Assembly (NCBI GenBank): GCA_017621225.1
Contig: JAGATN010000010.1
Span: 62,001 to 126,000 of the forward strand
DNA length: 64,000 bases
Reading direction: 5' to 3'
Source of the DNA: Muribaculaceae bacterium
GTDB lineage: Bacteria > Bacteroidota > Bacteroidia > Bacteroidales > Muribaculaceae
Shown here one piece after another: positions 1 through 64,000 of the stretch (positions are counted from its first letter, which is position 1; each line of letters opens with the position of its first letter). The translations under genes were made by a program, and so were the position numbers. The notes beneath the pieces are model-generated. The model did no database searches. It was not told the DNA's origin and was given only the letters and a program-made list of their open reading frames with translations.

Positions 1-2
1 GG

Positions 3-1493
3 GGCGAACAGAATGTAAAATTCATAGTAACCGAAGTAATCAACGAACACAAGAGCATCTGGAGCGAAATAGGCGCATACGCAACCCGTCTGGCGCTCAG
101 CCCGCGCAGCGCATCGTTTCGATGGCGCAACTCTCACTCCATGTCGCTGCCCCTGTTCACCCCCGAGATAGGCGACATATTCGGTCAGTCGCGCTCATAC
201 GGGCCTCTCTCCCCCGGCCTTGACTTTGCGTTCGGCTTTACCGACGAATCATACGTCACCAAGGCAAAAGATCGCGGATGGCTGATATGCGACCCCGACC
301 AAGTGTCGCCGGCCATATTTTCACGCACCAACGAACTTACGCTCGAACTTACGCTCGAACCATTGCCCAACCTCAAGATTCAACTGACCACAAACCGTAC
401 CGACAACCGGTCGCAACAGATTCAGTTCATGTACAACGACATGCCCACGTCGTTGTCGGGCAGCTACACGAAAACACATTGCGCCATAGCCACGGCGCTG
501 CACGGCAGTTCGGCAAAAGACGGATACAGCAGCAAGGCGTTCGACAAATTCATTGAAAACATAGGCATCATTACCCGACGAATCGAAAACAATTATCACG
601 GCACCACCTACCCCACCACCGGATTCATGAATGGAAACATTCACGCCGGAAGGCCCTACAATCCTGAAATCGGAGGGGTAAGCCGCACCGGAAGCGACGC
701 CCTGATTCCGGCATTCATAGCCGCCTACACCGGCACCGATGCCAACAAGCAATATCTCAATCCGTTCCCATCGTTCCTGCAAGCGCTGCCAAACTGGCGA
801 GTGTCGTACGACGGGCTTATAAACCTCTGGGGATTGCGCAACAAATTCAAGAGCTTCATCATAAACCATGCATACCAGTGCACCTACTCGGTGGGGGCAT
901 ATTCGTCATATCTAAACTGGGTAGGCATAGGCGATTCAGGCATGGGATTCACGCTCGACGAACTGTCGGGCTCACCCATACCGTCATCGCCCTACAACAT
1001 ATCGTCAGTAACAATCACCGAAAAATTTGCACCATTAATCGGTTTTTCCGTAACTTTACAGAATGATATGACACTAAGCACCGAATACCGCGACGGGCGC
1101 ACGCTTACGCTCAACACCTCGGCAGGGCAAGTGGTGGAAGCATCGTCACGGAGCATTACGGCAGGTTTGGGTTATAAGATAGTAGGGTTCAACTCTGTTT
1201 TGAAAATGAAAGGATCGCAACAAAACATAAGCAACGACTTAACGATAAACGGAGAATTCTCATATCAGCTTAATCAGGCGCTGATACGACGAATAGAGTC
1301 GAACTATACGCAGCCCACTTTGGGCACGCGCACCATCGGCTTCAACATGAGCGCCAATTACATAATGAGCCGCCGCTTCACGGTGGGAATGTTTTTGGAA
1401 CATCGCATCAATACGCCCATCGTATCGTCGAACGCCTACCCGACCACCAACACCGCCTACGGCATATCGTTAAATTTATCCTTATCACGCTAA
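3..1493 (+). CDS. sprA: SprA/Sov outer membrane translocon, C-terminal part (partial)
   Basis: The reading frame is open to the left window edge, so this is the 3' part of a longer gene; the first ATG in view (141) is internal. About 497 codons are visible. The run FAPLIGFSVTLQNDMTLS, followed by EYRDGRTLTLN and a GLGYKIVGF segment, and a C-terminal series of alternating beta-strand-like stretches match the end of SprA (Sov), the giant outer membrane beta-barrel that is the translocon of the type IX secretion system in Bacteroidetes. In known genomes SprA is over 2000 residues, so most of it lies outside. A short in-frame duplication gives a repeated LTLE near 340-356. The downstream ABC-F gene follows after 16 bases. 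Confidence 0.85.
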   Translation, partial: GEQNVKFIVTEVINEHKSIWSEIGAYATRLALSPRSASFRWRNSHSMSLPLFTPEIGDIFGQSRSYGPLSPGLDFAFGFTDESYVTKAKDRGWLICDPDQVSPAIFSRTNELTLELTLEPLPNLKIQLTTNRTDNRSQQIQFMYNDMPTSLSGSYTKTHCAIATALHGSSAKDGYSSKAFDKFIENIGIITRRIENNYHGTTYPTTGFMNGNIHAGRPYNPEIGGVSRTGSDALIPAFIAAYTGTDANKQYLNPFPSFLQALPNWRVSYDGLINLWGLRNKFKSFIINHAYQCTYSVGAYSSYLNWVGIGDSGMGFTLDELSGSPIPSSPYNISSVTITEKFAPLIGFSVTLQNDMTLSTEYRDGRTLTLNTSAGQVVEASSRSITAGLGYKIVGFNSVLKMKGSQQNISNDLTINGEFSYQLNQALIRRIESNYTQPTLGTRTIGFNMSANYIMSRRFTVGMFLEHRINTPIVSSNAYPTTNTAYGISLNLSLSR

Positions 1494-1509
1494 AAAAATA
1501 AAGTTTGAC

Positions 1510-3375
1510 ATGACATCATACCTCCAAATCGAAAATCTCACAAAAAGTTACGGCGACCGAATTTTATTCGACTCCATAACGTTTGGTGTAAATGAAGGCG
1601 ACAAAATAGGTCTGATCGCAAAAAACGGTACCGGAAAAAGCACCTTGCTGAGCATAATATCGGGAAAAGAATCGCCCGACAGCGGCAAAATAACATTCCG
1701 AACCGACATAAAGACAGGATACCTCGAACAAAAGCCACAATTCACGCCGGGAACATCGATAATAGAGGCTTGCTTCGGCAACAACAAGGAGATAAAGCAG
1801 ATAATAGAGATTTACGAAACGGCCCTGGAATCGGGCGATACGAAAGCCATCAACGATGCAATGCAGATGATGGATGCCGCGAACGCGTGGGATTACGAAG
1901 ACCGCTTCAAGCAACTGCTATCGCAGCTCGACATATCGCATTTCACGGCAAAAATCGAATCGTTGTCAGGCGGCCAGCAAAAAAGAGTGGCACTTGCCGG
2001 ATTGATACTCGACAACCCCGACCTGTTGATTCTTGACGAGCCCACCAACCACCTCGACATAAAGACAATAGAATGGCTTGAGAATTACCTTAAACGATCG
2101 AAAGTTACGTTGCTGATGGTTACGCACGACCGATACTTTCTCGATCGAGTGTGCAATAAGATCATCGAAATTGACATGAAACAGATATTTTCATATGACG
2201 GCAACTATGACTATTATCTGAAAAAACGAGCCGAAAGGATAAATGCACTGACCGGCGAACTCGAAAAGATAAAAAATACGCTGCGAAAAGAGCAGGAATG
2301 GATGCGCCGACAGCCACAGGCACGTGCGGGGAAAGCGAAATTTCGCATTGACGCATTCTACGACCTTAAAGAACGTTCGAAGGTGCGATTCGACGAGAAA
2401 AATGTCGACATAAGCGTAAAGTCGTCATACATAGGTTCAAAGATATTTGAAGCCGAACACATATCAAAACGCTATGGCGACGTAGTGATACTCGACGATT
2501 TTAACTACATATTTGCCCGCTATGAAAAATTGGGCATCGTAGGCAGCAACGGCGTGGGAAAATCCACTTTCATAAAAATGCTGCAAGGGCTGGTAGAAGC
2601 CGATTCCGGAAAATGGAACGTGGGCGAAACCGTAAGATTCGGATATTACAGCCAGGAAGGCATTTCATTCGACAACAACAAAAAAGTAATCGATGCCATA
2701 ACCGAAATAGCTGAGGACATAACAATAAACGACGGTATACACTACTCGCCAATGCAGTTTCTGCAACATTTCCTGTTTTCGCCCGCCGATCAGCAAAAAT
2801 ACATCCACACGCTCAGCGGCGGCGAACGATGCCGACTGCAATTGGCGGCAGTGCTCATGAAATCGCCCAATTTCCTAATACTTGACGAGCCGACAAACGA
2901 CCTCGACATAGTGACCCTCGGCATACTCGAAGAATATCTGAGCACGTTCAAGGGCTGCCTCATAGTAATTTCGCACGACCGATTTTTCCTCGACAACATA
3001 GTCGACCACCTGTTCGTATTTCAAGGCAACGGCGTGATCAAAGACTTTCCTGGCAACTACTCCGACTATCGCTCCTGGCTCGACGAATACGAAAAGTCAT
3101 TGCGCGAAAACGCCGCAACAGCCACTGACAATACATCGAAAACAAGGTCGCGCCAGAATCGCAAGGAAAAAATGTCGTATAAGGAGAAGCTTGAATTCGA
3201 AGCACTGACCGAAGAACTCGACAAGCTGAACGAAGAAAAAGATGCGTTGGAAAAGGTGTTTGCTACCGTATGTGACCCCGACGAGATACTGAAAGCATCG
3301 CAGCGGTTCGAAGACATAAAACAGCTGCTCGACGAAAAAGAGATGCGTTGGCTCGAACTTTCGGAAAAAGCATAA
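1510..3375 (+). CDS. ABC-F family ATPase, Uup-like
   Basis: The protein is 621 aa, with two ABC ATPase domains in one chain and no membrane segments, the ABC-F layout. Domain 1 has Walker A AKNGTGKST (about 37-45), signature LSGGQQKR and Walker B LLILDEPTNHLD. Domain 2 has GSNGVGKST, LSGGERCRL and FLILDEPTNDLD. The tail from about residue 545 is a charged coiled coil (KEKLEFEALTEELDKLNEEK), typical of the Uup subgroup. Family members act in the cytoplasm on ribosomes or branched DNA intermediates; which applies here cannot be told. It follows sprA by 16 bases and may be co-transcribed. Length and motifs are complete. Confidence 0.9.
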   Translation: MTSYLQIENLTKSYGDRILFDSITFGVNEGDKIGLIAKNGTGKSTLLSIISGKESPDSGKITFRTDIKTGYLEQKPQFTPGTSIIEACFGNNKEIKQIIEIYETALESGDTKAINDAMQMMDAANAWDYEDRFKQLLSQLDISHFTAKIESLSGGQQKRVALAGLILDNPDLLILDEPTNHLDIKTIEWLENYLKRSKVTLLMVTHDRYFLDRVCNKIIEIDMKQIFSYDGNYDYYLKKRAERINALTGELEKIKNTLRKEQEWMRRQPQARAGKAKFRIDAFYDLKERSKVRFDEKNVDISVKSSYIGSKIFEAEHISKRYGDVVILDDFNYIFARYEKLGIVGSNGVGKSTFIKMLQGLVEADSGKWNVGETVRFGYYSQEGISFDNNKKVIDAITEIAEDITINDGIHYSPMQFLQHFLFSPADQQKYIHTLSGGERCRLQLAAVLMKSPNFLILDEPTNDLDIVTLGILEEYLSTFKGCLIVISHDRFFLDNIVDHLFVFQGNGVIKDFPGNYSDYRSWLDEYEKSLRENAATATDNTSKTRSRQNRKEKMSYKEKLEFEALTEELDKLNEEKDALEKVFATVCDPDEILKASQRFEDIKQLLDEKEMRWLELSEKA

Positions 3376-3439
3376 GAACCGGTAACATTAAGCGTCATCA
3401 ATTTGTTATAAAAAACGAACATACGTTAATATACTTACG

Positions 3440-5308
3440 ATGACGCAACGACAAAAGTCGATATTCTACATATTATATAACCAAAGCAAACGGATGCATC
3501 AGGCATTCACCAACTTCAATCACCGTAGCGCAACGATGATAAGGGTGATGTCGGATGTATTGGCACTGATATCGTTTATCGCGGCGATAATATGCGGCAT
3601 ATGCTTCGTGATATACATAGGATACGACCATTCCGAACTCGAAAACCTTTATCTGCTGCGCGCAATGAGAGGCGTGCAGTGGGTATTCGTGACAAACGTT
3701 ACGTTCAATCTGATATTCAATTTCAGAAACACATTGCGAAAAACGCGCCCCATAAAATGGAGCGTCGACATAGCCATTCTGCTTTCGGCGATACCATACG
3801 TCATTCCGCGCACCGCGCATCCGTGGTTGCCCGCGCTCGAATCGCTGATATACGGCAACGCTTTTCTTTTCGCCGTCATAGGAGCATATTCGATGGTGAC
3901 GTTTTGCTACGGCATAGTGCGAATAATCGGAAAGCGCACCAATCCGTCGTTAATGCTCTCAGGGAGCTTCCTGATTTTCATAATAATCGGGTCGTTCATG
4001 TTGATGTTGCCCAAATGCACCATAGGAGGCATAAGTTACGTCAACGCACTTTTCATAAGCACCAGCGCCGTGTGCATAACCGGACTTACGCCGATTGACA
4101 TTTCGGTATATCTGACACCCATGGGGTTCGTGGTATTGTCGATACTCATACAGATAGGTGGCATCGGCGTCATGACGTTCACGAGCTTCTTCGCCATTTT
4201 TTTCAGCGGAAACACGTCGATATACAGTCAGTTGATGCTAAAGGATGTCATATATTCCAAGTCAATGAGCGCCCTCATACCCACCCTGCTCTACATTCTC
4301 GGCTTCACCATAACGATAGAAGTCATAGGGGCCATATTCATATTCATTTCCATACACGGCACCCTTGCCATGACAATCGAAGACGAAATAAAGTTCTCAC
4401 TCTTTCACAGCCTTTCGTCATTCTGCAATGCCGGCTTTTCGAGTTTGCCGGGAGGGATGTCGAACCGACAGCTGCTCACGGGCAACATTTCGATTTATTG
4501 GATTACGAGCGCACTGATAGTGGCCGGAAGCATCGGATTTCCGATACTTGTCAACTTCAAGGATGCATTGATGTTTCATTTCCGACGAATATTGACGCAT
4601 CTGCATCACAAGCCGGCCGGCAACAAACAGGTGCATCTTTACAATATGAACACAAAAATAGTGCTCATTACATTTTCGGCACTGCTCGTGGGCGGTGCAG
4701 CCTTGTTTTACCTGCTCGAAAACGACAACACGATGGCCGGTATGACCACAATGGAAAAGATTACCCAATCGGTATTCAATTCGGTGACTCCGCGAAGCGC
4801 CGGATTCGTTTCGATCGATCCGTCATCATTTCTCAACGCCACGTTGATAATGGTACTTTTTCTGATGTGGGTGGGCGGAGCATCACAATCGACCGGTGGC
4901 GGCATCAAGGTCAACACGCTCGCCGCCATAGTGCTCAATCTGCGCGCCATAATAACCGGCCGCCACAAGGTGACGGCGTTCAAGCGCACCATTGCCGTGG
5001 GGTCGATACGCCGCGCCAACGCAGTAGTGGCCATATCGATACTGTCGTATCTGTCGTACTCGATGGTGATGGTATATCTCAACCCCGACATTCCGGCTAA
5101 AAAAATATTGTTCGAAACATGCTCGGCATTATTCACCGTCGGCTCGTCGCTCGGCATCACAGATCAACTGTCGGATGCGTCAAAAGTGATATTGTGCACG
5201 GCCATGTTTCTTGGCCGAGTAGGCATAATATCGCTCCTCACGGGCATTGCAGGCCGACGCAAAGACCACAACGTAGAATATCCGTCTGACAACATAATAA
5301 TAAGCTAA
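3440..5308 (+). CDS. trkH: TrkH/KtrB family potassium uptake channel subunit
   Basis: The protein is 622 aa and very hydrophobic. After an N-terminal extension of about 160 residues with extra membrane segments, it shows the repeated membrane-pore-membrane units of the SKT family. Four filter-like motifs are visible: VCITGLTPID, CNAGFSSLPGG, TPRSAGFVSID and TVGSSLGITD. It forms the potassium-conducting subunit in the inner membrane, gated by the RCK protein encoded 13 bases downstream. The two genes form an obvious operon. The ATG at 3440 is the first in frame. A TrkH versus KtrB distinction is not safe from sequence reading alone. Confidence 0.9.
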   Translation: MTQRQKSIFYILYNQSKRMHQAFTNFNHRSATMIRVMSDVLALISFIAAIICGICFVIYIGYDHSELENLYLLRAMRGVQWVFVTNVTFNLIFNFRNTLRKTRPIKWSVDIAILLSAIPYVIPRTAHPWLPALESLIYGNAFLFAVIGAYSMVTFCYGIVRIIGKRTNPSLMLSGSFLIFIIIGSFMLMLPKCTIGGISYVNALFISTSAVCITGLTPIDISVYLTPMGFVVLSILIQIGGIGVMTFTSFFAIFFSGNTSIYSQLMLKDVIYSKSMSALIPTLLYILGFTITIEVIGAIFIFISIHGTLAMTIEDEIKFSLFHSLSSFCNAGFSSLPGGMSNRQLLTGNISIYWITSALIVAGSIGFPILVNFKDALMFHFRRILTHLHHKPAGNKQVHLYNMNTKIVLITFSALLVGGAALFYLLENDNTMAGMTTMEKITQSVFNSVTPRSAGFVSIDPSSFLNATLIMVLFLMWVGGASQSTGGGIKVNTLAAIVLNLRAIITGRHKVTAFKRTIAVGSIRRANAVVAISILSYLSYSMVMVYLNPDIPAKKILFETCSALFTVGSSLGITDQLSDASKVILCTAMFLGRVGIISLLTGIAGRRKDHNVEYPSDNIIIS

Positions 5309-5321
5309 AAGCCACTGCATC

Positions 5322-6011
5322 ATGAGATATCTTATAATAGGATTAGGCATATACGGTTCGAATCTGGCCATCGACCTGTCGAATATGGGCCATGAGGTAA
5401 TAGGCGCCGACATAAACGCCACGCTCGTGGAGTCGATAAAAGATTACATATCCACCGCCTACATAATCGATTCGACCGACGAAGTGTCGCTAAGCGTATT
5501 GCCCCTCAAAAACGTCGACTTAGTGATAGTGGCAATAGGCGAAAATTTCGGCGCAAGCATACGCACCGTAGCCATATTGAAAAAAATAGGCGTGGAGCAC
5601 ATTTACGCCCGAGCGATCGACAAGCTGCACGAATCGATACTCGAGGGATTCAACATCGACCGCATACTGACGCCCGAACAGCGCGCGGCGTCCGATCTCG
5701 TAAACGAAATGGGCCTCGGACACGAAATTGAGTCATTGCGCATCGACGACGATTACTACGTTCTGAAATTCAAGGTACCCGACTTTTTCATTGGCATGAA
5801 ATATTCGTCGCTCAATCTCGAAAAGGAATTCGGCATGAAGCTCATTTCAGTGACCCGACAAACCGAATCGCGCAACATGCTCGGCATAGCACGCAGCCAT
5901 TACGAGCAGCTCGACATCACCACGCCCGACCTGAGAGTGGAAAAGAACGACACTTTCACGTGCTATGGCACCTCGCGCGAATACGAAGCTATGTTCAAGC
6001 ACATTGGTTAG
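5322..6011 (+). CDS. trkA: TrkA/KtrA family regulatory subunit of potassium uptake
   Basis: The protein is 229 aa. An N-terminal Rossmann RCK_N domain begins MRYLIIGLGIYGSNLA (GxGxxG dinucleotide motif) and has the acidic end of the second strand (IGADIN). A TrkA_C (RCK_C) domain occupies roughly residues 140-225 (EFGMKLISVTRQ region). It is a peripheral cytoplasmic ring that binds nucleotide and gates the TrkH-type channel encoded directly upstream. Only one RCK_N/RCK_C pair is present, the KtrA size, unlike the double-length E. coli TrkA. The 85-base gap to the next gene contains a new promoter. Confidence 0.9.
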   Translation: MRYLIIGLGIYGSNLAIDLSNMGHEVIGADINATLVESIKDYISTAYIIDSTDEVSLSVLPLKNVDLVIVAIGENFGASIRTVAILKKIGVEHIYARAIDKLHESILEGFNIDRILTPEQRAASDLVNEMGLGHEIESLRIDDDYYVLKFKVPDFFIGMKYSSLNLEKEFGMKLISVTRQTESRNMLGIARSHYEQLDITTPDLRVEKNDTFTCYGTSREYEAMFKHIG

Positions 6012-6051
6012 AATCAATGGAGACAAATACGGTTTTATTCTCTTTTTTTCG

Positions 6052-6059
6052 TAACTTTG
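6052..6059 (+). promoter_or_regulatory. Bacteroidetes -7 promoter element for the UvrD-like gene
   Basis: TAACTTTG matches the TAnnTTTG element recognised by the Bacteroidetes primary sigma factor. It lies 37 bases before the TTG start at 6097. No clean TTTG is seen at -33, though the upstream stretch is T-rich. Confidence 0.5.
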
Positions 6060-6096
6060 GGGTCGGAATAATAGCAAACGAAACCGCATTACATCG

Positions 6097-8418
6097 TTGG
6101 AAAAATATCTGACTCAGCTTAATCCGCAACAAAAGGATGCAGTAACCTACACCGACGGCCCCTCATTGGTAATAGCCGGGGCCGGTTCGGGAAAAACGCG
6201 CGTACTCACTTACAAGATAGTGCATCTGCTGCATCTCGGCTATGAACCGTGGCGTATACTCGCACTTACGTTTACCAACAAGGCCGCGCGCGAAATGCGC
6301 GAACGCATCGAGCAGCTTGCCGGCCCCAGCACGGCAAAAAAGCTCTGGATGGGCACGTTTCACTCCATCTTTGCCCGAATATTGCGAAGCAGCGCCGACC
6401 GCATAGGCTACAAAAGCAATTTTACCATCTACGATGCCGCCGACAGCAAATCGTTGGTGAAGACGATAATCAAGGACATGGGGCTTGACGATAAGACATA
6501 CAAGCCGTCGATAGTGCTTTCGGCCATTTCAAGCGCAAAAAACGCTCTCATATCCCCCGAAAAATACGTTACGCTACGCGATGTCATGGAGGCCGACGCC
6601 AACAGCCGACGCCCGCTGATACATTCGATATACACGCATTACCGCAATCGGTGCGTCACCGCCGGAGCAATGGACTTCGACGACCTCCTGTATTATACCA
6701 ACGTGCTGTTTCGCGACAATCCCGACATACTGCATCACTATCAGGACTTTTTCAGATACATACTCGTCGACGAGTATCAGGATACCAACTTTGCCCAACA
6801 CGTCATCATATCACAGATTTGCAGCGAAAACCATAATCTGTGCGTAGTGGGCGACGATGCCCAAAGCATCTACTCGTTTCGCGGAGCAAACATACGCAAC
6901 ATATTAAATCTCAAAAAAGCGTATCCCGACCTGAAAACGTTTAAGCTCGAACAAAACTACCGCTCGACGCAAAACATCATAAATGCAGCCAACTCGCTGA
7001 TAGAGAAGAACACCGAACAGATACGCAAAACGGTTTTTTCGAAAAATGCCGTGGGCAAGAGCGTAGAAGTGGTGAAAGCATACAGCGACTACGAGGAGAG
7101 CTTCTTGGTGGCAAACAAAATATCGCAGCTAAAGATGTCGACCTCCGACAGCTACGAAGATTTCGCCATACTCTATCGCACCAATGCACAGAGCCGAATA
7201 CTCGAGGAATCGCTCCGAAAGCGCAACATTCCGTACCGCATATACGGAGGCCTGTCGTTCTATCAGCGCAAGGAGGTAAAGGATGCCATAGCTTATTTCA
7301 GGCTCACCATAAATCCCGATGACGACGAGGCCCTGAAGCGAATCATCAACTTCCCGACGCGAGGCATCGGAGAAACCACCGTCAACAAACTTACGCGCTG
7401 CGCCATCGACAGCAACGTGAGCATATGGAGCGTGATATGCAATCCCGGCTCTTACGGCCTTGAAATAAATTCGGGCACCGCAAAGAAGCTTCAGGCATTC
7501 CAACAGCTGATAGAGGAATTCATTGCCAAATTCGCTTCGGGCACCGACGCATACACGCTTGCCGGACACATCATAAGCCGCACCCGAATGCTTACGATGC
7601 TGCTTACCGACCGCACGCCCGAGAGCATCTCGAAGCAAGAAAACCTGTCTGAATTGCTGGCGGGAGTTAAGGAATTTGTCGATTCGGCCCTCGAAGAAGG
7701 GTCGACGGCTACGTCGTTGGCCGATTTTCTCGGAATAGTGTCGTTGGCCACCGACCAGGATTCAGCCGACATATCCGAACAACGAATAACGCTAATGACC
7801 GTGCACGCGGCAAAAGGGCTCGAGTTCAACAACGTGTTTATAGTGGGGGTCGAAGAAGATCTTTTCCCGTCGGCCCTGAGCGCCGGATCGCTTGCCGAAA
7901 TAGAGGAGGAGCGACGCTTGCTCTACGTGGCCATCACGAGGGCGCGCAACTTCTGCCAGATGAGCTATGCCTCGTCGCGATACCGCAACGGAGCGCCGGC
8001 CTCGTGCATGCCGTCGCGCTTCTTACGCGACATCGACCCCGAATACCTGCACATGTCGTCAGGGTCATACCTCGGTTCGCAAGTAGCCGAAACCACCAAC
8101 TACCGCACCGCGCTCCGCACCGCTCCCCTGCCGCCTCGGAGAGTAGCGCGCGCCGAAAGCCGCACGCTCTCGTCAGCCATGCGTCCGCTCGTCAACGGAA
8201 ATGCACCTTCGAGTTCAGCAAACGCGGCAAACCCATCGCTGCAACATCAGCCGTCGGCGTGGCGCGAAGGACTTCGAATAGAGCATTCGCGATTCGGCAT
8301 CGGAATAATACGAAGCATCGATACGTCGAACGACGACACGCGCATATCGGTCGATTTCGACAACACCGGCACCAAGACATTACTATTAAAATTCGCAAGA
8401 TTCAAAATATTAGACTGA
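6097..8418 (+). CDS. UvrD/PcrA-type ATP-dependent DNA helicase
   Basis: The protein is 773 aa, a superfamily 1A helicase. It shows the Q-motif LNPQQKDAV, Walker A AGAGSGKT (27-34), FTNKAAREMRERI, Walker B VDEYQDTN (about 224), GDDAQSIYSFRGA, QNYRS (about 286), TVHAAKGLEF (about 567) and AITRAR (about 612). A low-complexity linker and a C-terminal tudor-like module (FGIGIIRSID, about 730) are typical of PcrA/UvrD and bind RNA polymerase in known members. It unwinds DNA in repair and in clearing replication-transcription conflicts. The start at 6097 is TTG: no ATG lies between the promoter and the conserved N-terminus. The next gene starts 1 base after the stop. Confidence 0.93.
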   Translation: MEKYLTQLNPQQKDAVTYTDGPSLVIAGAGSGKTRVLTYKIVHLLHLGYEPWRILALTFTNKAAREMRERIEQLAGPSTAKKLWMGTFHSIFARILRSSADRIGYKSNFTIYDAADSKSLVKTIIKDMGLDDKTYKPSIVLSAISSAKNALISPEKYVTLRDVMEADANSRRPLIHSIYTHYRNRCVTAGAMDFDDLLYYTNVLFRDNPDILHHYQDFFRYILVDEYQDTNFAQHVIISQICSENHNLCVVGDDAQSIYSFRGANIRNILNLKKAYPDLKTFKLEQNYRSTQNIINAANSLIEKNTEQIRKTVFSKNAVGKSVEVVKAYSDYEESFLVANKISQLKMSTSDSYEDFAILYRTNAQSRILEESLRKRNIPYRIYGGLSFYQRKEVKDAIAYFRLTINPDDDEALKRIINFPTRGIGETTVNKLTRCAIDSNVSIWSVICNPGSYGLEINSGTAKKLQAFQQLIEEFIAKFASGTDAYTLAGHIISRTRMLTMLLTDRTPESISKQENLSELLAGVKEFVDSALEEGSTATSLADFLGIVSLATDQDSADISEQRITLMTVHAAKGLEFNNVFIVGVEEDLFPSALSAGSLAEIEEERRLLYVAITRARNFCQMSYASSRYRNGAPASCMPSRFLRDIDPEYLHMSSGSYLGSQVAETTNYRTALRTAPLPPRRVARAESRTLSSAMRPLVNGNAPSSSANAANPSLQHQPSAWREGLRIEHSRFGIGIIRSIDTSNDDTRISVDFDNTGTKTLLLKFARFKILD

Positions 8419-8419
8419 C

Positions 8420-9550
8420 ATGAAGCTCAATGACATCACAACGCCATTTTACGTAGTGTATGAGGACAAATTACGCCGCAATCTGCGTTTGATAAACGAG
8501 GTGAAACAACGCGCCGGCGTAAACATAATAATGGCGCTAAAAGCCAACGCATTATGGCGCACGTTTCCGATAGTACGCGAATATTGCCGCGACTTCACCG
8601 CCTCATCGCTCAATGAGCTTCGACTGGGCAACGAAGAACTTGGCGGCGAAGCCCATAGCTATTGTCCGGCCTATACGCCCGAAACCATCGGCGAATTTCT
8701 AAAACGCTCCACGCACATCACATTCAACTCGCTGCATCAGTGGCTCAGACACAAAGAAGCCACGATTGCGGCCGGCGTCTCACCCGGACTCAGAGTCAAC
8801 CCGCAATGTTCGGTAATCGACACCGACATATACAATCCGGCGCTGCCGGGGTCGCGCTTCGGGGTCACGGCCGACGAAATAGGAGCCGAATGGCCCGAAG
8901 GACTCGAAGGAATGCACATACATGCCTTATGCGAGTCAAATTCATACGACTTCGAGAAGGTGCTGCGCGCCTTCGAACAGCAATTCGGATCGTATCTTGA
9001 CAAAGTAAAGTGGGTGAACTTCGGCGGCGGCCACCTGATGACACGCGAAGGATACGACATTGAACATCTGATATCTACGCTGCTCGACTTCAAGAGCCGA
9101 CATCCGATGATCTCTATAATAATGGAACCGGGAAGCGCGTTTGCATGGCGTACCGGCGACCTGATAACGTCGGTGGTCGACATAGTGGAAAATCAGGGCA
9201 TAACGACGGCCATCATCGACGCATCGTTTGCCTGCCATATGCCCGACTGCCTCGAAATGCCATACAAACCGGCCATATCGGAAAGCGTGCCTACGCAAAC
9301 CGGCCTGCCCACATATCGCCTCGGAGGCAATTCATGCCTTAGCGGCGACTTCATGGGCGACTGGAGCTTCACGCGCCCACTGCGCGAGGGCGACAGGCTT
9401 ACGCTCGAGGACATGAATCACTACACCACCGTGAAAACCAACATGTTTAACGGCATCCAGCACCCGTCGATAGTATTGTGCCGCAGCAACGGCGAGTGCG
9501 AATACCTACGTGAATACGACTACTCCGACTACAAGTCGCGTATGAGCTGA
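8420..9550 (+). CDS. nspC: carboxynorspermidine/carboxyspermidine decarboxylase
   Basis: The protein is 376 aa, a fold-type III PLP decarboxylase. The PLP lysine is K41 in IMALKANALW. Family landmarks follow: SSLNELRLG, YCPAYTPE, ITFNSLHQW, GLRVNPQCS, NPALPGSRFGV, the histidine motif MHIHALCESN, VNFGGGHLMT and the glycine-rich EPGSAFAW. NspC converts carboxynorspermidine or carboxyspermidine to the polyamine in the alternative spermidine pathway common in gut Bacteroidetes. Its usual partner, the dehydrogenase, is not in this window. It begins 1 base after the helicase stop, so translation is probably coupled. Confidence 0.93.
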   Translation: MKLNDITTPFYVVYEDKLRRNLRLINEVKQRAGVNIIMALKANALWRTFPIVREYCRDFTASSLNELRLGNEELGGEAHSYCPAYTPETIGEFLKRSTHITFNSLHQWLRHKEATIAAGVSPGLRVNPQCSVIDTDIYNPALPGSRFGVTADEIGAEWPEGLEGMHIHALCESNSYDFEKVLRAFEQQFGSYLDKVKWVNFGGGHLMTREGYDIEHLISTLLDFKSRHPMISIIMEPGSAFAWRTGDLITSVVDIVENQGITTAIIDASFACHMPDCLEMPYKPAISESVPTQTGLPTYRLGGNSCLSGDFMGDWSFTRPLREGDRLTLEDMNHYTTVKTNMFNGIQHPSIVLCRSNGECEYLREYDYSDYKSRMS

Positions 9551-9591
9551 CAGCAACATCGATACATCACATTAAAAAAACATACTGACAA

Positions 9592-10590
9592 ATGCCCCGC
9601 TTTTCTGTAATAGTACCGGTTTACAACCGAATTGACGAAGTTGACGACCTGCTAAAAAGCTTGAGCCAACAGACATATACCGATTTCGAAACCATAATAG
9701 TGGAAGATGGGTCAACACAGCCATGCAAAGAGGCCGTCGACCGCTATTCCGGAAAAATCGACATACTATATTTCGCCAAGTCAAACGAGGGCCGATCCAT
9801 TGCCCGAAATTACGGACTCGAGCATGCCAGTGGCCGCTATTTCGTGTTTTTCGACAGCGATTGCGTAATTCCCCCCGACTATTTCAAGATACTGGCCGAA
9901 AACCTCGACCGCACCGACCTCGACTGCTTCGGAGGCCCCGATGCCGCGCACGAATCGTTTACCGACACGCAGAAAGCCATCAACTATGCCATGACTTCGT
10001 TTCTCACCACCGGAGGCATACGAGGCGGAAAGATACAACTTGAAAAATTCGTGCCCCGCACCTTCAACATGGGCTATCGGCGCGGCGTGTACGAAGCCGT
10101 CGGCGGCTTCAGAGAAATGTTTTCGGAAGACATCGACATGAGCACGCGCATACGTCAGGCCGGATTTTCGGTCGGACTCATCCGCGACGCATACGTCTAT
10201 CATAAGCGCCGCGTGGATTTTCGCAAATTCATGCGCCAGGTATACGTTTTCGGCATGTCGCGCATCACGTTGAAAATGCTCTATCCCGGATCATTGAAGT
10301 TGGTGCACACGTTGCCCGCCATCGCCGTGCTGGCCGGACTGGCATGCCTCATACTCGGCATCACCGTATGGGTATGGTGGTTTCTGCCGTTAGGAATATA
10401 TCTCTCGGCCATATTCGTCGATGCCCTCGCCAAAACCCGATCGATAAAAATAGCCCTTACGGCCGTTCCGGCATCGATAATACAGATAGCCGGTTACGGA
10501 TGCGGATTTTTAAAGGCGTTCATCACCAAGATATTGCTTGGACGCGGACGCGACATCAACGAGGAGATAGCGCTCAGAAAAGGCAAATGA
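9592..10590 (+). CDS. family 2 glycosyltransferase with C-terminal membrane segments
   Basis: The protein is 332 aa. The N-terminal GT-A domain opens with FSVIVPVYNR and has VEDGST and the DxD-type metal and sugar-nucleotide site FFDSDC (about 86-91). SEDIDMSTRIRQAG resembles the ED-containing acceptor region of processive or polyprenyl-linked GT2 enzymes. The last 90 residues contain about two to three hydrophobic helices, so it is probably anchored in the inner membrane. Donor and acceptor cannot be deduced. It stands 41 bases after nspC and 61 before radC, in a loose same-strand group without an obvious shared pathway. Confidence 0.85.
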   Translation: MPRFSVIVPVYNRIDEVDDLLKSLSQQTYTDFETIIVEDGSTQPCKEAVDRYSGKIDILYFAKSNEGRSIARNYGLEHASGRYFVFFDSDCVIPPDYFKILAENLDRTDLDCFGGPDAAHESFTDTQKAINYAMTSFLTTGGIRGGKIQLEKFVPRTFNMGYRRGVYEAVGGFREMFSEDIDMSTRIRQAGFSVGLIRDAYVYHKRRVDFRKFMRQVYVFGMSRITLKMLYPGSLKLVHTLPAIAVLAGLACLILGITVWVWWFLPLGIYLSAIFVDALAKTRSIKIALTAVPASIIQIAGYGCGFLKAFITKILLGRGRDINEEIALRKGK

Positions 10591-10651
10591 CGCTCCGAAC
10601 GCGTCAGGCACAATCAGAAAACCATAATTATCAATAAAACGACATTCTGTA

Positions 10652-11350
10652 ATGGAAAAAGCATATTCAGGACGCATAGCCGACTTAAGCAACGACGACA
10701 AGCCGCGCGAAAAAGCGATTAAACATGGCATACGCACATTGAGCAATGCCGAACTGATAGCCATAATATTCGGCGGAGGCATACCCGGCAAATCGGTAAT
10801 CGACCTTAGCAAGGAGATACTTGCTTCGTGCAATCACAGCCTTGCCGACTTAGCCACCATGTCGATATCCGAAATGTCGAAAAGATATCATGGCATTGGC
10901 CCGGCAAAGGCAGTTGCGCTCGCGGCAGCATTTGAATTGGGGTTCAGATGTCGCGACGAACGCCCCGACAAGGAGTATACGGTAAAAACATCGGCCGACG
11001 CATACGCCGCCATACGCGGACATCTGGAGCATCTGCGGCATGAGGAATTCTGGATACTCATATTGTCGCGGTCAAACAAAATCAAGCATATGGAGCGCAT
11101 AAGCTCCGGAGGCACATCGGCCACGATTGTCGACATAAAAATTTTGATAAAGTGCGCCACCGACCAATTGGCCTCGGCGATAATACTCGCCCACAACCAT
11201 CCGTCGGGCAACTGCCGTCCAAGCGGCGAGGACGACAAGCTCACGCAACGCATCAAGGCCGTTGCCGAGCTCCTCGACATACGTGTAGTCGACCACCTGA
11301 TCGTGACGCCTGAAAAATACACCTCGTATGCCGACGAAGGCCGCCTATAA
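10652..11350 (+). CDS. radC: RadC family JAB/MPN-domain protein
   Basis: The protein is 232 aa. The N-terminal half carries a helix-hairpin-helix-like segment (YHGIGPAKAVALAAAFELG). The C-terminal half is a JAB1/MPN metallopeptidase-like domain with the motif AHNHPSGNCRPSGEDD (180-195), which supplies two His and one Asp zinc ligands, and an upstream Glu in HLRHEEFW. RadC proteins were linked to DNA repair, but the cellular role remains unclear. Length is normal for the family. It is followed by a 61-base gap and then the convergent broken outer membrane gene. Confidence 0.93.
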   Translation: MEKAYSGRIADLSNDDKPREKAIKHGIRTLSNAELIAIIFGGGIPGKSVIDLSKEILASCNHSLADLATMSISEMSKRYHGIGPAKAVALAAAFELGFRCRDERPDKEYTVKTSADAYAAIRGHLEHLRHEEFWILILSRSNKIKHMERISSGGTSATIVDIKILIKCATDQLASAIILAHNHPSGNCRPSGEDDKLTQRIKAVAELLDIRVVDHLIVTPEKYTSYADEGRL

Positions 11351-11411
11351 TTCCCCTTCCGCGTTTAAACAAGCCCGTAGCCACCACAACTCCAAGATGT
11401 TGCATTTAATC

Positions 11412-14328
11412 TTATTCCTTTGATGGTTTTTTATTAAACTTCCATACGATGTGTAGCATAATGTTTCGCGTAATTGTGTTGCTTAAGGTCTCTACGCGAC
11501 CCTGAGCGTTAATAGTTTTACGTACTGCTCTAAGTTGACCAAGCAAATCATGAATGGATAGTTTCACCAACCATAGCTTCCGTTTATCAATGCAACGGCT
11601 CAAATTGGCATCCCAAACCCATTCGTCAGTATTCATCGCTCTATCACTATAACCTCGGCGCATAAACAGATTCAAATCGGTATTAAAATCAACGCCAAGC
11701 GGCAGCGGAGCATTCAGGTTGAGCGTGTAGAGAAAATCGACTTGACTTAGCGTTTCGAATTCCTCTTGTGCTGATGTGAGGCGTTCCCAATCAGCCGATG
11801 CCTTGAATCCGGCGTGCCACTTGGAATAACGATAGTCAACACCTACGGCCGGAGAAACATGCATATTGTGTACGATGCTTCTGTTGAAATCGATATTTGT
11901 TCCCGTATTGGAGAAATCGACACTGCGATTCAAGCTTACATCTGTGCCTACATTGAGCAACCAACGCTTTTCCTTATCAACTGACTGACTCAAGCTCCCG
12001 GAAGCTCGCAAACCTCTATTTCCGTTTATATTCCAAGGTGTATAGGTGTAACCGCCCGTCTGTGTATCAAACCGTCGCAATTGGCCTATTGCATTATCAA
12101 TGGTGTGCAGATATAGTCCCAAATTCCATTGGCGCATTATTTCTTGTTGAAATCCGCTCCACTCCGTCGTAAGATAGTATTCATATGACGATTTTAACGA
12201 AGGATTGCCAATAAAAACAGACAAGGGATTGCTATTATCACGAACGTCAAGCATTAATGTTTGCGAAGGCGAATTATGCTGTACATTTAAGCGCAACAGC
12301 ACCCCTTTTAACTTAAATGACACTTGCGGCCACGTATATGCTTCTTTGCGAATATGTGATTGTTTCATTTCGGGGCGCCATTCATTCAGGCGTTCGTATG
12401 TGACGTTGAGAGGTAGACGAACCTGTATCTGCAAATCCCCCGTTTGGTAAAACCATCTTAATTCTGCCGAATTACATCTATAAAAGTGGGTACGGTGGTA
12501 GCTATTCAGTGAATCAACGCAATGTTCATATAAGTTTGCAGCAGAAGGAAGCAATCCCATTGGGGCTTCGTCGGGCATCCATTCGTCGCCCAATCTATCC
12601 AATCTGTAAAGCATACGTTCCGACGACCTGAATCGCTGTGTGTACCTATAAGTAAAAAACAACTTACTTACTTTTCTCATTCTTGAAATGTCGACAATAG
12701 GGTAATCAGCCACTAAGTTATAGTCATAATTACTCTCCGGCCTATTGTCATACCGATTACGTTTATCGGCCGCATTGTTAGCCGTAAGCAGTTTATAGTG
12801 TTGCATATCATAGCCCCACTCATGGCGATAATTATATCCGGCTCTTAGATTAATCGGATTCATATGCAATGATTTAAGGCTTATACTCGTAATCATATCT
12901 CCGCCGGTGCTCCATTTGTGCGTACGGCCAACATCTTGCGTGTTAAGCAGGTTGAGAAAATCATCGCCGCAGTCGCCGGCAATGATGACCGAATCAAGCC
13001 CTTCACGCCCTAACAGCCTGTTTCCTTCGGCAGAACGATGCCGTCCATGGTGTCGATCGTAAGAATAGGTAAGACTTGGCGAAAAACGCACATACGTTTT
13101 AGGCAAAACAAAGATGAAACCATTATTCCAGTTTGCATAAACATTCTTATTCAGTTGCTCCCTATAAGCAGTAGTGTAGACAAAATCCGTACCGGGAAGA
13201 AACGATGTAGCAGATGAGAATTGCGTCAAATCCTTATCATCCACTCCGGCCTTAAGCGTCGAGTGATAGCGTATTTTTCTATTACGGCTTTCCACATAAT
13301 AAAAAGCGCCCGCTTCTGCCATCTTTGTCACCCCCTCCTTCTTCATATGTTCTTCCCAATTGCCCGAATCGGTCTGCGGACTACCGCTCATATTCACATT
13401 ATTACAAGTGGCGTATAGCATTACAAGTGGCGTATAGCGATATCCGTGATTTGTCGGAAAAGCGCAGCCCGAACAGACGTGCCAACATCGGATTGGATTG
13501 ATAAACCGAATGGGCCAACTCTGCATTGGCAATATAACTCTGTGCATATTGCAGCTTCAAGGCCACATCCAACACCCAGGGGTCGTCGACGCGTGGCTTC
13601 TTTTCGTCAGGCGATCGCGTCAGGTAAGCATCATCCGGTGTCTTTTGGTAAGCCTTTACCTTATTTACCATATAGGCCGGAAGATTTTACAGAGCAACTT
13701 TAGGATCGCCACTAAAAAAATCCTTACCATTGACCAACAGACTGCTTACGAAATGCCCATTTACAGTGATGCGTCCACCGGATTCAAGACGCACTCCGGG
13801 TAGTTGCTTGATGAGTTCGTCGAGCATGGATCCCTCCGCCATCTGAAACGCATTGGCATCGTAGACGAGAGTATCCCCTTTCATCACCATCATAATTCTC
13901 GAAGCAGTCACCGTCACTTCATTTAAATTTCGATCAAATTCTCTTTGCAACCGTATAAATCCGATGTTACGTATCACTTCATGATTACGTTCCTCGGAGG
14001 GAAGTATATTCAAATCATAATATGATGTTTCATATCCTTTGCTTTCCACGCGGACTATATACTTAAATGGTAGTTTAACGTGACTATTTTCGTAAACGAA
14101 TTCATACCGTTCTATCACATCACCTATTATTTTGATTCGTTTAAACGTGTCGACTTCTGCGCTGTCGGTTTGTGAAAGTAGTGACACACGCGAATGTATC
14201 AATGACGATTCCGTAATCGCGTCGATGGGTTTCACCGTCATGTACAGGTAAGTCTTCTGAGCAAAAGCCATGACGGAAAAACAAAACATTATTAGAAATG
14301 TGACTTGACGTGTAGGTATGGATTTCAT
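11412..14328 (-). pseudogene. broken TonB-receptor-like outer membrane beta-barrel protein gene
   Basis: Three open segments on the minus strand make one disrupted gene of about 970 codons. The first (from ATG 14328) has a signal peptide (MKSIPTRQVTFLIMFCFSVM...FA), a regulatory or carboxypeptidase-like N-domain, and a TonB plug motif (LNEVTVTASR ... LPGVRLESGG ... VNGKDFFSGDPKVAL). It stops at TAA 13687-13689; reading through, the next codons give NLPAYMVNKVKAY in the same frame, the normal continuation of the family. The second segment ends at 13402, inside an exact 19-bp tandem duplication that shifts the frame. The third (from about 13400 to 11412) encodes the beta-barrel and ends in a strand-like tail (LHIVWKFNKKPSKE). 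Deleting one 19-bp copy restores RISLYATCNNVNMSG. AT content is higher than in the neighbouring genes. Confidence 0.88.
13401..13438. repeat. exact 19-bp tandem duplication causing a frameshift
   Basis: The unit ATTACAAGTGGCGTATAGC occurs at 13401-13419 and again at 13420-13438 with no mismatch. Nineteen is not a multiple of three, so the duplication shifts the reading frame of the outer membrane protein gene on the minus strand. Confidence 0.97.
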
Positions 14329-14406
14329 TTTTTTTGAGTCAAACATAATATAGTCCTTTTATGATATCAGTTTATGTGCATATTTGTTCTGCATCATATT
14401 CGGCCG

Positions 14407-14437
14407 CAAATATACAACTATAATTGTAGATAGCAAA
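14407..14437 (-). promoter_or_regulatory. promoter of the broken outer membrane protein gene
   Basis: On the minus strand, TTTG (14437-14434), a 19-base spacer and TATATTTG (14414-14407) form a full Bacteroidetes -33/-7 pair. It lies about 80 bases before the ATG at 14328. The promoter looks intact although the gene is broken. Confidence 0.6.
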
Positions 14438-14854
14438 AAATGAAATTTAATTTGATTAGCGTAATTTACCATACTTCCCATCATATTTATGCATAACAAT
14501 CCGACGCGCCATATACAATAATGATTATAAGCGGTTGACTTCGCTCGCTGAAAGGCGACCTCATGAATCCATTATATATTTATATGTGCTGTTAGGATTA
14601 TTGACAATAGGCGAATGTTATCCTATTTTGTTATTTTTCTTGTTCTAATGGGAATAGCGCTTAACTTCGGCAATAAATTTGATTTATTGCCGAAATTAAG
14701 TTTGGCTAATCGTCTTACAGAAGTAGGCTCGTCTTTGCCATTTGCCATATTCTTCAGTACGCCGGTGCTTTCATGACGTCGCTTGTCCGAAGTCGTTAGT
14801 ATAGTATTTAGGCCAATATTGAGGTATTTATGATTTATTTATATAATATTAGCC
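14438..14854. other. AT-rich gene-poor interval with one strong hairpin
   Basis: No convincing gene is seen between the divergent promoters of the broken outer membrane gene and bamD. The interval is AT-rich. The only clear structure is the inverted repeat at 14660-14700. A minus-strand frame of about 68 codons without an early ATG ends at 14623; it is probably chance or a remnant. Confidence 0.5.
14660..14700. repeat. 18-bp inverted repeat (hairpin)
   Basis: CTTAACTTCGGCAATAAA (14660-14677) and its near-exact reverse complement (14683-14700) flank a 5-base loop, with one mismatch. There is no flanking U-tract in either direction, so it is not a standard terminator. It could be an element end, an operator or a cruciform. 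Confidence 0.75.
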
Positions 14855-14882
14855 TTTGTTATATGGAAAAATTGTAACTTTG
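14855..14882 (+). promoter_or_regulatory. promoter of bamD-rpoZ
   Basis: TTTG (14855-14858) and TAACTTTG (14875-14882) match the Bacteroidetes consensus with a 16-base spacer, 38 bases before the bamD ATG. Confidence 0.55.
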
Positions 14883-14920
14883 CAAATTGTAAAATATATC
14901 ATATCGTTTAGACAAAGACT

Positions 14921-15721
14921 ATGCTCAGACACCTTATATGGATGGCAATCGCCGTACTGCTGACTTCATGCGGTGAGTACCAGAAAGTTCTCAAAAGCAC
15001 CGACATGGATTATAAATTCGATTTCGCGAAACGCGCTTTCGAAGAAAAGAAATATACCCAAGCCACATCGATACTTACCGAAATAATAACTCGCCTGAAA
15101 GGATACGAAAAAGCCGAAGATGCATTGTATCTGTTGGCTCTAAGTTATTACGAAAGCAACGATTACGTAAATTCGGGCGCATACTTCAAAACCTATTACA
15201 ACCGTTACCCCAAAGGTAAATACACCGAGCTCGCACGTTTTTATTGCGGATACGGATATTACCTCGACTCGCCCGAAACGCAGCTCGACCAGAGCGACAC
15301 GATGAAAGGCATCGAGGAGCTGCAAGGATTTCTCGACTACTTTCCGCGTAGCGACAAAGTAAACATAGCACAAAACGCCATATTCGAGCTTCAAGACAAA
15401 CTCACGCTCAAGCAGCTCGAAAATGCTCAACTATACTACAATCTGGGCAATTACATGGGCAACAATTATGAATCGGCCATCATAGTGGCACAAAACGCCA
15501 TCAAGAATTATCCCTATTCGCGCTACAAGGAAGACCTCGAGCTGCTGGTGCTCAAATCGCGCTATCAGGAGGCCGCACAGAGCGTCGAAGAAAAGAAGGC
15601 CGACCGCTTCCGCGAGGTGATTGACGAATACTATTCGTTTGTCAACAACTATCCCGACAGCCCCAATCGCCAAGAAGCCGACAACATATTGAAGATTGCG
15701 CAAAGCCACGTAGGCGAATGA
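14921..15721 (+). CDS. bamD: outer membrane assembly lipoprotein BamD
   Basis: The protein is 266 aa. A lipoprotein signal peptide ends at the lipobox LLTSCGEY (Cys17). The mature part is helical with TPR-like repeats, recognisable as BamD/YfiO: FAKRAFEEKKYTQATSIL, YYESNDYVNSGAYFKTYYN and NYPYSRYKEDLELLVLKS. BamD is part of the BAM complex that inserts beta-barrel proteins into the outer membrane and should be essential. It lies directly upstream of the omega subunit gene (60 bases), the usual Bacteroidales order. Confidence 0.92.
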   Translation: MLRHLIWMAIAVLLTSCGEYQKVLKSTDMDYKFDFAKRAFEEKKYTQATSILTEIITRLKGYEKAEDALYLLALSYYESNDYVNSGAYFKTYYNRYPKGKYTELARFYCGYGYYLDSPETQLDQSDTMKGIEELQGFLDYFPRSDKVNIAQNAIFELQDKLTLKQLENAQLYYNLGNYMGNNYESAIIVAQNAIKNYPYSRYKEDLELLVLKSRYQEAAQSVEEKKADRFREVIDEYYSFVNNYPDSPNRQEADNILKIAQSHVGE

Positions 15722-15781
15722 GGCTTGGCAACGCAACCCACACCGATACAACAAAAAAACATTAATATAGCATATAGCAAT

Positions 15782-16117
15782 ATGGATTACAAAAAAACAA
15801 ATGCTCCGCTCAACACCGTGACCCGCGACATGATCGAACTTTCACAAGACACGGGCAACGTCTACGAAACAGTGCGCATCATTGCAAAGAGGGCAAATCA
15901 GATTGCCGGCGAAATGAAACACGATCTGGAGAAGAAACTTCAGGAATTCGCATCGCTGAACGACAATCTTGAGGAAATCTCGGAAAACCGTGAGCAAATT
16001 GAAATATCCCGCTACTACGAAAAGCTCCCCAAACCCACCCTCATTGCCACTCAGGAATACGTGGAGCACAAGATACACTTCAGAAATCCGGCCAAGGACA
16101 AGCCCAATCTCGACTGA
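15782..16117 (+). CDS. rpoZ: RNA polymerase omega subunit (Rpb6-like)
   Basis: The protein is 111 aa, beginning MDYKKTNAPLNTVTRDM. This is the conserved N-terminus of the Bacteroidetes omega/Rpb6 protein, so the ATG at 15782 is chosen over an upstream ATG at 15725. Further markers are TGNVYETVRIIAKRANQI, EISENREQIEISRYYEKLP and a C-terminal KIHFRNPAK. Omega helps assemble the beta' subunit in RNA polymerase. It is co-oriented with bamD. Confidence 0.92.
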   Translation: MDYKKTNAPLNTVTRDMIELSQDTGNVYETVRIIAKRANQIAGEMKHDLEKKLQEFASLNDNLEEISENREQIEISRYYEKLPKPTLIATQEYVEHKIHFRNPAKDKPNLD

Positions 16118-16195
16118 TATTTTGACAAATCGGCATAGTGGCGATTGGTGAAAAGCGCGTGCGCGACATTTTTTCCGGCTGCTTTCGAAAAAGCA

Positions 16196-16227
16196 TTTGG
16201 ATATGTTAAAATTAATCACTACCTTTG
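16196..16227 (+). promoter_or_regulatory. promoter of rpsO
   Basis: TTTG (16196-16199), a 20-base spacer and TACCTTTG (16220-16227) make a near-ideal Bacteroidetes promoter. It predicts a leader of about 45-50 bases before the rpsO ATG at 16281. Confidence 0.65.
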
Positions 16228-16280
16228 CCGACTCAAAAACATAACTATATTTAATATTAACTTTAAAAACTTTCAAAAGA

Positions 16281-16556
16281 ATGCATTTGAATTCTGACGA
16301 AAAAGTAGAAATCTTCGAGAAATACGGTAAGAGCAAGACTGATACAGGCTCACCCGAAGCTCAGATAGCATTATTCTCGGTCCGTATCGCTCATTTGACT
16401 GAACACCTCAAGTCAAATCACAAAGATTATACAACTGCACGTGCTCTTAAAATGTTGGTAGGTAAGCGTCGTCGTCTCCTCGATTATCTGATCAAGAAAG
16501 ACATCAACCGCTACCGTGCCATCATTGCACAAAAAGAGCTTGGAATCAGAAAGTAA
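16281..16556 (+). CDS. rpsO: 30S ribosomal protein S15
   Basis: The protein is 91 aa with the full S15 pattern: EIFEKYGKSKTDTGSPE, QIALFSVRIAHLTEHLK, HKDYTTARALKMLVGKRRRLL, DYLIKKDINRYR and a C-terminal LGIRK. It binds 16S rRNA helix 22 and nucleates the platform of the small subunit. It is monocistronic, with its own promoter upstream and a terminator 34 bases after the stop. Confidence 0.97.
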   Translation: MHLNSDEKVEIFEKYGKSKTDTGSPEAQIALFSVRIAHLTEHLKSNHKDYTTARALKMLVGKRRRLLDYLIKKDINRYRAIIAQKELGIRK

Positions 16557-16590
16557 TCAATCGATTATTTCTATCCAACGAACAAGGCTA

Positions 16591-16621
16591 AAACCTCCCT
16601 GCTTAAAGGGGAGGTTTTTTT
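16591..16621 (+). terminator. Rho-independent terminator of rpsO
   Basis: AACCTCCC and GGGAGGTT form a GC-rich stem with a short loop (TGCTTAAAG region), followed by a run of T to 16621. Confidence 0.9.
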
Positions 16622-16672
16622 GTTATTGCATTTTTTAGCATAGCAATGCAAAACATTTCAAACGGAATTTGT

Positions 16673-16680
16673 TAATTTTG
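16673..16680 (+). promoter_or_regulatory. -7 element upstream of the YihY/BrkB gene
   Basis: TAATTTTG (16673-16680) fits TAnnTTTG and lies 26 bases before the ATG at 16707. No exact TTTG is seen at -33. Confidence 0.45.
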
Positions 16681-16706
16681 TAATTGTTTATAGTTTCGTT
16701 TTGCAT

Positions 16707-18065
16707 ATGCCGACAAACAGCGATTCCACAAATCAATCGAAAATAGCGCGCCTGTATAAGCGTGCGGTCGACGCCTGGAATTACTTTAACGTAGGCATAT
16801 GGCGCAATACCGACAACACCCTGAAGGTAAACATTATCAAAACCTTGAGCCTGACGGTGCGCTCTTTTTTAAGCACTAATTTGCAGTCAAAAGCGTGTGC
16901 GCTGACCTACAACACGCTACTCGCCATAGTTCCGGCATTGGCTCTCGTATTCGCAATAGGCAGAGGGTTCGGACTGCAAAACCTAATATCAACGCAACTT
17001 TACAAATACCTGCCGTCGCAGCACAAGGCACTCGAAGCCGCATTGGGATTCGTCGACTCATATCTGTCGCAGGCATCCGAAGGCATATTCGTAGGCGTAG
17101 GCATAATATTCCTGCTCTGGACGTTGATATCGCTGCTCGGCAACGTAGAAGACACGTTCAACACCATATGGCAGGTAAGGGAAGGCCGAAGCTTCTGGCG
17201 AAAAATAACCGACTATACGGCCATATTCCTCGTGCTGCCCATACTTATGATATGCGCCAGCGGTCTCACCATATTAATGTCGACCACGTTACAGTCGCTA
17301 CTGCCCGATCAGATGTTCGGTCCCGTGATAAAGGTAATACTTGATTGCGCAAGCTTCATATTCACATGGCTGTTTTTCGCCGGGGCCTACATGCTGATAC
17401 CGAATACGAGCGTGAAATTCCTGAATGCCCTGATATCGGGCATGGTGGTAGGAACGGCATTCCAGATATTGCAATGGATATTCGTAAGCGGACAGATGTA
17501 CGTGGCCAAATACAACGCCATATACGGAAGCTTCTCGTTTTTGCCGTTAATGCTCATTTGGCTGCAATTGACGTGGCTGATAACGCTCATTGGCGGACTG
17601 GTGTGCTACGCATCACAAAACATCGGCCAATTCAACTTTGCCGACGACGTGAAAAACATATCGCTGAACTATCGTCGGCAGGTGACGCTCGTGATAATGG
17701 CCATCGTGGCCCGACGATTCCAAGCCGGCAAGGCACCCGTAACGGTCTCGGAGATATCCGAACGCTACATGTTGCCACCCAATCTTGCCACCGACATAGT
17801 GATAGATCTTCAAAGAGCCGGGCTGATCAATTTCATCCAAGCCGAAAAAGAATTTAACGAGCATCCGCTTCAGCCTGCGCGCGACATAAGCAACATGTCG
17901 GCAGGCGACGTGATACGCTGTTTGCAAAACTACGGACAAAGCAATTTCATACCCGATTTCGACCACCGATATGCCGAAGCGATAAAAGTGGGCAACGAGA
18001 TTGTGGATGCAATGAGTTCAATTGCCGACTCCGTACCGATAACATCCATCGACATTGACGTTTAA
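16707..18065 (+). CDS. YihY/BrkB-family membrane protein with C-terminal winged-helix-like domain
   Basis: The protein is 452 aa from the ATG at 16707 (MPTNSDSTNQ); an in-frame TTG at 16701 is less likely. The N-terminal 300 residues are the YihY/BrkB core with about six membrane helices: SKACALTYNTLLAIVPALA, LISLLGNVEDTFNTIW, ITDYTAIFLVLPIL, FIFTWLFFAGAYMLIPNT and YGSFSFLPLMLIWLQLTW. E. coli YihY is about 290 aa, so some 140 residues are extra. They include RRQVTLVIMAIVARRF, VSEISERYMLPPNLATDI and LQRAGLIN, which reads as a winged-helix fold on the cytoplasmic side. The function of the family is unsettled (putative transporter; it was once misnamed RNase BN). Confidence 0.85.
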   Translation: MPTNSDSTNQSKIARLYKRAVDAWNYFNVGIWRNTDNTLKVNIIKTLSLTVRSFLSTNLQSKACALTYNTLLAIVPALALVFAIGRGFGLQNLISTQLYKYLPSQHKALEAALGFVDSYLSQASEGIFVGVGIIFLLWTLISLLGNVEDTFNTIWQVREGRSFWRKITDYTAIFLVLPILMICASGLTILMSTTLQSLLPDQMFGPVIKVILDCASFIFTWLFFAGAYMLIPNTSVKFLNALISGMVVGTAFQILQWIFVSGQMYVAKYNAIYGSFSFLPLMLIWLQLTWLITLIGGLVCYASQNIGQFNFADDVKNISLNYRRQVTLVIMAIVARRFQAGKAPVTVSEISERYMLPPNLATDIVIDLQRAGLINFIQAEKEFNEHPLQPARDISNMSAGDVIRCLQNYGQSNFIPDFDHRYAEAIKVGNEIVDAMSSIADSVPITSIDIDV

Positions 18066-18109
18066 TCAACCTAAATACTTTTTTATTAACAATCAAAATC
18101 ATTACTGAA

Positions 18110-18487
18110 ATGAAAAAACAAATTGCAACCAACAACGCACCCGCAGCCATAGGCCCTTATAGCCAGGCAATCGACATGGGCAACATGGTATTCATCTCCG
18201 GCCAGATACCCGTAAACCCCGCTACCGGCGAAGTTCCCGAAGGCATCAAGGCTCAGACTGCTCAGTCAATAGCCAACATCAAGGCCATACTTGCCGAAGC
18301 AGGTCTGAAAATCAACAACGTAATAAAGACCACCGTATTCTTGGCCGACATGAGCCTGTTTGGCGACATGAACGAAGTTTATGGTCAGGAATTCACGATG
18401 CCCTACCCCGCTCGCTCGGCCGTTGCCGTAAAGGAACTGCCCAAGCAGGTGCTCGTGGAAATCGAAACTATTGCTCTTAAGGACTAA
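18110..18487 (+). CDS. ridA: RidA, reactive intermediate/imine deaminase
   Basis: The protein is 125 aa, a complete YjgF/YER057c/UK114 family member: AIGPYSQAIDMGNMVFISGQ, a VIKTTVFLADMSLF segment, and the catalytic arginine in PARSAVAV. It hydrolyses enamine/imine intermediates released by PLP enzymes. The TAA stop (18485-18487) also serves as the left target-site copy of the palindromic element inserted downstream. Before that insertion the ridA and folC stop codons would have overlapped. Confidence 0.95.
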   Translation: MKKQIATNNAPAAIGPYSQAIDMGNMVFISGQIPVNPATGEVPEGIKAQTAQSIANIKAILAEAGLKINNVIKTTVFLADMSLFGDMNEVYGQEFTMPYPARSAVAVKELPKQVLVEIETIALKD

Positions 18488-18652
18488 GAAACTGTTCAAA
18501 TTTATTTGTCGAAGGAATTGAGAGGATTTGTCAAGTAGATTTTTGATATTTATGAAGGAGTTATGGGGTTCCATAATGACTGAATAAATATCAACAAGAT
18601 GCTGACAAAGGCCTCAATGACAAGACAAAATAAATTTTTAAACAGTTTCTAA
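18485..18652. mobile_element. MITE-like palindromic element (162 bp plus TAA target-site copies)
   Basis: The element runs from GAAACTGTTCAAA (18488) to its inverted counterpart ending AACAGTTTC (18649) and is flanked by TAA at 18485-18487 and 18650-18652. The whole length folds as one imperfect hairpin: GATATTTAT pairs with ATAAATATC, and at the tip TTATGG pairs with CCATAA. It has no coding capacity. Terminal inverted repeats plus a 3-bp TNA-type target duplication suggest a non-autonomous derivative of an IS5-superfamily transposon. It sits exactly in the ridA/folC stop-codon overlap and harms neither gene. It may now act as a bidirectional terminator. Confidence 0.75.
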
Positions 18653-19947
18653 TCTTTAAGCGACAGAAAGTCGGCCACAACGAATGTTGACCCGCCGATG
18701 AAAATCATATCGTCCTCGCCGGCTTCGGCGAGGGCTTTTTTGTATGCGTCGCCCACGGTATCGAAAGTTTCGCCGAATAGCCCGTGCGTCGCGGCTTTTT
18801 CGGCAAGATCCGATGCCGCCATGGCGCGTGGTATCGAAGCGTTGGTAAACAGCATCGTGGCATCGGGAATGGTGGCCATGATACTCAGTATGCTGTCCAC
18901 ATCCTTGTCGCCAACGAAGCCAATCACCATAAATTTGCGACGCCGGGAGTCGGAAAGCTGACGCGACAACAGCTCCCATCCCCCTTGATTGTGCCCCGTA
19001 TCGCATATCACCAAAGGCTTGTCGGAAACCTTCCACCACCGACCCATAAGGCCCGTAAGCGTAGTCACATCGCTAAATCCGCGCGCCACGGCATCGCTCC
19101 CGAGCTGCCACCCCGACTCATTGAGCAGGTCGATGGCCGTAAGTATGGTGGCGGCATTCAGCTTTTGACAAATGCCGGTCAGTTCGCCACGAATTTCGCC
19201 ATAATTCACCGTATCGTAAACGAGGCAGCCGTCGCCCTCAACCACTTTTTTTATCGGCTTATGCTCGGCGGCATAAATAGCGCGCGCCCCGGTTTTCGCG
19301 GCCACGCGGTCAAACACATCCTTCACGTCGCCCTCAGCCTCGCCAATCACCACGGGGATTCCGGGCTTCATTATGCCCGCCTTTTCCGCCGCAATCTCGG
19401 GCAGCGTGTTGCCGAGAAACTGCGTGTGATCCTTCGATATGTTGGTTATTACGCACAACTCCGGAGTTATTATGTTGGTGCTGTCGAGACGGCCGCCGAG
19501 CCCTACCTCGATCACGGCCACGTCGACCGCTTCCGACGCAAAATATTCAAACGCCATCATCATGGTAAGCTCGAAAAACGACGGCTTGCAGTCAAGCCCC
19601 ATGTCGAGATATCGATTGACGAAATCGACCACCTTGTCGGCCGGAATCATGCGTCCGTCGACTCGTATGCGCTCCCTGAAATCCACCAGGTGCGGCGACG
19701 TATACAATCCGGTCTTGTAGCCCGCGCTCTGAAGCACCGCTGCAAGCGTGTGCGCCGTCGAGCCCTTGCCATTCGTTCCGGCCACGTGTATCGACTTGAA
19801 TTTACGATGCGGATGGCCAAACGCTTCGTCGAGCATCATCGACGTTTGGAGTCCGGGCTTGTAAGCGCTCCCGCCCTCGCGCTGAAAAACGGCAAGTTGC
19901 GAGAATAAATAATCTATGGTTTTTGAATAATCTTCGAAATGTTTCAT
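18649..19947 (-). CDS. folC: bifunctional dihydrofolate/folylpolyglutamate synthase
   Basis: The protein is 432 aa, a Mur-ligase-family protein. It has the P-loop VAGTNGKGSTAHTLA, the SPHLVDFRERIRVDG loop, EVGLGGRLDSTN, NISKDHTQFLGNT, the KAGIMKPGIPVV region and DTGHNQGGW in the C-terminal domain. It adds glutamate to dihydropteroate and to reduced folates in the cytoplasm. The protein ends SLKD and its TAG stop is completed by the first base of the inserted palindromic element (base 18649). Bases 19948-19990 separate it from the ChrA genes upstream, which probably share its transcript. Confidence 0.95.
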   Translation of the reverse strand: MKHFEDYSKTIDYLFSQLAVFQREGGSAYKPGLQTSMMLDEAFGHPHRKFKSIHVAGTNGKGSTAHTLAAVLQSAGYKTGLYTSPHLVDFRERIRVDGRMIPADKVVDFVNRYLDMGLDCKPSFFELTMMMAFEYFASEAVDVAVIEVGLGGRLDSTNIITPELCVITNISKDHTQFLGNTLPEIAAEKAGIMKPGIPVVIGEAEGDVKDVFDRVAAKTGARAIYAAEHKPIKKVVEGDGCLVYDTVNYGEIRGELTGICQKLNAATILTAIDLLNESGWQLGSDAVARGFSDVTTLTGLMGRWWKVSDKPLVICDTGHNQGGWELLSRQLSDSRRRKFMVIGFVGDKDVDSILSIMATIPDATMLFTNASIPRAMAASDLAEKAATHGLFGETFDTVGDAYKKALAEAGEDDMIFIGGSTFVVADFLSLKD

Positions 19948-19990
19948 CTTGCTATGTATACATTATGACGAGCAGCACCATTACGGCACG

Positions 19991-20560
19991 CTAAAAACAC
20001 AAATATCCGGCCAATCCCGCTATCAATATCACTACGATGGGGTGCATCTTCACAAAAAACACCATTATGAATGCAGCCACGCATATTGCTATGCTCACCG
20101 ATATGGCATATGTATCGTATCCGAAATTCGAGCCGTTCATAAGCAGCAATGCCGCCGATGCTATCAGCCCAACCACCACCGGGCGCAAGCCGGCAAACAT
20201 GCCTTTCACTATCGTGCTCTCCCTGTGGCGCGATATGAAATGGCTCACATAGATGGTCAGCATGAACGAGGGCACCACCACCGTAAGCGTGCATATTATC
20301 GAGCCTAACAATCCGTATATCGGCGACGACAGTGCCGGACTCGACATGCCCGGTGCGACATATCCTATGTAAGTGGCCGAGTTGATGCCTATCGGCCCGG
20401 GAGTCATCTGCGAGATGGCCACTATGTCGGTAAACATCTGACCGCTTATCCATCCCGGCCCTACAATCTCGCGCTCTATCAACGCAAGCATCGCATATCC
20501 GCCTCCGAATCCAAACAGGCCTATCTTCAGGTACGACCATATCAATCTGAGGTAAATCAT
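19991..20560 (-). CDS. chromate transporter ChrA, second half-size subunit
   Basis: The protein is 189 aa and very hydrophobic. It has the ChrA N-terminal signature (FGFGGGYAMLALIEREIV) and the ISQMTPGPIGINSATYIGY motif. It is a single-domain ChrA, about half the length of the Pseudomonas protein; such short forms occur as adjacent pairs that work together in the inner membrane. The start overlaps the end of the other half by 4 bases (ATGA type). Substrate (chromate or sulfate exchange) is inferred from the family only. Confidence 0.88.
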   Translation of the reverse strand: MIYLRLIWSYLKIGLFGFGGGYAMLALIEREIVGPGWISGQMFTDIVAISQMTPGPIGINSATYIGYVAPGMSSPALSSPIYGLLGSIICTLTVVVPSFMLTIYVSHFISRHRESTIVKGMFAGLRPVVVGLIASAALLLMNGSNFGYDTYAISVSIAICVAAFIMVFFVKMHPIVVILIAGLAGYLCF

Positions 20561-21144
20561 TTCTCACCCTCCTTTCCCTCTTTCGACCGAATTTTCTTCT
20601 GAGTATGCGAAAGCCACAAATAGCCGCCAACGCCGCCAAGCACTATGTAAAGTATCGGGTTCGACACATACGGCAGCTTCGACCATATCAAAAGCGCCAC
20701 CCCTATCGGAATGATGGCCGTGCGCCACGTTATCTTGGCCGTGCGCGCCGACGATATGACGGGTGCGATTATCAGTGCCACTACGGCCGGACGTATCCCC
20801 ATGAACACCTTGCTCAAAACAGGATCGTTCTTTATCAGATCGGGAGTCAGGAATATGGCTATGAGCAGTATCATGACAAACGACGGCAAGATGGTTCCCA
20901 ACGCCGAAACAATGCTACCTTTACGGCCTTGAAGCTTGTCGCCGACGGCCACCGAAATATTTACGGCAAGTATGCCCGGGAGCGACTGCGCTACGGCAAG
21001 CAAATCAAGAAATTCCTCTCGGCCAAGCCATTTGTGTTTGTCAACAATCTCCTTTTCAATGATCGAAATCATCGCCCATCCGCCTCCAAACGTAAATGCT
21101 CCGATTTTAAAAAATGTAAAGAATAATCGAGCCAACATATTCAT
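20557..21144 (-). CDS. chromate transporter ChrA, first half-size subunit
   Basis: The protein is 195 aa from the ATG at 21144 (MNMLARLFF). A longer in-frame reading to 21246 would run across the promoter element at 21160-21167, so it is rejected. Motifs FTFGGGWAMISIIEKEIV and VAQSLPGILAVNISVAVG match the ChrA fold, with the two conserved GGG and PG regions. The last residues are charged (KKIRSKEGKEGEK). It pairs with the second half-size protein downstream, overlapping by 4 bases. It is divergent from the META lipoprotein gene. Confidence 0.88.
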   Translation of the reverse strand: MNMLARLFFTFFKIGAFTFGGGWAMISIIEKEIVDKHKWLGREEFLDLLAVAQSLPGILAVNISVAVGDKLQGRKGSIVSALGTILPSFVMILLIAIFLTPDLIKNDPVLSKVFMGIRPAVVALIIAPVISSARTAKITWRTAIIPIGVALLIWSKLPYVSNPILYIVLGGVGGYLWLSHTQKKIRSKEGKEGEK

Positions 21145-21159
21145 ATCATAAAAACGATG

Positions 21160-21167
21160 CAAAATTA
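21160..21167 (-). promoter_or_regulatory. -7 element of the chrA pair (minus strand)
   Basis: Reading leftward, TAATTTTG matches TAnnTTTG and lies 15 bases before the ATG at 21144. Confidence 0.5.
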
Positions 21168-21192
21168 CGCATAAAATCACGTTTATTTTATT

Positions 21193-21200
21193 TAATTTTG
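21193..21200 (+). promoter_or_regulatory. -7 element of the META lipoprotein gene
   Basis: TAATTTTG lies 90 bases before the ATG at 21291. It is divergent from the chrA element 25 bases to the left. Confidence 0.5.
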
Positions 21201-21290
21201 CATAATAATGACATTGCATCTTGCATTCGATTGAACATTTGGTCATTAATAATCTTATTAATGTATATCAACATTAAAACCGTATTTGAT

Positions 21291-22163
21291 ATGAAGAAAA
21301 TAAATCTACTCGCAATAGCTACCTTTGCAGCACTGGTATCGAGCTGTAGTTTGTTCCAGAAAAACGCGGTGACCGCGAAACCCACTCCGGTAGAGCCGCC
21401 CGCCAATACGTCAAACTACATTCAGGATGAAAAGATCATCGAAAAGATTCTCTACGGCGAATGGACCGTTGCCGACGTCAACGGAAAAGGCGTGGTAGGC
21501 GACACGCGGCCTTACGTCATTTTCGATACCACGGCCATTGCCCCGATAATGAAGTATTATGCCAACAACGGGTGCAACGTACTCAACGGCAAGCTCGAAG
21601 TATCGACGAAAGGCATCATGAAAAAAGCATCGGAAGGGTTGTCGACAATGATGTTCTGCCCCGATGCGCCTTACGAAATGGGCATCAATCTGGCCCTCGA
21701 GACTGTGGCATCGTTCTCCATCGAAAAGATAGCCCAGGATTATTTGCTGTATATGAAAAATGCTGAAGGTAACACTATGATGATTTTGCGAAAGAGCGAC
21801 ATAAGCTTCATCAACGGAGCTTGGACTGTGACGAAAATAAACGGCAAGGCCGTCAAGCCCGATGCCGGCATTGAAATGGTAATTGACATTCCTGAACTCA
21901 AAGTGCACGGAAATACAGGGTGCAACATTCTCAACGGACAGCTGTTCGTCGACCCCGACAAGCAAAACTCTTTGCAGTTCACCAACCTCGCCACCACCCG
22001 AATGGCTTGTCCGGATGCCGAATTGGAGCAACAATTCCTTGTATCGCTCGAACAAGTGGAAACCGTAATACCGGGCAAGGACGACGACACGGCCTTGCTA
22101 AAGGACAAATCGGGCAACGTGATGCTTGAGCTCAAGAGACTCAATCTCACGACCAATCGATAA
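21291..22163 (+). CDS. lipoprotein with two META (HslJ-like) domains
   Basis: The protein is 290 aa starting MKKINLLAIATFAALVSSC, a lipoprotein signal with Cys19. An upstream TTG overlaps the promoter and is not used. Two tandem META units follow. The first contains GEWTVADVNGKGV and NNGCNVLNGKLEV, the second GAWTVTKINGKAV, HGNTGCNILNGQLFV and TRMACPDAELEQQFL. META domains are small beta-rich folds found in HslJ, linked to heat-shock-related novobiocin resistance in E. coli; the role here is unknown. It should sit in the outer or inner membrane envelope. The cobalamin cluster begins 42 bases downstream. Confidence 0.82.
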   Translation: MKKINLLAIATFAALVSSCSLFQKNAVTAKPTPVEPPANTSNYIQDEKIIEKILYGEWTVADVNGKGVVGDTRPYVIFDTTAIAPIMKYYANNGCNVLNGKLEVSTKGIMKKASEGLSTMMFCPDAPYEMGINLALETVASFSIEKIAQDYLLYMKNAEGNTMMILRKSDISFINGAWTVTKINGKAVKPDAGIEMVIDIPELKVHGNTGCNILNGQLFVDPDKQNSLQFTNLATTRMACPDAELEQQFLVSLEQVETVIPGKDDDTALLKDKSGNVMLELKRLNLTTNR

Positions 22164-22205
22164 CATCAGGTTCGATGCTAAAACAGGTTATACGCCATCA
22201 GTAGG

Positions 22206-22730
22206 ATGAAACATCATATCATACTCGTAACAGGAGGCCAGCGCTCCGGCAAAAGCTTATTTGCCGAAGGGTTGGCCCTTCAGCATTCAAACGCCCCGAT
22301 ATACGTGGCCACTGCCGAAATACATGACGAGGAAATGAGACGCCGGGTCGCAAAGCACCGAGAACGCAGAGGCCCCAATTGGACTACCGTTGATGAGCCG
22401 CTCGACATTTCACGGTATGACTTTTCAGGCCGAACGGTATTGATAGATTGCGTCACCCTATGGGCCTCGAACCATCTTTTCGCCGCAGGCGAAGATGCCG
22501 AGAAGGCATTGTCACGACTTACGCAGCAAGTCGACGAAATAGCAAACTACGATAATTCAACCATAATATTCGTCACAAACGAGATAGGACTCGGCGGAAC
22601 GAGCCCGAATCCGTTACAACGCAAATTCACCGATCTACAAGGATCAATAAACCAATACATCGCATCCAAAGCCCGCACCGTTTATTTAGTGGTGTCGGGC
22701 ATTCCTGTAATGATAAAAGATTGCAAATGA
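22206..22730 (+). CDS. cobU: adenosylcobinamide kinase / adenosylcobinamide-phosphate guanylyltransferase
   Basis: The protein is 174 aa. It has the P-loop [16 protein letters not shown], the [10 protein letters not shown] motif with the guanylated histidine region, [12 protein letters not shown] and [19 protein letters not shown]. It phosphorylates adenosylcobinamide and then transfers GMP to give AdoCbi-GDP, the substrate for CobS encoded two genes on. It is the first gene of the rightward arm of the cobalamin cluster. Its TGA overlaps the ATG of cobT. Confidence 0.94.
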
Positions 22731-23764
22731 AAACATTTAACATCACAGCTCCCGATCAAAAAATAAAAGATCTCCTAATCGATAAAATCGACAACCTCAC
22801 AAAGCCCAAAGGCTCGTTAGGCATGCTTGAAAGCCTGGCTCTGCAAGTGGGCTTGATTCAACAGACCCTTACGCCCGAGCTCCGCAATCCCCACAACGTG
22901 CTGTTTGCCGCCGACCATGGCATCATAGCCGACGGCGTTACCGTATCGCCCAAAGAGGTGACATGGCAACAGCTCAGCCACTTTTCGCATGGCGGAGCAG
23001 GCATAAATTTCCTGTGCGACCAAAATGGATTCAAGCTCGTGCTCGTTGATGCCGGCGTTGATTACGACATCCCCGCCGGGTCGAAGATCATCGACATGAA
23101 AGTACGCAAGTCGACGCGCAATTTCCACTACGAGGCGGCAATGACAATCGACGAACTTGAAACGTGCCTCGAGCGCGGCAGCATGATAGTCGACAAGGTA
23201 GCCGAAACCGGTTGCAATGTGATAAGCTTCGGCGAAATGGGCAGCGGCAACACATCGCCATCATCCATGTGGATGCACCTTTTCACCGACATTCCACTCG
23301 ACAAATGCATCGGCGCCGGCGCCGGGCTCGACAGCGAAGGCATTAACCATAAGCTAAAAGTGCTGTCAGAATCGTTATCGAATTATCGCGGAGGCGACTC
23401 GGTAAAAGAGAAAATGGCGTGGTTTGGCGGCTACGAACTTGCCATGGCAGTAGGTGGCATGCTCCGCGCGGCCGAATTGGGAATGATTATTTTGGTCGAC
23501 GGCTTCATAATGACCAATTGCATTCTGGCGGCATCAAAGCTCCACCCCGAAGTATTGTCGTATGCCGTATTCGGCCACCAAGGCGACGAAGCCGGACACA
23601 AACTCGTGATCGAACATCTCGGCGCGCGCCCGATTTTGCATCTGAGCATGCGACTGGGCGAAGGCAGCGGCGCCGTATGCGCATACCCGATACTTATGTC
23701 GGCTGTCAATATGATCAACAACATGGATTCATTCCAAACGGTGGCGGTAACGAAATATTTCTAA
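22727..23764 (+). CDS. cobT: nicotinate-nucleotide-dimethylbenzimidazole phosphoribosyltransferase
   Basis: The protein is 345 aa from the ATG at 22727, overlapping the cobU stop (ATGA). Family markers are [60 protein letters not shown] (the catalytic-Glu-bearing C-terminal part is EGSGAV) and [12 protein letters not shown]. It makes alpha-ribazole phosphate for the lower ligand. No gene for making dimethylbenzimidazole is recognised nearby, so the base is presumably taken up. Confidence 0.95.
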
Positions 23765-23767
23765 CCG

Positions 23768-24514
23768 ATGAAGCATATCCTTGCCGCTTTCATATTCTTT
23801 ACGCGACTACCGTTTTGGCGAATTGCCAACGTGCCGCCCGAATATTTCAAACGAGTGGTGGATTATTGGCCTCTGACCGGGCTGCTCACCGGCACTACCA
23901 CGGCTTTGGTTCTATGGCTGTCATCGCACGCACTCCCCGGAGCGGTTGCCGTGACATTTGCATTCATATGGCGAGTTCTCATCACCGGCGCACTGCATGA
24001 GGATGGATTTGCCGACTTTTTCGACGGATTCGGATGCGGTGGCACACGCGAGCGAATACTCGCCATCATGAAAGATTCGCATATAGGCACATATGGAGTA
24101 ATCGCTCTGATATTCTATTTTTTGACTGTAATAGGATTGCTCTCCTCATTGCCCGTCGTCACGGCATGCTTCACCATCGTGGCGGCCGATACGTTCGCAA
24201 AGCTGTGCGGAGCGCAACTGATCAACCATCTGCCATATGCGCGAAAGAGCGAAGAAGCAAAAAATAAGATAGTTTACGACCGCGTTTCGATACCCGCTTT
24301 GGTGTCGGGAGTGGTCATAGCGGCCATCCCGGCCATATTCCTGCCTCACTCCATGCTGTGGGCCTATTTGGCACCGCTCGTTGTACTTATCGTGTTGATA
24401 AACATCATGAAACGACACCTGGGAGGCTATACGGGCGATTGCTGCGGCGCGACGTTCATATTGTGTGAACTTGCATTTTACATCGTGGCAACGATGACAC
24501 AACACGCATTATGA
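23768..24514 (+). CDS. cobS: adenosylcobinamide-GDP ribazoletransferase (cobalamin synthase)
   Basis: The protein is 248 aa, an integral membrane protein. Typical markers are FFTRLPFWR, VVDYWPLTGLLTG, the catalytic acidic motif LHEDGFADFFDGFGCGG and MKDSHIGTYGV. It joins AdoCbi-GDP and alpha-ribazole (phosphate) to form the nucleotide loop. It starts 3 bases after cobT and overlaps cobC by 4 bases. Confidence 0.95.
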   Translation: MKHILAAFIFFTRLPFWRIANVPPEYFKRVVDYWPLTGLLTGTTTALVLWLSSHALPGAVAVTFAFIWRVLITGALHEDGFADFFDGFGCGGTRERILAIMKDSHIGTYGVIALIFYFLTVIGLLSSLPVVTACFTIVAADTFAKLCGAQLINHLPYARKSEEAKNKIVYDRVSIPALVSGVVIAAIPAIFLPHSMLWAYLAPLVVLIVLINIMKRHLGGYTGDCCGATFILCELAFYIVATMTQHAL

Positions 24515-25053
24515 AGATAACCCTCGTAAGGCATACAAGCGTCGACGTACTGCCCGGCACGTGCTACGGACAATCGGATGTGGCTCTCGCGCCCACCTTC
24601 ATGACCGAAGCGGCGAAAGTGGCACACAATCTTGAAGGGCTACATTTCGACATGGCATTCACAAGTCCGCTGTCGCGATGCACGCGGCTGGCCGAGTATT
24701 GCGGATATGGCAATGCTTTGCGCGACTCGCGACTGATGGAGATGAATTTCGGCGAATGGGAAATGATGCGTTACGACGAAATAACCGATCCGCTGATCGA
24801 AGAATGGTATGCCGATTATGTGAACGTGGCTCCGAGAGGAGGCGAATCGTTCATGGACCAACACAGACGGGTGGCCGACTTTTTCAGATCGTTGCGCGGC
24901 GCGCGCGCACGCTCCGCAATCATATTTACCCACGGAGGCGTAATGGCCCACGCCATGTTGTTGTCAGGCGAAGCCTCGCTCGAAAATCTGTTTTCAAAAC
25001 AACCGCGCTACGGCGAAATCATCGAAATAGAACTATCGTCATTAACGTTATAA
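24511..25053 (+). CDS. cobC: alpha-ribazole phosphatase (histidine phosphatase family)
   Basis: The protein is 180 aa. The N-terminal LVRHTSVDVLPGTCYGQSD carries the phosphorylated His of the RHG/RHT motif, and FTSPLSRCTRLAEYCG, MEMNFGEWEMM and FTHGGVMAH follow. It removes the 5'-phosphate from alpha-ribazole phosphate or adenosylcobalamin phosphate. It overlaps cobS by 4 bases at its start and the convergent cbiB gene by 35 bases at its end. It is the last gene of the rightward cobalamin arm. Confidence 0.9.
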   Translation: MKITLVRHTSVDVLPGTCYGQSDVALAPTFMTEAAKVAHNLEGLHFDMAFTSPLSRCTRLAEYCGYGNALRDSRLMEMNFGEWEMMRYDEITDPLIEEWYADYVNVAPRGGESFMDQHRRVADFFRSLRGARARSAIIFTHGGVMAHAMLLSGEASLENLFSKQPRYGEIIEIELSSLTL

Positions 25054-25957
25054 TGACCATCATAGTCTCCGCCATCCTGTTTATCCGTATCGACCGCCGC
25101 ATATCAGAAATGGTGAGTTCACGCTCATTGTCGCCTATGTACGGCTTATCGACGCACTCTCCAAAATAATCGTGCGGGCCGCCGAAACGACAGTCAAGCG
25201 CGCCGGCAAGCGCAGCCTCCGGATAACCTGAGTTAGGACTTGCATGACACGACCCGTATTTGAAGATGTAACGCCACGTCCGCCATGTGCCCGACGACAA
25301 CGCCATCAAAACGGCAGTGAGACGAGCCGGGATATAATTGGCCACATCGTCAATCCGCGCGGCAAAACATCCGAACTGCCTGTAACGCGACGTGCGATAG
25401 CCTATCATCGAATCAAGCGTATTGACCATCTTATAGGCAAGCATCCCCGGAATGCCCGCCAACATGTACCAAAACAGCGGCGCAACCACTCCGTCGCTTA
25501 AATTCTCGGCAAGAGTTTCAAGTGCGGCCGTGCGCACCTCCTGCTTACTAAGGTGTGCGGTGTCGCGCCCCACTATTCGCCCTACTTGCCGACGGCCTTC
25601 GTCCAATGAGCGTTCGCACGCTTCAAACACCATTCGCACCTCGCGCGCGAGAGTAGTTCCGGCAAGGCAGTAGAACACGGCAATGGCTTCTATCACCACC
25701 TTTACAATGGGCCAGCCATCCAACGCTCCAAACAATGCATATGAAATAATATACGTGGCAGCAATCAGACCTATCGCCACGAACGCACCTTTCATCATAC
25801 GGTGGGCTCCCTTGTTTAAACGCTTTTCAAAGAATGAGATGCATTTACCGAAGAATATCACCGGATGCGGCAACCGAGCCGGATCGGCAAAAATAAGATC
25901 GAGAATCCATCCCGACAAGAGGGGCAATATAGGCAATATGGGCATTATCCAATACAT
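25019..25957 (-). CDS. cbiB: adenosylcobinamide-phosphate synthase
   Basis: The protein is 312 aa with several membrane segments. CbiB markers are LILDLIFADPARLPHPV, FGKCISFFEKRLNK, GRDTAHLSKQEVRTAALE, the AENLSDGVVAPLFWY motif and KMVNTLDSMIGYR. It attaches aminopropanol phosphate (made by CobD, encoded upstream) to adenosylcobyric acid. Its 3' end overlaps the convergent cobC gene by 35 bases, and its start lies inside the end of cobD (13 bases). Confidence 0.94.
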   Translation of the reverse strand: MYWIMPILPILPLLSGWILDLIFADPARLPHPVIFFGKCISFFEKRLNKGAHRMMKGAFVAIGLIAATYIISYALFGALDGWPIVKVVIEAIAVFYCLAGTTLAREVRMVFEACERSLDEGRRQVGRIVGRDTAHLSKQEVRTAALETLAENLSDGVVAPLFWYMLAGIPGMLAYKMVNTLDSMIGYRTSRYRQFGCFAARIDDVANYIPARLTAVLMALSSGTWRTWRYIFKYGSCHASPNSGYPEAALAGALDCRFGGPHDYFGECVDKPYIGDNERELTISDMRRSIRINRMAETMMVIITLMTIVLFR

Positions 25958-26955
25958 TTTGCTAAAGCTTCTATCAACAAATCATTCTGTTCGGGAGTTT
26001 GTGCCGCCACGCGGAAATGACCCGACGTAAGCCCTTCGAAATTCGAAGCATCTCTTATCAATATTCCATATTCGCTCATAAGCCTCTCCTTTAGCTCTCG
26101 CGCCGATCCTTCGGGCAAACGGCTCAACAAAAAGTTGCAATCGGTATCGTCTACCGTCAACCCCATGCTGCGAAAAGCCTCGGATATTCGCAACGCTTCG
26201 GCATGCAGCGTATGTGCGTCGATTTGATATTCCGAAGCGTGCTCCATAAGATAAATGGCAGCCTGTTCGCTCACTTTGTTTATCGACCAGGGCATCCGAC
26301 GACTTTTCATCTTGTCGATGATGCGCGCACTGCCAACCGCATATCCGAGCCTCAGGCCGGGCACCGAGTAGCGTTTGGTCATGGAGTACAGCATCACCAC
26401 ATTTCCCATCTCCACCCCTTCGGCCTCGCTGATCATATCGCGCTCCGAATAGTCGCAATAAGCGTGGTCGAGAATGAACGTGATTTGCGGATGCGACTTT
26501 ATTTTGTCTACGATTATACGTTTGTCTATCACGCTACCCGTCGGATTGTTTGGATTGCATATCCACACGCAGTCTATCGCCTCGCAGGGCATCGCGTTTA
26601 TGTCAGTGAACGATATCACCTTATGACCGCTAAGCCTACACGCATCGGCATACTCGCTGAACGTAGGCGTCATTATGGCGCTCGTGGCCCCCTTGAAACA
26701 TGACGCAAGAGTATAAATGGCTTCGGTAGCGCCGTTCGTAGCCATGACATCCGAGTCATCCACTCCCGCACACGTTGCCATCATGCGCTCCAACCTCAAT
26801 GGTTCGGGATCGGGGTACGATGTTAAATCGGGCATCGATTTAGCCATAGCTTCGTACAAGCCCGAATGGTCGACCCGCTGAAGTATGTTGCTGCTGAAAT
26901 TATGCTTCACCTTGTATCCGTAACGATACAGATCGTCGCCATGTCCGTTAATCAT
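25945..26955 (-). CDS. cobD: threonine-phosphate decarboxylase
   Basis: The protein is 336 aa, a class I/II PLP aminotransferase-fold enzyme. It shows NFSSNILQRVDHSGLY, TNGATEAIYTLAS, WICNPNNPTGSVI, DHAYCDYSERD and the PLP lysine in YSMTKRYSVPGLRLGYAVG. CobD makes (R)-1-amino-2-propanol O-phosphate from L-threonine phosphate for CbiB. The assignment as CobD, not histidinol-phosphate aminotransferase, rests on its position between cbiP and cbiB. It overlaps cbiP by 8 bases and cbiB by 13. Confidence 0.88.
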   Translation of the reverse strand: MINGHGDDLYRYGYKVKHNFSSNILQRVDHSGLYEAMAKSMPDLTSYPDPEPLRLERMMATCAGVDDSDVMATNGATEAIYTLASCFKGATSAIMTPTFSEYADACRLSGHKVISFTDINAMPCEAIDCVWICNPNNPTGSVIDKRIIVDKIKSHPQITFILDHAYCDYSERDMISEAEGVEMGNVVMLYSMTKRYSVPGLRLGYAVGSARIIDKMKSRRMPWSINKVSEQAAIYLMEHASEYQIDAHTLHAEALRISEAFRSMGLTVDDTDCNFLLSRLPEGSARELKERLMSEYGILIRDASNFEGLTSGHFRVAAQTPEQNDLLIEALAKCIG

Positions 26956-28438
26956 TATCCGACAATATTTCGTACAACTTATCCATATCTACATATTTTC
27001 GTATATGCTCGGCAAGCATGTCATACTGTCGTTGACGATATGCCTCGTAATCGAATTTCTCATGCTTTGCATTAATCTTGTCGGCATACGGCTGCAATAT
27101 GTAGTCGATCACCGATGCATTGTCGAGCCATCCATGCATGTAGGTGCCCATGCATCCGTAGTCGGTCCGGCACCCTTCGCAGCCGCCGTCGGCCAGACGA
27201 TTCAATGGCATTGCATCGCCCGTATCGGTGGCTCCCATATGTATTTCGTAACCTTTGCAAGTCATGCCGTCACGGTCGTCAAGCGCAAACTCCACCCTAC
27301 GCGTCACCTTATTTGCCGTAAGCGTGGTTCGGCACGGCAACAGGCCAAGTCCGGGCAGTGAACGTATGTCGCCCTCTACTCCTTCGGGGTCGTCAATGCT
27401 TAGTCCCATCATCTGATAACCCCCGCAAATGCCTATCACGGTCTTTCCGTTGCGACGGGCCTTCATAATGGCATGCGCCATGCCGTTACGACGTAATTCG
27501 GCCAAATCGCTTAGAGTCGATTTACTGCCGGGCAACACTATTATGTCGGCTTCGTCAAGGTCGGAAGGATTGTTTGTGTAAAACAAATTCACCCTATCGT
27601 CGAGCTCAAGCACGTTGAAATCAGTGAAGTTTGAGATATGCCTCAACAGCACCACCGCCACATTTACCATATTGCGTTCAGGCGATCGGCCCTTATGCGA
27701 CAATGCTACCGAATCTTCCTCCTCTATGTGAATGTCGGTGAAATAAGGCACAACTCCGAGCACCGGCACTCCCGAAACCTCCTCCATCAAGCGTCGGCCT
27801 TCGTCAAAGAGGCGCATGTCGCCCCTGAATTTATTGACTATGACACCTTTTATGCGCTTGCGATCGGCTTCGGTCTGCAACATTATCGACCCGTATACCG
27901 ATGCGAACACTCCCCCACGGTCAATGTCGGCCACGAGTATTACGTCGGCATCGGCATGGCGGGCCATCGGCATGTTTACGAGGTCGGTGTCGCGCAGATT
28001 TATCTCCGAAATGCTTCCGGCACCTTCCATCACTATCGGATTGAAGCGTGCGGCCAGACGATCGAATGCAGCACAAACCTCGCGCCGCAACTCATCTCGG
28101 CCCTCGCGCCGAAAATAATCGTATGCATTTCGATTACCAATCGGACGACCGTTCAACACCACTTGCGAGGTATGATCGCTCGAAGGCTTGAGAAGCAACG
28201 GATTCATATCGGTTTCGCACGGCAATCCGGCGGCTTCGGCCTGTACCGCTTGCGCGCGCCCGATTTCCAAACCGTCGGGGGTGGCATACGAATTAAGAGC
28301 CATGTTCTGAGCCTTAAACGGGCACGGAGCGTAACCGTCCTGCTTAAGCACGCGGCACAATCCGGCAGCAATTACGCTTTTGCCGACATCGCTCCCCGTA
28401 CCGGCAAGCATAAAATTTTTAAGCCTGTTATGTTTCAT
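26948..28438 (-). CDS. cbiP: cobyric acid synthase (CbiP/CobQ)
   Basis: The protein is 496 aa from the ATG at 28438; an upstream in-frame extension would run deep into the adenosyltransferase gene and adds non-homologous residues. The synthetase domain has the P-loop MLAGTGSDVGKSVIAAGLCR, FKAQNMALNSYAT and EGAGSISEINL. A type 1 glutamine amidotransferase-like domain follows, with GICGGYQMMG (nucleophile Cys) and a late His in YMHGW. It amidates four carboxylates of adenosylcobyrinic a,c-diamide. It overlaps the upstream adenosyltransferase gene by 4 bases. Confidence 0.94.
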   Translation of the reverse strand: MKHNRLKNFMLAGTGSDVGKSVIAAGLCRVLKQDGYAPCPFKAQNMALNSYATPDGLEIGRAQAVQAEAAGLPCETDMNPLLLKPSSDHTSQVVLNGRPIGNRNAYDYFRREGRDELRREVCAAFDRLAARFNPIVMEGAGSISEINLRDTDLVNMPMARHADADVILVADIDRGGVFASVYGSIMLQTEADRKRIKGVIVNKFRGDMRLFDEGRRLMEEVSGVPVLGVVPYFTDIHIEEEDSVALSHKGRSPERNMVNVAVVLLRHISNFTDFNVLELDDRVNLFYTNNPSDLDEADIIVLPGSKSTLSDLAELRRNGMAHAIMKARRNGKTVIGICGGYQMMGLSIDDPEGVEGDIRSLPGLGLLPCRTTLTANKVTRRVEFALDDRDGMTCKGYEIHMGATDTGDAMPLNRLADGGCEGCRTDYGCMGTYMHGWLDNASVIDYILQPYADKINAKHEKFDYEAYRQRQYDMLAEHIRKYVDMDKLYEILSDND

Positions 28439-29007
28439 TTTCCTGTCCTTCTGTATGAAAATGCACGCCAACGTTCCTCGTCGACTCCCTCCGACGACAT
28501 TTCGCTTCGTGCCATGGCAAAAAACAAGTCCGACAAACGGTTTATCCAACGCAATATTTCGTCGGGCACCGCATCGACTTCGTTAAGCTGCCACAATCGC
28601 CGCTCGGCCCTACGAGCCACGACGCGCGCCTGATGAAGCCATCCGGCCAAAGCGGTTCCTCCGGGCAGAATAAAATGTTCGGCTGCTCCACTTTCGGCAG
28701 TAACCTCATCGATCAGCCGCTCGGTATCGTCGACCATCGACTCCGGCAATTTGTTGGGGTTTGAATCTCTCGTGTCGCTTGGCGTGGCTATGATGCTCAT
28801 TACCGTCATCAAAGTCATCTGCACGTTTTTCAATGGAGTTTGCCAGCCATGATTGCCGGGCATCGCAATGCGCACCATGCCCAAAGCCACGTTGAGCTCG
28901 TCGAGCGTTCCGTTGGCCTCTATCCGTATGTCGGTTTTCGGCACGCGCATCCCTCCATGAATGGCGGTATATCCTTTGTCGCCGGTGCGGGTATATAATC
29001 GTCTCAT
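28435..29007 (-). CDS. PduO-type cob(I)alamin adenosyltransferase
   Basis: The protein is 190 aa from the ATG at 29007. Typical PduO-family motifs are LYTRTGDKGYTAIHGG, the nucleotide-binding DIRIEANGTLDELNVALG, FILPGGTALAGWLHQARVVARRAER and LNRLSDLFF-like INRLSDLFFAM. It transfers the adenosyl group of ATP to cob(I)yrinic acid diamide or cob(I)alamin. Both ends overlap neighbours by 4 bases (cbiA upstream, cbiP downstream), so the leftward arm is tightly coupled. Confidence 0.93.
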   Translation of the reverse strand: MRRLYTRTGDKGYTAIHGGMRVPKTDIRIEANGTLDELNVALGMVRIAMPGNHGWQTPLKNVQMTLMTVMSIIATPSDTRDSNPNKLPESMVDDTERLIDEVTAESGAAEHFILPGGTALAGWLHQARVVARRAERRLWQLNEVDAVPDEILRWINRLSDLFFAMARSEMSSEGVDEERWRAFSYRRTGK

Positions 29008-30332
29008 AAGTTCCAAAGCTTTAATATGTCGGTTTCGCCCCAATAAAGATGCGTATAACCGGCAAATACATTTTTATGCCTGTACAATGCCGTCGACACC
29101 TTCTGCCCTTTGGCATTATACTGCTCGGCAACGGAGGCTAATGCATCGGGATTCACCAACTTCGAATAATGAAATTCGTGCCCCCTGATCTCCGGGAAGC
29201 CGACAATATGCACCAACCGATATCCGAGCGTAAGGCGCGCCTGATTCATGGTGCATTCAAACGGCATCACGCCGCACATGCGTTTTCCGTCAATAGAATC
29301 GGAGATATACAACAATCCGCCACATTCGGCGAGAATACGCCCTCCGCTTTCAGCAAACCGTTTTATGTCACTGCGCATTGCGGCATTGGCCTCCAATTGT
29401 TCGGCATACATTTCGGGGTACCCCCCCGGCAGATAAACTATGTCGGCATCAGGCAATGCGGCATCATGAATCGGCGAAAATTCCACAATCGACACATCGT
29501 ATCGGGCATTTCGTTTCAGGGCCGCAATATTTTCAGCATAAACGAAATTAAACGCATCGTCATGAGCCATGGCCACCGTGAGCGGCGAGCGCGACGGCGA
29601 TTTGTCGCAATCGCTTTCGACCGGTTGGAATGGTCTTGCCGAAATTTCAAGCAAGCGGTCGACATTTACGGTCGACGCTACGGCTTCGGCCGCCAATTCG
29701 GCAAATTCGTCCATTTTCCGGGCATTGTCGATAGTAAGTCCGAGATGTCGCGACGGCACCTCAAGTCCGGGCATACGTTTCACATATCCCAAGCACTCCA
29801 CTCCGGCATCGATGCATGCTCTCTCAAGCATGGCAAAATGAGAGTCGGAAGCGACTTTATTGAACACCGCTCCGAGAATCTCAACCTGAGGATTAAAATG
29901 CTTGAACCCGTATATCAATGCTCCGACGGAATAGGCGGTAGATGCGGAATTCACCACCAATACGACCGGCAATCCGAGAGCCACTGCAACATCGGCCGTG
30001 CTGCCTTTCATATTGTCGTATCCGTCAAAAAGCCCCATGACACCTTCAACTACCGACACATCGCCCAATGCGCCATATCGACAATACACATCCTTTACGT
30101 GCCGTTCGGTGCCCATGTACATATCGAGATTAACCGATTCCCTACCCGACGCCACACGATGAAACTGCGTGTCGATGTAGTCCGGTCCGCATTTGAATGG
30201 CGACACGTTCAAGCCCCGCTGTCGCAAAGCACGCAAAAGACCCATGGTAAATGTGGTTTTTCCGCTACCCGACGAGGCGGCAGCTACTACGAAACCTGAT
30301 TTCAAGCAGTTTTTGACGATTGGCTTTTTCAC
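29004..30332 (-). CDS. cbiA: cobyrinate a,c-diamide synthase
   Basis: The protein is 442 aa. The ATPase domain begins VVAAASSGSGKTTFTMGLLR, with KCGPDYIDTQFH and VVEGVMGLFDGYD. The C-terminal glutaminase domain has LPGGYPEMYAEQL and the nucleophile motif AECGGLLYIS. It amidates the a and c carboxylates of cobyrinic acid and is the earliest cobalamin step encoded in this window. It is the first gene of the leftward arm. The promoter-like element at 30337-30344 sits only 5 bases from the ATG. Confidence 0.94.
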   Translation of the reverse strand: MKKPIVKNCLKSGFVVAAASSGSGKTTFTMGLLRALRQRGLNVSPFKCGPDYIDTQFHRVASGRESVNLDMYMGTERHVKDVYCRYGALGDVSVVEGVMGLFDGYDNMKGSTADVAVALGLPVVLVVNSASTAYSVGALIYGFKHFNPQVEILGAVFNKVASDSHFAMLERACIDAGVECLGYVKRMPGLEVPSRHLGLTIDNARKMDEFAELAAEAVASTVNVDRLLEISARPFQPVESDCDKSPSRSPLTVAMAHDDAFNFVYAENIAALKRNARYDVSIVEFSPIHDAALPDADIVYLPGGYPEMYAEQLEANAAMRSDIKRFAESGGRILAECGGLLYISDSIDGKRMCGVMPFECTMNQARLTLGYRLVHIVGFPEIRGHEFHYSKLVNPDALASVAEQYNAKGQKVSTALYRHKNVFAGYTHLYWGETDILKLWNL

Positions 30333-30336
30333 ATCA

Positions 30337-30362
30337 CAAAGTTATATAACAACTCCGACAAA
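30337..30362 (-). promoter_or_regulatory. promoter-like element of the leftward cobalamin arm
   Basis: Reading leftward, TTTG (30362-30359) and TAACTTTG (30344-30337) are 14 bases apart, shorter than usual. The -7 element ends 5 bases before the cbiA ATG, implying a leaderless or near-leaderless mRNA. No cobalamin riboswitch fits in the 56-base gap. Confidence 0.4.
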
Positions 30363-30388
30363 AGGAAACCGTAAAGACTCTTTTTGAA

Positions 30389-31396
30389 TCAACCGACAAG
30401 AATGGACGACAACGGGTGACGCAAAGATTTCAAAGGTTGGCCTTGCGCATATCCCAATCGCAGAGCCATCACAGGCGCTTCGTTGCCATAAGGCAGCTCA
30501 TACATCAATCGCTTAGCCAAGGTAGAGCATTCGAAGGGCTGAGAGAGAAAAGAGAACGATACGCCGAGTGACGTAGCCACCAACATGAAGCGCTGAAGCG
30601 TGCGTCCGAGCGAAACCCATCCCGTCATATTGTCGCTAACGGTGTTAAACAATACCAAGTGCGACGAGCTGTTGATATGTTTCAACATCGACGCATTCTG
30701 ACTCTTTACCGACAATGCCATACCCATGAGGAATCGGCCAAGCCATCCCGGCATCGGGGGCACACCGCCCATCAAACGTGTTGCAAGCCCGTCGTGCGTC
30801 TTCAATTCATCGCCAAGATTGAATCGCATGGCGTTTATGAGCTCACGCTTGACTTCGGGCGTTTCGAGCTGTCGTTTGTTACCATCCAATATGTAACGAG
30901 TAAGTATGTCGGCCTCTACATTCCCGATGGGGAGCATATGCATCCTGACGCCATATTCGGGCGTTATGTCCGACAACGCTTGAAGATGTTGCTGAGTAAG
31001 ACGCGATCCGTCATATTTACGACGGTCGACACGCCGCTCCGCAATCATGGGATATAACGGATCGGGGGTCACGCGATAATTATGTTCGAGATCAAACGTA
31101 TAGGCTCCGTTATTCATCATATTGGTGCGCACTATCTCAAATCGTCGCGTGGCGGCTGCTATCGATAGATTTTCAATGGCACACCCCATGCTGACGAACA
31201 ATTGACGATTGTTGGGATCAGATGCCTTAAGCGACTTGCGCTTATCAGGAATTATGGTAAGGCTGTAATCATTGGCCATAAATACCCACGGTTGAATATT
31301 GTGCGGCGACGGCGCTTGCCCCGCGCTCAACAATATGTCGCGAACATCCAAATCCATCTCTTTTTTCTTATTACCTTCAAGATATTCCATATGCAT
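30389..31396 (-). CDS. nitroreductase-like (Acg-type) FMN protein
   Basis: The protein is 335 aa from the ATG at 31396, which overlaps the stop of the calcium ATPase gene (TGATG). The early DILLSAGQAPSPHNIQPW is the nitroreductase-family FMN-binding start (APSxxNxQPW). SLGRTLQRFMLVATSLGVSFSFLSQPFE and LRLGYAQGQPLKSLRHPL match the C-terminal flavin-binding part. Length and the long insert resemble Acg-type members with divergent ligands. No substrate can be named. It lies next to the cobalamin arm but reads as co-transcribed with the ATPase; it does not resemble the shorter BluB. Confidence 0.72.
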   Translation of the reverse strand: MHMEYLEGNKKKEMDLDVRDILLSAGQAPSPHNIQPWVFMANDYSLTIIPDKRKSLKASDPNNRQLFVSMGCAIENLSIAAATRRFEIVRTNMMNNGAYTFDLEHNYRVTPDPLYPMIAERRVDRRKYDGSRLTQQHLQALSDITPEYGVRMHMLPIGNVEADILTRYILDGNKRQLETPEVKRELINAMRFNLGDELKTHDGLATRLMGGVPPMPGWLGRFLMGMALSVKSQNASMLKHINSSSHLVLFNTVSDNMTGWVSLGRTLQRFMLVATSLGVSFSFLSQPFECSTLAKRLMYELPYGNEAPVMALRLGYAQGQPLKSLRHPLSSILVG

Positions 31397-34065
31397 CAAC
31401 CTTTAATCCGTTTAAAAGCCCTAATCACCTCGCCGATGAGCAATACCGGCGATGTCAACACCACGATCCATATCCAATCAGACAACGACAAGGGGGTTAC
31501 ATTGAGCAATTCGCCACCAAACGTAACTATCAATATCTGACCTACCAATATGATGGTTGATATGAAAATGAACTCGCCGCATTTATGGAGTCGGAATGCC
31601 GAATTGCGAGTGGCATATGCCCGGGCATTAAACATGTTCCAGAACTGCAGCATGACAAATATGGTGAAAAACAGACTAACTTCGTAATCCGACAAGCCTT
31701 TGTACTTGCCCAACACGGGGTGAAACAGATCGGTGACCGAGGACACCGACGAGTGCTCGAGTACCCATAATATGGCGCACATTATCACGGCAAACAGCAA
31801 CCCGACGCCCAATATGGAAAAACGCATCGCTCCCGACAGCATAAAGGCATGGCGATCGCGCGGACGCTCGTTCATCACCGACGCCGACGGCGGCAACGAC
31901 GCCAACGCCATGGCGGCAAACGTGTCCATTACCAGATTGACCCATAACATTTGAGTGACGGTAAGCGGTACGGCCGTGCCCATGAAGGCCCCGGCAAGCA
32001 CCACCAGACAGGCCGCAACATTAACGGTCATCTGGAACAGGACGAAACGCTGTATGTTGCGATACAACGAACGTCCCCACATAACCGCGCGGCTTATGCT
32101 CGTAAAGGAGTTGTCGATTATGGTTATGTCGCTTGCCTCCTTTGCCACCGACGTGCCGTCGCCCATCGAAAGACCCACGTCGGCCGATTTCAATGCCGGA
32201 GCATCGTTAGTGCCATCGCCCGTTACGGCAACCACTTCGTCATTCGACTTCAGAGCCATGACGAGGCGCTTTTTGTCCATCGGACGAGCACGTGCCACGA
32301 TTTTTATCGATTGTACGCGCTGCTTCAAGTCGTCATCGGTCATGGCCTCGATTTCCGAGCCGGTGATGATATTCGAATCGGTGTCGGAATCGGTCCATAA
32401 TCCGATTCGGCGACCGATTTCGCGCGCGGTAGCCGAAGTGTCGCCGGTCACGATCTTTACTTTCACTCCGGCGTGAATGCATTCGGCAATGGCATCGGGA
32501 ACGTCATCGCGCACCGGATCCAATATGGCCACCAAGCCTTGAAATATCAGGTCGGAGGGAGCTCCGTCGCTCACCGACGCCGGACGGTCGTCAACGGCAA
32601 GCGGCTTGTATGCGAATGCAAGCGTGCGCATAGCCTTCGACTGATATTCGGCAAGGCGCTTACGCACGTCGTCGAACGACGCATCACCTTCGGCCGACTT
32701 GCACATCGACATTACTATTTCAGGCGCGCCCTTTACAATCAGCAGCCTGTCGCCATCAGGCATGACCACATCGGAGGCCATGTATTTAAGATCGGTGCTG
32801 AATGGGATTTCAGCTATCCGCTTCACTTCATTGCGCAGCGTCCGATAATCGTAGCCATTGGCAGCAAGCCAAAGCAGCAGTGCGCCTTCGGTAGGATTGC
32901 CAACCACCTTCGGGGCATCGGGATTCGACATATCGAGCTGAGCGGTTGAATTAACCGCCATGCACGATGCGATGCGCCTGCGGCAGGCATCGCCTTCGCA
33001 GGGAAAATCGGCCGTTTCCACTTGCATCTGATTGCGCGTCAACGTACCGGTTTTATCGGTGCATATCACGGTGGTGGCCCCCATCGTTTCGCAAGCATGC
33101 AATTTGCGCACCAGATTGTGGGTTTTCAGCATTCGCCTCATGCTGTATGCAAGGCTCAGAGTAACCGCCATGGGCAAGCCCTCGGGAACGGCAACCACTA
33201 TAAGCGTGACGGCAAGCATGACGGTTTGCAGAAAATATGCCAAAAATTCTATCCTGTCAGCATTGCCACCCGTTTCAAGAACGTACATCAGAATTCGCCC
33301 TACAATCACGAGCGATGCAACCAAATAGCTGGCCTTGGCCACGAGCGCACCGATGCGATCGAGCTGCTCATTCAACGGAGTGCGCACCGAATCGTCTATT
33401 TTTACCGATTCAAACACTTTTCCGTTTTCGGTGGCATCGCCTACGGCCATCACGCGCGCTACGCCATGACCCTCCACCACCTTTGTGCCACGATACACCA
33501 TGTCAGACGGATATGTAGCCTCCGACTTGAACTTATCGGGATCGGTGGTCTTGCCGCATATCGGTTCGCCCGTAAGCGTCGACTCATCCACTTTCAGCTC
33601 TACGGCTTCGAGCAATTTAGCATCGGCAGGAATCTCCTGTCCGGCCGACAGCATCACAATGTCGCCAACAACCACATCCCTACGCGGCACTTCGGTGACA
33701 TTGCCATCGCGCATCACTATCACAGGCTCCTCGTCGTTGACCTGATTGAGCACCGCGAACTCTCGTTCGGCCTGCTTTTCAAACAAGAAGCTCAAACCGG
33801 TAGCAAGCATTATGGCAATGAATATGCCCACCGGCTCAAAAAATACCACCTTACCTTTGTCAAGACCTATGTATTCATAAAACGATATGGCTATCGAAAG
33901 CACTCCGGCCACAAGAAGTATTATGATCAACGGGTCTTTGAATTTACATAAAAACTGCCGCAGCCATGACTCTTTACTTGCAGGAGTCAAAACATTACGG
34001 CCATATTTGGCCCGGCTTTCAAGCACTTCCGCCGAAGTCAGGCCTTTATATTTGATGTCATCCAT
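31396..34065 (-). CDS. calcium-translocating P-type ATPase, PMCA/P2B type
   Basis: The protein is 889 aa, full length. P-type ATPase motifs are the actuator loop ESTLTGEP, the membrane ion-binding PEGLP, the phosphorylated aspartate in VICTDKTGTLTRNQM, the nucleotide-domain KGAPE, and hinge VTGDGTNDAPALKSADVG. N-terminal TSAEVLESRAKYGRNVL is the cation ATPase N-domain. The C-terminal six-helix block ends with NMFNARAY, as in P2-type calcium pumps. It should export Ca2+ across the inner membrane. The TGA overlaps the start of the nitroreductase-like gene. Confidence 0.92.
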   Translation of the reverse strand: MDDIKYKGLTSAEVLESRAKYGRNVLTPASKESWLRQFLCKFKDPLIIILLVAGVLSIAISFYEYIGLDKGKVVFFEPVGIFIAIMLATGLSFLFEKQAEREFAVLNQVNDEEPVIVMRDGNVTEVPRRDVVVGDIVMLSAGQEIPADAKLLEAVELKVDESTLTGEPICGKTTDPDKFKSEATYPSDMVYRGTKVVEGHGVARVMAVGDATENGKVFESVKIDDSVRTPLNEQLDRIGALVAKASYLVASLVIVGRILMYVLETGGNADRIEFLAYFLQTVMLAVTLIVVAVPEGLPMAVTLSLAYSMRRMLKTHNLVRKLHACETMGATTVICTDKTGTLTRNQMQVETADFPCEGDACRRRIASCMAVNSTAQLDMSNPDAPKVVGNPTEGALLLWLAANGYDYRTLRNEVKRIAEIPFSTDLKYMASDVVMPDGDRLLIVKGAPEIVMSMCKSAEGDASFDDVRKRLAEYQSKAMRTLAFAYKPLAVDDRPASVSDGAPSDLIFQGLVAILDPVRDDVPDAIAECIHAGVKVKIVTGDTSATAREIGRRIGLWTDSDTDSNIITGSEIEAMTDDDLKQRVQSIKIVARARPMDKKRLVMALKSNDEVVAVTGDGTNDAPALKSADVGLSMGDGTSVAKEASDITIIDNSFTSISRAVMWGRSLYRNIQRFVLFQMTVNVAACLVVLAGAFMGTAVPLTVTQMLWVNLVMDTFAAMALASLPPSASVMNERPRDRHAFMLSGAMRFSILGVGLLFAVIMCAILWVLEHSSVSSVTDLFHPVLGKYKGLSDYEVSLFFTIFVMLQFWNMFNARAYATRNSAFRLHKCGEFIFISTIILVGQILIVTFGGELLNVTPLSLSDWIWIVVLTSPVLLIGEVIRAFKRIKG

Positions 34066-34083
34066 AAGCGACTATTTGAGCTA

Positions 34084-34091
34084 CAAATTTA
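34084..34091 (-). promoter_or_regulatory. -7 element of the calcium ATPase gene (minus strand)
   Basis: Reading leftward, TAAATTTG (34091-34084) matches TAnnTTTG and lies 18 bases before the ATG at 34065. Confidence 0.45.
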
Positions 34092-34175
34092 ACACATTTT
34101 CCGTTCATAACCCTCATAATTGCGCCTCAACTTGACGCGTTCAGACATAAAAGAATGATCACATCAAAATAATTC

Positions 34176-34210
34176 GCTCCTGAAAAACGCTTGAATTATT
34201 TTTCAGGAGC
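34176..34210 (-). terminator. hairpin downstream of the DUF6582-like gene
   Basis: GCTCCTGAAAAA (34176-34187) and its exact reverse complement (34199-34210) flank an 11-base loop. It follows the leftward gene ending at 34260 and precedes the ATPase promoter. The trailing sequence is AT-rich but has no clean U-run, so termination is probable rather than certain. Confidence 0.6.
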
Positions 34211-34259
34211 AAATATGGATGTTTTTTATGTACCTTAACACGCGCCGTTTAAACGCGCT

Positions 34260-34496
34260 TCATTTATTTGCGTAACCGATAACCGTCGGGCTTTCGACAT
34301 CGACCCCGAACTGTTGCGCCTTGCTGAGTATGGCCCTTGCCAACCGTGGGCGTAGTTCTTCAGGACAATATCTGAAATATGCCTCGGCCGCGCGCACATG
34401 CGCTGCATCGGGCATCGGGTATTCCCTGCGCTCGGGAAGTCCGTACACCGAATCGGGCAATTCCTTTTTTTCTTCGTATGAGAGTCTGTCGCTCAT
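34260..34496 (-). CDS. small conserved protein, DUF6582-like
   Basis: The protein is 78 aa from the ATG at 34496 (MSDRLSYEEKKELP). The pattern KELPDSVYGLPERREYPMPD, followed by AAHVRAAEAYF, recalls a short domain (DUF6582) known mainly from phage capsid-maturation or structural proteins, where it binds or packs near the protease. Here it stands alone after an outer membrane protein gene (34509-35027), 12 bases apart and presumably co-transcribed. The remaining residues form an amphipathic helix (RLARAILSKAQQFGV). Function unknown; the domain match is from memory of the motif and needs a profile search. Confidence 0.55.
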   Translation of the reverse strand: MSDRLSYEEKKELPDSVYGLPERREYPMPDAAHVRAAEAYFRYCPEELRPRLARAILSKAQQFGVDVESPTVIGYANK

Positions 34497-34508
34497 AGAT
34501 GTCAACAT

Positions 34509-35027
34509 TTAAAGATTTATTCTAAATCCGGCCTGCAACAAGCCTTGAGCGCCGAAACCGGCTTCGCCAAACATCGTAAAGCTTCGGCTAAGTTGCACCT
34601 CGGCGCAAAGAGGCGATGCCTGGAAAGCGAAGTAACCCTTGTTGTATGCATCATCGGGATAGGTGAGATGCGAAATGTCGGCACCAATGCCACCGTGGGC
34701 ATATACCGTGCATATGCTGTTTTTATAATAGTCGTAACGCAAGTTCATCATAATGACATGATAGTATATCTTTGCCGATTTGTGGCCTTTCACCGACGTA
34801 CTCGAAAAGGTGTACGACGGACCCAGCCAAAGGTCACGCGCCACTTTGAAGTTAGCGGCAAACGTAAGAGCACCCCACGCATTGTCAACACCATGCCACC
34901 CGTCATGCATATCGCAGGCATCCATTTGGGTATATCCACCATAGCTTACCGATATGTTTTTGGTCTGGGCATTTACACCCAACGAAGCTCCGATAGCGAG
35001 CATAAGTATCAATACGAACTTTTTCAT
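34509..35027 (-). CDS. small outer membrane beta-barrel protein
   Basis: The protein is 172 aa. The signal peptide is MKKFVLILMLAIGASLGVNAQ with cleavage after Ala. The mature part is rich in aromatic and glycine residues in alternating strands (ISVSYGGYTQMD, WLGPSYTFSSTSV, YYHVIMMNLRYDYY, VYAHGGIGADIS) and ends LLQAGFRINL, a C-terminal strand suitable for BAM recognition. It fits a small eight-stranded OmpX/OmpW-like barrel. No specific function can be given. The leader upstream is long (about 150 bases). Confidence 0.7.
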   Translation of the reverse strand: MKKFVLILMLAIGASLGVNAQTKNISVSYGGYTQMDACDMHDGWHGVDNAWGALTFAANFKVARDLWLGPSYTFSSTSVKGHKSAKIYYHVIMMNLRYDYYKNSICTVYAHGGIGADISHLTYPDDAYNKGYFAFQASPLCAEVQLSRSFTMFGEAGFGAQGLLQAGFRINL

Positions 35028-35189
35028 AAATCTTTAAATATTTAAATAAGTTAAACGTACCATTACAACACCACCAACAAACATTTTGTTGGGTACCGCC
35101 AATAGAAAAATCAGATTTTATGCAGTGGTGATGCCGCTACCGCAAAACATCGCGAGTCATGCAATATATTGTCAAAAGAGTTAAAAGAG

Positions 35190-35197
35190 CAAAAGTA
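35190..35197 (-). promoter_or_regulatory. candidate -7 element for the small outer membrane protein gene
   Basis: Reading leftward, TACTTTTG (35197-35190) fits TAnnTTTG and would give a leader of about 155 bases before the ATG at 35027. Weak evidence on its own. Confidence 0.3.
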
Positions 35198-35202
35198 ACC
35201 GA

Positions 35203-35964
35203 CTATACGATCACGTGTCTGTCAGGGATGAAATTGTGGTGTTCATTGGCGAAAACGTACCCTAATTGATTGGACAGACATTGGGTTTTACCAATCTTGG
35301 CATCAATATTTGTATGCGAATGTCCGTAAATCCAATAGTCAATGTTGCTATCAACGATATAGTCCTCCAGTTCTACGGTGAATGCTCCGTTTGCCTTGCT
35401 ACCCTGAAACTTTGGATGAAGCATACGGAATGACGGCACATAATGGGTGACGACAATCTTGTTGGTGGCCTTTGACCGTGCCACTGCATCTTTGATGAAT
35501 GTCAGGCAACGTTTATGTTCGGCATTGAACTTGGCAAAAGTCATTAGTTCACCTTCATATAATATACGGCGAAAATCGCTGACCACCTGTTCCGTATAAT
35601 ATGCATTCTCCAATGGAATCCTTGACCAAAGAGTAGACATAATAATATCCGTGTCATCAAATTGCACAATACCATTATAATGACTGAACACATTGGGGCG
35701 TATCTCCATGACATAGCCATCGGGCAATGTCGCCACATCATAAAATTTGTAAAACTCATGGTTGCCCATACAACAATGCACTTCCTTATAGTTTTCTGAT
35801 GCCCAATTCCAGAACGGATGTTTGGAATAGTTATCATCACCAAGATAACCAATGTCGCCGGCAAGAAGCAACACATCGCCCTTCACTTCCAAAGGATGGG
35901 CTTTGAGATAACGCCAGTTGTCGGCAAACTCCAAATGCAAATCGGATGCGTATTGTATCTTCAT
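35203..35964 (-). CDS. calcineurin-like metallophosphoesterase
   Basis: The protein is 253 aa with all metal-binding motifs of the calcineurin superfamily: YASDLHLEF (Asp8, His10), LLLAGDIGYL, MGNHEFYK, THYVPSF and YGHSHTNID. No signal peptide, so cytoplasmic. It is the third gene of a tight leftward operon, 5 bases after a nucleotidyltransferase-fold protein that itself overlaps a winged-helix protein. Hydrolysis of a nucleotide, an NMP adduct or nucleic acid ends is plausible given this context, but the substrate is unknown. Lower GC than the core genes suggests acquisition with the islet. Confidence 0.8.
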   Translation of the reverse strand: MKIQYASDLHLEFADNWRYLKAHPLEVKGDVLLLAGDIGYLGDDNYSKHPFWNWASENYKEVHCCMGNHEFYKFYDVATLPDGYVMEIRPNVFSHYNGIVQFDDTDIIMSTLWSRIPLENAYYTEQVVSDFRRILYEGELMTFAKFNAEHKRCLTFIKDAVARSKATNKIVVTHYVPSFRMLHPKFQGSKANGAFTVELEDYIVDSNIDYWIYGHSHTNIDAKIGKTQCLSNQLGYVFANEHHNFIPDRHVIV

Positions 35965-35969
35965 CTTAA

Positions 35970-36749
35970 TTATTCTTCAATAAACAATCCATCAAGTTGA
36001 TCTATCAAATCTTTCACGAATACCTCGTCTTGGTCAAGCGATTTCGACAAAGGAGTGGCAAGTGCAGTCCAATCAGCTCTGATAGAAGCAACAAACTCCC
36101 TAACACACGCCACAATTGGAATCGGAGCCTCTATGGCGTCCTCCGTTATTATGACCAAATTCTTCAATACATCCGAGCGATGTTTTTTGATGTCTTTGGT
36201 ATTCACATGTTTGCCAGCCTGTTTATCGGCGAGAAGATTAAGATATGCTCTTGCCTTCAATGCTATCAATGCTGCCGAGTCGGCATGGCGTATTCCATCT
36301 GTCAGTTGACTATGTGCAATGGTGAAATGATAGTATTCATCAGCCATAATAATGGCGCTTAGGCTTGAGACATCCTCATCGGTGGGGATTGGTTCAATTA
36401 CAAATCCTTTTGGCTCACCTAACACGTCAGGATGACGTGACAGCAACTCTATCATTTCAGGATATCCTTCTTTACCGTCCAGAAAACGATATAATTCGTA
36501 TTGAGGAGGTTCGCCGTCATCCTGCTTCCGCTTCTCAGGGCGATAGCCTGCTTCTTGAACAAACTGCCAAAAGCGATTGGCGAAGGCTTCAGTCATATTC
36601 TCTATTATGACTATCATATCAATGTCGTGCGTAGCGCGAGGGCGTACCACGGTGTTATTAATAGTGATGCTGCAAGCCGTACCGCCTATAACCACATAGT
36701 TGTCCGTGTATTCTGCAAATGCTTCGCGGAATTTGTCTAATCCGTCCAT
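35970..36749 (-). CDS. nucleotidyltransferase-fold protein (AbiEii-like toxin candidate)
   Basis: The protein is 259 aa. An MNT/AbiEii-type core is visible: YVVIGGTACSI (GGTA at about 22-25) and RATHDIDMIV (Asp pair about 42-44) would bind metal and NTP. A later ALKARAYLNLLADK and DIKKHRSDVLKNL match the helical part with the conserved Lys and Asp of AbiEii-family proteins. It overlaps the upstream winged-helix gene by 13 bases and is followed after 5 bases by a metallophosphoesterase. In known type IV and MNT systems such proteins add nucleotides to tRNA or to partner proteins; that is inference here. Confidence 0.7.
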   Translation of the reverse strand: MDGLDKFREAFAEYTDNYVVIGGTACSITINNTVVRPRATHDIDMIVIIENMTEAFANRFWQFVQEAGYRPEKRKQDDGEPPQYELYRFLDGKEGYPEMIELLSRHPDVLGEPKGFVIEPIPTDEDVSSLSAIIMADEYYHFTIAHSQLTDGIRHADSAALIALKARAYLNLLADKQAGKHVNTKDIKKHRSDVLKNLVIITEDAIEAPIPIVACVREFVASIRADWTALATPLSKSLDQDEVFVKDLIDQLDGLFIEE

Positions 36750-37708
36750 TTCAATTCATTGATTATTCGTTCTACTTCCTTTTCCACTCTCGGATCGTCA
36801 TCTTCACGCAGGGAGAGAATAAGCGAGAGCCTGTCAACCCATCCGTCATTATTACCCTTAATGCTGACAACGGGGTGCTTCCATACCTCTACCATTATGT
36901 TGCCATCATATGGATTGGGGTTGTCAATGGCATCTGCCGACTTTATGGCACGATATTCCTTACCTGTCATCATTATCATACGTTCCTTATCAGGATTGAG
37001 CATAGTATAATGGGCCAAAGCATTGATGCCACACACGGGATAATCTGCACTAAGGCGTATGGCGTCGCAATACATACGATACTCCACCGGTGACTGTAAG
37101 ACGTTTTGCGCCTTATCCCACAAATCCTCACCCTTCAACTCAAAATGAATTACCTTGCTGCGTTGTCCATTTTGCACTTTCCGACACAGACTCACATCTT
37201 CAAGACAGGTGATACCCAACGTCACACTTTCGTAAGAGTATGGCAAGAGTGGTGCAATCATCCTCGCCGACATTCCTTCGAGACTACATACTTGCAAGTG
37301 GTAGAGCAGAAGGTATTGTCCAACAGGTGTCAATACTTCAGCTTTCTTTCTGTTGGAGGTCTTTTCCATCGCAACAATCATAGGCAGATGGGCATACCGC
37401 TCTGACATAATGAAATAAACGCCCTTATCCATAAGCCTCTGACGTTCGTATGTAGGACCGGGCGCAAGTATAAACACCACAGGTAGCCCCAATGCCTCAC
37501 TTAACCGCCTACCCGTAATGTCGCACTCTCTTGGGGTTGGATTTCCATTTTTCGGCTCCAAAAATAGCAGAGGCATACCCTGATATATGCCATCATAGAA
37601 GCTATATGATAATTTTTCGCCAATGGAGACACCCTTTAGATTGTCGTTGGCACGAAGTTCCAGCTCAATCTTACGCCCCAATATCCATATGTATCTTTTA
37701 AAATTCAT
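36737..37708 (-). CDS. winged-helix AbiEi-like regulator (antitoxin candidate)
   Basis: The protein is 323 aa. The middle part reads as a winged helix (LTPVGQYLLLYHLQVC, ARMIAPLLPYSYESVTLGIT, DVSLCRKVQNGQRSKVIHFEL). A C-terminal segment contains CGINALAHYTMLN and the EVWKHPVVS strand, the pattern seen in AbiEi-type antitoxins. The first 110 residues form an alpha/beta domain that I do not recognise (LGRKIELELRANDN, LLFLEPKNGNPTP). It heads the leftward three-gene operon. A 17-bp perfect palindrome overlaps its promoter region and would suit autoregulation. Confidence 0.6.
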   Translation of the reverse strand: MNFKRYIWILGRKIELELRANDNLKGVSIGEKLSYSFYDGIYQGMPLLFLEPKNGNPTPRECDITGRRLSEALGLPVVFILAPGPTYERQRLMDKGVYFIMSERYAHLPMIVAMEKTSNRKKAEVLTPVGQYLLLYHLQVCSLEGMSARMIAPLLPYSYESVTLGITCLEDVSLCRKVQNGQRSKVIHFELKGEDLWDKAQNVLQSPVEYRMYCDAIRLSADYPVCGINALAHYTMLNPDKERMIMMTGKEYRAIKSADAIDNPNPYDGNIMVEVWKHPVVSIKGNNDGWVDRLSLILSLREDDDPRVEKEVERIINELKWTD

Positions 37709-37741
37709 TTTGCAACATTTTAATCACACATTAAAACGTAG

Positions 37742-37773
37742 CAAAATTACATATAATAATTGATAATCAATTA
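37742..37773 (-). promoter_or_regulatory. promoter and palindromic operator of the leftward nucleotidyltransferase operon
   Basis: Reading leftward, TAATTTTG (37749-37742) is a -7 element. Seven bases upstream is the perfect palindrome TAATTGAT-A-ATCAATTA (37757-37773), lying between -7 and -33, where a bound repressor would block polymerase. Confidence 0.55.
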
Positions 37774-37816
37774 CATTTTAACGAAAAAGTAGCTTTACTG
37801 CACTTAATTTCCCCAA

Positions 37817-37892
37817 ATTATCGACAATTCTCATACTTAGAATTATTGTCGATAATGAAATATTTCATATATTTGCGTGTTATTCTAAGTAT
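37817..37892 (+). promoter_or_regulatory. promoter with two interleaved inverted repeats (AbiEi operator)
   Basis: ATTATCGACAAT (37817-37828) pairs perfectly with ATTGTCGATAAT (37845-37856). Interleaved with it, ATACTTAGAAT (37833-37843) pairs perfectly with ATTCTAAGTAT (37882-37892). Between them lies the -7 element TATATTTG (37868-37875). The repeats cover the -33 region and the expected transcription start, 2 bases before the ATG at 37894. AbiEi of Streptococcus binds two inverted repeats in its own promoter, so autoregulation is likely. Confidence 0.7.
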
Positions 37893-37893
37893 A

Positions 37894-38631
37894 ATGGATA
37901 TATACGGAACATACGCATTGGCCAATGCCTACATAAACGCACAATCGACGCCGGTCAAGGAGTCGGTCATATGGTCACGTCTTCGTCAGGGGAAAAAGAA
38001 GAATATTCTGGGGTTAGTTCGCAAAGGGGTATATATGCCCGTGGAAATAAACAACAAATTTATAATAGGTTGCAATGCCGTACAAGATGGTGTCATTGCC
38101 TACCATTCTGCATTGGAATATTACCTTTTGCAAACGCAAGAGTTCAACGAGCTGTATATACATTCCTCTAAAAATTTCCGAACATTTGAATATCTTGGGG
38201 AAACGTACTCATACAAAAAACTAAAATTCCTCCATAAAGTAATAGAAACGGTTGACCGTTCGGGATATGCGTTGAGAGTTACATCGCTATCGCAAACATT
38301 GGTAGATTGTATGTATAACATCAATCTTGCCGGTGGTATCGAGGAATTAATGTATGCTCTTTCGGAATGTCAAACAAATAGCATCTGCGAGAATGACCTG
38401 TTGAAATGTCTCGAACTTTACGATAACAAAAGTCTGTGGCAGCGTGCCGGTTTTTTATTTTCCATATTTAATCATCGCCTGAACTTGTCGGGAGGGTTCT
38501 TCAATAAATGCAAATCGGCAATGGGAAAGAACCAAAGTTACATTATAAATCCGTACTTTTGCAATAGCTTTAACAAGGAATGGAATCTATGCATCCCTGA
38601 CAACCTCCAAACCCAACTCAAAGCAATATGA
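37894..38631 (+). CDS. abiEi: AbiEi-family type IV antitoxin/transcriptional regulator
   Basis: The protein is 245 aa from the ATG at 37894 (MDIYGTYALANAYIN); longer readings would run through the operator. The N-terminal winged helix is followed by the LVRKGVYMPV segment that closes the AbiEi N-domain. The C-terminal antitoxin domain begins GVIAYHSALEYYLLQT and continues with LRVTSLSQTLVDCMYNINL, matching the AbiEi VTSxExTLxDC pattern. In type IV systems it represses the operon and counters the toxin without a stable complex. It overlaps the toxin gene by 4 bases (ATGA). Confidence 0.82.
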   Translation: MDIYGTYALANAYINAQSTPVKESVIWSRLRQGKKKNILGLVRKGVYMPVEINNKFIIGCNAVQDGVIAYHSALEYYLLQTQEFNELYIHSSKNFRTFEYLGETYSYKKLKFLHKVIETVDRSGYALRVTSLSQTLVDCMYNINLAGGIEELMYALSECQTNSICENDLLKCLELYDNKSLWQRAGFLFSIFNHRLNLSGGFFNKCKSAMGKNQSYIINPYFCNSFNKEWNLCIPDNLQTQLKAI

Positions 38632-39593
38632 AGTTCGAATACGACAAAAAGCAGATCCAACAAATTGCAGCGGAACACTCCTACACAGCTACCAACGTGG
38701 AGAAAGTCATACGCTTGTGTCTTATTTTGGACGATCTAAACAACCTTGACGAATTTGCAGGAAAATTATTATTAAAAGGAGGCACTGCCATAAACCTTGT
38801 TGCCTTTGACGAGCTTCCAAGACTTAGTGTGGATCTTGATTTAGATTTTGCGGTAAATCTATCAAAAGATGATATGATGGTTGAGCGTTATAAAATCAAC
38901 AATTACATATCATCATATGCCGAGAATGCGGATTACACGTTGAGTAATCGGAGCAGTTATATTCTGGATTCAAAGTCATTACTTTATACAACAACTACGG
39001 GTAGCCTTGACAAAATAAAACTTGACATCAACTATCATTCCAGATGCCATGTATATCCGTATGTCATCAGTGAAATAGAAGCGCCATTCAAACTATTGGA
39101 ACGACATATTAAAGTAGCTCACTTGAATATAATCGAACTTTTTGCAGGCAAAATAAAAGCCTTGTACGAGCGATGCAAGCCACGCGATATTTTCGATATA
39201 TACACATTGGCTCAATCAGGATTGCTGACAACTGACGATGAACGAAACGCGCTGCGACGTTGCACCGTACTCTATTCTGTATTAGGCAATGCTGACAAGC
39301 CGAACTTACTAAAACAAGACTTAAATGAAATTCGCAAAATACCGTTCCAAGCGCTAAAAACGCAACTACTTCCGATGCTACATACCCAATTAGGTCGTTT
39401 TGACAAGGATCAACTACTTGATACAGCCGTGGAATATCTTAAAAATCTGATGATATTGGAGGATGCGGAAACGGAGTTCATTGAACGTTTTTTCAACGGT
39501 GACTTTCGTCCAGAACTATTGTTTGATAAACCTACATCAGATAATTTAAGACAGCATCCGGTAATTCTACGTACCCTAAAAATGATGTTGTAG
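38628..39593 (+). CDS. abiEii: AbiEii-family nucleotidyltransferase toxin
   Basis: The protein is 321 aa. The AbiEii motifs are all present: motif I KGGTAINL (50-57), motif II SVDLDLDF (67-74) with the metal-binding aspartates, motif III in LDKIKLDINY, and motif IV FAGKIKALYERCKPRDIFDIYTL region with the conserved Lys, Arg and Asp. It is an NTP-dependent nucleotidyltransferase; characterised relatives (MenT, AbiEii) block growth, MenT3 by adding nucleotides to tRNA. It is paired with the AbiEi gene by a 4-base overlap. The system probably gives abortive phage defence or element maintenance. Confidence 0.85.
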   Translation: MKFEYDKKQIQQIAAEHSYTATNVEKVIRLCLILDDLNNLDEFAGKLLLKGGTAINLVAFDELPRLSVDLDLDFAVNLSKDDMMVERYKINNYISSYAENADYTLSNRSSYILDSKSLLYTTTTGSLDKIKLDINYHSRCHVYPYVISEIEAPFKLLERHIKVAHLNIIELFAGKIKALYERCKPRDIFDIYTLAQSGLLTTDDERNALRRCTVLYSVLGNADKPNLLKQDLNEIRKIPFQALKTQLLPMLHTQLGRFDKDQLLDTAVEYLKNLMILEDAETEFIERFFNGDFRPELLFDKPTSDNLRQHPVILRTLKMML

Positions 39594-39665
39594 GGCGCAC
39601 CATATTAATCGGTACACAAATTTAACGCGAGGGCGACATTCGGTCAACGACGGAATCTGCATCAA

Positions 39666-41027
39666 TTAGCGGCTCTTTGGCTTCTTGAAATTTCTTGGAG
39701 CTTCTTGGGGATTTTGGGGATATGTGGTCAGCAGAAAATCGACCAGATTGAATCGCACTTTGCCGAACTGCATAAGGGCCTTTAGTCCTAAATTACAGTC
39801 AAAACTCATTGCGGCCGAAGATTGCGAAGTGTCGACCTCAAGCCCGGGTATTCCGATGGTGTGTCCGCCCAAACTTACAGGCATATTGTTGACGCGATAA
39901 CACAACGACTCAACCACGCCGCCAAGTCCGCCCCGGCGAACGGTGTCGGCTTCTGCATTAGCAAGAATGTATTCCTTATTGGCATTGAAGAATGAAACGC
40001 CCAATGAGCCGTAAGAGGCATCACCGGTGTCAATATTCATCAAAATCGGATTATCAAGTACGCGCCCCGCGCAGTTCAAGTTCATTCCATCCCCAAAACA
40101 CATATTTGGAGCTACCTTGCTTTTTTCGGGAGCCACGGAAGGCACCGTGATTTCATTATTTACAAAATCCAAAGTCACATCCTTCAGCTGAAGCATCAAT
40201 TCGCTTCCAAGAATGATGCTGAAATGATGCGTGAACTGATCGACTTTGGCATTTCCGGTCTTGAAGTCCGTCATGACGAACGGCACATCAGTCACCGTCA
40301 TATTACCAATCTTTATCTCCTTGGCCATGGCATAATGCCCTTTACGCGTACCAACTCCGGCCACCGTAACGTAGCCTTCGATAGGAATGAGATTGAATTT
40401 CCGGGCAAGCGAGTCGGAAATCATATTCACTCCGGCACCGGTATCGAATGTGATGTCGGCATCACTGCCATTGATGGTGCTATTTTCAAGATGCATGAGA
40501 ACCGAGCCACGTTTATCCTCGCCAACCGGAACAATTTTGAACGGAACACGCCCAACGGACTCTGCAAATGTTACGCCATACGGTTTGTAAGCCGACAAAG
40601 CCGAGTATTTCGAAACCGACTGCTCAAGCGATTCGGTCCAAGTCGAATCGAGGTGCTGACGCGTTGCATCAAGAATGGCCTTACTCAGCTCCGCAGCCTC
40701 TTTATTGTAACCGATTCGGCCCAAATCCGTGGCATACATAATGGTGGAGCTCAATAGATTTCCGAGGTCGAGCGATGCGGAATGCTCCTTGAACAGCTCG
40801 TCGAACGCCGGAACAGAAACATCAGGGCGATTGAGACGGTTGCCGATGAGGCATCGTGAAAACACCTCAAGAAATGGCATTATCGAATCTTTCGGAGCAG
40901 CGTCATATATGGAATCTAACGCAAACCAATTGCTCGTATTCATCGCTGCGGCGATGCGCTCATCGTACGATTGAGCCGAACCGGCCAACGATGAAATCAT
41001 AATAATCAACGGTAGGAACTTTCGCAT
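39666..41027 (-). CDS. secreted retropepsin-like aspartyl protease family protein
   Basis: The protein is 453 aa. The signal peptide is MRKFLPLIIMISSLAGSAQS. After a helical region, two pepsin/retropepsin-like half-sites are visible: ITFDTGAGVNMIS (about 193-205) and LMNIDTGDASYGSLGV (about 328-343), plus a GSELMLQLKDVTLDF flap-like strand. The second site is DTGD, a less usual form. Bacteroidetes have many such periplasmic or surface proteins with unknown targets. A divergent promoter pair separates it from ybaK. No neighbour hints at a pathway. Confidence 0.78.
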   Translation of the reverse strand: MRKFLPLIIMISSLAGSAQSYDERIAAAMNTSNWFALDSIYDAAPKDSIMPFLEVFSRCLIGNRLNRPDVSVPAFDELFKEHSASLDLGNLLSSTIMYATDLGRIGYNKEAAELSKAILDATRQHLDSTWTESLEQSVSKYSALSAYKPYGVTFAESVGRVPFKIVPVGEDKRGSVLMHLENSTINGSDADITFDTGAGVNMISDSLARKFNLIPIEGYVTVAGVGTRKGHYAMAKEIKIGNMTVTDVPFVMTDFKTGNAKVDQFTHHFSIILGSELMLQLKDVTLDFVNNEITVPSVAPEKSKVAPNMCFGDGMNLNCAGRVLDNPILMNIDTGDASYGSLGVSFFNANKEYILANAEADTVRRGGLGGVVESLCYRVNNMPVSLGGHTIGIPGLEVDTSQSSAAMSFDCNLGLKALMQFGKVRFNLVDFLLTTYPQNPQEAPRNFKKPKSR

Positions 41028-41053
41028 AACGAATCGTTTTTTATTGACACTCG

Positions 41054-41061
41054 CAAAGTTA
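41054..41061 (-). promoter_or_regulatory. -7 element of the aspartyl protease gene (minus strand)
   Basis: Reading leftward, TAACTTTG (41061-41054) lies 26 bases before the ATG at 41027. Confidence 0.5.
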
Positions 41062-41104
41062 ACAATAATACATAATATATAAACTTAGCTCACGGATTTT
41101 TATG

Positions 41105-41112
41105 TATCTTTG
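41105..41112 (+). promoter_or_regulatory. -7 element immediately before ybaK
   Basis: TATCTTTG ends 4 bases before the ATG at 41117, which predicts a leaderless transcript for the ybaK-type gene. Confidence 0.45.
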
Positions 41113-41116
41113 CAGC

Positions 41117-41602
41117 ATGAACAAAATACAAAAAACCAATGCCGCCCGATTGCTTGACAAAGCATCGATAAATTACAAACTTGTAACGTATACGGTTGAC
41201 GAAAACGACCTTGCCGCCACTCACGTGGCCGAGGAACTGGGCGAGGACATTAAGCAGGTATTCAAAACGCTTGTGCTCCATGGCGATAAGAACGGGCATT
41301 TTGTATGCGTAATTCCCGGCGACGATGAGGTAGACCTTAAAAAAGCCGCAAAAGCCGCCGGAGAGAAAAAAGTGGACCTGATACCGATGAAAGAGCTCCT
41401 TTCAGTTACCGGTTACATACGCGGAGGCTGTTCGCCTATCGGCATGAAACGCCGATTCCCCACGTTCATACACTCGTCGGCACTTGAATTCGACCACATC
41501 TATGTAAGTGCGGGCGTGCGCGGAATGCAAATCGACATTTCGCCAAACGACCTGATAAAATTTACCGGCGCTACGGTATGCGACATAATTTCCAATAAAT
41601 AA
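41117..41602 (+). CDS. ybaK: Cys-tRNA(Pro)/Cys-tRNA(Cys) deacylase, YbaK/EbsC type
   Basis: The protein is 161 aa from MNKIQKTNAARLLDKASINY, the conserved YbaK start. An ATG at 41102 overlaps the promoter and is not used. Markers are ATHVAEELGEDIKQVFKTLVL, the catalytic-lysine region KKAAKAAGEKKVDLI, and TGYIRGGCSPIGMKRRFPT. It hydrolyses Cys-tRNA(Pro) made by error by prolyl-tRNA synthetase. It is followed after 18 bases by aroC. Confidence 0.92.
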   Translation: MNKIQKTNAARLLDKASINYKLVTYTVDENDLAATHVAEELGEDIKQVFKTLVLHGDKNGHFVCVIPGDDEVDLKKAAKAAGEKKVDLIPMKELLSVTGYIRGGCSPIGMKRRFPTFIHSSALEFDHIYVSAGVRGMQIDISPNDLIKFTGATVCDIISNK

Positions 41603-41620
41603 CGATCAACGAATACATAT

Positions 41621-42697
41621 ATGAACACTTTTGGCAACATATACAGGCTCACTTCGTTCGGCGAATCGCACGGCCCTGCCATAGGCGGCGTGATCGACGG
41701 AATGCCGTCGGGTCTTGCAATAGACTTGGACGAAATACAGCACCAGCTCAACCGCCGTCGGCCGGGTCAGTCGGCCATCGTCACGGCCCGCGACGAAAAG
41801 GACAAAATAAAAGTGCTGTCAGGCCTGTTTGAAGGCGTAACCACAGGAATGCCCATCGGATTCATAATAGAGAATGCCGACCAGCATTCATCGGATTACA
41901 ACAACATACGCAACGTGTTCAGACCATCGCACGCCGACTTCACGTTCACCTCAAAATACGGCCTGCGCGACCATCGAGGCGGAGGGCGCTCATCGGCGCG
42001 CGAAACGATAGCGCGCGTAGTGGGCGGATCGTTTGCCCGACAAGCCTTAACGACTCTCGGCGTGGAAATATACGCATACACCTCGCAAGTAGGCAACATA
42101 ACGCTCGAAGGCGAGTATGGCGATTATGACCTGACGAAAATTGACGATAACGACGTAAGATGCCCCGATGCCGCCACCGCTCAACGAATGCGCAAGCTCA
42201 TAGAGGAGGTAAAACACGATGGCGACACCATGGGAGGAGTGATTACCGGAGTGATACGCAATTGCCCGATAGGGCTTGGCGATCCGGTTTTCGACAAGCT
42301 CCAGAGCCGCCTCGCTGCGGCCATGATGAGCATAAATGCCGCCAAAGGCTTCGATTACGGTATGGGATTTGCGGGCGTAGGGCGTCGTGGCAGCGAAATG
42401 ATCGATACGTTTACCACCGACAATGACGGCAAAATATCCACCCTCTCGAATAATTCGGGGGGCATACAAGGGGGCATATCGAACGGAGCCGACATTTATT
42501 TCCGCGTTGCCTTCAAACCCGTAGCCACCCTGCTGCGCGAAGTAAACACCGTAACCGTCAACGGCGAAAAGACCACATTGGCCGCGCGCGGACGTCATGA
42601 TCCGTGTGTGCTGCCGCGCGCGGTGCCCATCGTAGAGGCCATGGCCGCCATGGTGATTCTCGACTCTTATCTGATGAACAAAACGGTGCATCTGTAA
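41621..42697 (+). CDS. aroC: chorismate synthase
   Basis: The protein is 358 aa and complete. Signatures are [21 protein letters not shown] region with the catalytic His, [15 protein letters not shown], the FMN-binding [20 protein letters not shown] region, [17 protein letters not shown], and [18 protein letters not shown]. It converts EPSP to chorismate using reduced FMN, the last step of the shikimate pathway. It lies 11 bases from the radical SAM gene downstream. Confidence 0.97.
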
Positions 42698-42708
42698 CCC
42701 CACGATAA

Positions 42709-43626
42709 ATGCCTACCTCGCAGTACATCGACTTTAGCGCATTCATGGCCACTCGCTTTGACGGCAAGATGCAGAAGCTGACGGTGAATGCCGGATTTTC
42801 GTGCCCCAACCGCGACGGAACGATAGGGCGCGGCGGTTGCACCTACTGCAACAACAAATCGTTTAGCCCGGCCTATTGCCAAAGCTCCGATTCGATAACC
42901 GATCAGCTCATAAAAGGGAAAGCCTTTTTCGGGAAAAAATATCCGTCGATGCGCTATCTGGCCTATTTCCAATCGTACACCAACACCCACGGCGAGGTAA
43001 GCCGGTTATTGTCGCTATACGACGAAGCCCTCAGCGTTGACGGCGTTGACGGCCTCATAATAGGAACGCGTCCTGATTGCATGCCCGACGAGCTGCTCAA
43101 GCGGTTAGGCGAAATGGCAACCGACAAGTACATTATGGTTGAATATGGAGCCGAAAGCAGCCACGACGACACGCTCAATCTGATAAACCGATGCCACACG
43201 TGGCAACAGACATCAGATGCCGTAAGGCGCACCGCATCAGCCGGCATCGACGTCGGGTTGCATCTGATAATGGGATTGCCGGGCGAAACGGACGAAATGA
43301 TGTTCGAAACCATCGACGCCGTAAATGCCATTCCGGTAAACATCATCAAGATACATCAGCTGCAACTGATACGCGGAACCCGCATGGCAATGGATGTGGC
43401 AAACGGAGCATACGACATTAGGCGATTCACCGTCAACGAATACATTGCCCTTTGCTGCAAAATAATATCGCGACTGCGCGACGACATAGCCATCGAACGA
43501 TTCGTGTCGCAATCGCCCGACGAATTGCTCATATATCCGCGCTGGGGCCTGAAGAACTATCAATTCACCAATCTGCTACACAGTCGACTCAAGACTCAAC
43601 AGGCTCAAGAGGAAGATCATACTTGA
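42709..43626 (+). CDS. radical SAM protein, YhcC/TIGR01212 family
   Basis: The protein is 305 aa. The iron-sulfur cysteines appear in an expanded motif, CPNRDGTIGRGGCTYCNNKSF, in which the last two Cys are two residues apart, as in TIGR01212. Further motifs are YLAYFQSYTNTH, GTRPDCMPDELL, EYGAESSHDDTL and GLHLIMGLPGETDEMM. The family's reaction is not firmly established. Its 3' end overlaps the convergent gene by 38 bases. Confidence 0.9.
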   Translation: MPTSQYIDFSAFMATRFDGKMQKLTVNAGFSCPNRDGTIGRGGCTYCNNKSFSPAYCQSSDSITDQLIKGKAFFGKKYPSMRYLAYFQSYTNTHGEVSRLLSLYDEALSVDGVDGLIIGTRPDCMPDELLKRLGEMATDKYIMVEYGAESSHDDTLNLINRCHTWQQTSDAVRRTASAGIDVGLHLIMGLPGETDEMMFETIDAVNAIPVNIIKIHQLQLIRGTRMAMDVANGAYDIRRFTVNEYIALCCKIISRLRDDIAIERFVSQSPDELLIYPRWGLKNYQFTNLLHSRLKTQQAQEEDHT

Positions 43627-44158
43627 CGGAGGGAAGCCCGTTTGCGCCATCCATCGAATCGATCATATCGGCAATGCTTATTATCGGCAGAGGATAGTGC
43701 ACCAAAAACGTTCCTGAAGTGCGAAGGGCCAACATACCCCTCAAGGCACCTATGCCAATGCCGAGCATCAATGAAAGCAAACCCTTTGGCACCAGCATCT
43801 CGCCATCGGCCTCGTCTATCAGAGTGCCAAGATCGTCAACGTCGAAAGTCACTTCAATGAAATAGTCGAGCAAATCACGCATTATCTGCGACCGCAAAGT
43901 GCGATAATGCGCACCAAGCGTCATGACGCATACATTCTTGCTCCGATTTGCCGAGAAATCGGCTGAAATCGACACCCATACCGGAAGCCCGGTGTGGCGC
44001 AGCGACACCCAACGGTGATAGACATTACGCGCCTTCAGTTCACGAATGCCATTTATGGTTATATGTACCTCTGATGCTTTCACGCCTACATAACGCCGAT
44101 GGCCCCACAAATGTTTGATGCGTTGCACACGGAAGATGCGCTGCCCCTCCAATGCCAT
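43589..44158 (-). CDS. conserved Bacteroidales protein of unknown function
   Basis: The protein is 189 aa with no signal peptide. It contains a mostly beta N-terminal half (HITINGIRELKARNVYHRWVS, GLPVWVSISADFSANR), an acidic helix (MRDLLDYFIEVTFDVDD) and a hydrophobic glycine-rich stretch (LLSLMLGIGIGALRGML) that could be a buried or membrane-inserting helix. I do not recognise the family. GC and codon use match the core genes, so it is likely native. Its 3' end overlaps the yhcC-like gene by 38 bases on the opposite strand. Confidence 0.6.
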   Translation of the reverse strand: MALEGQRIFRVQRIKHLWGHRRYVGVKASEVHITINGIRELKARNVYHRWVSLRHTGLPVWVSISADFSANRSKNVCVMTLGAHYRTLRSQIMRDLLDYFIEVTFDVDDLGTLIDEADGEMLVPKGLLSLMLGIGIGALRGMLALRTSGTFLVHYPLPIISIADMIDSMDGANGLPSVKYDLPLEPVES

Positions 44159-44275
44159 TTATCTCAGACAAACGCCAACCGTACTTTTCAGACAGCCATA
44201 TATCTGACTTGGGATCTAAAAAATCGCAAAAAAACAAAACTTAAAAACTTACACAGCTTATTTCCACATAAACTA

Positions 44276-44305
44276 TTGATATAAGCCATAAAAGTTATAT
44301 CTTTG
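44276..44305 (+). promoter_or_regulatory. promoter of the structured-leader/lipoprotein transcript
   Basis: TATCTTTG (44298-44305) fits TAnnTTTG, with TTG (44276-44278) 19 bases upstream. The predicted transcription start is near 44311, about 275 bases before the lipoprotein ATG. Confidence 0.55.
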
Positions 44306-44310
44306 CAATT

Positions 44311-44586
44311 GATTGGGAAAATTCCCATCATAACATTTTTGGAAAAATAAGAAGCGTTATGCTTATCTTGTGTTTGGAAACGTAGGACCTTTTCAAATTG
44401 AATACAAGGATTAGCATAGTGGTTCTCACGCTATAGCGTGGGCTGCTATAACTACATCTGTATTCAAGGTTTCCTACGACCTCCAAACTAAGACGTGGCA
44501 TTGCAGTTCCACGCTTCGTGTTTGTAGATAAATCTGCTTGAGGGACTGAAAGTGGAAGAACAATATTGGATATTAAATTTCACAAC
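44311..44586 (+). ncRNA. structured RNA (leader or independent ncRNA), unassigned family
   Basis: This 428-base gene-free interval holds a rod-like fold at 44372-44488. GTTTGGA (44372) pairs with TCCAAAC (44482), CGTAGGA (44381) with TCCTACG (44472), TTGAATACA (44398) with TGTATTCAA (44459), ATAG with CTAT, and CACGC (44427) with GCGTG (44436) at the tip, with small internal loops. Smaller hairpins precede it (AAGC/GCTT near 44352) and follow it (CGTGG/CCACG near 44494-44512). The overall shape recalls 6S RNA or a large cis-regulator, but no known consensus is recognised. There is no terminator before the lipoprotein gene, which favours a 5' leader. Confidence 0.5.
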
Positions 44587-45252
44587 ATGAAAACAAAATC
44601 CTTAATAATCACCCTCGTTGCTTTTTTAGGACTATGTTCTTGCAAACAATCCAAAGAAGAAAAGGCACAACAAATGATTGTTGAATACTTTAAAGACAAA
44701 GTGTATCACTTTGATAGCTACAAACCTTTACAAACAAAAGTGGATAGCTTATTCGTTTCATTAGCTTTTGACAAGGAAGCCATTTATCTCACATTGGACA
44801 TGTTAAAGCTCTTCCAATTGAAAGAAGAATATACAAATAAGATTGAAGACGCGGAAAGCTCTATGGACATTTGGTCACCCGATGGCTATTCTTCAACGTA
44901 TAGTCGCGGAGAATATAAACGTGCAAAGAAAGAGCGAGATGAAAACAAACGGCGATTGGATAAGACAAAAGACCGCATAAAAGCTCAATTTGACAAAATA
45001 AAGACACGTCAGTCAAAAATCAAGACAGGTGTTTTTGATGGGTGGAAAGTATATCATAGGCTTAAGTGTTTGAATGGGGCAGGAACTTTTGATTTATTCG
45101 ATGAACACATATTTTTATGCGATAAGAATTTCAATGTAAAATTCGAATGCTCAAAAAAAGATTTTGAGTTCCTTTCAAAAATTCTAAATACTATTGCAGT
45201 ATCGGATGATGTACCTGAATTTGTTGAAAAACTACAAGATGTCATATTTTAA
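44587..45252 (+). CDS. lipoprotein of unknown function
   Basis: The protein is 221 aa from the ATG at 44587. The lipoprotein signal MKTKSLIITLVAFLGLCSC places the lipidated Cys at 19. The mature part is strongly charged, with a likely coiled coil (GEYKRAKKERDENKRRLDKTK region, about 115-140), followed by a compact C-terminal domain that includes DGWKVYHRLKCLNGAGTFDLF. I do not recognise the family. The gene is clearly AT-rich compared with neighbours and has the structured leader upstream, so it looks acquired. The next gene starts 12 bases later. Confidence 0.6.
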   Translation: MKTKSLIITLVAFLGLCSCKQSKEEKAQQMIVEYFKDKVYHFDSYKPLQTKVDSLFVSLAFDKEAIYLTLDMLKLFQLKEEYTNKIEDAESSMDIWSPDGYSSTYSRGEYKRAKKERDENKRRLDKTKDRIKAQFDKIKTRQSKIKTGVFDGWKVYHRLKCLNGAGTFDLFDEHIFLCDKNFNVKFECSKKDFEFLSKILNTIAVSDDVPEFVEKLQDVIF

Positions 45253-45264
45253 TATATAGAATAT

Positions 45265-46104
45265 ATGATAATAAAAAAACGCCCCATAATAACATGGCTT
45301 TTAAATCCTGATAGCCAAAAACACACCGATGGCATTTTGTTATCCGAAGTAGCTAATTCGATGAATCATCAAATTCTAAATAAACATATAGCCGAATTGG
45401 ATAACATAAGACTTCAAAAGCCGATGTGGGGACTACCTGAATTACTTATGCCTTCTTTTGAGGATGTTATGAAAAGAACCGTTTCATCTTTTAAGGAAAT
45501 GATGCCTACTCTGTTTCAGGAATTCAGCGAGCAAGAGGAGTGTGGAATCTTATTATGCAAACGGAATGTCACTTTGGTTTATAGATTTGTAGACAACAAG
45601 TTACATATATGGTATTTCATAGAGGAAAACGGCAAAAGTATTTTTAAATTTTATTCATATTGTGAGCATATTGAACTTCGACTCAAAGTTAATATAATAT
45701 CGTCATTAATACAGGATGATGGCTTGTTCAAAGGTTCAATTGAAGAACGAGAGAGTTCCATTGGTTCAGTTTCAAATTTTATCGCTTCATATATTGCCGT
45801 AAAAAAGCATATGAAAGTCGAAATCGTCGTTATCCCACAAGGGAAATTTACTGCAATTGAAGGCACACCTCTTGAATATGTTGATAAAAAGAAGGTTATA
45901 AACCAAACCGGGCAAGAGGTTATTGTCATGGATTCAAAATGGTTTAGAAAGATTGTAAATGATAATGACATTTATGTTCGTGGTTATTTGAGAATGCAGA
46001 ATAAAAAGAACGATAAAGGAGAGCTTGTTAAAGAATTAATCTTTATTGATCAGCATGTGCGCCATGGGTATCATAGGAATGCAACGATTGAAGATGTTAT
46101 GTAA
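45265..46104 (+). CDS. unknown protein, partner of the AT-rich lipoprotein gene
   Basis: The protein is 279 aa with no signal peptide or membrane segment. It begins MIIKKRPIITWLLNPDSQ and has mixed alpha/beta composition. Visible stretches are NHQILNKHIAELDNIRLQK, LCKRNVTLVYRFVDNKLHIWYF and a C-terminal VIPQGKFTAIEGTPLEYV. None matches a family I can name. It is AT-rich like the lipoprotein gene 12 bases upstream, so the two were probably acquired together. The stop at 46104 is followed by a 190-base gap with the promoter of the sigma factor gene. Confidence 0.55.
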   Translation: MIIKKRPIITWLLNPDSQKHTDGILLSEVANSMNHQILNKHIAELDNIRLQKPMWGLPELLMPSFEDVMKRTVSSFKEMMPTLFQEFSEQEECGILLCKRNVTLVYRFVDNKLHIWYFIEENGKSIFKFYSYCEHIELRLKVNIISSLIQDDGLFKGSIEERESSIGSVSNFIASYIAVKKHMKVEIVVIPQGKFTAIEGTPLEYVDKKKVINQTGQEVIVMDSKWFRKIVNDNDIYVRGYLRMQNKKNDKGELVKELIFIDQHVRHGYHRNATIEDVM

Positions 46105-46158
46105 CAATGTTTGAATCTAATAAATGCGAAAATTTATTTAAGCTAAATTTCATTGTAT

Positions 46159-46189
46159 TTTGTAATACAAAATTAAATTCATATCTTTG
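46159..46189 (+). promoter_or_regulatory. promoter of the ECF sigma factor gene
   Basis: TTTG (46159-46162), a 19-base spacer and TATCTTTG (46182-46189) form a canonical Bacteroidetes promoter. The leader to the ATG at 46296 is about 100 bases. Confidence 0.65.
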
Positions 46190-46295
46190 CCGATGGAGAC
46201 TTCGTAGCTCACCAAACAACAATATCATTGTAAAACTTAAAAAATCATCTGCCTATCGAAACACTTCTACTCCAATTTTAAAGTAGATGTAAATT

Positions 46296-46886
46296 ATGCA
46301 ATCATTATCAACGCTACCTGACGATAAGTTGGTAGCTGCATATCTTATAGGCAACAACTCAGCATTCGACTTGCTTTTGAAACGTCATCAATCGCGAGTT
46401 TATTCTTACATATTATCCATCGTAAAACAAAGAAGCATTGCCGACGACCTTTTTCAGGAAACGTTCGTCAAAGCCATCATCACCATCAAGCAAGGCCAAT
46501 ATGTGCACAACGGCAAGTTCCTGCCCTGGATATGCCGCATAGCCCACAACTTGATAATCGACCATTTCCGACAAGGCAACTCCAACAATATGGTGCAGAC
46601 GGATGCTTTCGACGCCGACATCTACAACCGAAAGGAGTTTTCGGACGGCAACATCGAGGACAGTATGATATCCGACCAAATATCGTCGGACGTGCGCCGT
46701 CTCGTGGCCGCCCTCCCCGACAGCCAGCGCGAAGTTCTGGAAATGCGATATTACCGCGACATGTCGTTCAAGGAGATAGCCGAAGCCACCGACGTAAGCA
46801 TAAACACGGCATTGGGGCGCATGCGCTACGCCATACTCAACATGCGCCGCATAGCAAGCGAAAACAACATAGTGCTTACGCTTTGA
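46296..46886 (+). CDS. ECF-type RNA polymerase sigma factor
   Basis: The protein is 196 aa. Sigma region 2 is visible as AFDLLLKRHQSRVYSYILSI, ADDLFQETFVKA and PWICRIAHNLIIDHFR. Region 4 is LPDSQREVLEMRYYRDMSFKEIAE followed by the recognition helix VSINTALGRMRYAILNMR. No anti-sigma gene follows; the next gene is a mechanosensitive channel after an 82-bp palindrome. The gene is transcribed from a housekeeping-type promoter, so its own regulon lies elsewhere or it is regulated after transcription. Confidence 0.9.
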   Translation: MQSLSTLPDDKLVAAYLIGNNSAFDLLLKRHQSRVYSYILSIVKQRSIADDLFQETFVKAIITIKQGQYVHNGKFLPWICRIAHNLIIDHFRQGNSNNMVQTDAFDADIYNRKEFSDGNIEDSMISDQISSDVRRLVAALPDSQREVLEMRYYRDMSFKEIAEATDVSINTALGRMRYAILNMRRIASENNIVLTL

Positions 46887-46888
46887 AA

Positions 46889-46970
46889 CTTTAAATAAGC
46901 ATCAAGCGTTATACGGACAAATAGAGGTGATGCCGATGCATCATCATAACGTTTGACTGTTTATTTAAAG
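46889..46970. repeat. 82-bp imperfect palindrome between the sigma factor and channel genes
   Basis: CTTTAAATAA (46889-46898) pairs perfectly with TTATTTAAAG (46961-46970). Further in, TCAAGCGTTAT faces ATAACGTTTGA, and TGATGC-CGAT-GCATCA (46928-46943) forms a tip hairpin. It ends 4 bases before the ATG at 46975, so it may act as terminator, attenuator or a small inserted element. Confidence 0.65.
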
Positions 46971-46974
46971 CACT

Positions 46975-48267
46975 ATGTTTACAGAAATAGTACCATCGCA
47001 CAAAGTTGCCACATGGCTTCTAAGCACCATCGACGGTGGGCTGGATTCGATTGGTCTAACCCATGACAAAACGATAGAAGAAATAATTTATGTGTGCATA
47101 ATAGTGGCCGTAGCCGTACTGATAGGCTGGGTTTTGAGACGCATAATACTTTTCATTTCTCGAAAATGGGTATCGCTGCATGACACCGAGATGAGCCATG
47201 AGCTCATAAACCAACGCGTACTGACGCATTGCAGCCACGTGATACCGCCACTTGTCATATTGGGGTTGCTGCCGTTTGCATTCGACACAAAGTCGCAGTT
47301 GCTTCACATAATCGAAATAGCGCTTACCGTATACACGCTCATAGTAACGGCAATTGCCATAAATGCGGTGTTGACATTCATATGGACCAGATTTGACAAA
47401 CAGGAAAACACAAAAAATCTGCCGCTCAAAGGCATACTCAACGTGGGGAAAGGCTTGGTGTGGATAATAGTGGCCATTATAAGCATTTCGGTAATCGTCG
47501 ACAAATCGCCGGCCGCCCTGCTCACCGGACTTGGCGCATTTGCGGCGGCATTGATGTTGATATTCAAAGACAGCATACTCGGATTCGTGGCAGGCATACA
47601 GCTATCGCAAAACGACATGCTGAGAGTCGGCGACTGGATAGTTGTGCCATCGACCATAGCCAACGGAATAGTCGTAGATGTGTCGCTGTCAGCCGTAAAA
47701 GTGCAGAACTGGGACAATACCATCGTGACGCTTCCACCATACACGTTGGTGTCGACATCGTTTCAAAACTGGCGAGGAATGAGCGACAGCGGATATCGTC
47801 TCATAAGCCGTTCGGTAATTTTCGATTGCGACACCATAACCCAATGCACGCCCGAACTCATCACCGCCATAACCACCGAATTTCCTGAGGTAAAAAGCTA
47901 CGTGGCAAAACTCCAGGCATCGGGCAAAAACGAATACGACCCCGGATTGGCCACCGTAAACGGCACCATAGAGACCAATCTCGGCCTGTTCAGGGCCTAT
48001 ATGTGCCAATATCTTCTCAATCATCCACTGATAGGCACCGATCAGCAGATATTGGTCAGAATAATGACACCTACCGGCGAGGGAATGCCGCTTCAGATAT
48101 ATTGCTACACCACAACGGCGTGGACGGCCTATGAAGCCGTACAGAGCCAGATATTCGAACACATAGCGGCCACCTGTCAGAAATTTGGCCTGAAACTTTA
48201 CAATCAGCCATCGGGCAACGACATCGAGACATTGCGTCTACACGCCGAAGATTCAAAGACGGCATAA
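46975..48267 (+). CDS. MscS-family mechanosensitive channel, YbdG-like
   Basis: The protein is 430 aa. About five hydrophobic helices lead to the MscS pore helix and beta domain: LLTGLGAFAAALMLIFKDSI, GFVAGIQLSQNDMLRVGDWI, VSLSAVKVQNWDNTIVTLPP and LVSTSFQNWRGMSDSGYR. The size and the YRLISRSVIFD segment match the YbdG (415 aa) branch more than the short MscS. It should act in the inner membrane as a low-conductance osmotic safety valve. An intrinsic terminator follows 19 bases after the stop. Confidence 0.88.
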   Translation: MFTEIVPSHKVATWLLSTIDGGLDSIGLTHDKTIEEIIYVCIIVAVAVLIGWVLRRIILFISRKWVSLHDTEMSHELINQRVLTHCSHVIPPLVILGLLPFAFDTKSQLLHIIEIALTVYTLIVTAIAINAVLTFIWTRFDKQENTKNLPLKGILNVGKGLVWIIVAIISISVIVDKSPAALLTGLGAFAAALMLIFKDSILGFVAGIQLSQNDMLRVGDWIVVPSTIANGIVVDVSLSAVKVQNWDNTIVTLPPYTLVSTSFQNWRGMSDSGYRLISRSVIFDCDTITQCTPELITAITTEFPEVKSYVAKLQASGKNEYDPGLATVNGTIETNLGLFRAYMCQYLLNHPLIGTDQQILVRIMTPTGEGMPLQIYCYTTTAWTAYEAVQSQIFEHIAATCQKFGLKLYNQPSGNDIETLRLHAEDSKTA

Positions 48268-48286
48268 CCGCCTCTACATACCGAAT

Positions 48287-48326
48287 AAATGGTTTCCGCT
48301 GCAACATCGAACGGAAACCATTTTTT
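48287..48326 (+). terminator. intrinsic terminator of the channel gene
   Basis: AAATGGTTTCCG (48287-48298) and CGGAAACCATTT (48312-48323) form a perfect 12-bp stem, followed by more T to 48326. Confidence 0.9.
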
Positions 48327-48402
48327 GTCATTAGTCATTTCGAAACGTCATTTAAAGGTCGTTTAAAAACATACTCTTATTCGTTAATTACGAATTTATA
48401 AT

Positions 48403-48410
48403 TAAATTTG
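48403..48410 (+). promoter_or_regulatory. -7 element of the Rid/ccsBA operon
   Basis: TAAATTTG matches TAnnTTTG and lies 66 bases before the ATG at 48477. Confidence 0.45.
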
Positions 48411-48476
48411 CACAAGATTGACAAGGCACGGAGTTGGCCGTCAGAAAAAACGCCATCGCCATAATTTCAACCTACA

Positions 48477-49625
48477 ATGATATATAACCGACATTCGTTT
48501 GAATCACATAGAACCATAGCCCTATCAGCATCGTTTTCACCCAATGACAACGACGATGCCTTAGCCGAACACCACATAATAATAAGCCACACCGACCCGT
48601 CGGCCGATTTCGACACCCAACTGGCATCGATCGAATCGACAGCCACCGAAATGCTTGCGCTGCTCGGAAGCGGTACTGATGTGGTGCTGAAACGATATTT
48701 TTTAAGCGATGTGGCCAATCAGGCTCATCGAATAGAGCGAAGTGGCAATTGCTGCCTATCGGCAATCGGACAACCGCCACTCAACGGCAGCAAAGTGGCA
48801 CTATGGATGTATGCCATAACCAATGCCGACATTCGCCGCAATCAAGCAGGACTTACTGAATTCAAACATAACGCCTACACTCATATTTTTGCCGGAGGAA
48901 TAACGACCGGTCACAACAATTCGAAAGAAGAAACCACATCGATACTCAACGAATATGCGGCAGAGCTTAACGAGCTAAACTGCACGCTAAAGGACAATTG
49001 CGTAAGAACATGGTTTTTCGTTCGTGACATCGACATAAATTATTCAGGCGTAGTAGAGGGCCGAAACATGGTGTTTCGAGCCAATGATCTCACCACCGAT
49101 ACCCATTTCATTGCCAGCACGGGAATAGGAGGCATCGCCTCGTCGCGTAGCAGCCTCGTGACGATGGACGCGTACTCGATACACGGCCTGAAAGAGGATC
49201 AGATAACCTATCTTCATGCGCCCGAAATGATGAACGCCACGCATGAATATGGAGTCGCATTCGAGCGAGGCACGGCAATAAATTACGGCGACCGTCGCCA
49301 CGTCATAATATCAGGAACGGCCAGCATTGACAATAAGGGCCAAATCATGCATCAGGGCAACGTGAAGGAGCAAGCATTGCGAATGCTCAAAAACGTTGAA
49401 TCGCTCCTCGCCAAAGCGGGATGCGGCTGGAACGACACGGCCCACATAATAGTATACCTGCGCGACATAGCCGACACGGAGGTGGTGCGCGACATCATGC
49501 GCGCGCATCTGCCCAATCAGCCAATGATAATAGTAGAAGCACCGGTATGCCGTCCGGGATGGCTGATAGAGATGGAGTGCATGGCCATTTGCAGGCAATC
49601 GGCACCACAATATGATAAGTTTTAA
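48477..49625 (+). CDS. long Rid-family (YjgF-like) protein
   Basis: The protein is 382 aa, about three times the size of RidA. The C-terminal 120 residues carry the Rid fold (RHVIISGTASIDNKGQIMHQG, QALRMLKNVESLLAKAG, DTAHIIVYLRDIADTEVV, EAPVCRPGWLIEMECMAI). The middle region (VRTWFFVRDIDINYSGVV, GIGGIASSRSSLVTMDAYSI) and N-terminus resemble the chorismatase-like FkbO/Hyg5 arrangement of degenerate Rid repeats. Reaction unknown. Its end overlaps the cytochrome c assembly gene by 14 bases, which implies a link to cytochrome c or nitrite/nitrate respiration. Confidence 0.72.
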   Translation: MIYNRHSFESHRTIALSASFSPNDNDDALAEHHIIISHTDPSADFDTQLASIESTATEMLALLGSGTDVVLKRYFLSDVANQAHRIERSGNCCLSAIGQPPLNGSKVALWMYAITNADIRRNQAGLTEFKHNAYTHIFAGGITTGHNNSKEETTSILNEYAAELNELNCTLKDNCVRTWFFVRDIDINYSGVVEGRNMVFRANDLTTDTHFIASTGIGGIASSRSSLVTMDAYSIHGLKEDQITYLHAPEMMNATHEYGVAFERGTAINYGDRRHVIISGTASIDNKGQIMHQGNVKEQALRMLKNVESLLAKAGCGWNDTAHIIVYLRDIADTEVVRDIMRAHLPNQPMIIVEAPVCRPGWLIEMECMAICRQSAPQYDKF

Positions 49626-51189
49626 AACCATACATTGGGGCGCATACGCACTATTGACGGCGACATTGGCAGCAACGTCGCTTCTGTTTGACGAAACATT
49701 GTTCAAGTCGGCATGGCTCATTTCGTTGTGGGCACTGTCGGCGGTTCTTCTGACAATAGTCATATTGCGCCGACGCATGTGGCGCCGGGTTGGCTCTTTC
49801 CTTATGCATATGTCGTTCATCATAATGCTGTCAGGGGCGCTGACCACTATGATATCGGGCAAACGCGGATCGATCGACATAATACCGGGAACCGCCACTA
49901 ACGAATACGTTGACGAAGAATCGTACGTGCAGATGCTCCCCTTCACCATCGAGCTCGATTCGATCATCAGAAATTTTCACCCCGACGGACTAACCCCATC
50001 GTCCTACGAATGCATCCTTACAATTGACGGCACGAAGCATACGTTATCCAACAATGGCATCATAGAACATAACGGATACATATTTTCACAAAAGCTCATA
50101 GATGATCATTCCGACACGGCCATCATAGGGGTAAATCATGATAAGGCAGGCACAATGCTGTTTTTCAGCGGAGCCATACTATTTGTCATTGCATCCGTTT
50201 GGATAATGATTTCAAAAATGGCACGACGCAAGGTGCCCACAGTGGCGGCAATCATATTATTGTCAATCAGCACGCTGCAAGCCAACGCATCGACAATGCC
50301 GATAGAAACGACAAATGCATTGTCAAGCAACGAATTGTCGGTTGGTCAAAGCGCGTCGAGCAGCAACGACATCGCAATCGGACCCGTACGCTACACATCG
50401 GCAATCAAAGCCGCATATGACGGAATGAATTTTCACGCCGCGTTTTTCATCATGGCATTCGCAATCGGATTATTGTCGCTACGGCAAGCCATAGTCAACC
50501 GCAAGATTTCAAAATGGCTTATCCGGCTAAGTTGGGTGGCAATCGCGTTTCAATTGACGGGATACGTATTGCGCTGGATGATATATGGCCACATACCGTT
50601 TGCCACTACAAGCGACACAATGACGCTGCTTTCAGCCGCAACCGCCGCACTGACCATAATAATGGCGCGACGATCCGACGAATTGACATTCGCCCTCGGA
50701 ATGACCGCATCGGGAATAATAGGCCTCATCGCCTCACTGTCGCAATCGGTGCCCGAAGCGTCACATCTGCCGGTAGCGTTGGCCTCGCCATGGCTCGCCA
50801 TACACGTGAGCCTCGTCATGATGTCGTACACGCTGTTCGTGTTCGCATTCATAATATCGATGGCCGGCCTGACAAACCGTCGGCAAGCACCGCGACTTGC
50901 CGAAACGTTGAAAACCGTATTGCTCCCGGCGGTGTTACTGCTCGGGATGGGCATTCTTACCGGATCGGCCTGGGCATTGTCGGCCTGGGGAAGATATTGG
51001 GGATGGGATCCCAAAGAAACGTGGGCATTGATCACCTTCATGACATATGCCGTTCCACTTCATGGCAGCATCAGATGGTTTGACAATCCACGCCATCTGT
51101 TCGCATACAACTCATTGGCCATAATCACGGTGATTATGACCTACATAGGCGTAAACTACATGCCTTCGCTACATTCATACGGCGGATGA
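49612..51189 (+). CDS. cytochrome c assembly protein, CcsBA (ResB-ResC) fusion type
   Basis: The protein is 525 aa, multi-pass. The N-terminal third resembles ResB/CcsB (FLMHMSFIIMLSGALTTMIS, GSIDIIPGTATNEYV). The C-terminal half is CcsA/ResC with the haem-handling tryptophan-rich motif AWGRYWGWDPKETWALITF and flanking conserved histidines (LAIHVSLVMMSY, VPLHGSIRW). It exports haem and joins it to apocytochromes outside the inner membrane. Bacteroidetes usually have it near nrfHA; those genes are not in this window. It overlaps the Rid-family gene upstream. Confidence 0.87.
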   Translation: MISFKTIHWGAYALLTATLAATSLLFDETLFKSAWLISLWALSAVLLTIVILRRRMWRRVGSFLMHMSFIIMLSGALTTMISGKRGSIDIIPGTATNEYVDEESYVQMLPFTIELDSIIRNFHPDGLTPSSYECILTIDGTKHTLSNNGIIEHNGYIFSQKLIDDHSDTAIIGVNHDKAGTMLFFSGAILFVIASVWIMISKMARRKVPTVAAIILLSISTLQANASTMPIETTNALSSNELSVGQSASSSNDIAIGPVRYTSAIKAAYDGMNFHAAFFIMAFAIGLLSLRQAIVNRKISKWLIRLSWVAIAFQLTGYVLRWMIYGHIPFATTSDTMTLLSAATAALTIIMARRSDELTFALGMTASGIIGLIASLSQSVPEASHLPVALASPWLAIHVSLVMMSYTLFVFAFIISMAGLTNRRQAPRLAETLKTVLLPAVLLLGMGILTGSAWALSAWGRYWGWDPKETWALITFMTYAVPLHGSIRWFDNPRHLFAYNSLAIITVIMTYIGVNYMPSLHSYGG

Positions 51190-51220
51190 ACAAATTTTAT
51201 CACTTTGCAGAAAGACAAAA

Positions 51221-52663
51221 ATGTTGACAAAAGAACTGATATCACTCAACAGCCCCAAACTTCAATATATTGGAGTTTCATTAAAGAATCCGCATCACAC
51301 CGTAATACCTACCGGCACTACGGTGGTGACGGGCCCCAACGGCGCCGGCAAGTCGGTGCTCGGAAAAATTCTTGAAAAGGGATGGAACATTACCACCAAC
51401 GACATAAAGTCGCCCGTCGACGGCTTGAAGGTGAAGTACATGGAGTTTAACGACATACATTCGTTGGCGGGATTTAAAGTGGAGTATTATCAACAACGCT
51501 TTGAATCGTCGATGAACGACGACGTGCCCACGGTGGCCGAACTCTTGGGCAAGAACGTAGAAAGCGAAACGTGGAAAATGGCCGAAAAGCGTCTGAATAT
51601 ATCCGATATTCTCGACAAGAAGGTCAATTTTCTGTCGAGCGGCGAGTTAAGGAAGCTGCTAATCACCAACATGATGTTTGATTTGCCTCAATTTCTCATA
51701 CTCGACAACCCATTCATAGGTCTCGATGCGGCGTCGCGCGACACGCTAAACGAAGAATTGAAACAAATTTCAGATCGGGGCATATCGATAATGCTGTTGA
51801 TATGCGATCCGAACGAAATACCCGATTACACCGACACCGTAATACCGATAAAGGACTTGACCATCGGAGAAGCAATACATTGCGGCTCCACGCCGATGGA
51901 GAACATAAGGCAGAACGTGGCATCGCTTTTCGACTTTGCAGTAAACATCGACGGCATACCGACACCCGCCACCAAGCAACAATCGGAAAGCGACGACACC
52001 CGCCACGCGGTATTCGAGCTCAACAAATGCAATGTGAAGTATGGAACACGCGTGATTTTGAGAGATGTCTGCTGGACGGTGAAACAAGGCGAATGCTGGG
52101 CACTCGCCGGGCGCAACGGCTCCGGCAAATCGACGCTGCTGAGCCTCATATATGCCGACAATCCACAAGTATATTCAAACGAGGTGAAAATTTTCGGGCG
52201 TAGGCGCGGAACCGGCGAGAGCATCTGGGACATAAAGAAACGCATCGGGTACGTTTCGCCTGAAATGCATCTGTATTTCGGCGGAGGAGCCAACCGACTG
52301 ATCGACGTGGTGTCGGGAGGCCTGAACGACACGGTAGGCTGTTTCCGACAAATCACGCCACAACAGGAGCAAAGAGGCTTGAGATGGCTGAAGCTGCTGC
52401 ACATGGAACACCTTGCACAGCAACGATTCAACGTACTGTCGGCCGGACAGCAAAGATTGGCACTACTGGCGCGCACATTCATAAAAAGCCCTGAATTGCT
52501 GATTCTTGACGAGCCCATGCACGGCCTCGACATAGCCCGCAAAAAGGCCGTCCGCGCCATCATAAACACTTATGCGCGGCGCGACCATACCACCATAATA
52601 TACGTGACACATCACAAATCGGAAGTGCCCGAATGCATTTCGCATACCAAAACACTGCCCTAA
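51221..52663 (+). CDS. double ABC ATPase, ModF/PhrA-like
   Basis: The protein is 480 aa with two ABC domains and no membrane part. Domain 1: Walker A TGPNGAGKSVLGK, signature FLSSGELRKLL, Walker B FLILDNPFIGLD (Asn replaces the usual catalytic Glu). Domain 2: GRNGSGKSTLLSL, LSAGQQRLALLARTF, LLILDEPMHGLD. This layout matches E. coli ModF and related proteins once named PhrA (photorepair), whose function is poorly known. The degenerate Walker B of domain 1 suggests only one site is fully active. It lies 31 bases after ccsBA. Confidence 0.85.
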   Translation: MLTKELISLNSPKLQYIGVSLKNPHHTVIPTGTTVVTGPNGAGKSVLGKILEKGWNITTNDIKSPVDGLKVKYMEFNDIHSLAGFKVEYYQQRFESSMNDDVPTVAELLGKNVESETWKMAEKRLNISDILDKKVNFLSSGELRKLLITNMMFDLPQFLILDNPFIGLDAASRDTLNEELKQISDRGISIMLLICDPNEIPDYTDTVIPIKDLTIGEAIHCGSTPMENIRQNVASLFDFAVNIDGIPTPATKQQSESDDTRHAVFELNKCNVKYGTRVILRDVCWTVKQGECWALAGRNGSGKSTLLSLIYADNPQVYSNEVKIFGRRRGTGESIWDIKKRIGYVSPEMHLYFGGGANRLIDVVSGGLNDTVGCFRQITPQQEQRGLRWLKLLHMEHLAQQRFNVLSAGQQRLALLARTFIKSPELLILDEPMHGLDIARKKAVRAIINTYARRDHTTIIYVTHHKSEVPECISHTKTLP

Positions 52664-52690
52664 CCATTTTTTATTATGGATTTTAATGCG

Positions 52691-52698
52691 TACATTTG
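52691..52698 (+). promoter_or_regulatory. -7 element of tyrS
   Basis: TACATTTG fits TAnnTTTG, 57 bases before the ATG at 52756. Confidence 0.5.
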
Positions 52699-52755
52699 TG
52701 CCCGATTTCAAGTCTAAACATTTGACGTTAAATATATAACTTTAAACATGTAACG

Positions 52756-54051
52756 ATGGATTTTATCGAAGAACTCTCATGGCGCGGCATGATACATCAA
52801 ATGATGCCGGGAACGGAAGATCAACTCAAAAAAGAAATGACTACGGCTTATCTGGGCATCGACCCTACCGCCGATAGCCTACATATAGGGCACCTCGTAG
52901 GAGTAATGATGCTCAAGCACTTCCAACGTTCGGGCCATAAGCCCATCGCTCTTGTCGGAGGCGCAACGGGAATGATCGGCGACCCGTCCATGAAAAGCCA
53001 GGAACGCAAACTTCTCGATGAAGATACATTGCGTCACAATCAGGAAGCCATCAAGAAACAGCTTGCAAAATTTCTTGATTTCGACAGCGATGCACCAAAC
53101 GCGGCCGAAATGGTGAACAACTATGACTGGATGAAGAATTTTTCGTTCCTCGAATTCATACGCGACGTAGGCAAGCACATCACCGTAAACTATATGATGG
53201 CAAAAGACTCTGTGAAGAAACGTCTTTCGGGTGAAAGCCAACAAGGCATGTCGTTTACGGAATTCTCATATCAACTCGTACAGGGCTACGACTTCCTCAC
53301 GCTGTATCGCGACAAGAACTGCAAACTGCAGCTCGGAGGATCGGATCAATGGGGCAACATCACCACCGGAACGGAACTCATACGCCGCACCACCGGAGGC
53401 GAGGCTTATGCACTTACTTGCCCGCTGATAACGAAAGCCGACGGAGGCAAATTCGGCAAAACCGAAAGCGGAAACGTATGGCTCGACCCCAAATACACGT
53501 CGCCATACAAATTCTATCAGTTCTGGCTAAACGTTACCGATGCCGATGCCGAAAAATACATCAAGATATTCACCGAATTGTCGCGCGAGGAAATCGAAAG
53601 CCTTATCGAAGAACAGCACAAAGATCCGGGATTGCGCCCGCTGCAACGCCGACTTGCCAAGGAAATAACCACCATGGTACACTCGGCACAGGATTACGAA
53701 ATGGCCGTAGAAGCATCGCAGATATTGTTTAGCAACAAAGCCGGCGATGCACTGCGCCACATCGACGAAAACACCCTGCTGCAAGTAATGGAAGGCGTTC
53801 CTCAACATGAAATATCGCGCGCCGACATCGAAGCAGGCATAAAGCTTGCCGACTTGCTTACCGACAAAGCTCCGGTATTCCCGTCGAAGGGCGAAATGCG
53901 CAAAATGACCCAACAAGGCGGCGTATCGGTCAACAAAGAAAAAGTAACCGATCCGTATGCGCCGATATGCGCCGATATGCTGTTGAACAACAAGTATATA
54001 CTGATACAGAAAGGCAAGAAGAACTATTATCTTCTCCGCGTAGCCGACTAA
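52756..54051 (+). CDS. tyrS: tyrosyl-tRNA synthetase
   Basis: The protein is 431 aa, class I. It has the HIGH motif [14 protein letters not shown], the tyrosine-binding [10 protein letters not shown] and [18 protein letters not shown], and the KMSKS-equivalent [14 protein letters not shown]. The C-terminal S4 RNA-binding domain includes [13 protein letters not shown]. It charges tRNA-Tyr. It has its own promoter and is followed by hairpins in the next 80 bases. Confidence 0.96.
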
Positions 54052-54097
54052 TGCCTCGTAATAAAAACTTAATGAGGCTTATAACCGATACAACACA

Positions 54098-54130
54098 TAA
54101 TGAAATTGCCCCATTAGGGCAATTTCATTA
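54098..54130 (+). terminator. hairpin terminator after tyrS
   Basis: TAATGAAATTGCCC (54098-54111) and its exact reverse complement (54117-54130) form a 14-bp stem with a 5-base loop. T-rich sequence follows. A second smaller hairpin (GCCTC 54053-54057 / GAGGC 54074-54078) overlaps the region just after the stop. Confidence 0.75.
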
Positions 54131-54154
54131 TTTAATATATCACTCGCTTTTATC

Positions 54155-55171
54155 ATGATAAAACTCGTCAAAACATTCATTGCAGCAATATCCATCGGTG
54201 CCGTTACGGTGGCTTGCTCCGGCGGAAAGACCGCTACCGATTCACAGGATTCGGCCAAACTCGTTCCACTCGATTCAATCGTGCTCAGCGACCCATTCAT
54301 ACTCGCCGACTCAGCCACTCACACATATTATATGACAGGCACCGGCGGCCAAATGTGGAAAAGTAGCGATTTGAAAATGTGGGAAGGCCCGTTTACCGTA
54401 GCTCAAACCGACACATCGTCATGGATGGGCCCGCGCCCTGCCATCTGGGCTGCCGAACTGCACAAATACAATGGCAAATATTATTACTTCGCCACATTTA
54501 CCAACCACGCCGACACCATCGGAACGTTTCGCGGCAATGCACTCGAACGGCGCGCAAGCCATATATTGCGTAGCGACAATCCCGACGGACCATACGCCCC
54601 GATAAGCGACGACCTTATACTCCCGGCCGACAAACTTACGCTCGACGGCACTTTCTGGGTCGACACCGACGGAAAGCCATACATGGTGTATTGTTGGGAA
54701 TGGTTACAAAACTGGGATGGCACGATTGAAAAAATCGAGCTAACGCCCGACTTGTCTTCATCCGTAGGCGAAGGCCGGATTCTATTCCGTGCAAGCGATT
54801 CGCCCTGGAGCCGCGAAATAATCGACGGCACCGAAAGGCCCAACAGAGTTACCGACGGCCCGTTCCTGTTCCGCACGCAGACCGGCAAGCTCGGAATGCT
54901 TTGGACAAGCTGGGTGTATGGCGACTACACGCAAGGAGTGGCATATTCGGAGAGCGGCACTCTCGACGGCCCATGGACTCAGTCGCCGCAACCCATCACA
55001 CCACCAAACCATGGACACGGAATGATGTTCAGAGACTTTGACGGACGCCTGCTTATGGCAGCCCACAGCCACAAGGTAAATGTCGACGGAAGCTATCACC
55101 GAGTGCCCCAATTATTTGCGATTGACGATTCGGCCGACACGCTGCGCGTCATCGGAAAAGCCGAACTTTAA
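54155..55171 (+). CDS. glycoside hydrolase family 43 lipoprotein
   Basis: The protein is 338 aa. The lipoprotein signal ends at GAVTVACSGG (Cys21). The five-bladed GH43 fold is recognisable from LSDPFILADS (catalytic base Asp), WAAELHKYNGKYYYFATF, LDGTFWVDTDGKPYMVYCWE (pKa-modulating Asp) and RVTDGPFLFRTQTGKLGMLW, HGHGMMFRDFDGRLLMAAHS. At the general-acid position I read TDGP where many GH43 enzymes have EGP. It should act on arabinose-, xylose- or galactose-containing glycans at the cell surface. It is not flanked by SusC/SusD genes. Confidence 0.85.
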   Translation: MIKLVKTFIAAISIGAVTVACSGGKTATDSQDSAKLVPLDSIVLSDPFILADSATHTYYMTGTGGQMWKSSDLKMWEGPFTVAQTDTSSWMGPRPAIWAAELHKYNGKYYYFATFTNHADTIGTFRGNALERRASHILRSDNPDGPYAPISDDLILPADKLTLDGTFWVDTDGKPYMVYCWEWLQNWDGTIEKIELTPDLSSSVGEGRILFRASDSPWSREIIDGTERPNRVTDGPFLFRTQTGKLGMLWTSWVYGDYTQGVAYSESGTLDGPWTQSPQPITPPNHGHGMMFRDFDGRLLMAAHSHKVNVDGSYHRVPQLFAIDDSADTLRVIGKAEL

Positions 55172-55320
55172 CCGCCATACTTTAGCCATTGTATTTGACA
55201 AAATCCACAAAAGACTTATTCCATTTAAAATCAAATATAATAGGCTTCCTTATATCGCATTGCATCAGCTATAAAATAGCGCAATCCCTGGGAATGCGAC
55301 ATAATCCAAAATGAAACGAA
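55172..55320. other. gene-free AT-rich stretch
   Basis: Nothing convincing is seen between the GH43 stop and the promoter of the structured RNA: no terminator with a U-run, no open frame. Confidence 0.4.
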
Positions 55321-55323
55321 CTA

Positions 55324-55354
55324 TTGCCATATTGAAAAAAAAACGTTAATTTTG
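55324..55354 (+). promoter_or_regulatory. promoter of the structured RNA
   Basis: TAATTTTG (55347-55354) is a TAnnTTTG element with TTG (55324-55326) 20 bases upstream. It predicts a transcription start near 55361. Confidence 0.55.
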
Positions 55355-55360
55355 CACATA

Positions 55361-55697
55361 GATTTCCACGCTATGGAAGTGTGGTTCAGAGGAGCATAGC
55401 ACTATGGCGAACGGAAGTCTAACGACACATAAATAGGAAAGCGTATATTGACGCTTTGTCTTTGGCTCTTTCAGAACTTTCCACAACTTGAAGTAGCATG
55501 CCACATGACAACGCAGCAATAGACGTCACGGGTATGTACATACCTATCCGGGCTCATTTCAGGTATATGCTTGAAATGGGTTTGGGGTATTTACATATAC
55601 AGCGTGGAGTCTGTTGCTCGTCTTTGGCATGATGAGCACGTGGAAAGGCTTTGAAAGAGCGGGACGAGCAACAATAAGGCTCCCCGCTTTTCTTTTA
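55361..55697 (+). ncRNA. probable structured non-coding RNA of about 335 nt, unassigned
   Basis: It lies between a promoter and an intrinsic terminator and has no good ORF. CCACGCT near the 5' end (55366-55372) is exactly complementary to AGCGTGG (55601-55607), closing a large domain. Inside are perfect hairpins: CATAG/CTATG (55395-55406), AAAGCGT/ACGCTTT (55438-55457), the palindrome GGTATGTACATACC (55531-55544) and CATTTCA/TGAAATG (55555-55578). A second domain is closed by GTTGCTCGTC (55613) with GACGAGCAAC (55663). Hallmarks of tmRNA, RNase P and SRP RNA were looked for and not seen. It precedes an AT-rich acyltransferase gene. Confidence 0.55.
55659..55697 (+). terminator. intrinsic terminator of the structured RNA
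   Basis: GCGGG (55659-55663) pairs with CCCGC (55683-55687), followed by TTTTCTTTT. The stem is short, and it competes with the GTTGCTCGTC/GACGAGCAAC pairing. Confidence 0.55.
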
Positions 55698-55824
55698 TCC
55701 AAACAAATCGAATTCGCCATTATGGAGTCGGTGGCAGTGAATATTAAAGTCCGCGCAATGTTAATATCCGATAATGGACCCAACATAGTTACAACGTGAG
55801 GCTTTAGTCAATATAAAACAATTT

Positions 55825-56907
55825 ATGGATAATATCGCACGCCAGCCACTATCTTCAGCATCATTGCAATCTAATGTCATATCCTTTCTTCGATTCCCGA
55901 TGATTGTGGGAGTAGTGATGATTCATAGTAATCTTGATGATATTGTAATAGATGGGAAGTCTTTTTTTAATGTCGCCCAATTTCCCATATTTGAGAATAT
56001 TTCATTTCTCATTTCACATATTTTATCCCGGATTGCAGTACCACTTTTCTTCTTTATCTCCGGTTTCTTATTTTTCAAAGGAGATTTTACATTTGATTCT
56101 TATAAAGATAAATTAAAGCGGCGAGCGAAAACAATTCTTTTACCTTACGTATTATGGAATTTATTTGTTTTAGTTTTATATTTGGGGATGGAGCTTTACA
56201 TTCCCTCGTTGAGAAGTGGGCGTAATTCTTTTTTGAGTTATACCCCACTTCAATGGCTCAATTTATTTTGGGATGGTTCTGGAGGCTTCCCTATATGTTT
56301 TCAGTTTTGGTTTTTGAGAGACTTGATGGTGGTTATGGTGTTGTCTCCAATCATATTTTTAGGGATTAGGTACTTAAAATGCTATTTTGTACTACTCTTA
56401 GGTATTTTTTGGATAACTAATATTTGGTGTGATATATCCGGTTTCAGCATTTCGGCTTTCTTCTTTTTTTCTACCGGTGCATTTTTCAACATTATTAAAA
56501 TTAATTTCGTTGATTTTTTGAAGCCATTGACTAATTATTCTATGATATTATACATTATAATTTGTGGGATTAATATTTATTTTCGGAATGAATATATGCT
56601 TAGTACAGGAATCATTATAGGCATGGTGTGTGCCGTGACTTTGACTGCACGTAAATTGGAAGATGGGAAATGGCATGTTAATAATTTTTTGTCGGAAAGC
56701 AGTTTCTTTATTTATGCGTATCATGGAACTCTCATTGCCCTATTGATAAAACTTGCGGTAAAAATCACACTCCCGGATTCGGAGTTTGAATTGATTGCCA
56801 TATATTTTCTTGCACCATCATTCACCATACTAATAGGATTAGGAATATACTACCTTTTAAAGAGATACGTTCCAAAATTCACATCTATCATAACAGGTGG
56901 ACGATAA
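55825..56907 (+). CDS. acyltransferase family 3 membrane protein
   Basis: The protein is 360 aa with about ten hydrophobic helices. Acyltransferase-3 (OafA/NolL-type) markers are ISFLRFPMIVGVVMIHSN (conserved early Arg and His), ILSRIAVPLFFFISGFLFF, RRAKTILLPYVLWNLF and SSFFIYAYHGTLIAL. It moves acyl groups onto extracellular or lipid-linked sugars. The gene is much more AT-rich than its surroundings and has no glycan genes beside it, which suggests recent transfer. The ATG at 55825 is the first in frame. Confidence 0.85.
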   Translation: MDNIARQPLSSASLQSNVISFLRFPMIVGVVMIHSNLDDIVIDGKSFFNVAQFPIFENISFLISHILSRIAVPLFFFISGFLFFKGDFTFDSYKDKLKRRAKTILLPYVLWNLFVLVLYLGMELYIPSLRSGRNSFLSYTPLQWLNLFWDGSGGFPICFQFWFLRDLMVVMVLSPIIFLGIRYLKCYFVLLLGIFWITNIWCDISGFSISAFFFFSTGAFFNIIKINFVDFLKPLTNYSMILYIIICGINIYFRNEYMLSTGIIIGMVCAVTLTARKLEDGKWHVNNFLSESSFFIYAYHGTLIALLIKLAVKITLPDSEFELIAIYFLAPSFTILIGLGIYYLLKRYVPKFTSIITGGR

Positions 56908-56960
56908 TTGCATTTATTCGTAATGTGAGTTCGGAATAAAAATGCATCTAAACGTAGAAT

Positions 56961-56997
56961 TGATGTCTTGAAAAAGTTGTTCATTTTTCAGACATCA
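56961..56997 (+). terminator. hairpin after the acyltransferase gene
   Basis: TGATGTC-T-TGAAAAA (56961-56975) pairs with TTTTTCAGACATCA (56984-56997) except for one bulged T. The loop is about 8 bases. No U-run follows. Confidence 0.5.
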
Positions 56998-57031
56998 GCG
57001 TTATTTGTCAGTAAACGCCCCAAAGTTCGCC

Positions 57032-57061
57032 TGAAATAATGGTCTGTGAAATAATGGCCTG
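57032..57061. repeat. tandem 15-bp direct repeat upstream of tRNA-Gln
   Basis: TGAAATAATGGTCTG (57032-57046) is followed directly by TGAAATAATGGCCTG (57047-57061), one mismatch. A partial third copy, TGAAATAATGAC, starts at 57073. Confidence 0.8.
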
Positions 57062-57091
57062 AAAAATGCGGTTGAAATAATGACAATTTCA

Positions 57092-57123
57092 TTTGCACAA
57101 TTTCAAAACAATGCGTAACTTTG
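57092..57123 (+). promoter_or_regulatory. promoter of tRNA-Gln
   Basis: TTTG (57092-57095), a 20-base spacer and TAACTTTG (57116-57123) match the Bacteroidetes consensus, 35 bases before the tRNA. Confidence 0.65.
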
Positions 57124-57158
57124 CATCGCTTTAGGCAAAAGGCTTGAGCAAATATGAT

Positions 57159-57229
57159 TGTCTTATGGTGTAATGGTAGCACTGCAGTTTTTGGTTCTGC
57201 CTGTCTAGGTTCGAATCCTGGTAAGACAA
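57159..57229 (+). tRNA. tRNA-Gln (anticodon TTG)
   Basis: The acceptor stem TGTCTTA pairs with TAAGACA. The D-arm is GTGTAATGGTAGCAC. The anticodon arm has GCAG/CTGC around a loop reading TTTTGGT, anticodon TTG. The T-arm is CTAGG-TTCGAAT-CCTGG. The discriminator is A and CCA is not encoded. It has its own promoter and terminator and stands alone. Confidence 0.95.
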
Positions 57230-57232
57230 CAC

Positions 57233-57270
57233 AAACCGAGGGAGCTAAATCAGCTCCCTCGGTTTTTTTT
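57233..57270 (+). terminator. intrinsic terminator of tRNA-Gln
   Basis: AAACCGAGGGAGCT (57233-57246) and AGCTCCCTCGGTTT (57252-57265) make a perfect 14-bp stem, followed by TTTTT. Confidence 0.95.
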
Positions 57271-57302
57271 GTATTTACTCTTGAATCGGAGACCGCCGTG
57301 GC

Positions 57303-58133
57303 TCAATACTTTACGTTGAGCCAAGAGGCGTTATCCGATATCCACTTCTTCAATCGGATGGGTATGTCGCTGCACATGTAATCGCAGCCAAGATATGCGC
57401 CAAGCATAAAATCGTCGACCGACTGACCGGGCCAAAGGCTAACAATCAGCCCCTCCTTATGCGCCTTTGCCACGCTCTCGCGGCTCGTGCCGTTCATGGT
57501 TGCGCCCAGTCGCTTTATACCTACTGCCTTACACATAGCGATAGTCTCGGCATTGCACGGCTTTGACGTTATCAGAAGCAAATCGGCATCGGGATGATGC
57601 TCTTGCAGGTATCTCAACCCTCTGTAATCGCCCGACGTGAATACGAAATCGGCATCGGCCGGCTTCGCTGCAATCACCTTCGAATATAGCTTCTCGCAAT
57701 AATCGGCAAGACGATCGGCCGGATACAAGTCGGTGGGAGTAGTCTTCATTTCAAATTCGACATACAGCCCCCTCTTATCCTTCAAAAAATCGAGAAGTTC
57801 ATCAAGCGTAAGAATCTTATTGCCCTTTTTGGTGGCCAACTTACGTATTTCGGATAAGCTTTTCTCTTCAACCGTGCCCGATCCGTTAGTGGTGCGTTCG
57901 AGCGAGCTGTCATGCGTCACCACCAGCTCTCCGTCGGCGGTCATACGTATGTCGGTTTCGAAACCTCGATATCCCGCATCGTAACTCGCCTTAAAAGCCT
58001 GCATCGTGTTTTCGTCGTTTTCCATCCGACCGCCTCGGTGAGAAAACAACCGTATCTGTTGCGACTGCGAATAAGCTTCCATCGAAATCACAAACATCGA
58101 CACGCACACCAACATTCTAAAAAATCCAATCAT
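57303..58133 (-). CDS. secreted glycerophosphodiester phosphodiesterase family protein
   Basis: The protein is 276 aa. The signal peptide is MIGFFRMLVCVSMFVISMEA (cleavage near YSQS). The GDPD TIM barrel shows FSHRGGRMENDENTMQAF (catalytic His and Arg), FETDIRMTADGELVVTHD (metal Glu/Asp and the second His), YVEFEMKTTP and VSLWPGQSVDDFM, CDYMCSDIP at the end. It cleaves glycerophosphodiesters outside the inner membrane, releasing glycerol-3-phosphate. It converges on the tRNA-Gln gene. Confidence 0.9.
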   Translation of the reverse strand: MIGFFRMLVCVSMFVISMEAYSQSQQIRLFSHRGGRMENDENTMQAFKASYDAGYRGFETDIRMTADGELVVTHDSSLERTTNGSGTVEEKSLSEIRKLATKKGNKILTLDELLDFLKDKRGLYVEFEMKTTPTDLYPADRLADYCEKLYSKVIAAKPADADFVFTSGDYRGLRYLQEHHPDADLLLITSKPCNAETIAMCKAVGIKRLGATMNGTSRESVAKAHKEGLIVSLWPGQSVDDFMLGAYLGCDYMCSDIPIRLKKWISDNASWLNVKY

Positions 58134-58177
58134 AGTCTTTGGGTATACACATTAATAATTATACTTATACGAAAAAA

Positions 58178-58228
58178 TCGTTTGCGCACATTCCAGATCC
58201 TTGGTGGAAATGGAATGCATGCAAACGA
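58178..58228 (-). terminator. intrinsic terminator of the OmpH/Skp-like gene (minus strand)
   Basis: TCGTTTGC (58178-58185) pairs with GCAAACGA (58221-58228), and CATTCCA (58189-58195) with TGGAATG (58211-58217). Reading leftward a run of six T follows the stem. Confidence 0.85.
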
Positions 58229-58303
58229 CTAAATCCTATTTTGGCCCATACACGGGCCCATTGTCATACGGCGTTAACCGCCGACGCAATGCGTATTTTT
58301 ATA

Positions 58304-58891
58304 TTACTTCTGATTAACCTTGTTGTAACGAGCGTTGAGGCCCTCTATTATTTCAGCAGTAATGTCGAGCGACGGATTGAAATAAACGCCGGCAGCCTTA
58401 TACAATATGGCGTCATATCCCTTTTGGGCATTGTAAGCCTTAATGAACGATTCGATTGAATCATTCAACTGCTGTTGCTGCTCTGCCATTTCCTGCTCGG
58501 TGGTGCGCTGGAGATTCATCAGATAGTTCTGAGCATCCTGCTGCATTTTCTGCAACTTGGCAACGTCGGCATTATAGCTTGCTTCGCTCAGATAACCGTT
58601 GCTACGCATCTTATCTTCAATCTGCGCACCGAAGCGGTTTATTTCAGATTGGCGCGATTGTGTTGCGTTTTCAAGCTTGCTTATGGAACGTATTGAAATT
58701 TCTTTGAAATCTTTTGCCAAGTTATAGTGCGCGCTAACAGAATCGGCATCTATATAACGAATGTTCAACGATGCCGAAGCTGCCGGTGTATCAGAGCCTG
58801 ACGTTTTGGCCGGTTGGTTTTCACCATTTTCCGAACATGCGCCGACAACCAACGCCGACATAAGCACTAAAGAAAATGCTACTTTTTTCAT
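58304..58891 (-). CDS. OmpH/Skp-family periplasmic lipoprotein
   Basis: The protein is 195 aa. The lipoprotein signal MKKVAFSLVLMSALVVGAC places the lipidated Cys at 19. A low-complexity linker (residues 20-42) leads to an OmpH-like domain: IRYIDADSVSAHYNLAKDF at the start, a long coiled coil rich in Gln and Glu (about 65-150) and a closing segment (YDAILYKAAGVYFNPSLDIT) typical of Skp. Skp is a jellyfish-shaped chaperone for outer membrane proteins; a lipid anchor is an unusual but known variation in Bacteroidetes. Its own terminator follows. Confidence 0.85.
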   Translation of the reverse strand: MKKVAFSLVLMSALVVGACSENGENQPAKTSGSDTPAASASLNIRYIDADSVSAHYNLAKDFKEISIRSISKLENATQSRQSEINRFGAQIEDKMRSNGYLSEASYNADVAKLQKMQQDAQNYLMNLQRTTEQEMAEQQQQLNDSIESFIKAYNAQKGYDAILYKAAGVYFNPSLDITAEIIEGLNARYNKVNQK

Positions 58892-58932
58892 TTGTAATTT
58901 TAATAAATATAGGTATGGTTTATTACTAATTT

Positions 58933-59103
58933 CTAATTTTGTTTCGACTCATGCGATGCACACTTTATGCCTCTGCGACGCAATTCCGGTATGCTTCCTA
59001 CGTGCCCCGACGGAAATTTACCGCCTTTAACAAAAAGCACCCTCACGCCAAGGGCCAAAAGCGCCATAAATAGTAATATCATTGCTAAAATTACCGTTTT
59101 CAT
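58933..59103 (-). CDS. 56-aa single-pass membrane protein conserved in Bacteroidales
   Basis: The protein starts MKTVILAMILLFMALLALG at 59103, a single membrane helix, followed by a basic, glycine-rich tail (VLFVKGGKFPSGHVGSI, RRRGIKCASHESKQN) that faces the cytoplasm by charge. Similar short proteins with KGGxFP and RRGIxC motifs occur in gut Bacteroidetes; their function is unknown to me. A -7 element (59134-59127) lies just upstream. The ATG at 59103 is preferred over an earlier one at 59160 because of that promoter. Confidence 0.6.
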   Translation of the reverse strand: MKTVILAMILLFMALLALGVRVLFVKGGKFPSGHVGSIPELRRRGIKCASHESKQN

Positions 59104-59126
59104 CGCACAAATTATGTTTTGCAGTG

Positions 59127-59134
59127 CAAATATA
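59127..59134 (-). promoter_or_regulatory. -7 element of the 56-aa membrane protein gene (minus strand)
   Basis: Reading leftward, TATATTTG matches TAnnTTTG, 23 bases before the ATG at 59103. Confidence 0.5.
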
Positions 59135-59269
59135 GGAAACGTCGCGAAATTTTTTGCCATAACTAAATTTTATTTTGTAACTTAGTGTGCTCTTAAACGT
59201 TTTTTTAACATTATTTTCCATTAGAGATAATCAAAACAAAGTTTATACTAATAAAAACAGTTACGAATC

Positions 59270-60730
59270 ATGACAGTCAAAGACCTCAATCCAAAAAGGG
59301 TGTTCGCCATTTTCGACGAAATCACAAAAGTGCCTCGTCCGTCAAAAAAAGAGGAGAAAATACGTCAATATCTGCTCGACTTTGCAAAAGCCAACGGCAT
59401 TAATGCAAAAACCGACGCCATAGGCAACGTCGTTATGACAAAACCCGCTACTCCGGGACACGAAAATGCTCCGACAGTTATACTTCAAGGCCACATGGAC
59501 ATGGTGTGCGAATCAAACGACAAATCCTTTGACTTCGAAAACACACCCATAACCACAATAATCGACGGCGAATGGATACACGCCGACGGCACCACCTTAG
59601 GCGCCGACAACGGCATAGGCGTTGCCGCCGCATTGGCCATCCTTACCGATCCCGACCTCGTTCACGGACCTCTCGAAGCTCTGTTTACGATGGACGAAGA
59701 AACCGGCATGACCGGCGCATTCAACCTTGGCGAAGGCATGATATCCGGATCGATACTCATAAATCTCGACTCTGAGGACGATGCCGAACTGTTTGTAGGA
59801 TGCGCGGGCGGAGTCGACACCGTTTGCACATTCAACTACAAACGCTCATTCGCGCCCAAAGATTTCACTTATTTCAAAATCGACATCAGCAAGGGTCAAG
59901 GCGGTCACTCGGGCGGCGACATACATCTCGGTCGCATCAATGCCAACAAGCTGCTTGCACGATTCTTGTTTGACCTCACCAAGAAATATGAAGTTTCCGT
60001 TGCTGAAATCGATGGCGGCAACCTGCGCAACGCCATTCCTCGCGCATCGCATGCCATAGTAGGCGTTCACACATCAAACAAAGAGGCCGTACGCACCGCC
60101 CTCAACCACTTCATCGCCGACGTGGAAAATGAATATTCCGATCTCGAACCGACGCTCGAAATAAAGATGGAAAGCGTGGAGATGCCGGAATTCTGCATCG
60201 ACTCCGAAACGTCGCTCAACCTTATCCGCGCGCTGTACAGCGCTCCTCACGGAGTGGTTTCGATGAGCCGCGAACTCGAAAACCTCGTGGAAACTTCTAC
60301 CAACCTCGCTTCGGTGAAAATGAAAGAGGACAACAAGATCGTTGTAACCACAAGCCAGCGCAGTTCCGTCGACTCTCGCAAGTGGGACATCGCCAATCAG
60401 GTTGAAGCATTGTTCCTCCTGGCCGGTGCCACCGTTGAACACGGCGAAGGATATCCGGGCTGGCAACCCAACATGAAATCGCCCATTATGGAAATGGCAC
60501 GCGACGCATACAAAGAACTATACGGCGTAACACCCGCCATCAAAGCCATACATGCAGGCCTCGAATGCGGCTTATTCCTTCAGAAATTCCCGCACCTCGA
60601 CATGGTTTCATTCGGCCCGACTTTACGCAACGTGCACTCGCCCAGCGAAAAGATGCACATTCCGGCCGTAGAGCGATTCTACGAACAGCTTAAGCTGATA
60701 CTGCGCAAGGTTGCCGAAAAGAAGGCATAA
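59270..60730 (+). CDS. pepD: aminoacyl-histidine dipeptidase (peptidase D, M20C)
   Basis: The protein is 486 aa. The M20 metal and catalytic motifs are LQGHMDMVCESN (His and Asp), TTLGADNGIGVAAAL (bridging Asp), FTMDEETGMTGAF (catalytic Glu plus metal Glu) and LINLDSEDDAELFVG (metal Asp), with a late His in TLRNVHSPSEKMH. The middle holds the lid domain (GQGGHSGGDIH). It hydrolyses dipeptides, including carnosine-type X-His, in the cytoplasm. A strong hairpin follows the stop. Confidence 0.94.
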   Translation: MTVKDLNPKRVFAIFDEITKVPRPSKKEEKIRQYLLDFAKANGINAKTDAIGNVVMTKPATPGHENAPTVILQGHMDMVCESNDKSFDFENTPITTIIDGEWIHADGTTLGADNGIGVAAALAILTDPDLVHGPLEALFTMDEETGMTGAFNLGEGMISGSILINLDSEDDAELFVGCAGGVDTVCTFNYKRSFAPKDFTYFKIDISKGQGGHSGGDIHLGRINANKLLARFLFDLTKKYEVSVAEIDGGNLRNAIPRASHAIVGVHTSNKEAVRTALNHFIADVENEYSDLEPTLEIKMESVEMPEFCIDSETSLNLIRALYSAPHGVVSMSRELENLVETSTNLASVKMKEDNKIVVTTSQRSSVDSRKWDIANQVEALFLLAGATVEHGEGYPGWQPNMKSPIMEMARDAYKELYGVTPAIKAIHAGLECGLFLQKFPHLDMVSFGPTLRNVHSPSEKMHIPAVERFYEQLKLILRKVAEKKA

Positions 60731-60749
60731 CCACACCCCTATATCAAAC

Positions 60750-60789
60750 AATAGAACTCCGTGGTTTTTCCCGTACACGGAGTTCTATT
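60750..60789 (+). terminator. hairpin after pepD
   Basis: AATAGAACTCCGTG (60750-60763) and CACGGAGTTCTATT (60776-60789) form a perfect 14-bp stem. The U-tract is weak (TCATTAC), but the position suits a terminator. Confidence 0.75.
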
Positions 60790-60831
60790 CATTACAATAA
60801 TCACACCGATCAATCCCCATTTATACCAGAT

Positions 60832-61602
60832 ATGAAGCAACTGATAGTTCTTCAGGCTCGCACCGGATCAACACGACTGCCAAACAAAATGCTCATGCCA
60901 TTTTACGACGGAGAATGCATTCTGAGCATCTTGTTAGGACGATTACAGAAAGACATTCCCGACGCAAAAGAAGTCATAGTAGTGGCCACGACGACGGCAA
61001 AAGGCGACGACGCAATAGTGGAATGCTGCAACAACATGGGCATAAACACGTTCAGAGGAAGCGAACAAGATGTGCTTAACCGCTTCATTATGACGGCACG
61101 ACACTTTAATGCCCAAAAGCTGATTCGCGTATGTGCCGACAATGTTTTCATCGACACTCGCAACATCAAAAAACTATACGACCAATTCATTACGTCTGAC
61201 TATGACTATCAGTCGTTTTGCACATCCGACGGCACTCCGTCGATAAAAACCCATTACGGATTCTGGGCCGAAGCGGTAACCGCCGAAGCACTTGAAACCG
61301 TCTCCCGGTCGACTGACGAACCGCTATATCACGAACACGTAACCAACTTCATATATTCAGGCATCAAGGATTTTAAAATACGCCTTACGCCAATCGAGGA
61401 AACAATAAACGGCATAGAGAGTCACAAAAACTTAAGACTAACGGTCGACACTCCGGCCGACTTTAAAGTGCAGCAAGAGATATATGCCGATTTAGTCAAC
61501 AACGGGCGCGAAATAACGCCGCAAAACATCATAAACTATCTGGAATCGCGACCTGACCTTTACGAAATAATGGCCCGAACCATTTCCGAAAACAGTAAAT
61601 GA
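60832..61602 (+). CDS. cytidylyltransferase, SpsF/CMP-nonulosonate synthetase type
   Basis: The protein is 256 aa. The N-terminal LQARTGSTRLPNKMLMPF is the nucleotide-binding signature of the CTP-transferase-3 family (NeuA, KdsB, SpsF). VVATTTAKGDDAIVECCN, RGSEQDVLNRF and IRVCADNVFID follow. As first gene of a three-gene operon with a NeuB-like synthase and a KdsC-like phosphatase it probably activates a nonulosonic acid to its CMP form. The gene order equals the Bacteroides thetaiotaomicron CMP-KDN cluster (BT1715-BT1713), so KDN is the best guess. Confidence 0.78.
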   Translation: MKQLIVLQARTGSTRLPNKMLMPFYDGECILSILLGRLQKDIPDAKEVIVVATTTAKGDDAIVECCNNMGINTFRGSEQDVLNRFIMTARHFNAQKLIRVCADNVFIDTRNIKKLYDQFITSDYDYQSFCTSDGTPSIKTHYGFWAEAVTAEALETVSRSTDEPLYHEHVTNFIYSGIKDFKIRLTPIEETINGIESHKNLRLTVDTPADFKVQQEIYADLVNNGREITPQNIINYLESRPDLYEIMARTISENSK

Positions 61603-61603
61603 C

Positions 61604-63128
<1,525 letters not shown>

Positions 63129-63162
63129 ATCGCAACACATACATGAACCTTATATGTGACGA

Positions 63163-63198
63163 GCAAGCGGCGAATCCCATTCCGAATTCGCCGCTTGC
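63163..63198. terminator. bidirectional hairpin between the nonulosonate and DPP III genes
   Basis: GCAAGCGGCGAAT (63163-63175) and its exact reverse complement (63186-63198) form a 13-bp GC-rich stem with a 10-base loop, between two convergent genes. A short T-rich tract follows on the plus strand. Confidence 0.85.
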
Positions 63199-63213
63199 TT
63201 TGCTTTATCTGAT

Positions 63214-64000
63214 TTACTTCGTCAGAGGAGAATAATCGCGCGAGTAACGCAACATCTGGTCGGCATATCCCTCGCCATAGGTTATCTTAACGTCGGTTAT
63301 GTTGCCATTGGCATCCTTTACGGGAACATAAACGGGATTGACAAATCCGCGATATGGAGCTATCGACAAGTGCGAATAACGTTCGAGCACTTCATTATGC
63401 AGCTTGGGGTCGACCTTTACGGCATATTTTTCAACGAGGTCACGACCTGCTTCATAGTCGCCTTCGCTCTTTATTCGCTGTATTTCGCTCAACAATCGGC
63501 CAAACAGTCCACGCAACTTTTCATAATCGTTGATTTGAATGTATGTTTTGCCATTGCGCACCACGTATTCCACAACGTTATCAGGCTTACCCTTTTCAAA
63601 CACCCATTCCGATATCAACTTACGGTTACGCATATGTGCCTCCTCTACATCCTTGCCCGGCTCTATTCGCATCAGCTGCGTCATAAGCCCGTTGAGCAGA
63701 TACTTGTAATATTCGGCCTTATAAGCATCCTTATTGTCGAGCAGTCCCAATTCCACAAGCTTCGGATCGGCAAGATAATACAGTGCGAACAAATCGGCAC
63801 GCGCTTCTTCAAGCGTCGACCCGTGAGCCTTCAATGCATCCGGATCAACACCCGGAAGCATCTTGCCGCTGCCATGACCAAGACATTCATGCAAGTCGGT
63901 ATGCAAATTGTCGGTAATGAACAGATAGTCGTCAAGCAATTTTGCCGTAGGTTTGTCAATCACGAATTCTTCGTTGAAGCCGTTGCCATGCGAAGCTTCA
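63214..64000 (-). CDS. dipeptidyl peptidase III-like metallopeptidase, M49 (partial)
   Basis: This is the C-terminal part of a gene that runs off the right edge; the frame is open to the last base. About 262 residues are visible. The zinc motif is HECLGHGSGKML (M49 form HExxGH), and the second zinc and catalytic region is EEARADLFALYYL (EExxAD). The closing part contains YRGFVNPVYVPV and YGEGYADQMLRYSRDYS. M49 enzymes release dipeptides from peptide N-termini. Bacteroidetes homologues are often exported; the signal peptide would lie outside the window. Confidence 0.88.
   Translation of the reverse strand, partial: EASHGNGFNEEFVIDKPTAKLLDDYLFITDNLHTDLHECLGHGSGKMLPGVDPDALKAHGSTLEEARADLFALYYLADPKLVELGLLDNKDAYKAEYYKYLLNGLMTQLMRIEPGKDVEEAHMRNRKLISEWVFEKGKPDNVVEYVVRNGKTYIQINDYEKLRGLFGRLLSEIQRIKSEGDYEAGRDLVEKYAVKVDPKLHNEVLERYSHLSIAPYRGFVNPVYVPVKDANGNITDVKITYGEGYADQMLRYSRDYSPLTK

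Follow-up and report, generated by a model that had tools for sequence, protein, structure and literature searches.

Phosphorylation of an active-site Ser or Thr residue silences some nucleotidyltransferase toxins of the AbiEii/MenT type, as set out in two reports (PMC11375011 and PMC7205606). The phosphosite of MenT1, as given there, is T39, in an R37-T39-D41xD43 register (PMC11375011), and that of TglT is S78, in an R76-S78-D80-D82 register (PMC7205606). In the latter report, the authors postulate "a currently unidentified phosphatase" for re-arming of the toxin (PMC7205606). A general Ser/Thr phosphatase in the host of TglT might slowly dephosphorylate it, so that a dedicated phosphatase need not exist. 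The locus described here, which consists of genes for a winged-helix protein (WH), a nucleotidyltransferase (NT), and a metallophosphoesterase (MPE), resembles MenAT1 and TakA-TglT (MenAT3), as those systems are described there, in that NT has an R-x-[S/T]-x-D-x-D motif, a later conserved acidic residue, and an adjoining regulator gene. It differs from them in gene number and regulator: each of the two is described as a pair of genes whose antitoxin belongs to another family, whereas here a MarR-like winged helix occupies the middle of the regulator and the third gene encodes a phosphoesterase. With AbiE it shares a winged-helix regulator gene that overlaps the nucleotidyltransferase gene, as well as a mobile-element and defense context; unlike AbiE, it has a third gene, a WH without an AbiEi match, and an NT that lies below the AbiEii cut-off and in which motif IV is not conserved. 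With HEPN/MNT (HepT/MntA) it shares a polymerase-beta-type nucleotidyltransferase in a two-gene core, but none of 56 WH members has a HEPN family match (E ≤ 0.01) and only 1 of 58 NT members matches NTP_transf_2. A nucleotidyltransferase is also coupled to a phosphoesterase in the CCA-adding enzyme that carries an HD phosphohydrolase domain, although that phosphoesterase is of another superfamily and there is no regulator gene.

The window that we analyzed is a stretch of 64,000 nucleotides from a Muribaculaceae bacterium (GCA_017621225.1, contig JAGATN010000010.1). Five intact open reading frames make up the leftward MPE/NT/WH operon and a rightward AbiEi/AbiEii pair (Table 1), and they lie where the first-pass annotation had placed them, with the 13-bp overlap (WH/NT) and 5-bp gap (NT-MPE) that it had described for the leftward operon; the two genes of the rightward pair share 4 bp. 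The motifs that it had cited for the two nucleotidyltransferases (GGTAINL, SVDLDLDF, GGTACS, and HDIDMIV) are present in the sequence, and the islet is indeed more AT-rich than its flanks, with a G+C content of 0.412 versus 0.514 (25 to 35 kb) and 0.506 (39.7 to 43.6 kb). An insertion point is not definable, since in congeners with both flanking genes the best matches are on different contigs.

Table 1. Features of the two divergent operons (window positions)
Feature	Position	Strand	Remarks
MPE, calcineurin-like metallophosphoesterase, 253 aa	35203-35964	-	third gene of operon; PF00149
NT, DNA-polymerase-beta-type nucleotidyltransferase, 259 aa, probable toxin	35970-36749	-	motif R38-x-T40-x-D42-x-D44; weak AbiEii Pfam match
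NT codons 38-44 (R-A-T-H-D-I-D)	36618-36638	-	T40 position equivalent to MenT1 T39 / TglT S78
WH, 323 aa, probable antitoxin and repressor (predicted)	36737-37708	-	first gene; central MarR-like winged helix
Divergent intergenic region separating the operons	37709-37845	.	
Perfect 12-nt inverted repeat, operator-like, at AbiEi start	37817-37828 / 37845-37856	.	
Perfect 11-nt inverted repeat, second operator-like site	37833-37843 / 37882-37892	.	
AbiEi antitoxin, ordinary AbiE pair	37846-38631	+	PADLOC AbiEi 2e-64
AbiEii nucleotidyltransferase toxin of AbiE pair	38628-39593	+	Pfam AbiEii 77.2 bits; PADLOC 1.8e-86

Judged by its profile matches, the rightward pair belongs to the ordinary type IV toxin-antitoxin (TA) systems of the AbiE kind, as had been proposed. 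AbiEii scores 77.2 bits against a Pfam cut-off of 22.5 and has a PADLOC E value of 1.8e-86; AbiEi has a PADLOC E value of 2e-64 and just 15.9 bits against Pfam AbiEi_1, which is below the cut-off of 22.2. An ATG at 37894 is a likelier start for AbiEi than the TTG. The 12-nt and 11-nt perfect inverted repeats at abiEi form a predicted operator; perfect repeats of at least 12 nt occur in 3 of 300 dinucleotide shuffles, and a perfect repeat, of 11 bp, has likewise been published as the abiE operator (PMC3985639). The head-to-head AbiE pair had also been taken as part of the arrangement, and this did not hold up. When AbiEi and AbiEii of the window were searched against loci L001 to L240 (phmmer, E ≤ 1e-4), L084 was the sole match outside the window's own genome; as it starts from single sequences, such a search overlooks remote AbiE proteins such as AbiEi_4 of L230, where this different AbiEi is divergent to WH-NT. 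In 61 relatives, the window's AbiEi finds matches in 7 other genomes at no more than 31% identity (best E value, 5e-30). We therefore reject a conserved pairing of the module with AbiE, and on these comparisons the AbiE neighbor is incidental to the leftward module.

WH-NT-MPE, on the other hand, is a real and recurrent module, beyond what chance would give. The order seen in the window, with all genes on one strand, is present in 71 of the best 80 of 388 relatives, which bears out the earlier proposal of a three-component, TA-like module of nucleotidyltransferase plus phosphoesterase. The other 9 comprise 2 with a short or broken MPE, 2 without MPE, 3 cut before WH, 1 cut before MPE, and 1 cut inside NT. 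Nor does conservation of the order, whose absence would have told against that proposal, disappear on dereplication: of the 71 NT loci that then have sufficient flanking sequence, 48 are WH-NT-MPE, 6 are MPE-WH-NT, 16 lack a phosphoesterase, and in the remaining 1 NT is followed by a phosphoesterase of a second family. A phosphoesterase thus lies within the operon in 55 of 71, in two orders and from two families (the MPE of L077, counted among the 55, is short), and WH is found in all 71. NT and MPE could both be placed in 76 named loci, and in 59 of these they are spaced by -4 or -1 nt. Copies of the module occur in gut Bacteroidales and their mobile DNA, on integrative and conjugative elements (ICEs), phages, and plasmids and in type I restriction (hsd) loci (L196, L197, L203, and L224), and some sit within or beside defense genes. 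CBASS-like signaling was considered and rejected; there is no effector or SMODS within the operon, and among the neighbors tested, SMODS/DncV is nearby in L224 only.

The first gene had been called AbiEi-like, which we do not find. WH residues from about 110 to 207 of 323 match MarR structures (profile search; best E value, 9e-4), so that the winged helix is central and not N-terminal as expected of an AbiEi antitoxin. None of 56 WH members matches an AbiEi family in Pfam (E ≤ 0.01) or PADLOC, and hhalign gives a probability of 0.2% for WH against the window's AbiEi; by these tests, WH is not an AbiEi. No kinase family match was found among the 56 members either (E ≤ 0.01), and apart from matches in 1 or 2 members, WH and NT are unrecognized by the PADLOC models searched. 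WH is a probable operon repressor and antitoxin.

NT falls short of AbiEii on two counts, the Pfam score and motif IV. The window's NT scores 17.0 bits against Pfam AbiEii, below the gathering cut-off of 22.5, and of its 58 relatives, 20 reach E ≤ 0.01 against this family, the lowest value being 1e-5. Residues T40, D42, D44, and E101 are kept in all 58 alignment rows. G22 and G23, corresponding to AbiEii motif I (hG[GS]), and R38, which with DhD corresponds to motif II, are each kept in 57 of 58, the remaining row being cut, with Q in place of R38. The GG-x18-DhD spacing is longer than the x15 published for AbiEii. In the region of motif III (KLxAaxxR), K165, A168, and an aromatic residue (Y/F/W) at 169 are present in 58 of 58, and the final R is L, I, or N at position 172. 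Motif IV (+DxxD) is not conserved: D186 is found in 45 of 58 rows, and the position of the second D is K189 in all 58. Across 173 NT sequences (107 distinct), x-T-x-D-x-D is invariant, and R stands two residues before T in 172; the lone exception is a Q in L063, in which the start of NT is cut by a contig end. The position equivalent to the MenT1 and TglT phosphosite in the R-x-[ST]-x-D-x-D register is thus Thr in 173 of 173. T40 may, however, be conserved for catalysis instead of control. Solved structures gave nothing informative for NT or MPE.

WH and NT behave as a unit. Their identities covary (r = 0.93) and are more than 28 points apart in only 1 of 1,953 pairs, while MPE identity exceeds that of NT by more than 28 points in 31 of 1,953, and in four loci (L065, L066, L067, and L075) WH-NT has been exchanged as a block between conserved flanks. 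NT is missing or broken next to an intact WH in 7 loci, a count that derives from 11 flagged among 99 WH loci after leaving out L029, L053, and L225 (NT present) and L120 (in-frame shortening). Intact NT without WH was found in 0 of 85 (Fisher p = 0.015 versus NT loss beside WH), and WH-MPE without NT is seen in G780 and L084, in the latter as a second copy. Since NT has been lost beside intact WH 7 times and the reverse never occurs, NT is probably a toxin.

The third gene is the calcineurin-like phosphoesterase that it had been called. MPE matches PF00149 (8e-15; 56.2 bits versus a cut-off of 21.5) and the phrog_1649 metallo-phosphoesterase (3e-40), with a weak match to PADLOC PDC-S10 (2.8e-6), and its eight metal-site residues (D8, H10, D37, N68, H69, H174, H215, and H217) are kept in 46 of 46 rows. 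Its first motif is DLH, which we take to be typical of phosphodiesterases, as GDxHG is of protein phosphatases; GDIHG occurs in the second family (MPE2) only. The complete DLH...GNH...GHxH set is presumably compatible with phosphodiesterases and phosphatases alike. MPE2 overlaps NT in G717 and is a divergent neighbor of WH in G042. A remote pair of the type HTH-NT' has MPE directly after NT' in L158 and fused to NT' in L161; when viral contigs were searched with this fusion, a single locus came up, on the L218 contig. In a quick-mode MPE tree, the enzymes of MPE-WH-NT loci fall in a mostly solitary clade and those of WH-NT-MPE loci in another (separating branches with SH-aLRT values of 85 and 87, not starred), and so the two gene orders likely arose separately, although this is not proven. 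The first-pass annotation had held that its proposal would suffer if MPE were mostly a solitary housekeeping gene, and this is half true: by a hand count from coordinates, some 62 of the 78 order-level MPE places (E ≤ 1e-10) do not adjoin WH, NT, or NT', yet 10 of 16 do so in the clade to which the window's MPE belongs. The idea of an exclusively housekeeping MPE is likewise only half borne out.

Our favored reading, by analogy with MenT1 and TglT and held tentatively, is that of a TA-like module that works as a three-part reversible phospho-switch. WH would repress the operon and neutralize NT. When a trigger sets it free, NT would modify a cellular target by nucleotide transfer; RNA is the likeliest one, by the example of its MenT relatives, which act on tRNA in this way. 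Silent NT would be phosphorylated at active-site T40, prompted by WH, as in MenT1 and TglT/MenT3, and MPE, acting as a dedicated phosphatase, would strip the phosphate from T40 and so re-arm the toxin. Speaking for it are the linkage to phosphoesterases of two families in two gene orders, the NT'-MPE fusion, the covariation of WH with NT, the loss of NT but never of WH, and the invariant threonine in the MenT1/TglT register. Counting against this are the possible catalytic role of T40, the DLH motif of MPE, its solitary relatives, the 16 NT loci without a phosphoesterase, the lack of an AbiEi (TakA-type) or kinase match for WH, and an NT that is below the AbiEii cut-off and without motif IV. 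R-x-T-x-D-x-D is retained in the 15 of those 16 loci that were inspected, so the module can do without a dedicated phosphatase.

Alternatively, as the first-pass annotation had suggested, MPE may be an antidote that removes the nucleotide adduct, or trims the tail, that NT adds to RNA or protein. The coupling of nucleotidyltransferase and phosphoesterase, with the one fusion, would suit this equally, since linkage by itself cannot separate an antidote from a phospho-switch, and the motif set suits phosphodiesterases too. However, MPE is missing from 16 of 71 NT loci, and L077 and L092 combine an intact NT with a short or broken MPE. With WH in 71 of 71 and MPE dispensable, the indispensable protector is WH. 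One type of MPE is also retained as WH-NT is swapped, which is natural for a general-purpose enzyme, but a general adduct remover would fit this as well. We consider the role of adduct remover unlikely and rank it below the phospho-switch.

Less probable again, and to our minds quite doubtful, is that MPE prepares an RNA end for NT by taking off a terminal or 2',3'-cyclic phosphate, after which NT would extend that end with nucleotides, in capping or repair of cleaved tRNA. The E. coli CCA enzyme, with its nucleotidyltransferase and HD phosphohydrolase, is a precedent for the layout. The NT'-MPE fusion would agree with it, as would the module copies in hsd loci, which also house anticodon nucleases such as PrrC. 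Against it, loss of NT beside an intact WH resembles relief from a toxin and not loss of a repair enzyme, and two-gene WH-NT modules are common.

That MPE is a housekeeping gene riding passively in the operon, with no part in the NT cycle, is very unlikely; the many unlinked MPE places would favor it, but two gene orders, two phosphoesterase families, a fusion, tight spacing, and intact metal sites all speak against it. Least probable is reversed polarity, with NT as an antitoxin like MntA and MPE as the toxic enzyme: nucleotidyltransferase antitoxins are known from HEPN/MNT systems (PMC7641770), but many genomes have MPE relatives accompanied by neither WH nor NT, WH-MPE persists without NT in G780 and L084, and NT without MPE is common.

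Taken at its fullest, the phospho-switch would make the operon a complete phosphorylation cycle, in which WH prompts autophosphorylation of NT at T40 and MPE, or the separately recruited MPE2, is the eraser. This would be a TA system with its own reactivating phosphatase, which ICEs and phages have carried from one gut Bacteroidales to another and which has also settled in type I restriction loci, a proposal that is possible but in which we have less confidence than in the switch itself. If MPE instead reverses the product of the nucleotidyltransferase, it would be an enzymatic antidote, of which we found no example in the literature searched. NT and MPE are a concrete protein pair, from a non-pathogen, with which the toxin-reactivating phosphatase postulated for TglT becomes testable. 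The module, which is carried by the mobile DNA of gut Bacteroidales, probably serves in anti-phage defense or element addiction.

The five genes, with the overlaps and motifs reported for them in the first-pass annotation, were all confirmed on the window sequence, which is part of a 2.53-Mb draft genome, and the islet is AT-rich as claimed (G+C content, 0.412 versus 0.51 on either side). The rightward pair is an AbiEi/AbiEii system by PADLOC (both genes) and Pfam (AbiEii). It begins with two perfect inverted repeats (a repeat of at least 12 nucleotides arose in 3 of 300 shuffles), which is the layout described for the abiE promoter (PMC3985639). An ATG at 37894, directly past these operator-like repeats, is likelier to be the true AbiEi start than the TTG that was called.

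The leftward operon encodes a winged-helix protein (WH), a nucleotidyltransferase (NT), and a metallophosphoesterase (MPE). Judged by its sequence, NT is a relative of AbiEii/DUF1814, but it lacks motif IV and falls below the Pfam cut-off, and the AbiEi-like identity suggested earlier for WH was not supported by membership tests. PADLOC gave only scattered matches, with one or two members, among 58 NT and 56 WH proteins, and MPE matches PDC-S10 weakly (2.8e-6). No PHROG matched any of the two NT and two WH proteins that were queried, and in titles and abstract openings of the open-access literature we recognized no nucleotidyltransferase (NTase) toxin with a phosphoesterase in its operon.

Coordinates of features in the window and at collected loci (L numbers)
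Feature	Location	Strand	Remark
MPE	window 35203-35964	-	
NT	window 35970-36749	-	
WH	window 36737-37708	-	
AbiEi	window 37846-38631	+	
AbiEi start as called	window 37846		TTG, within operator-like repeats
AbiEii	window 38628-39593	+	
Two ORFs	window 44566-46104		very AT-rich stretch (G+C, 0.33-0.38); no Pfam match at E<=0.001
Conjugative element	L019:2784-20774		group II intron reverse transcriptase in tra region; most copies without intron gene
WH-MPE second copy	L084:17766-20624		NT-less; locus also has complete module; copy lies near a relative of window's AbiEi
Solitary MPE	L157:892-3623	+	followed by XRE-like and HipA-like ORFs (read by eye)
WH-NT and third gene	L240:3973-8071	+	Methylocella plasmid

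The three leftward genes form a genuine module. Its three-gene order, to which attention had been drawn from the window alone, is conserved: a scan of GTDB genomes gave 388 NT relatives, and WH-NT-MPE lies on one strand in 71 of the best 80 examined, a figure that is biased because these are the closest relatives. In the remaining nine, MPE is short (two) or absent (two), or the contig ends (five: before WH in three, before MPE in one, and inside NT in one). Pooling every source and dereplicating at 97% left 71 NT loci flanked by sequence at both ends, a set that excludes the window's own short locus and comprises 48 WH-NT-MPE (L077 with a short MPE), 6 MPE-WH-NT, 1 WH-NT-MPE2 (MPE2 being a second phosphoesterase family), and 16 WH-NT alone; WH was found in all 71. 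In the order sample, counted by hand from coordinates, a phosphoesterase adjoins the WH-NT pair in 14 of 25 NT genomes (E<1e-9), lying 3' of NT in 6 (NT is broken in G548), before WH in 5, and being of the MPE2 kind in 3. None was found beside the pair in 7 of the 25 (G053 is near a contig end), and 4 hold remnants only or give no basis for judging. Because an MPE gene occurs in roughly a fifth of order genomes (73 of 393), we estimate that chance adjacency would account for well under one case.

The coupling is recurrent. MPE2, another PF00149 enzyme (L207, 3e-8), was missed by the MPE profile; NT and MPE2 overlap at the end of NT in genomes G672 and G717, and MPE2 is divergent, adjoining WH, in G042. 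In a distant HTH-NT' pair, MPE lies 3' of NT' in L158, is fused to it in L161 (492 amino acids), and is joined to an NT' remnant in L162. The evidence that NT' is an NTase is its GG...R-x-T-x-D-x-D motif and the AbiEii/AbiGii family annotation of its plasmid relatives; NT' has no Pfam match. The MPE link is known in 3 of the 16 genomes (of 198) with NT' and is therefore a minority arrangement for it. A quick-method tree of 98 MPE rows, gathered mostly through NT, implies 14 switches between arrangements, compared with a mean of 36.8 after shuffling. The 27-row clade that holds all 6 MPE-WH-NT enzymes otherwise consists of 21 solitary MPEs, and a starred 65-row clade has 54 of the 56 WH-NT-MPE enzymes along with 6 solitary MPEs; the branches parting these clades are unstarred (85 and 87). 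By hand count, WH, NT, or NT' adjoins 10 of the 16 order-sample places that fall in the 65-row clade (4 were assigned via near-identical rows).

Across 63 dereplicated triples (1953 pairs), identities correlate at 0.93 for WH-NT, 0.76 for NT-MPE, and 0.74 for WH-MPE, with mean identities of 0.40 (WH), 0.51 (NT), and 0.59 (MPE). Between L019 and four relatives (L065, L066, L067, and L075), flanks and MPE are 78 to 94% identical, while NT is only 65 to 69% identical and WH is mostly unalignable. These correlations, and the divergence of WH-NT between conserved flanks, indicate that WH is matched to NT, that the two change fast as a pair, and that MPE is a shared tool. Seven of 96 loci combine an intact WH with a broken or absent NT (L012, the L084 second copy, L118, L119, L121, L131, and L151; assembly errors are possible), versus 0 of 85 intact NT genes without WH (Fisher P = 0.015), and the use of NT as the query for most loci biases against this asymmetry. 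Such a pattern is what loss of a toxin would leave.

The NT motif R38-x-T40-x-D42-x-D44 has T40 in 58 of 58 alignment rows; T-x-D-x-D is present in 173 of 173 NT sequences (107 distinct), and the preceding R in 172. This register matches those of two NTase toxins, MenT1 (R37-T39-D41-x-D43; PMC11375011) and TglT (R76-S78-D80-D82; PMC7205606). In these toxins, T39 and S78 are phosphorylated, the phosphate silences the toxin, and the phosphosite residue is dispensable for toxicity (PMC11375011, PMC7205606); for TglT, a reactivating phosphatase was postulated, and a general phosphatase was slow in vitro (PMC7205606). An MPE encoded in the same operon as an NTase that invariably has the corresponding residue would fit the postulated role, which makes MPE a candidate phosphatase. 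The sequence register and the linkage are observed, and we infer the toxicity of NT, its phosphorylation and dephosphorylation, and the trigger. MPE could alternatively be a passenger, prepare RNA ends, or, with polarity reversed, be the toxic enzyme that NT counteracts. It could also be an antidote, but it is not the essential protector, since L077 and L092 have an intact NT next to a short or broken MPE (possibly through assembly errors).

NT relatives, with the window's genome included, are present in 12 of 61 relatives (2 are short remnants), 26 of 393 order genomes (1 weak, 8e-4), and 6 of 395 phylum-sample genomes (2 weak, about 1e-6 to 1e-5), as well as in 49 of 72,556 plasmid records, 3 of 50,697 phage records, and 17 viral-contig loci. 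A contig of a MAG labeled Pseudomonadota (L056) has a typical Bacteroidales copy (NT 65% identical) and is probably mis-binned. L019 and 13 near-identical copies (L015 to L018, L020 to L026, L028, and L031; 99.4 to 99.97% identity over 5 to 18 kb, to contig limits) carry the module and come from records of Leyella, Bacteroides, Phocaeicola, Parabacteroides, and Prevotella. In L019, its neighbors are a primase-like gene and, on the other side, tra genes (DUF4134, DUF4133, and TraG), in an element with a tyrosine integrase. In phage contig L226, the module has a tail tape-measure gene to one side of it and, to the other, genes for a DNA methyltransferase and a tail or head protein, a layout that L217, L231, and L239 resemble by eye. 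Elsewhere it lies between hsdM-like and hsdS-like type I restriction genes (L196, L197, L203, and L224), and some modules have a SIR2-like (L220), SMODS/DncV (L224), or AbiEi_4 (L230) gene nearby. Solitary MPEs without WH-NT adjoin such hsdM-like and hsdS-like genes or lie between them in L164, L181, and L195 and are near them in L183; these restriction genes were identified by their resemblance to the L196 and L203 proteins, which had been tested against Pfam, a resemblance that is weak for L164 and L183. The XRE-like and HipA-like ORFs of L157 are possibly another phospho-regulated toxin-antitoxin neighbor of MPE. WH, NT, and MPE are all present on a Phocaeicola plasmid (L233), and WH-NT is without MPE at all five non-Bacteroidota plasmid loci examined (L234 to L237 and L240). 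In L240, the gene after WH-NT encodes a 772-amino-acid nSTAND3 protein in which one region is weakly Mrr-like, so that the third slot of the module can be taken by a different defense-type gene.
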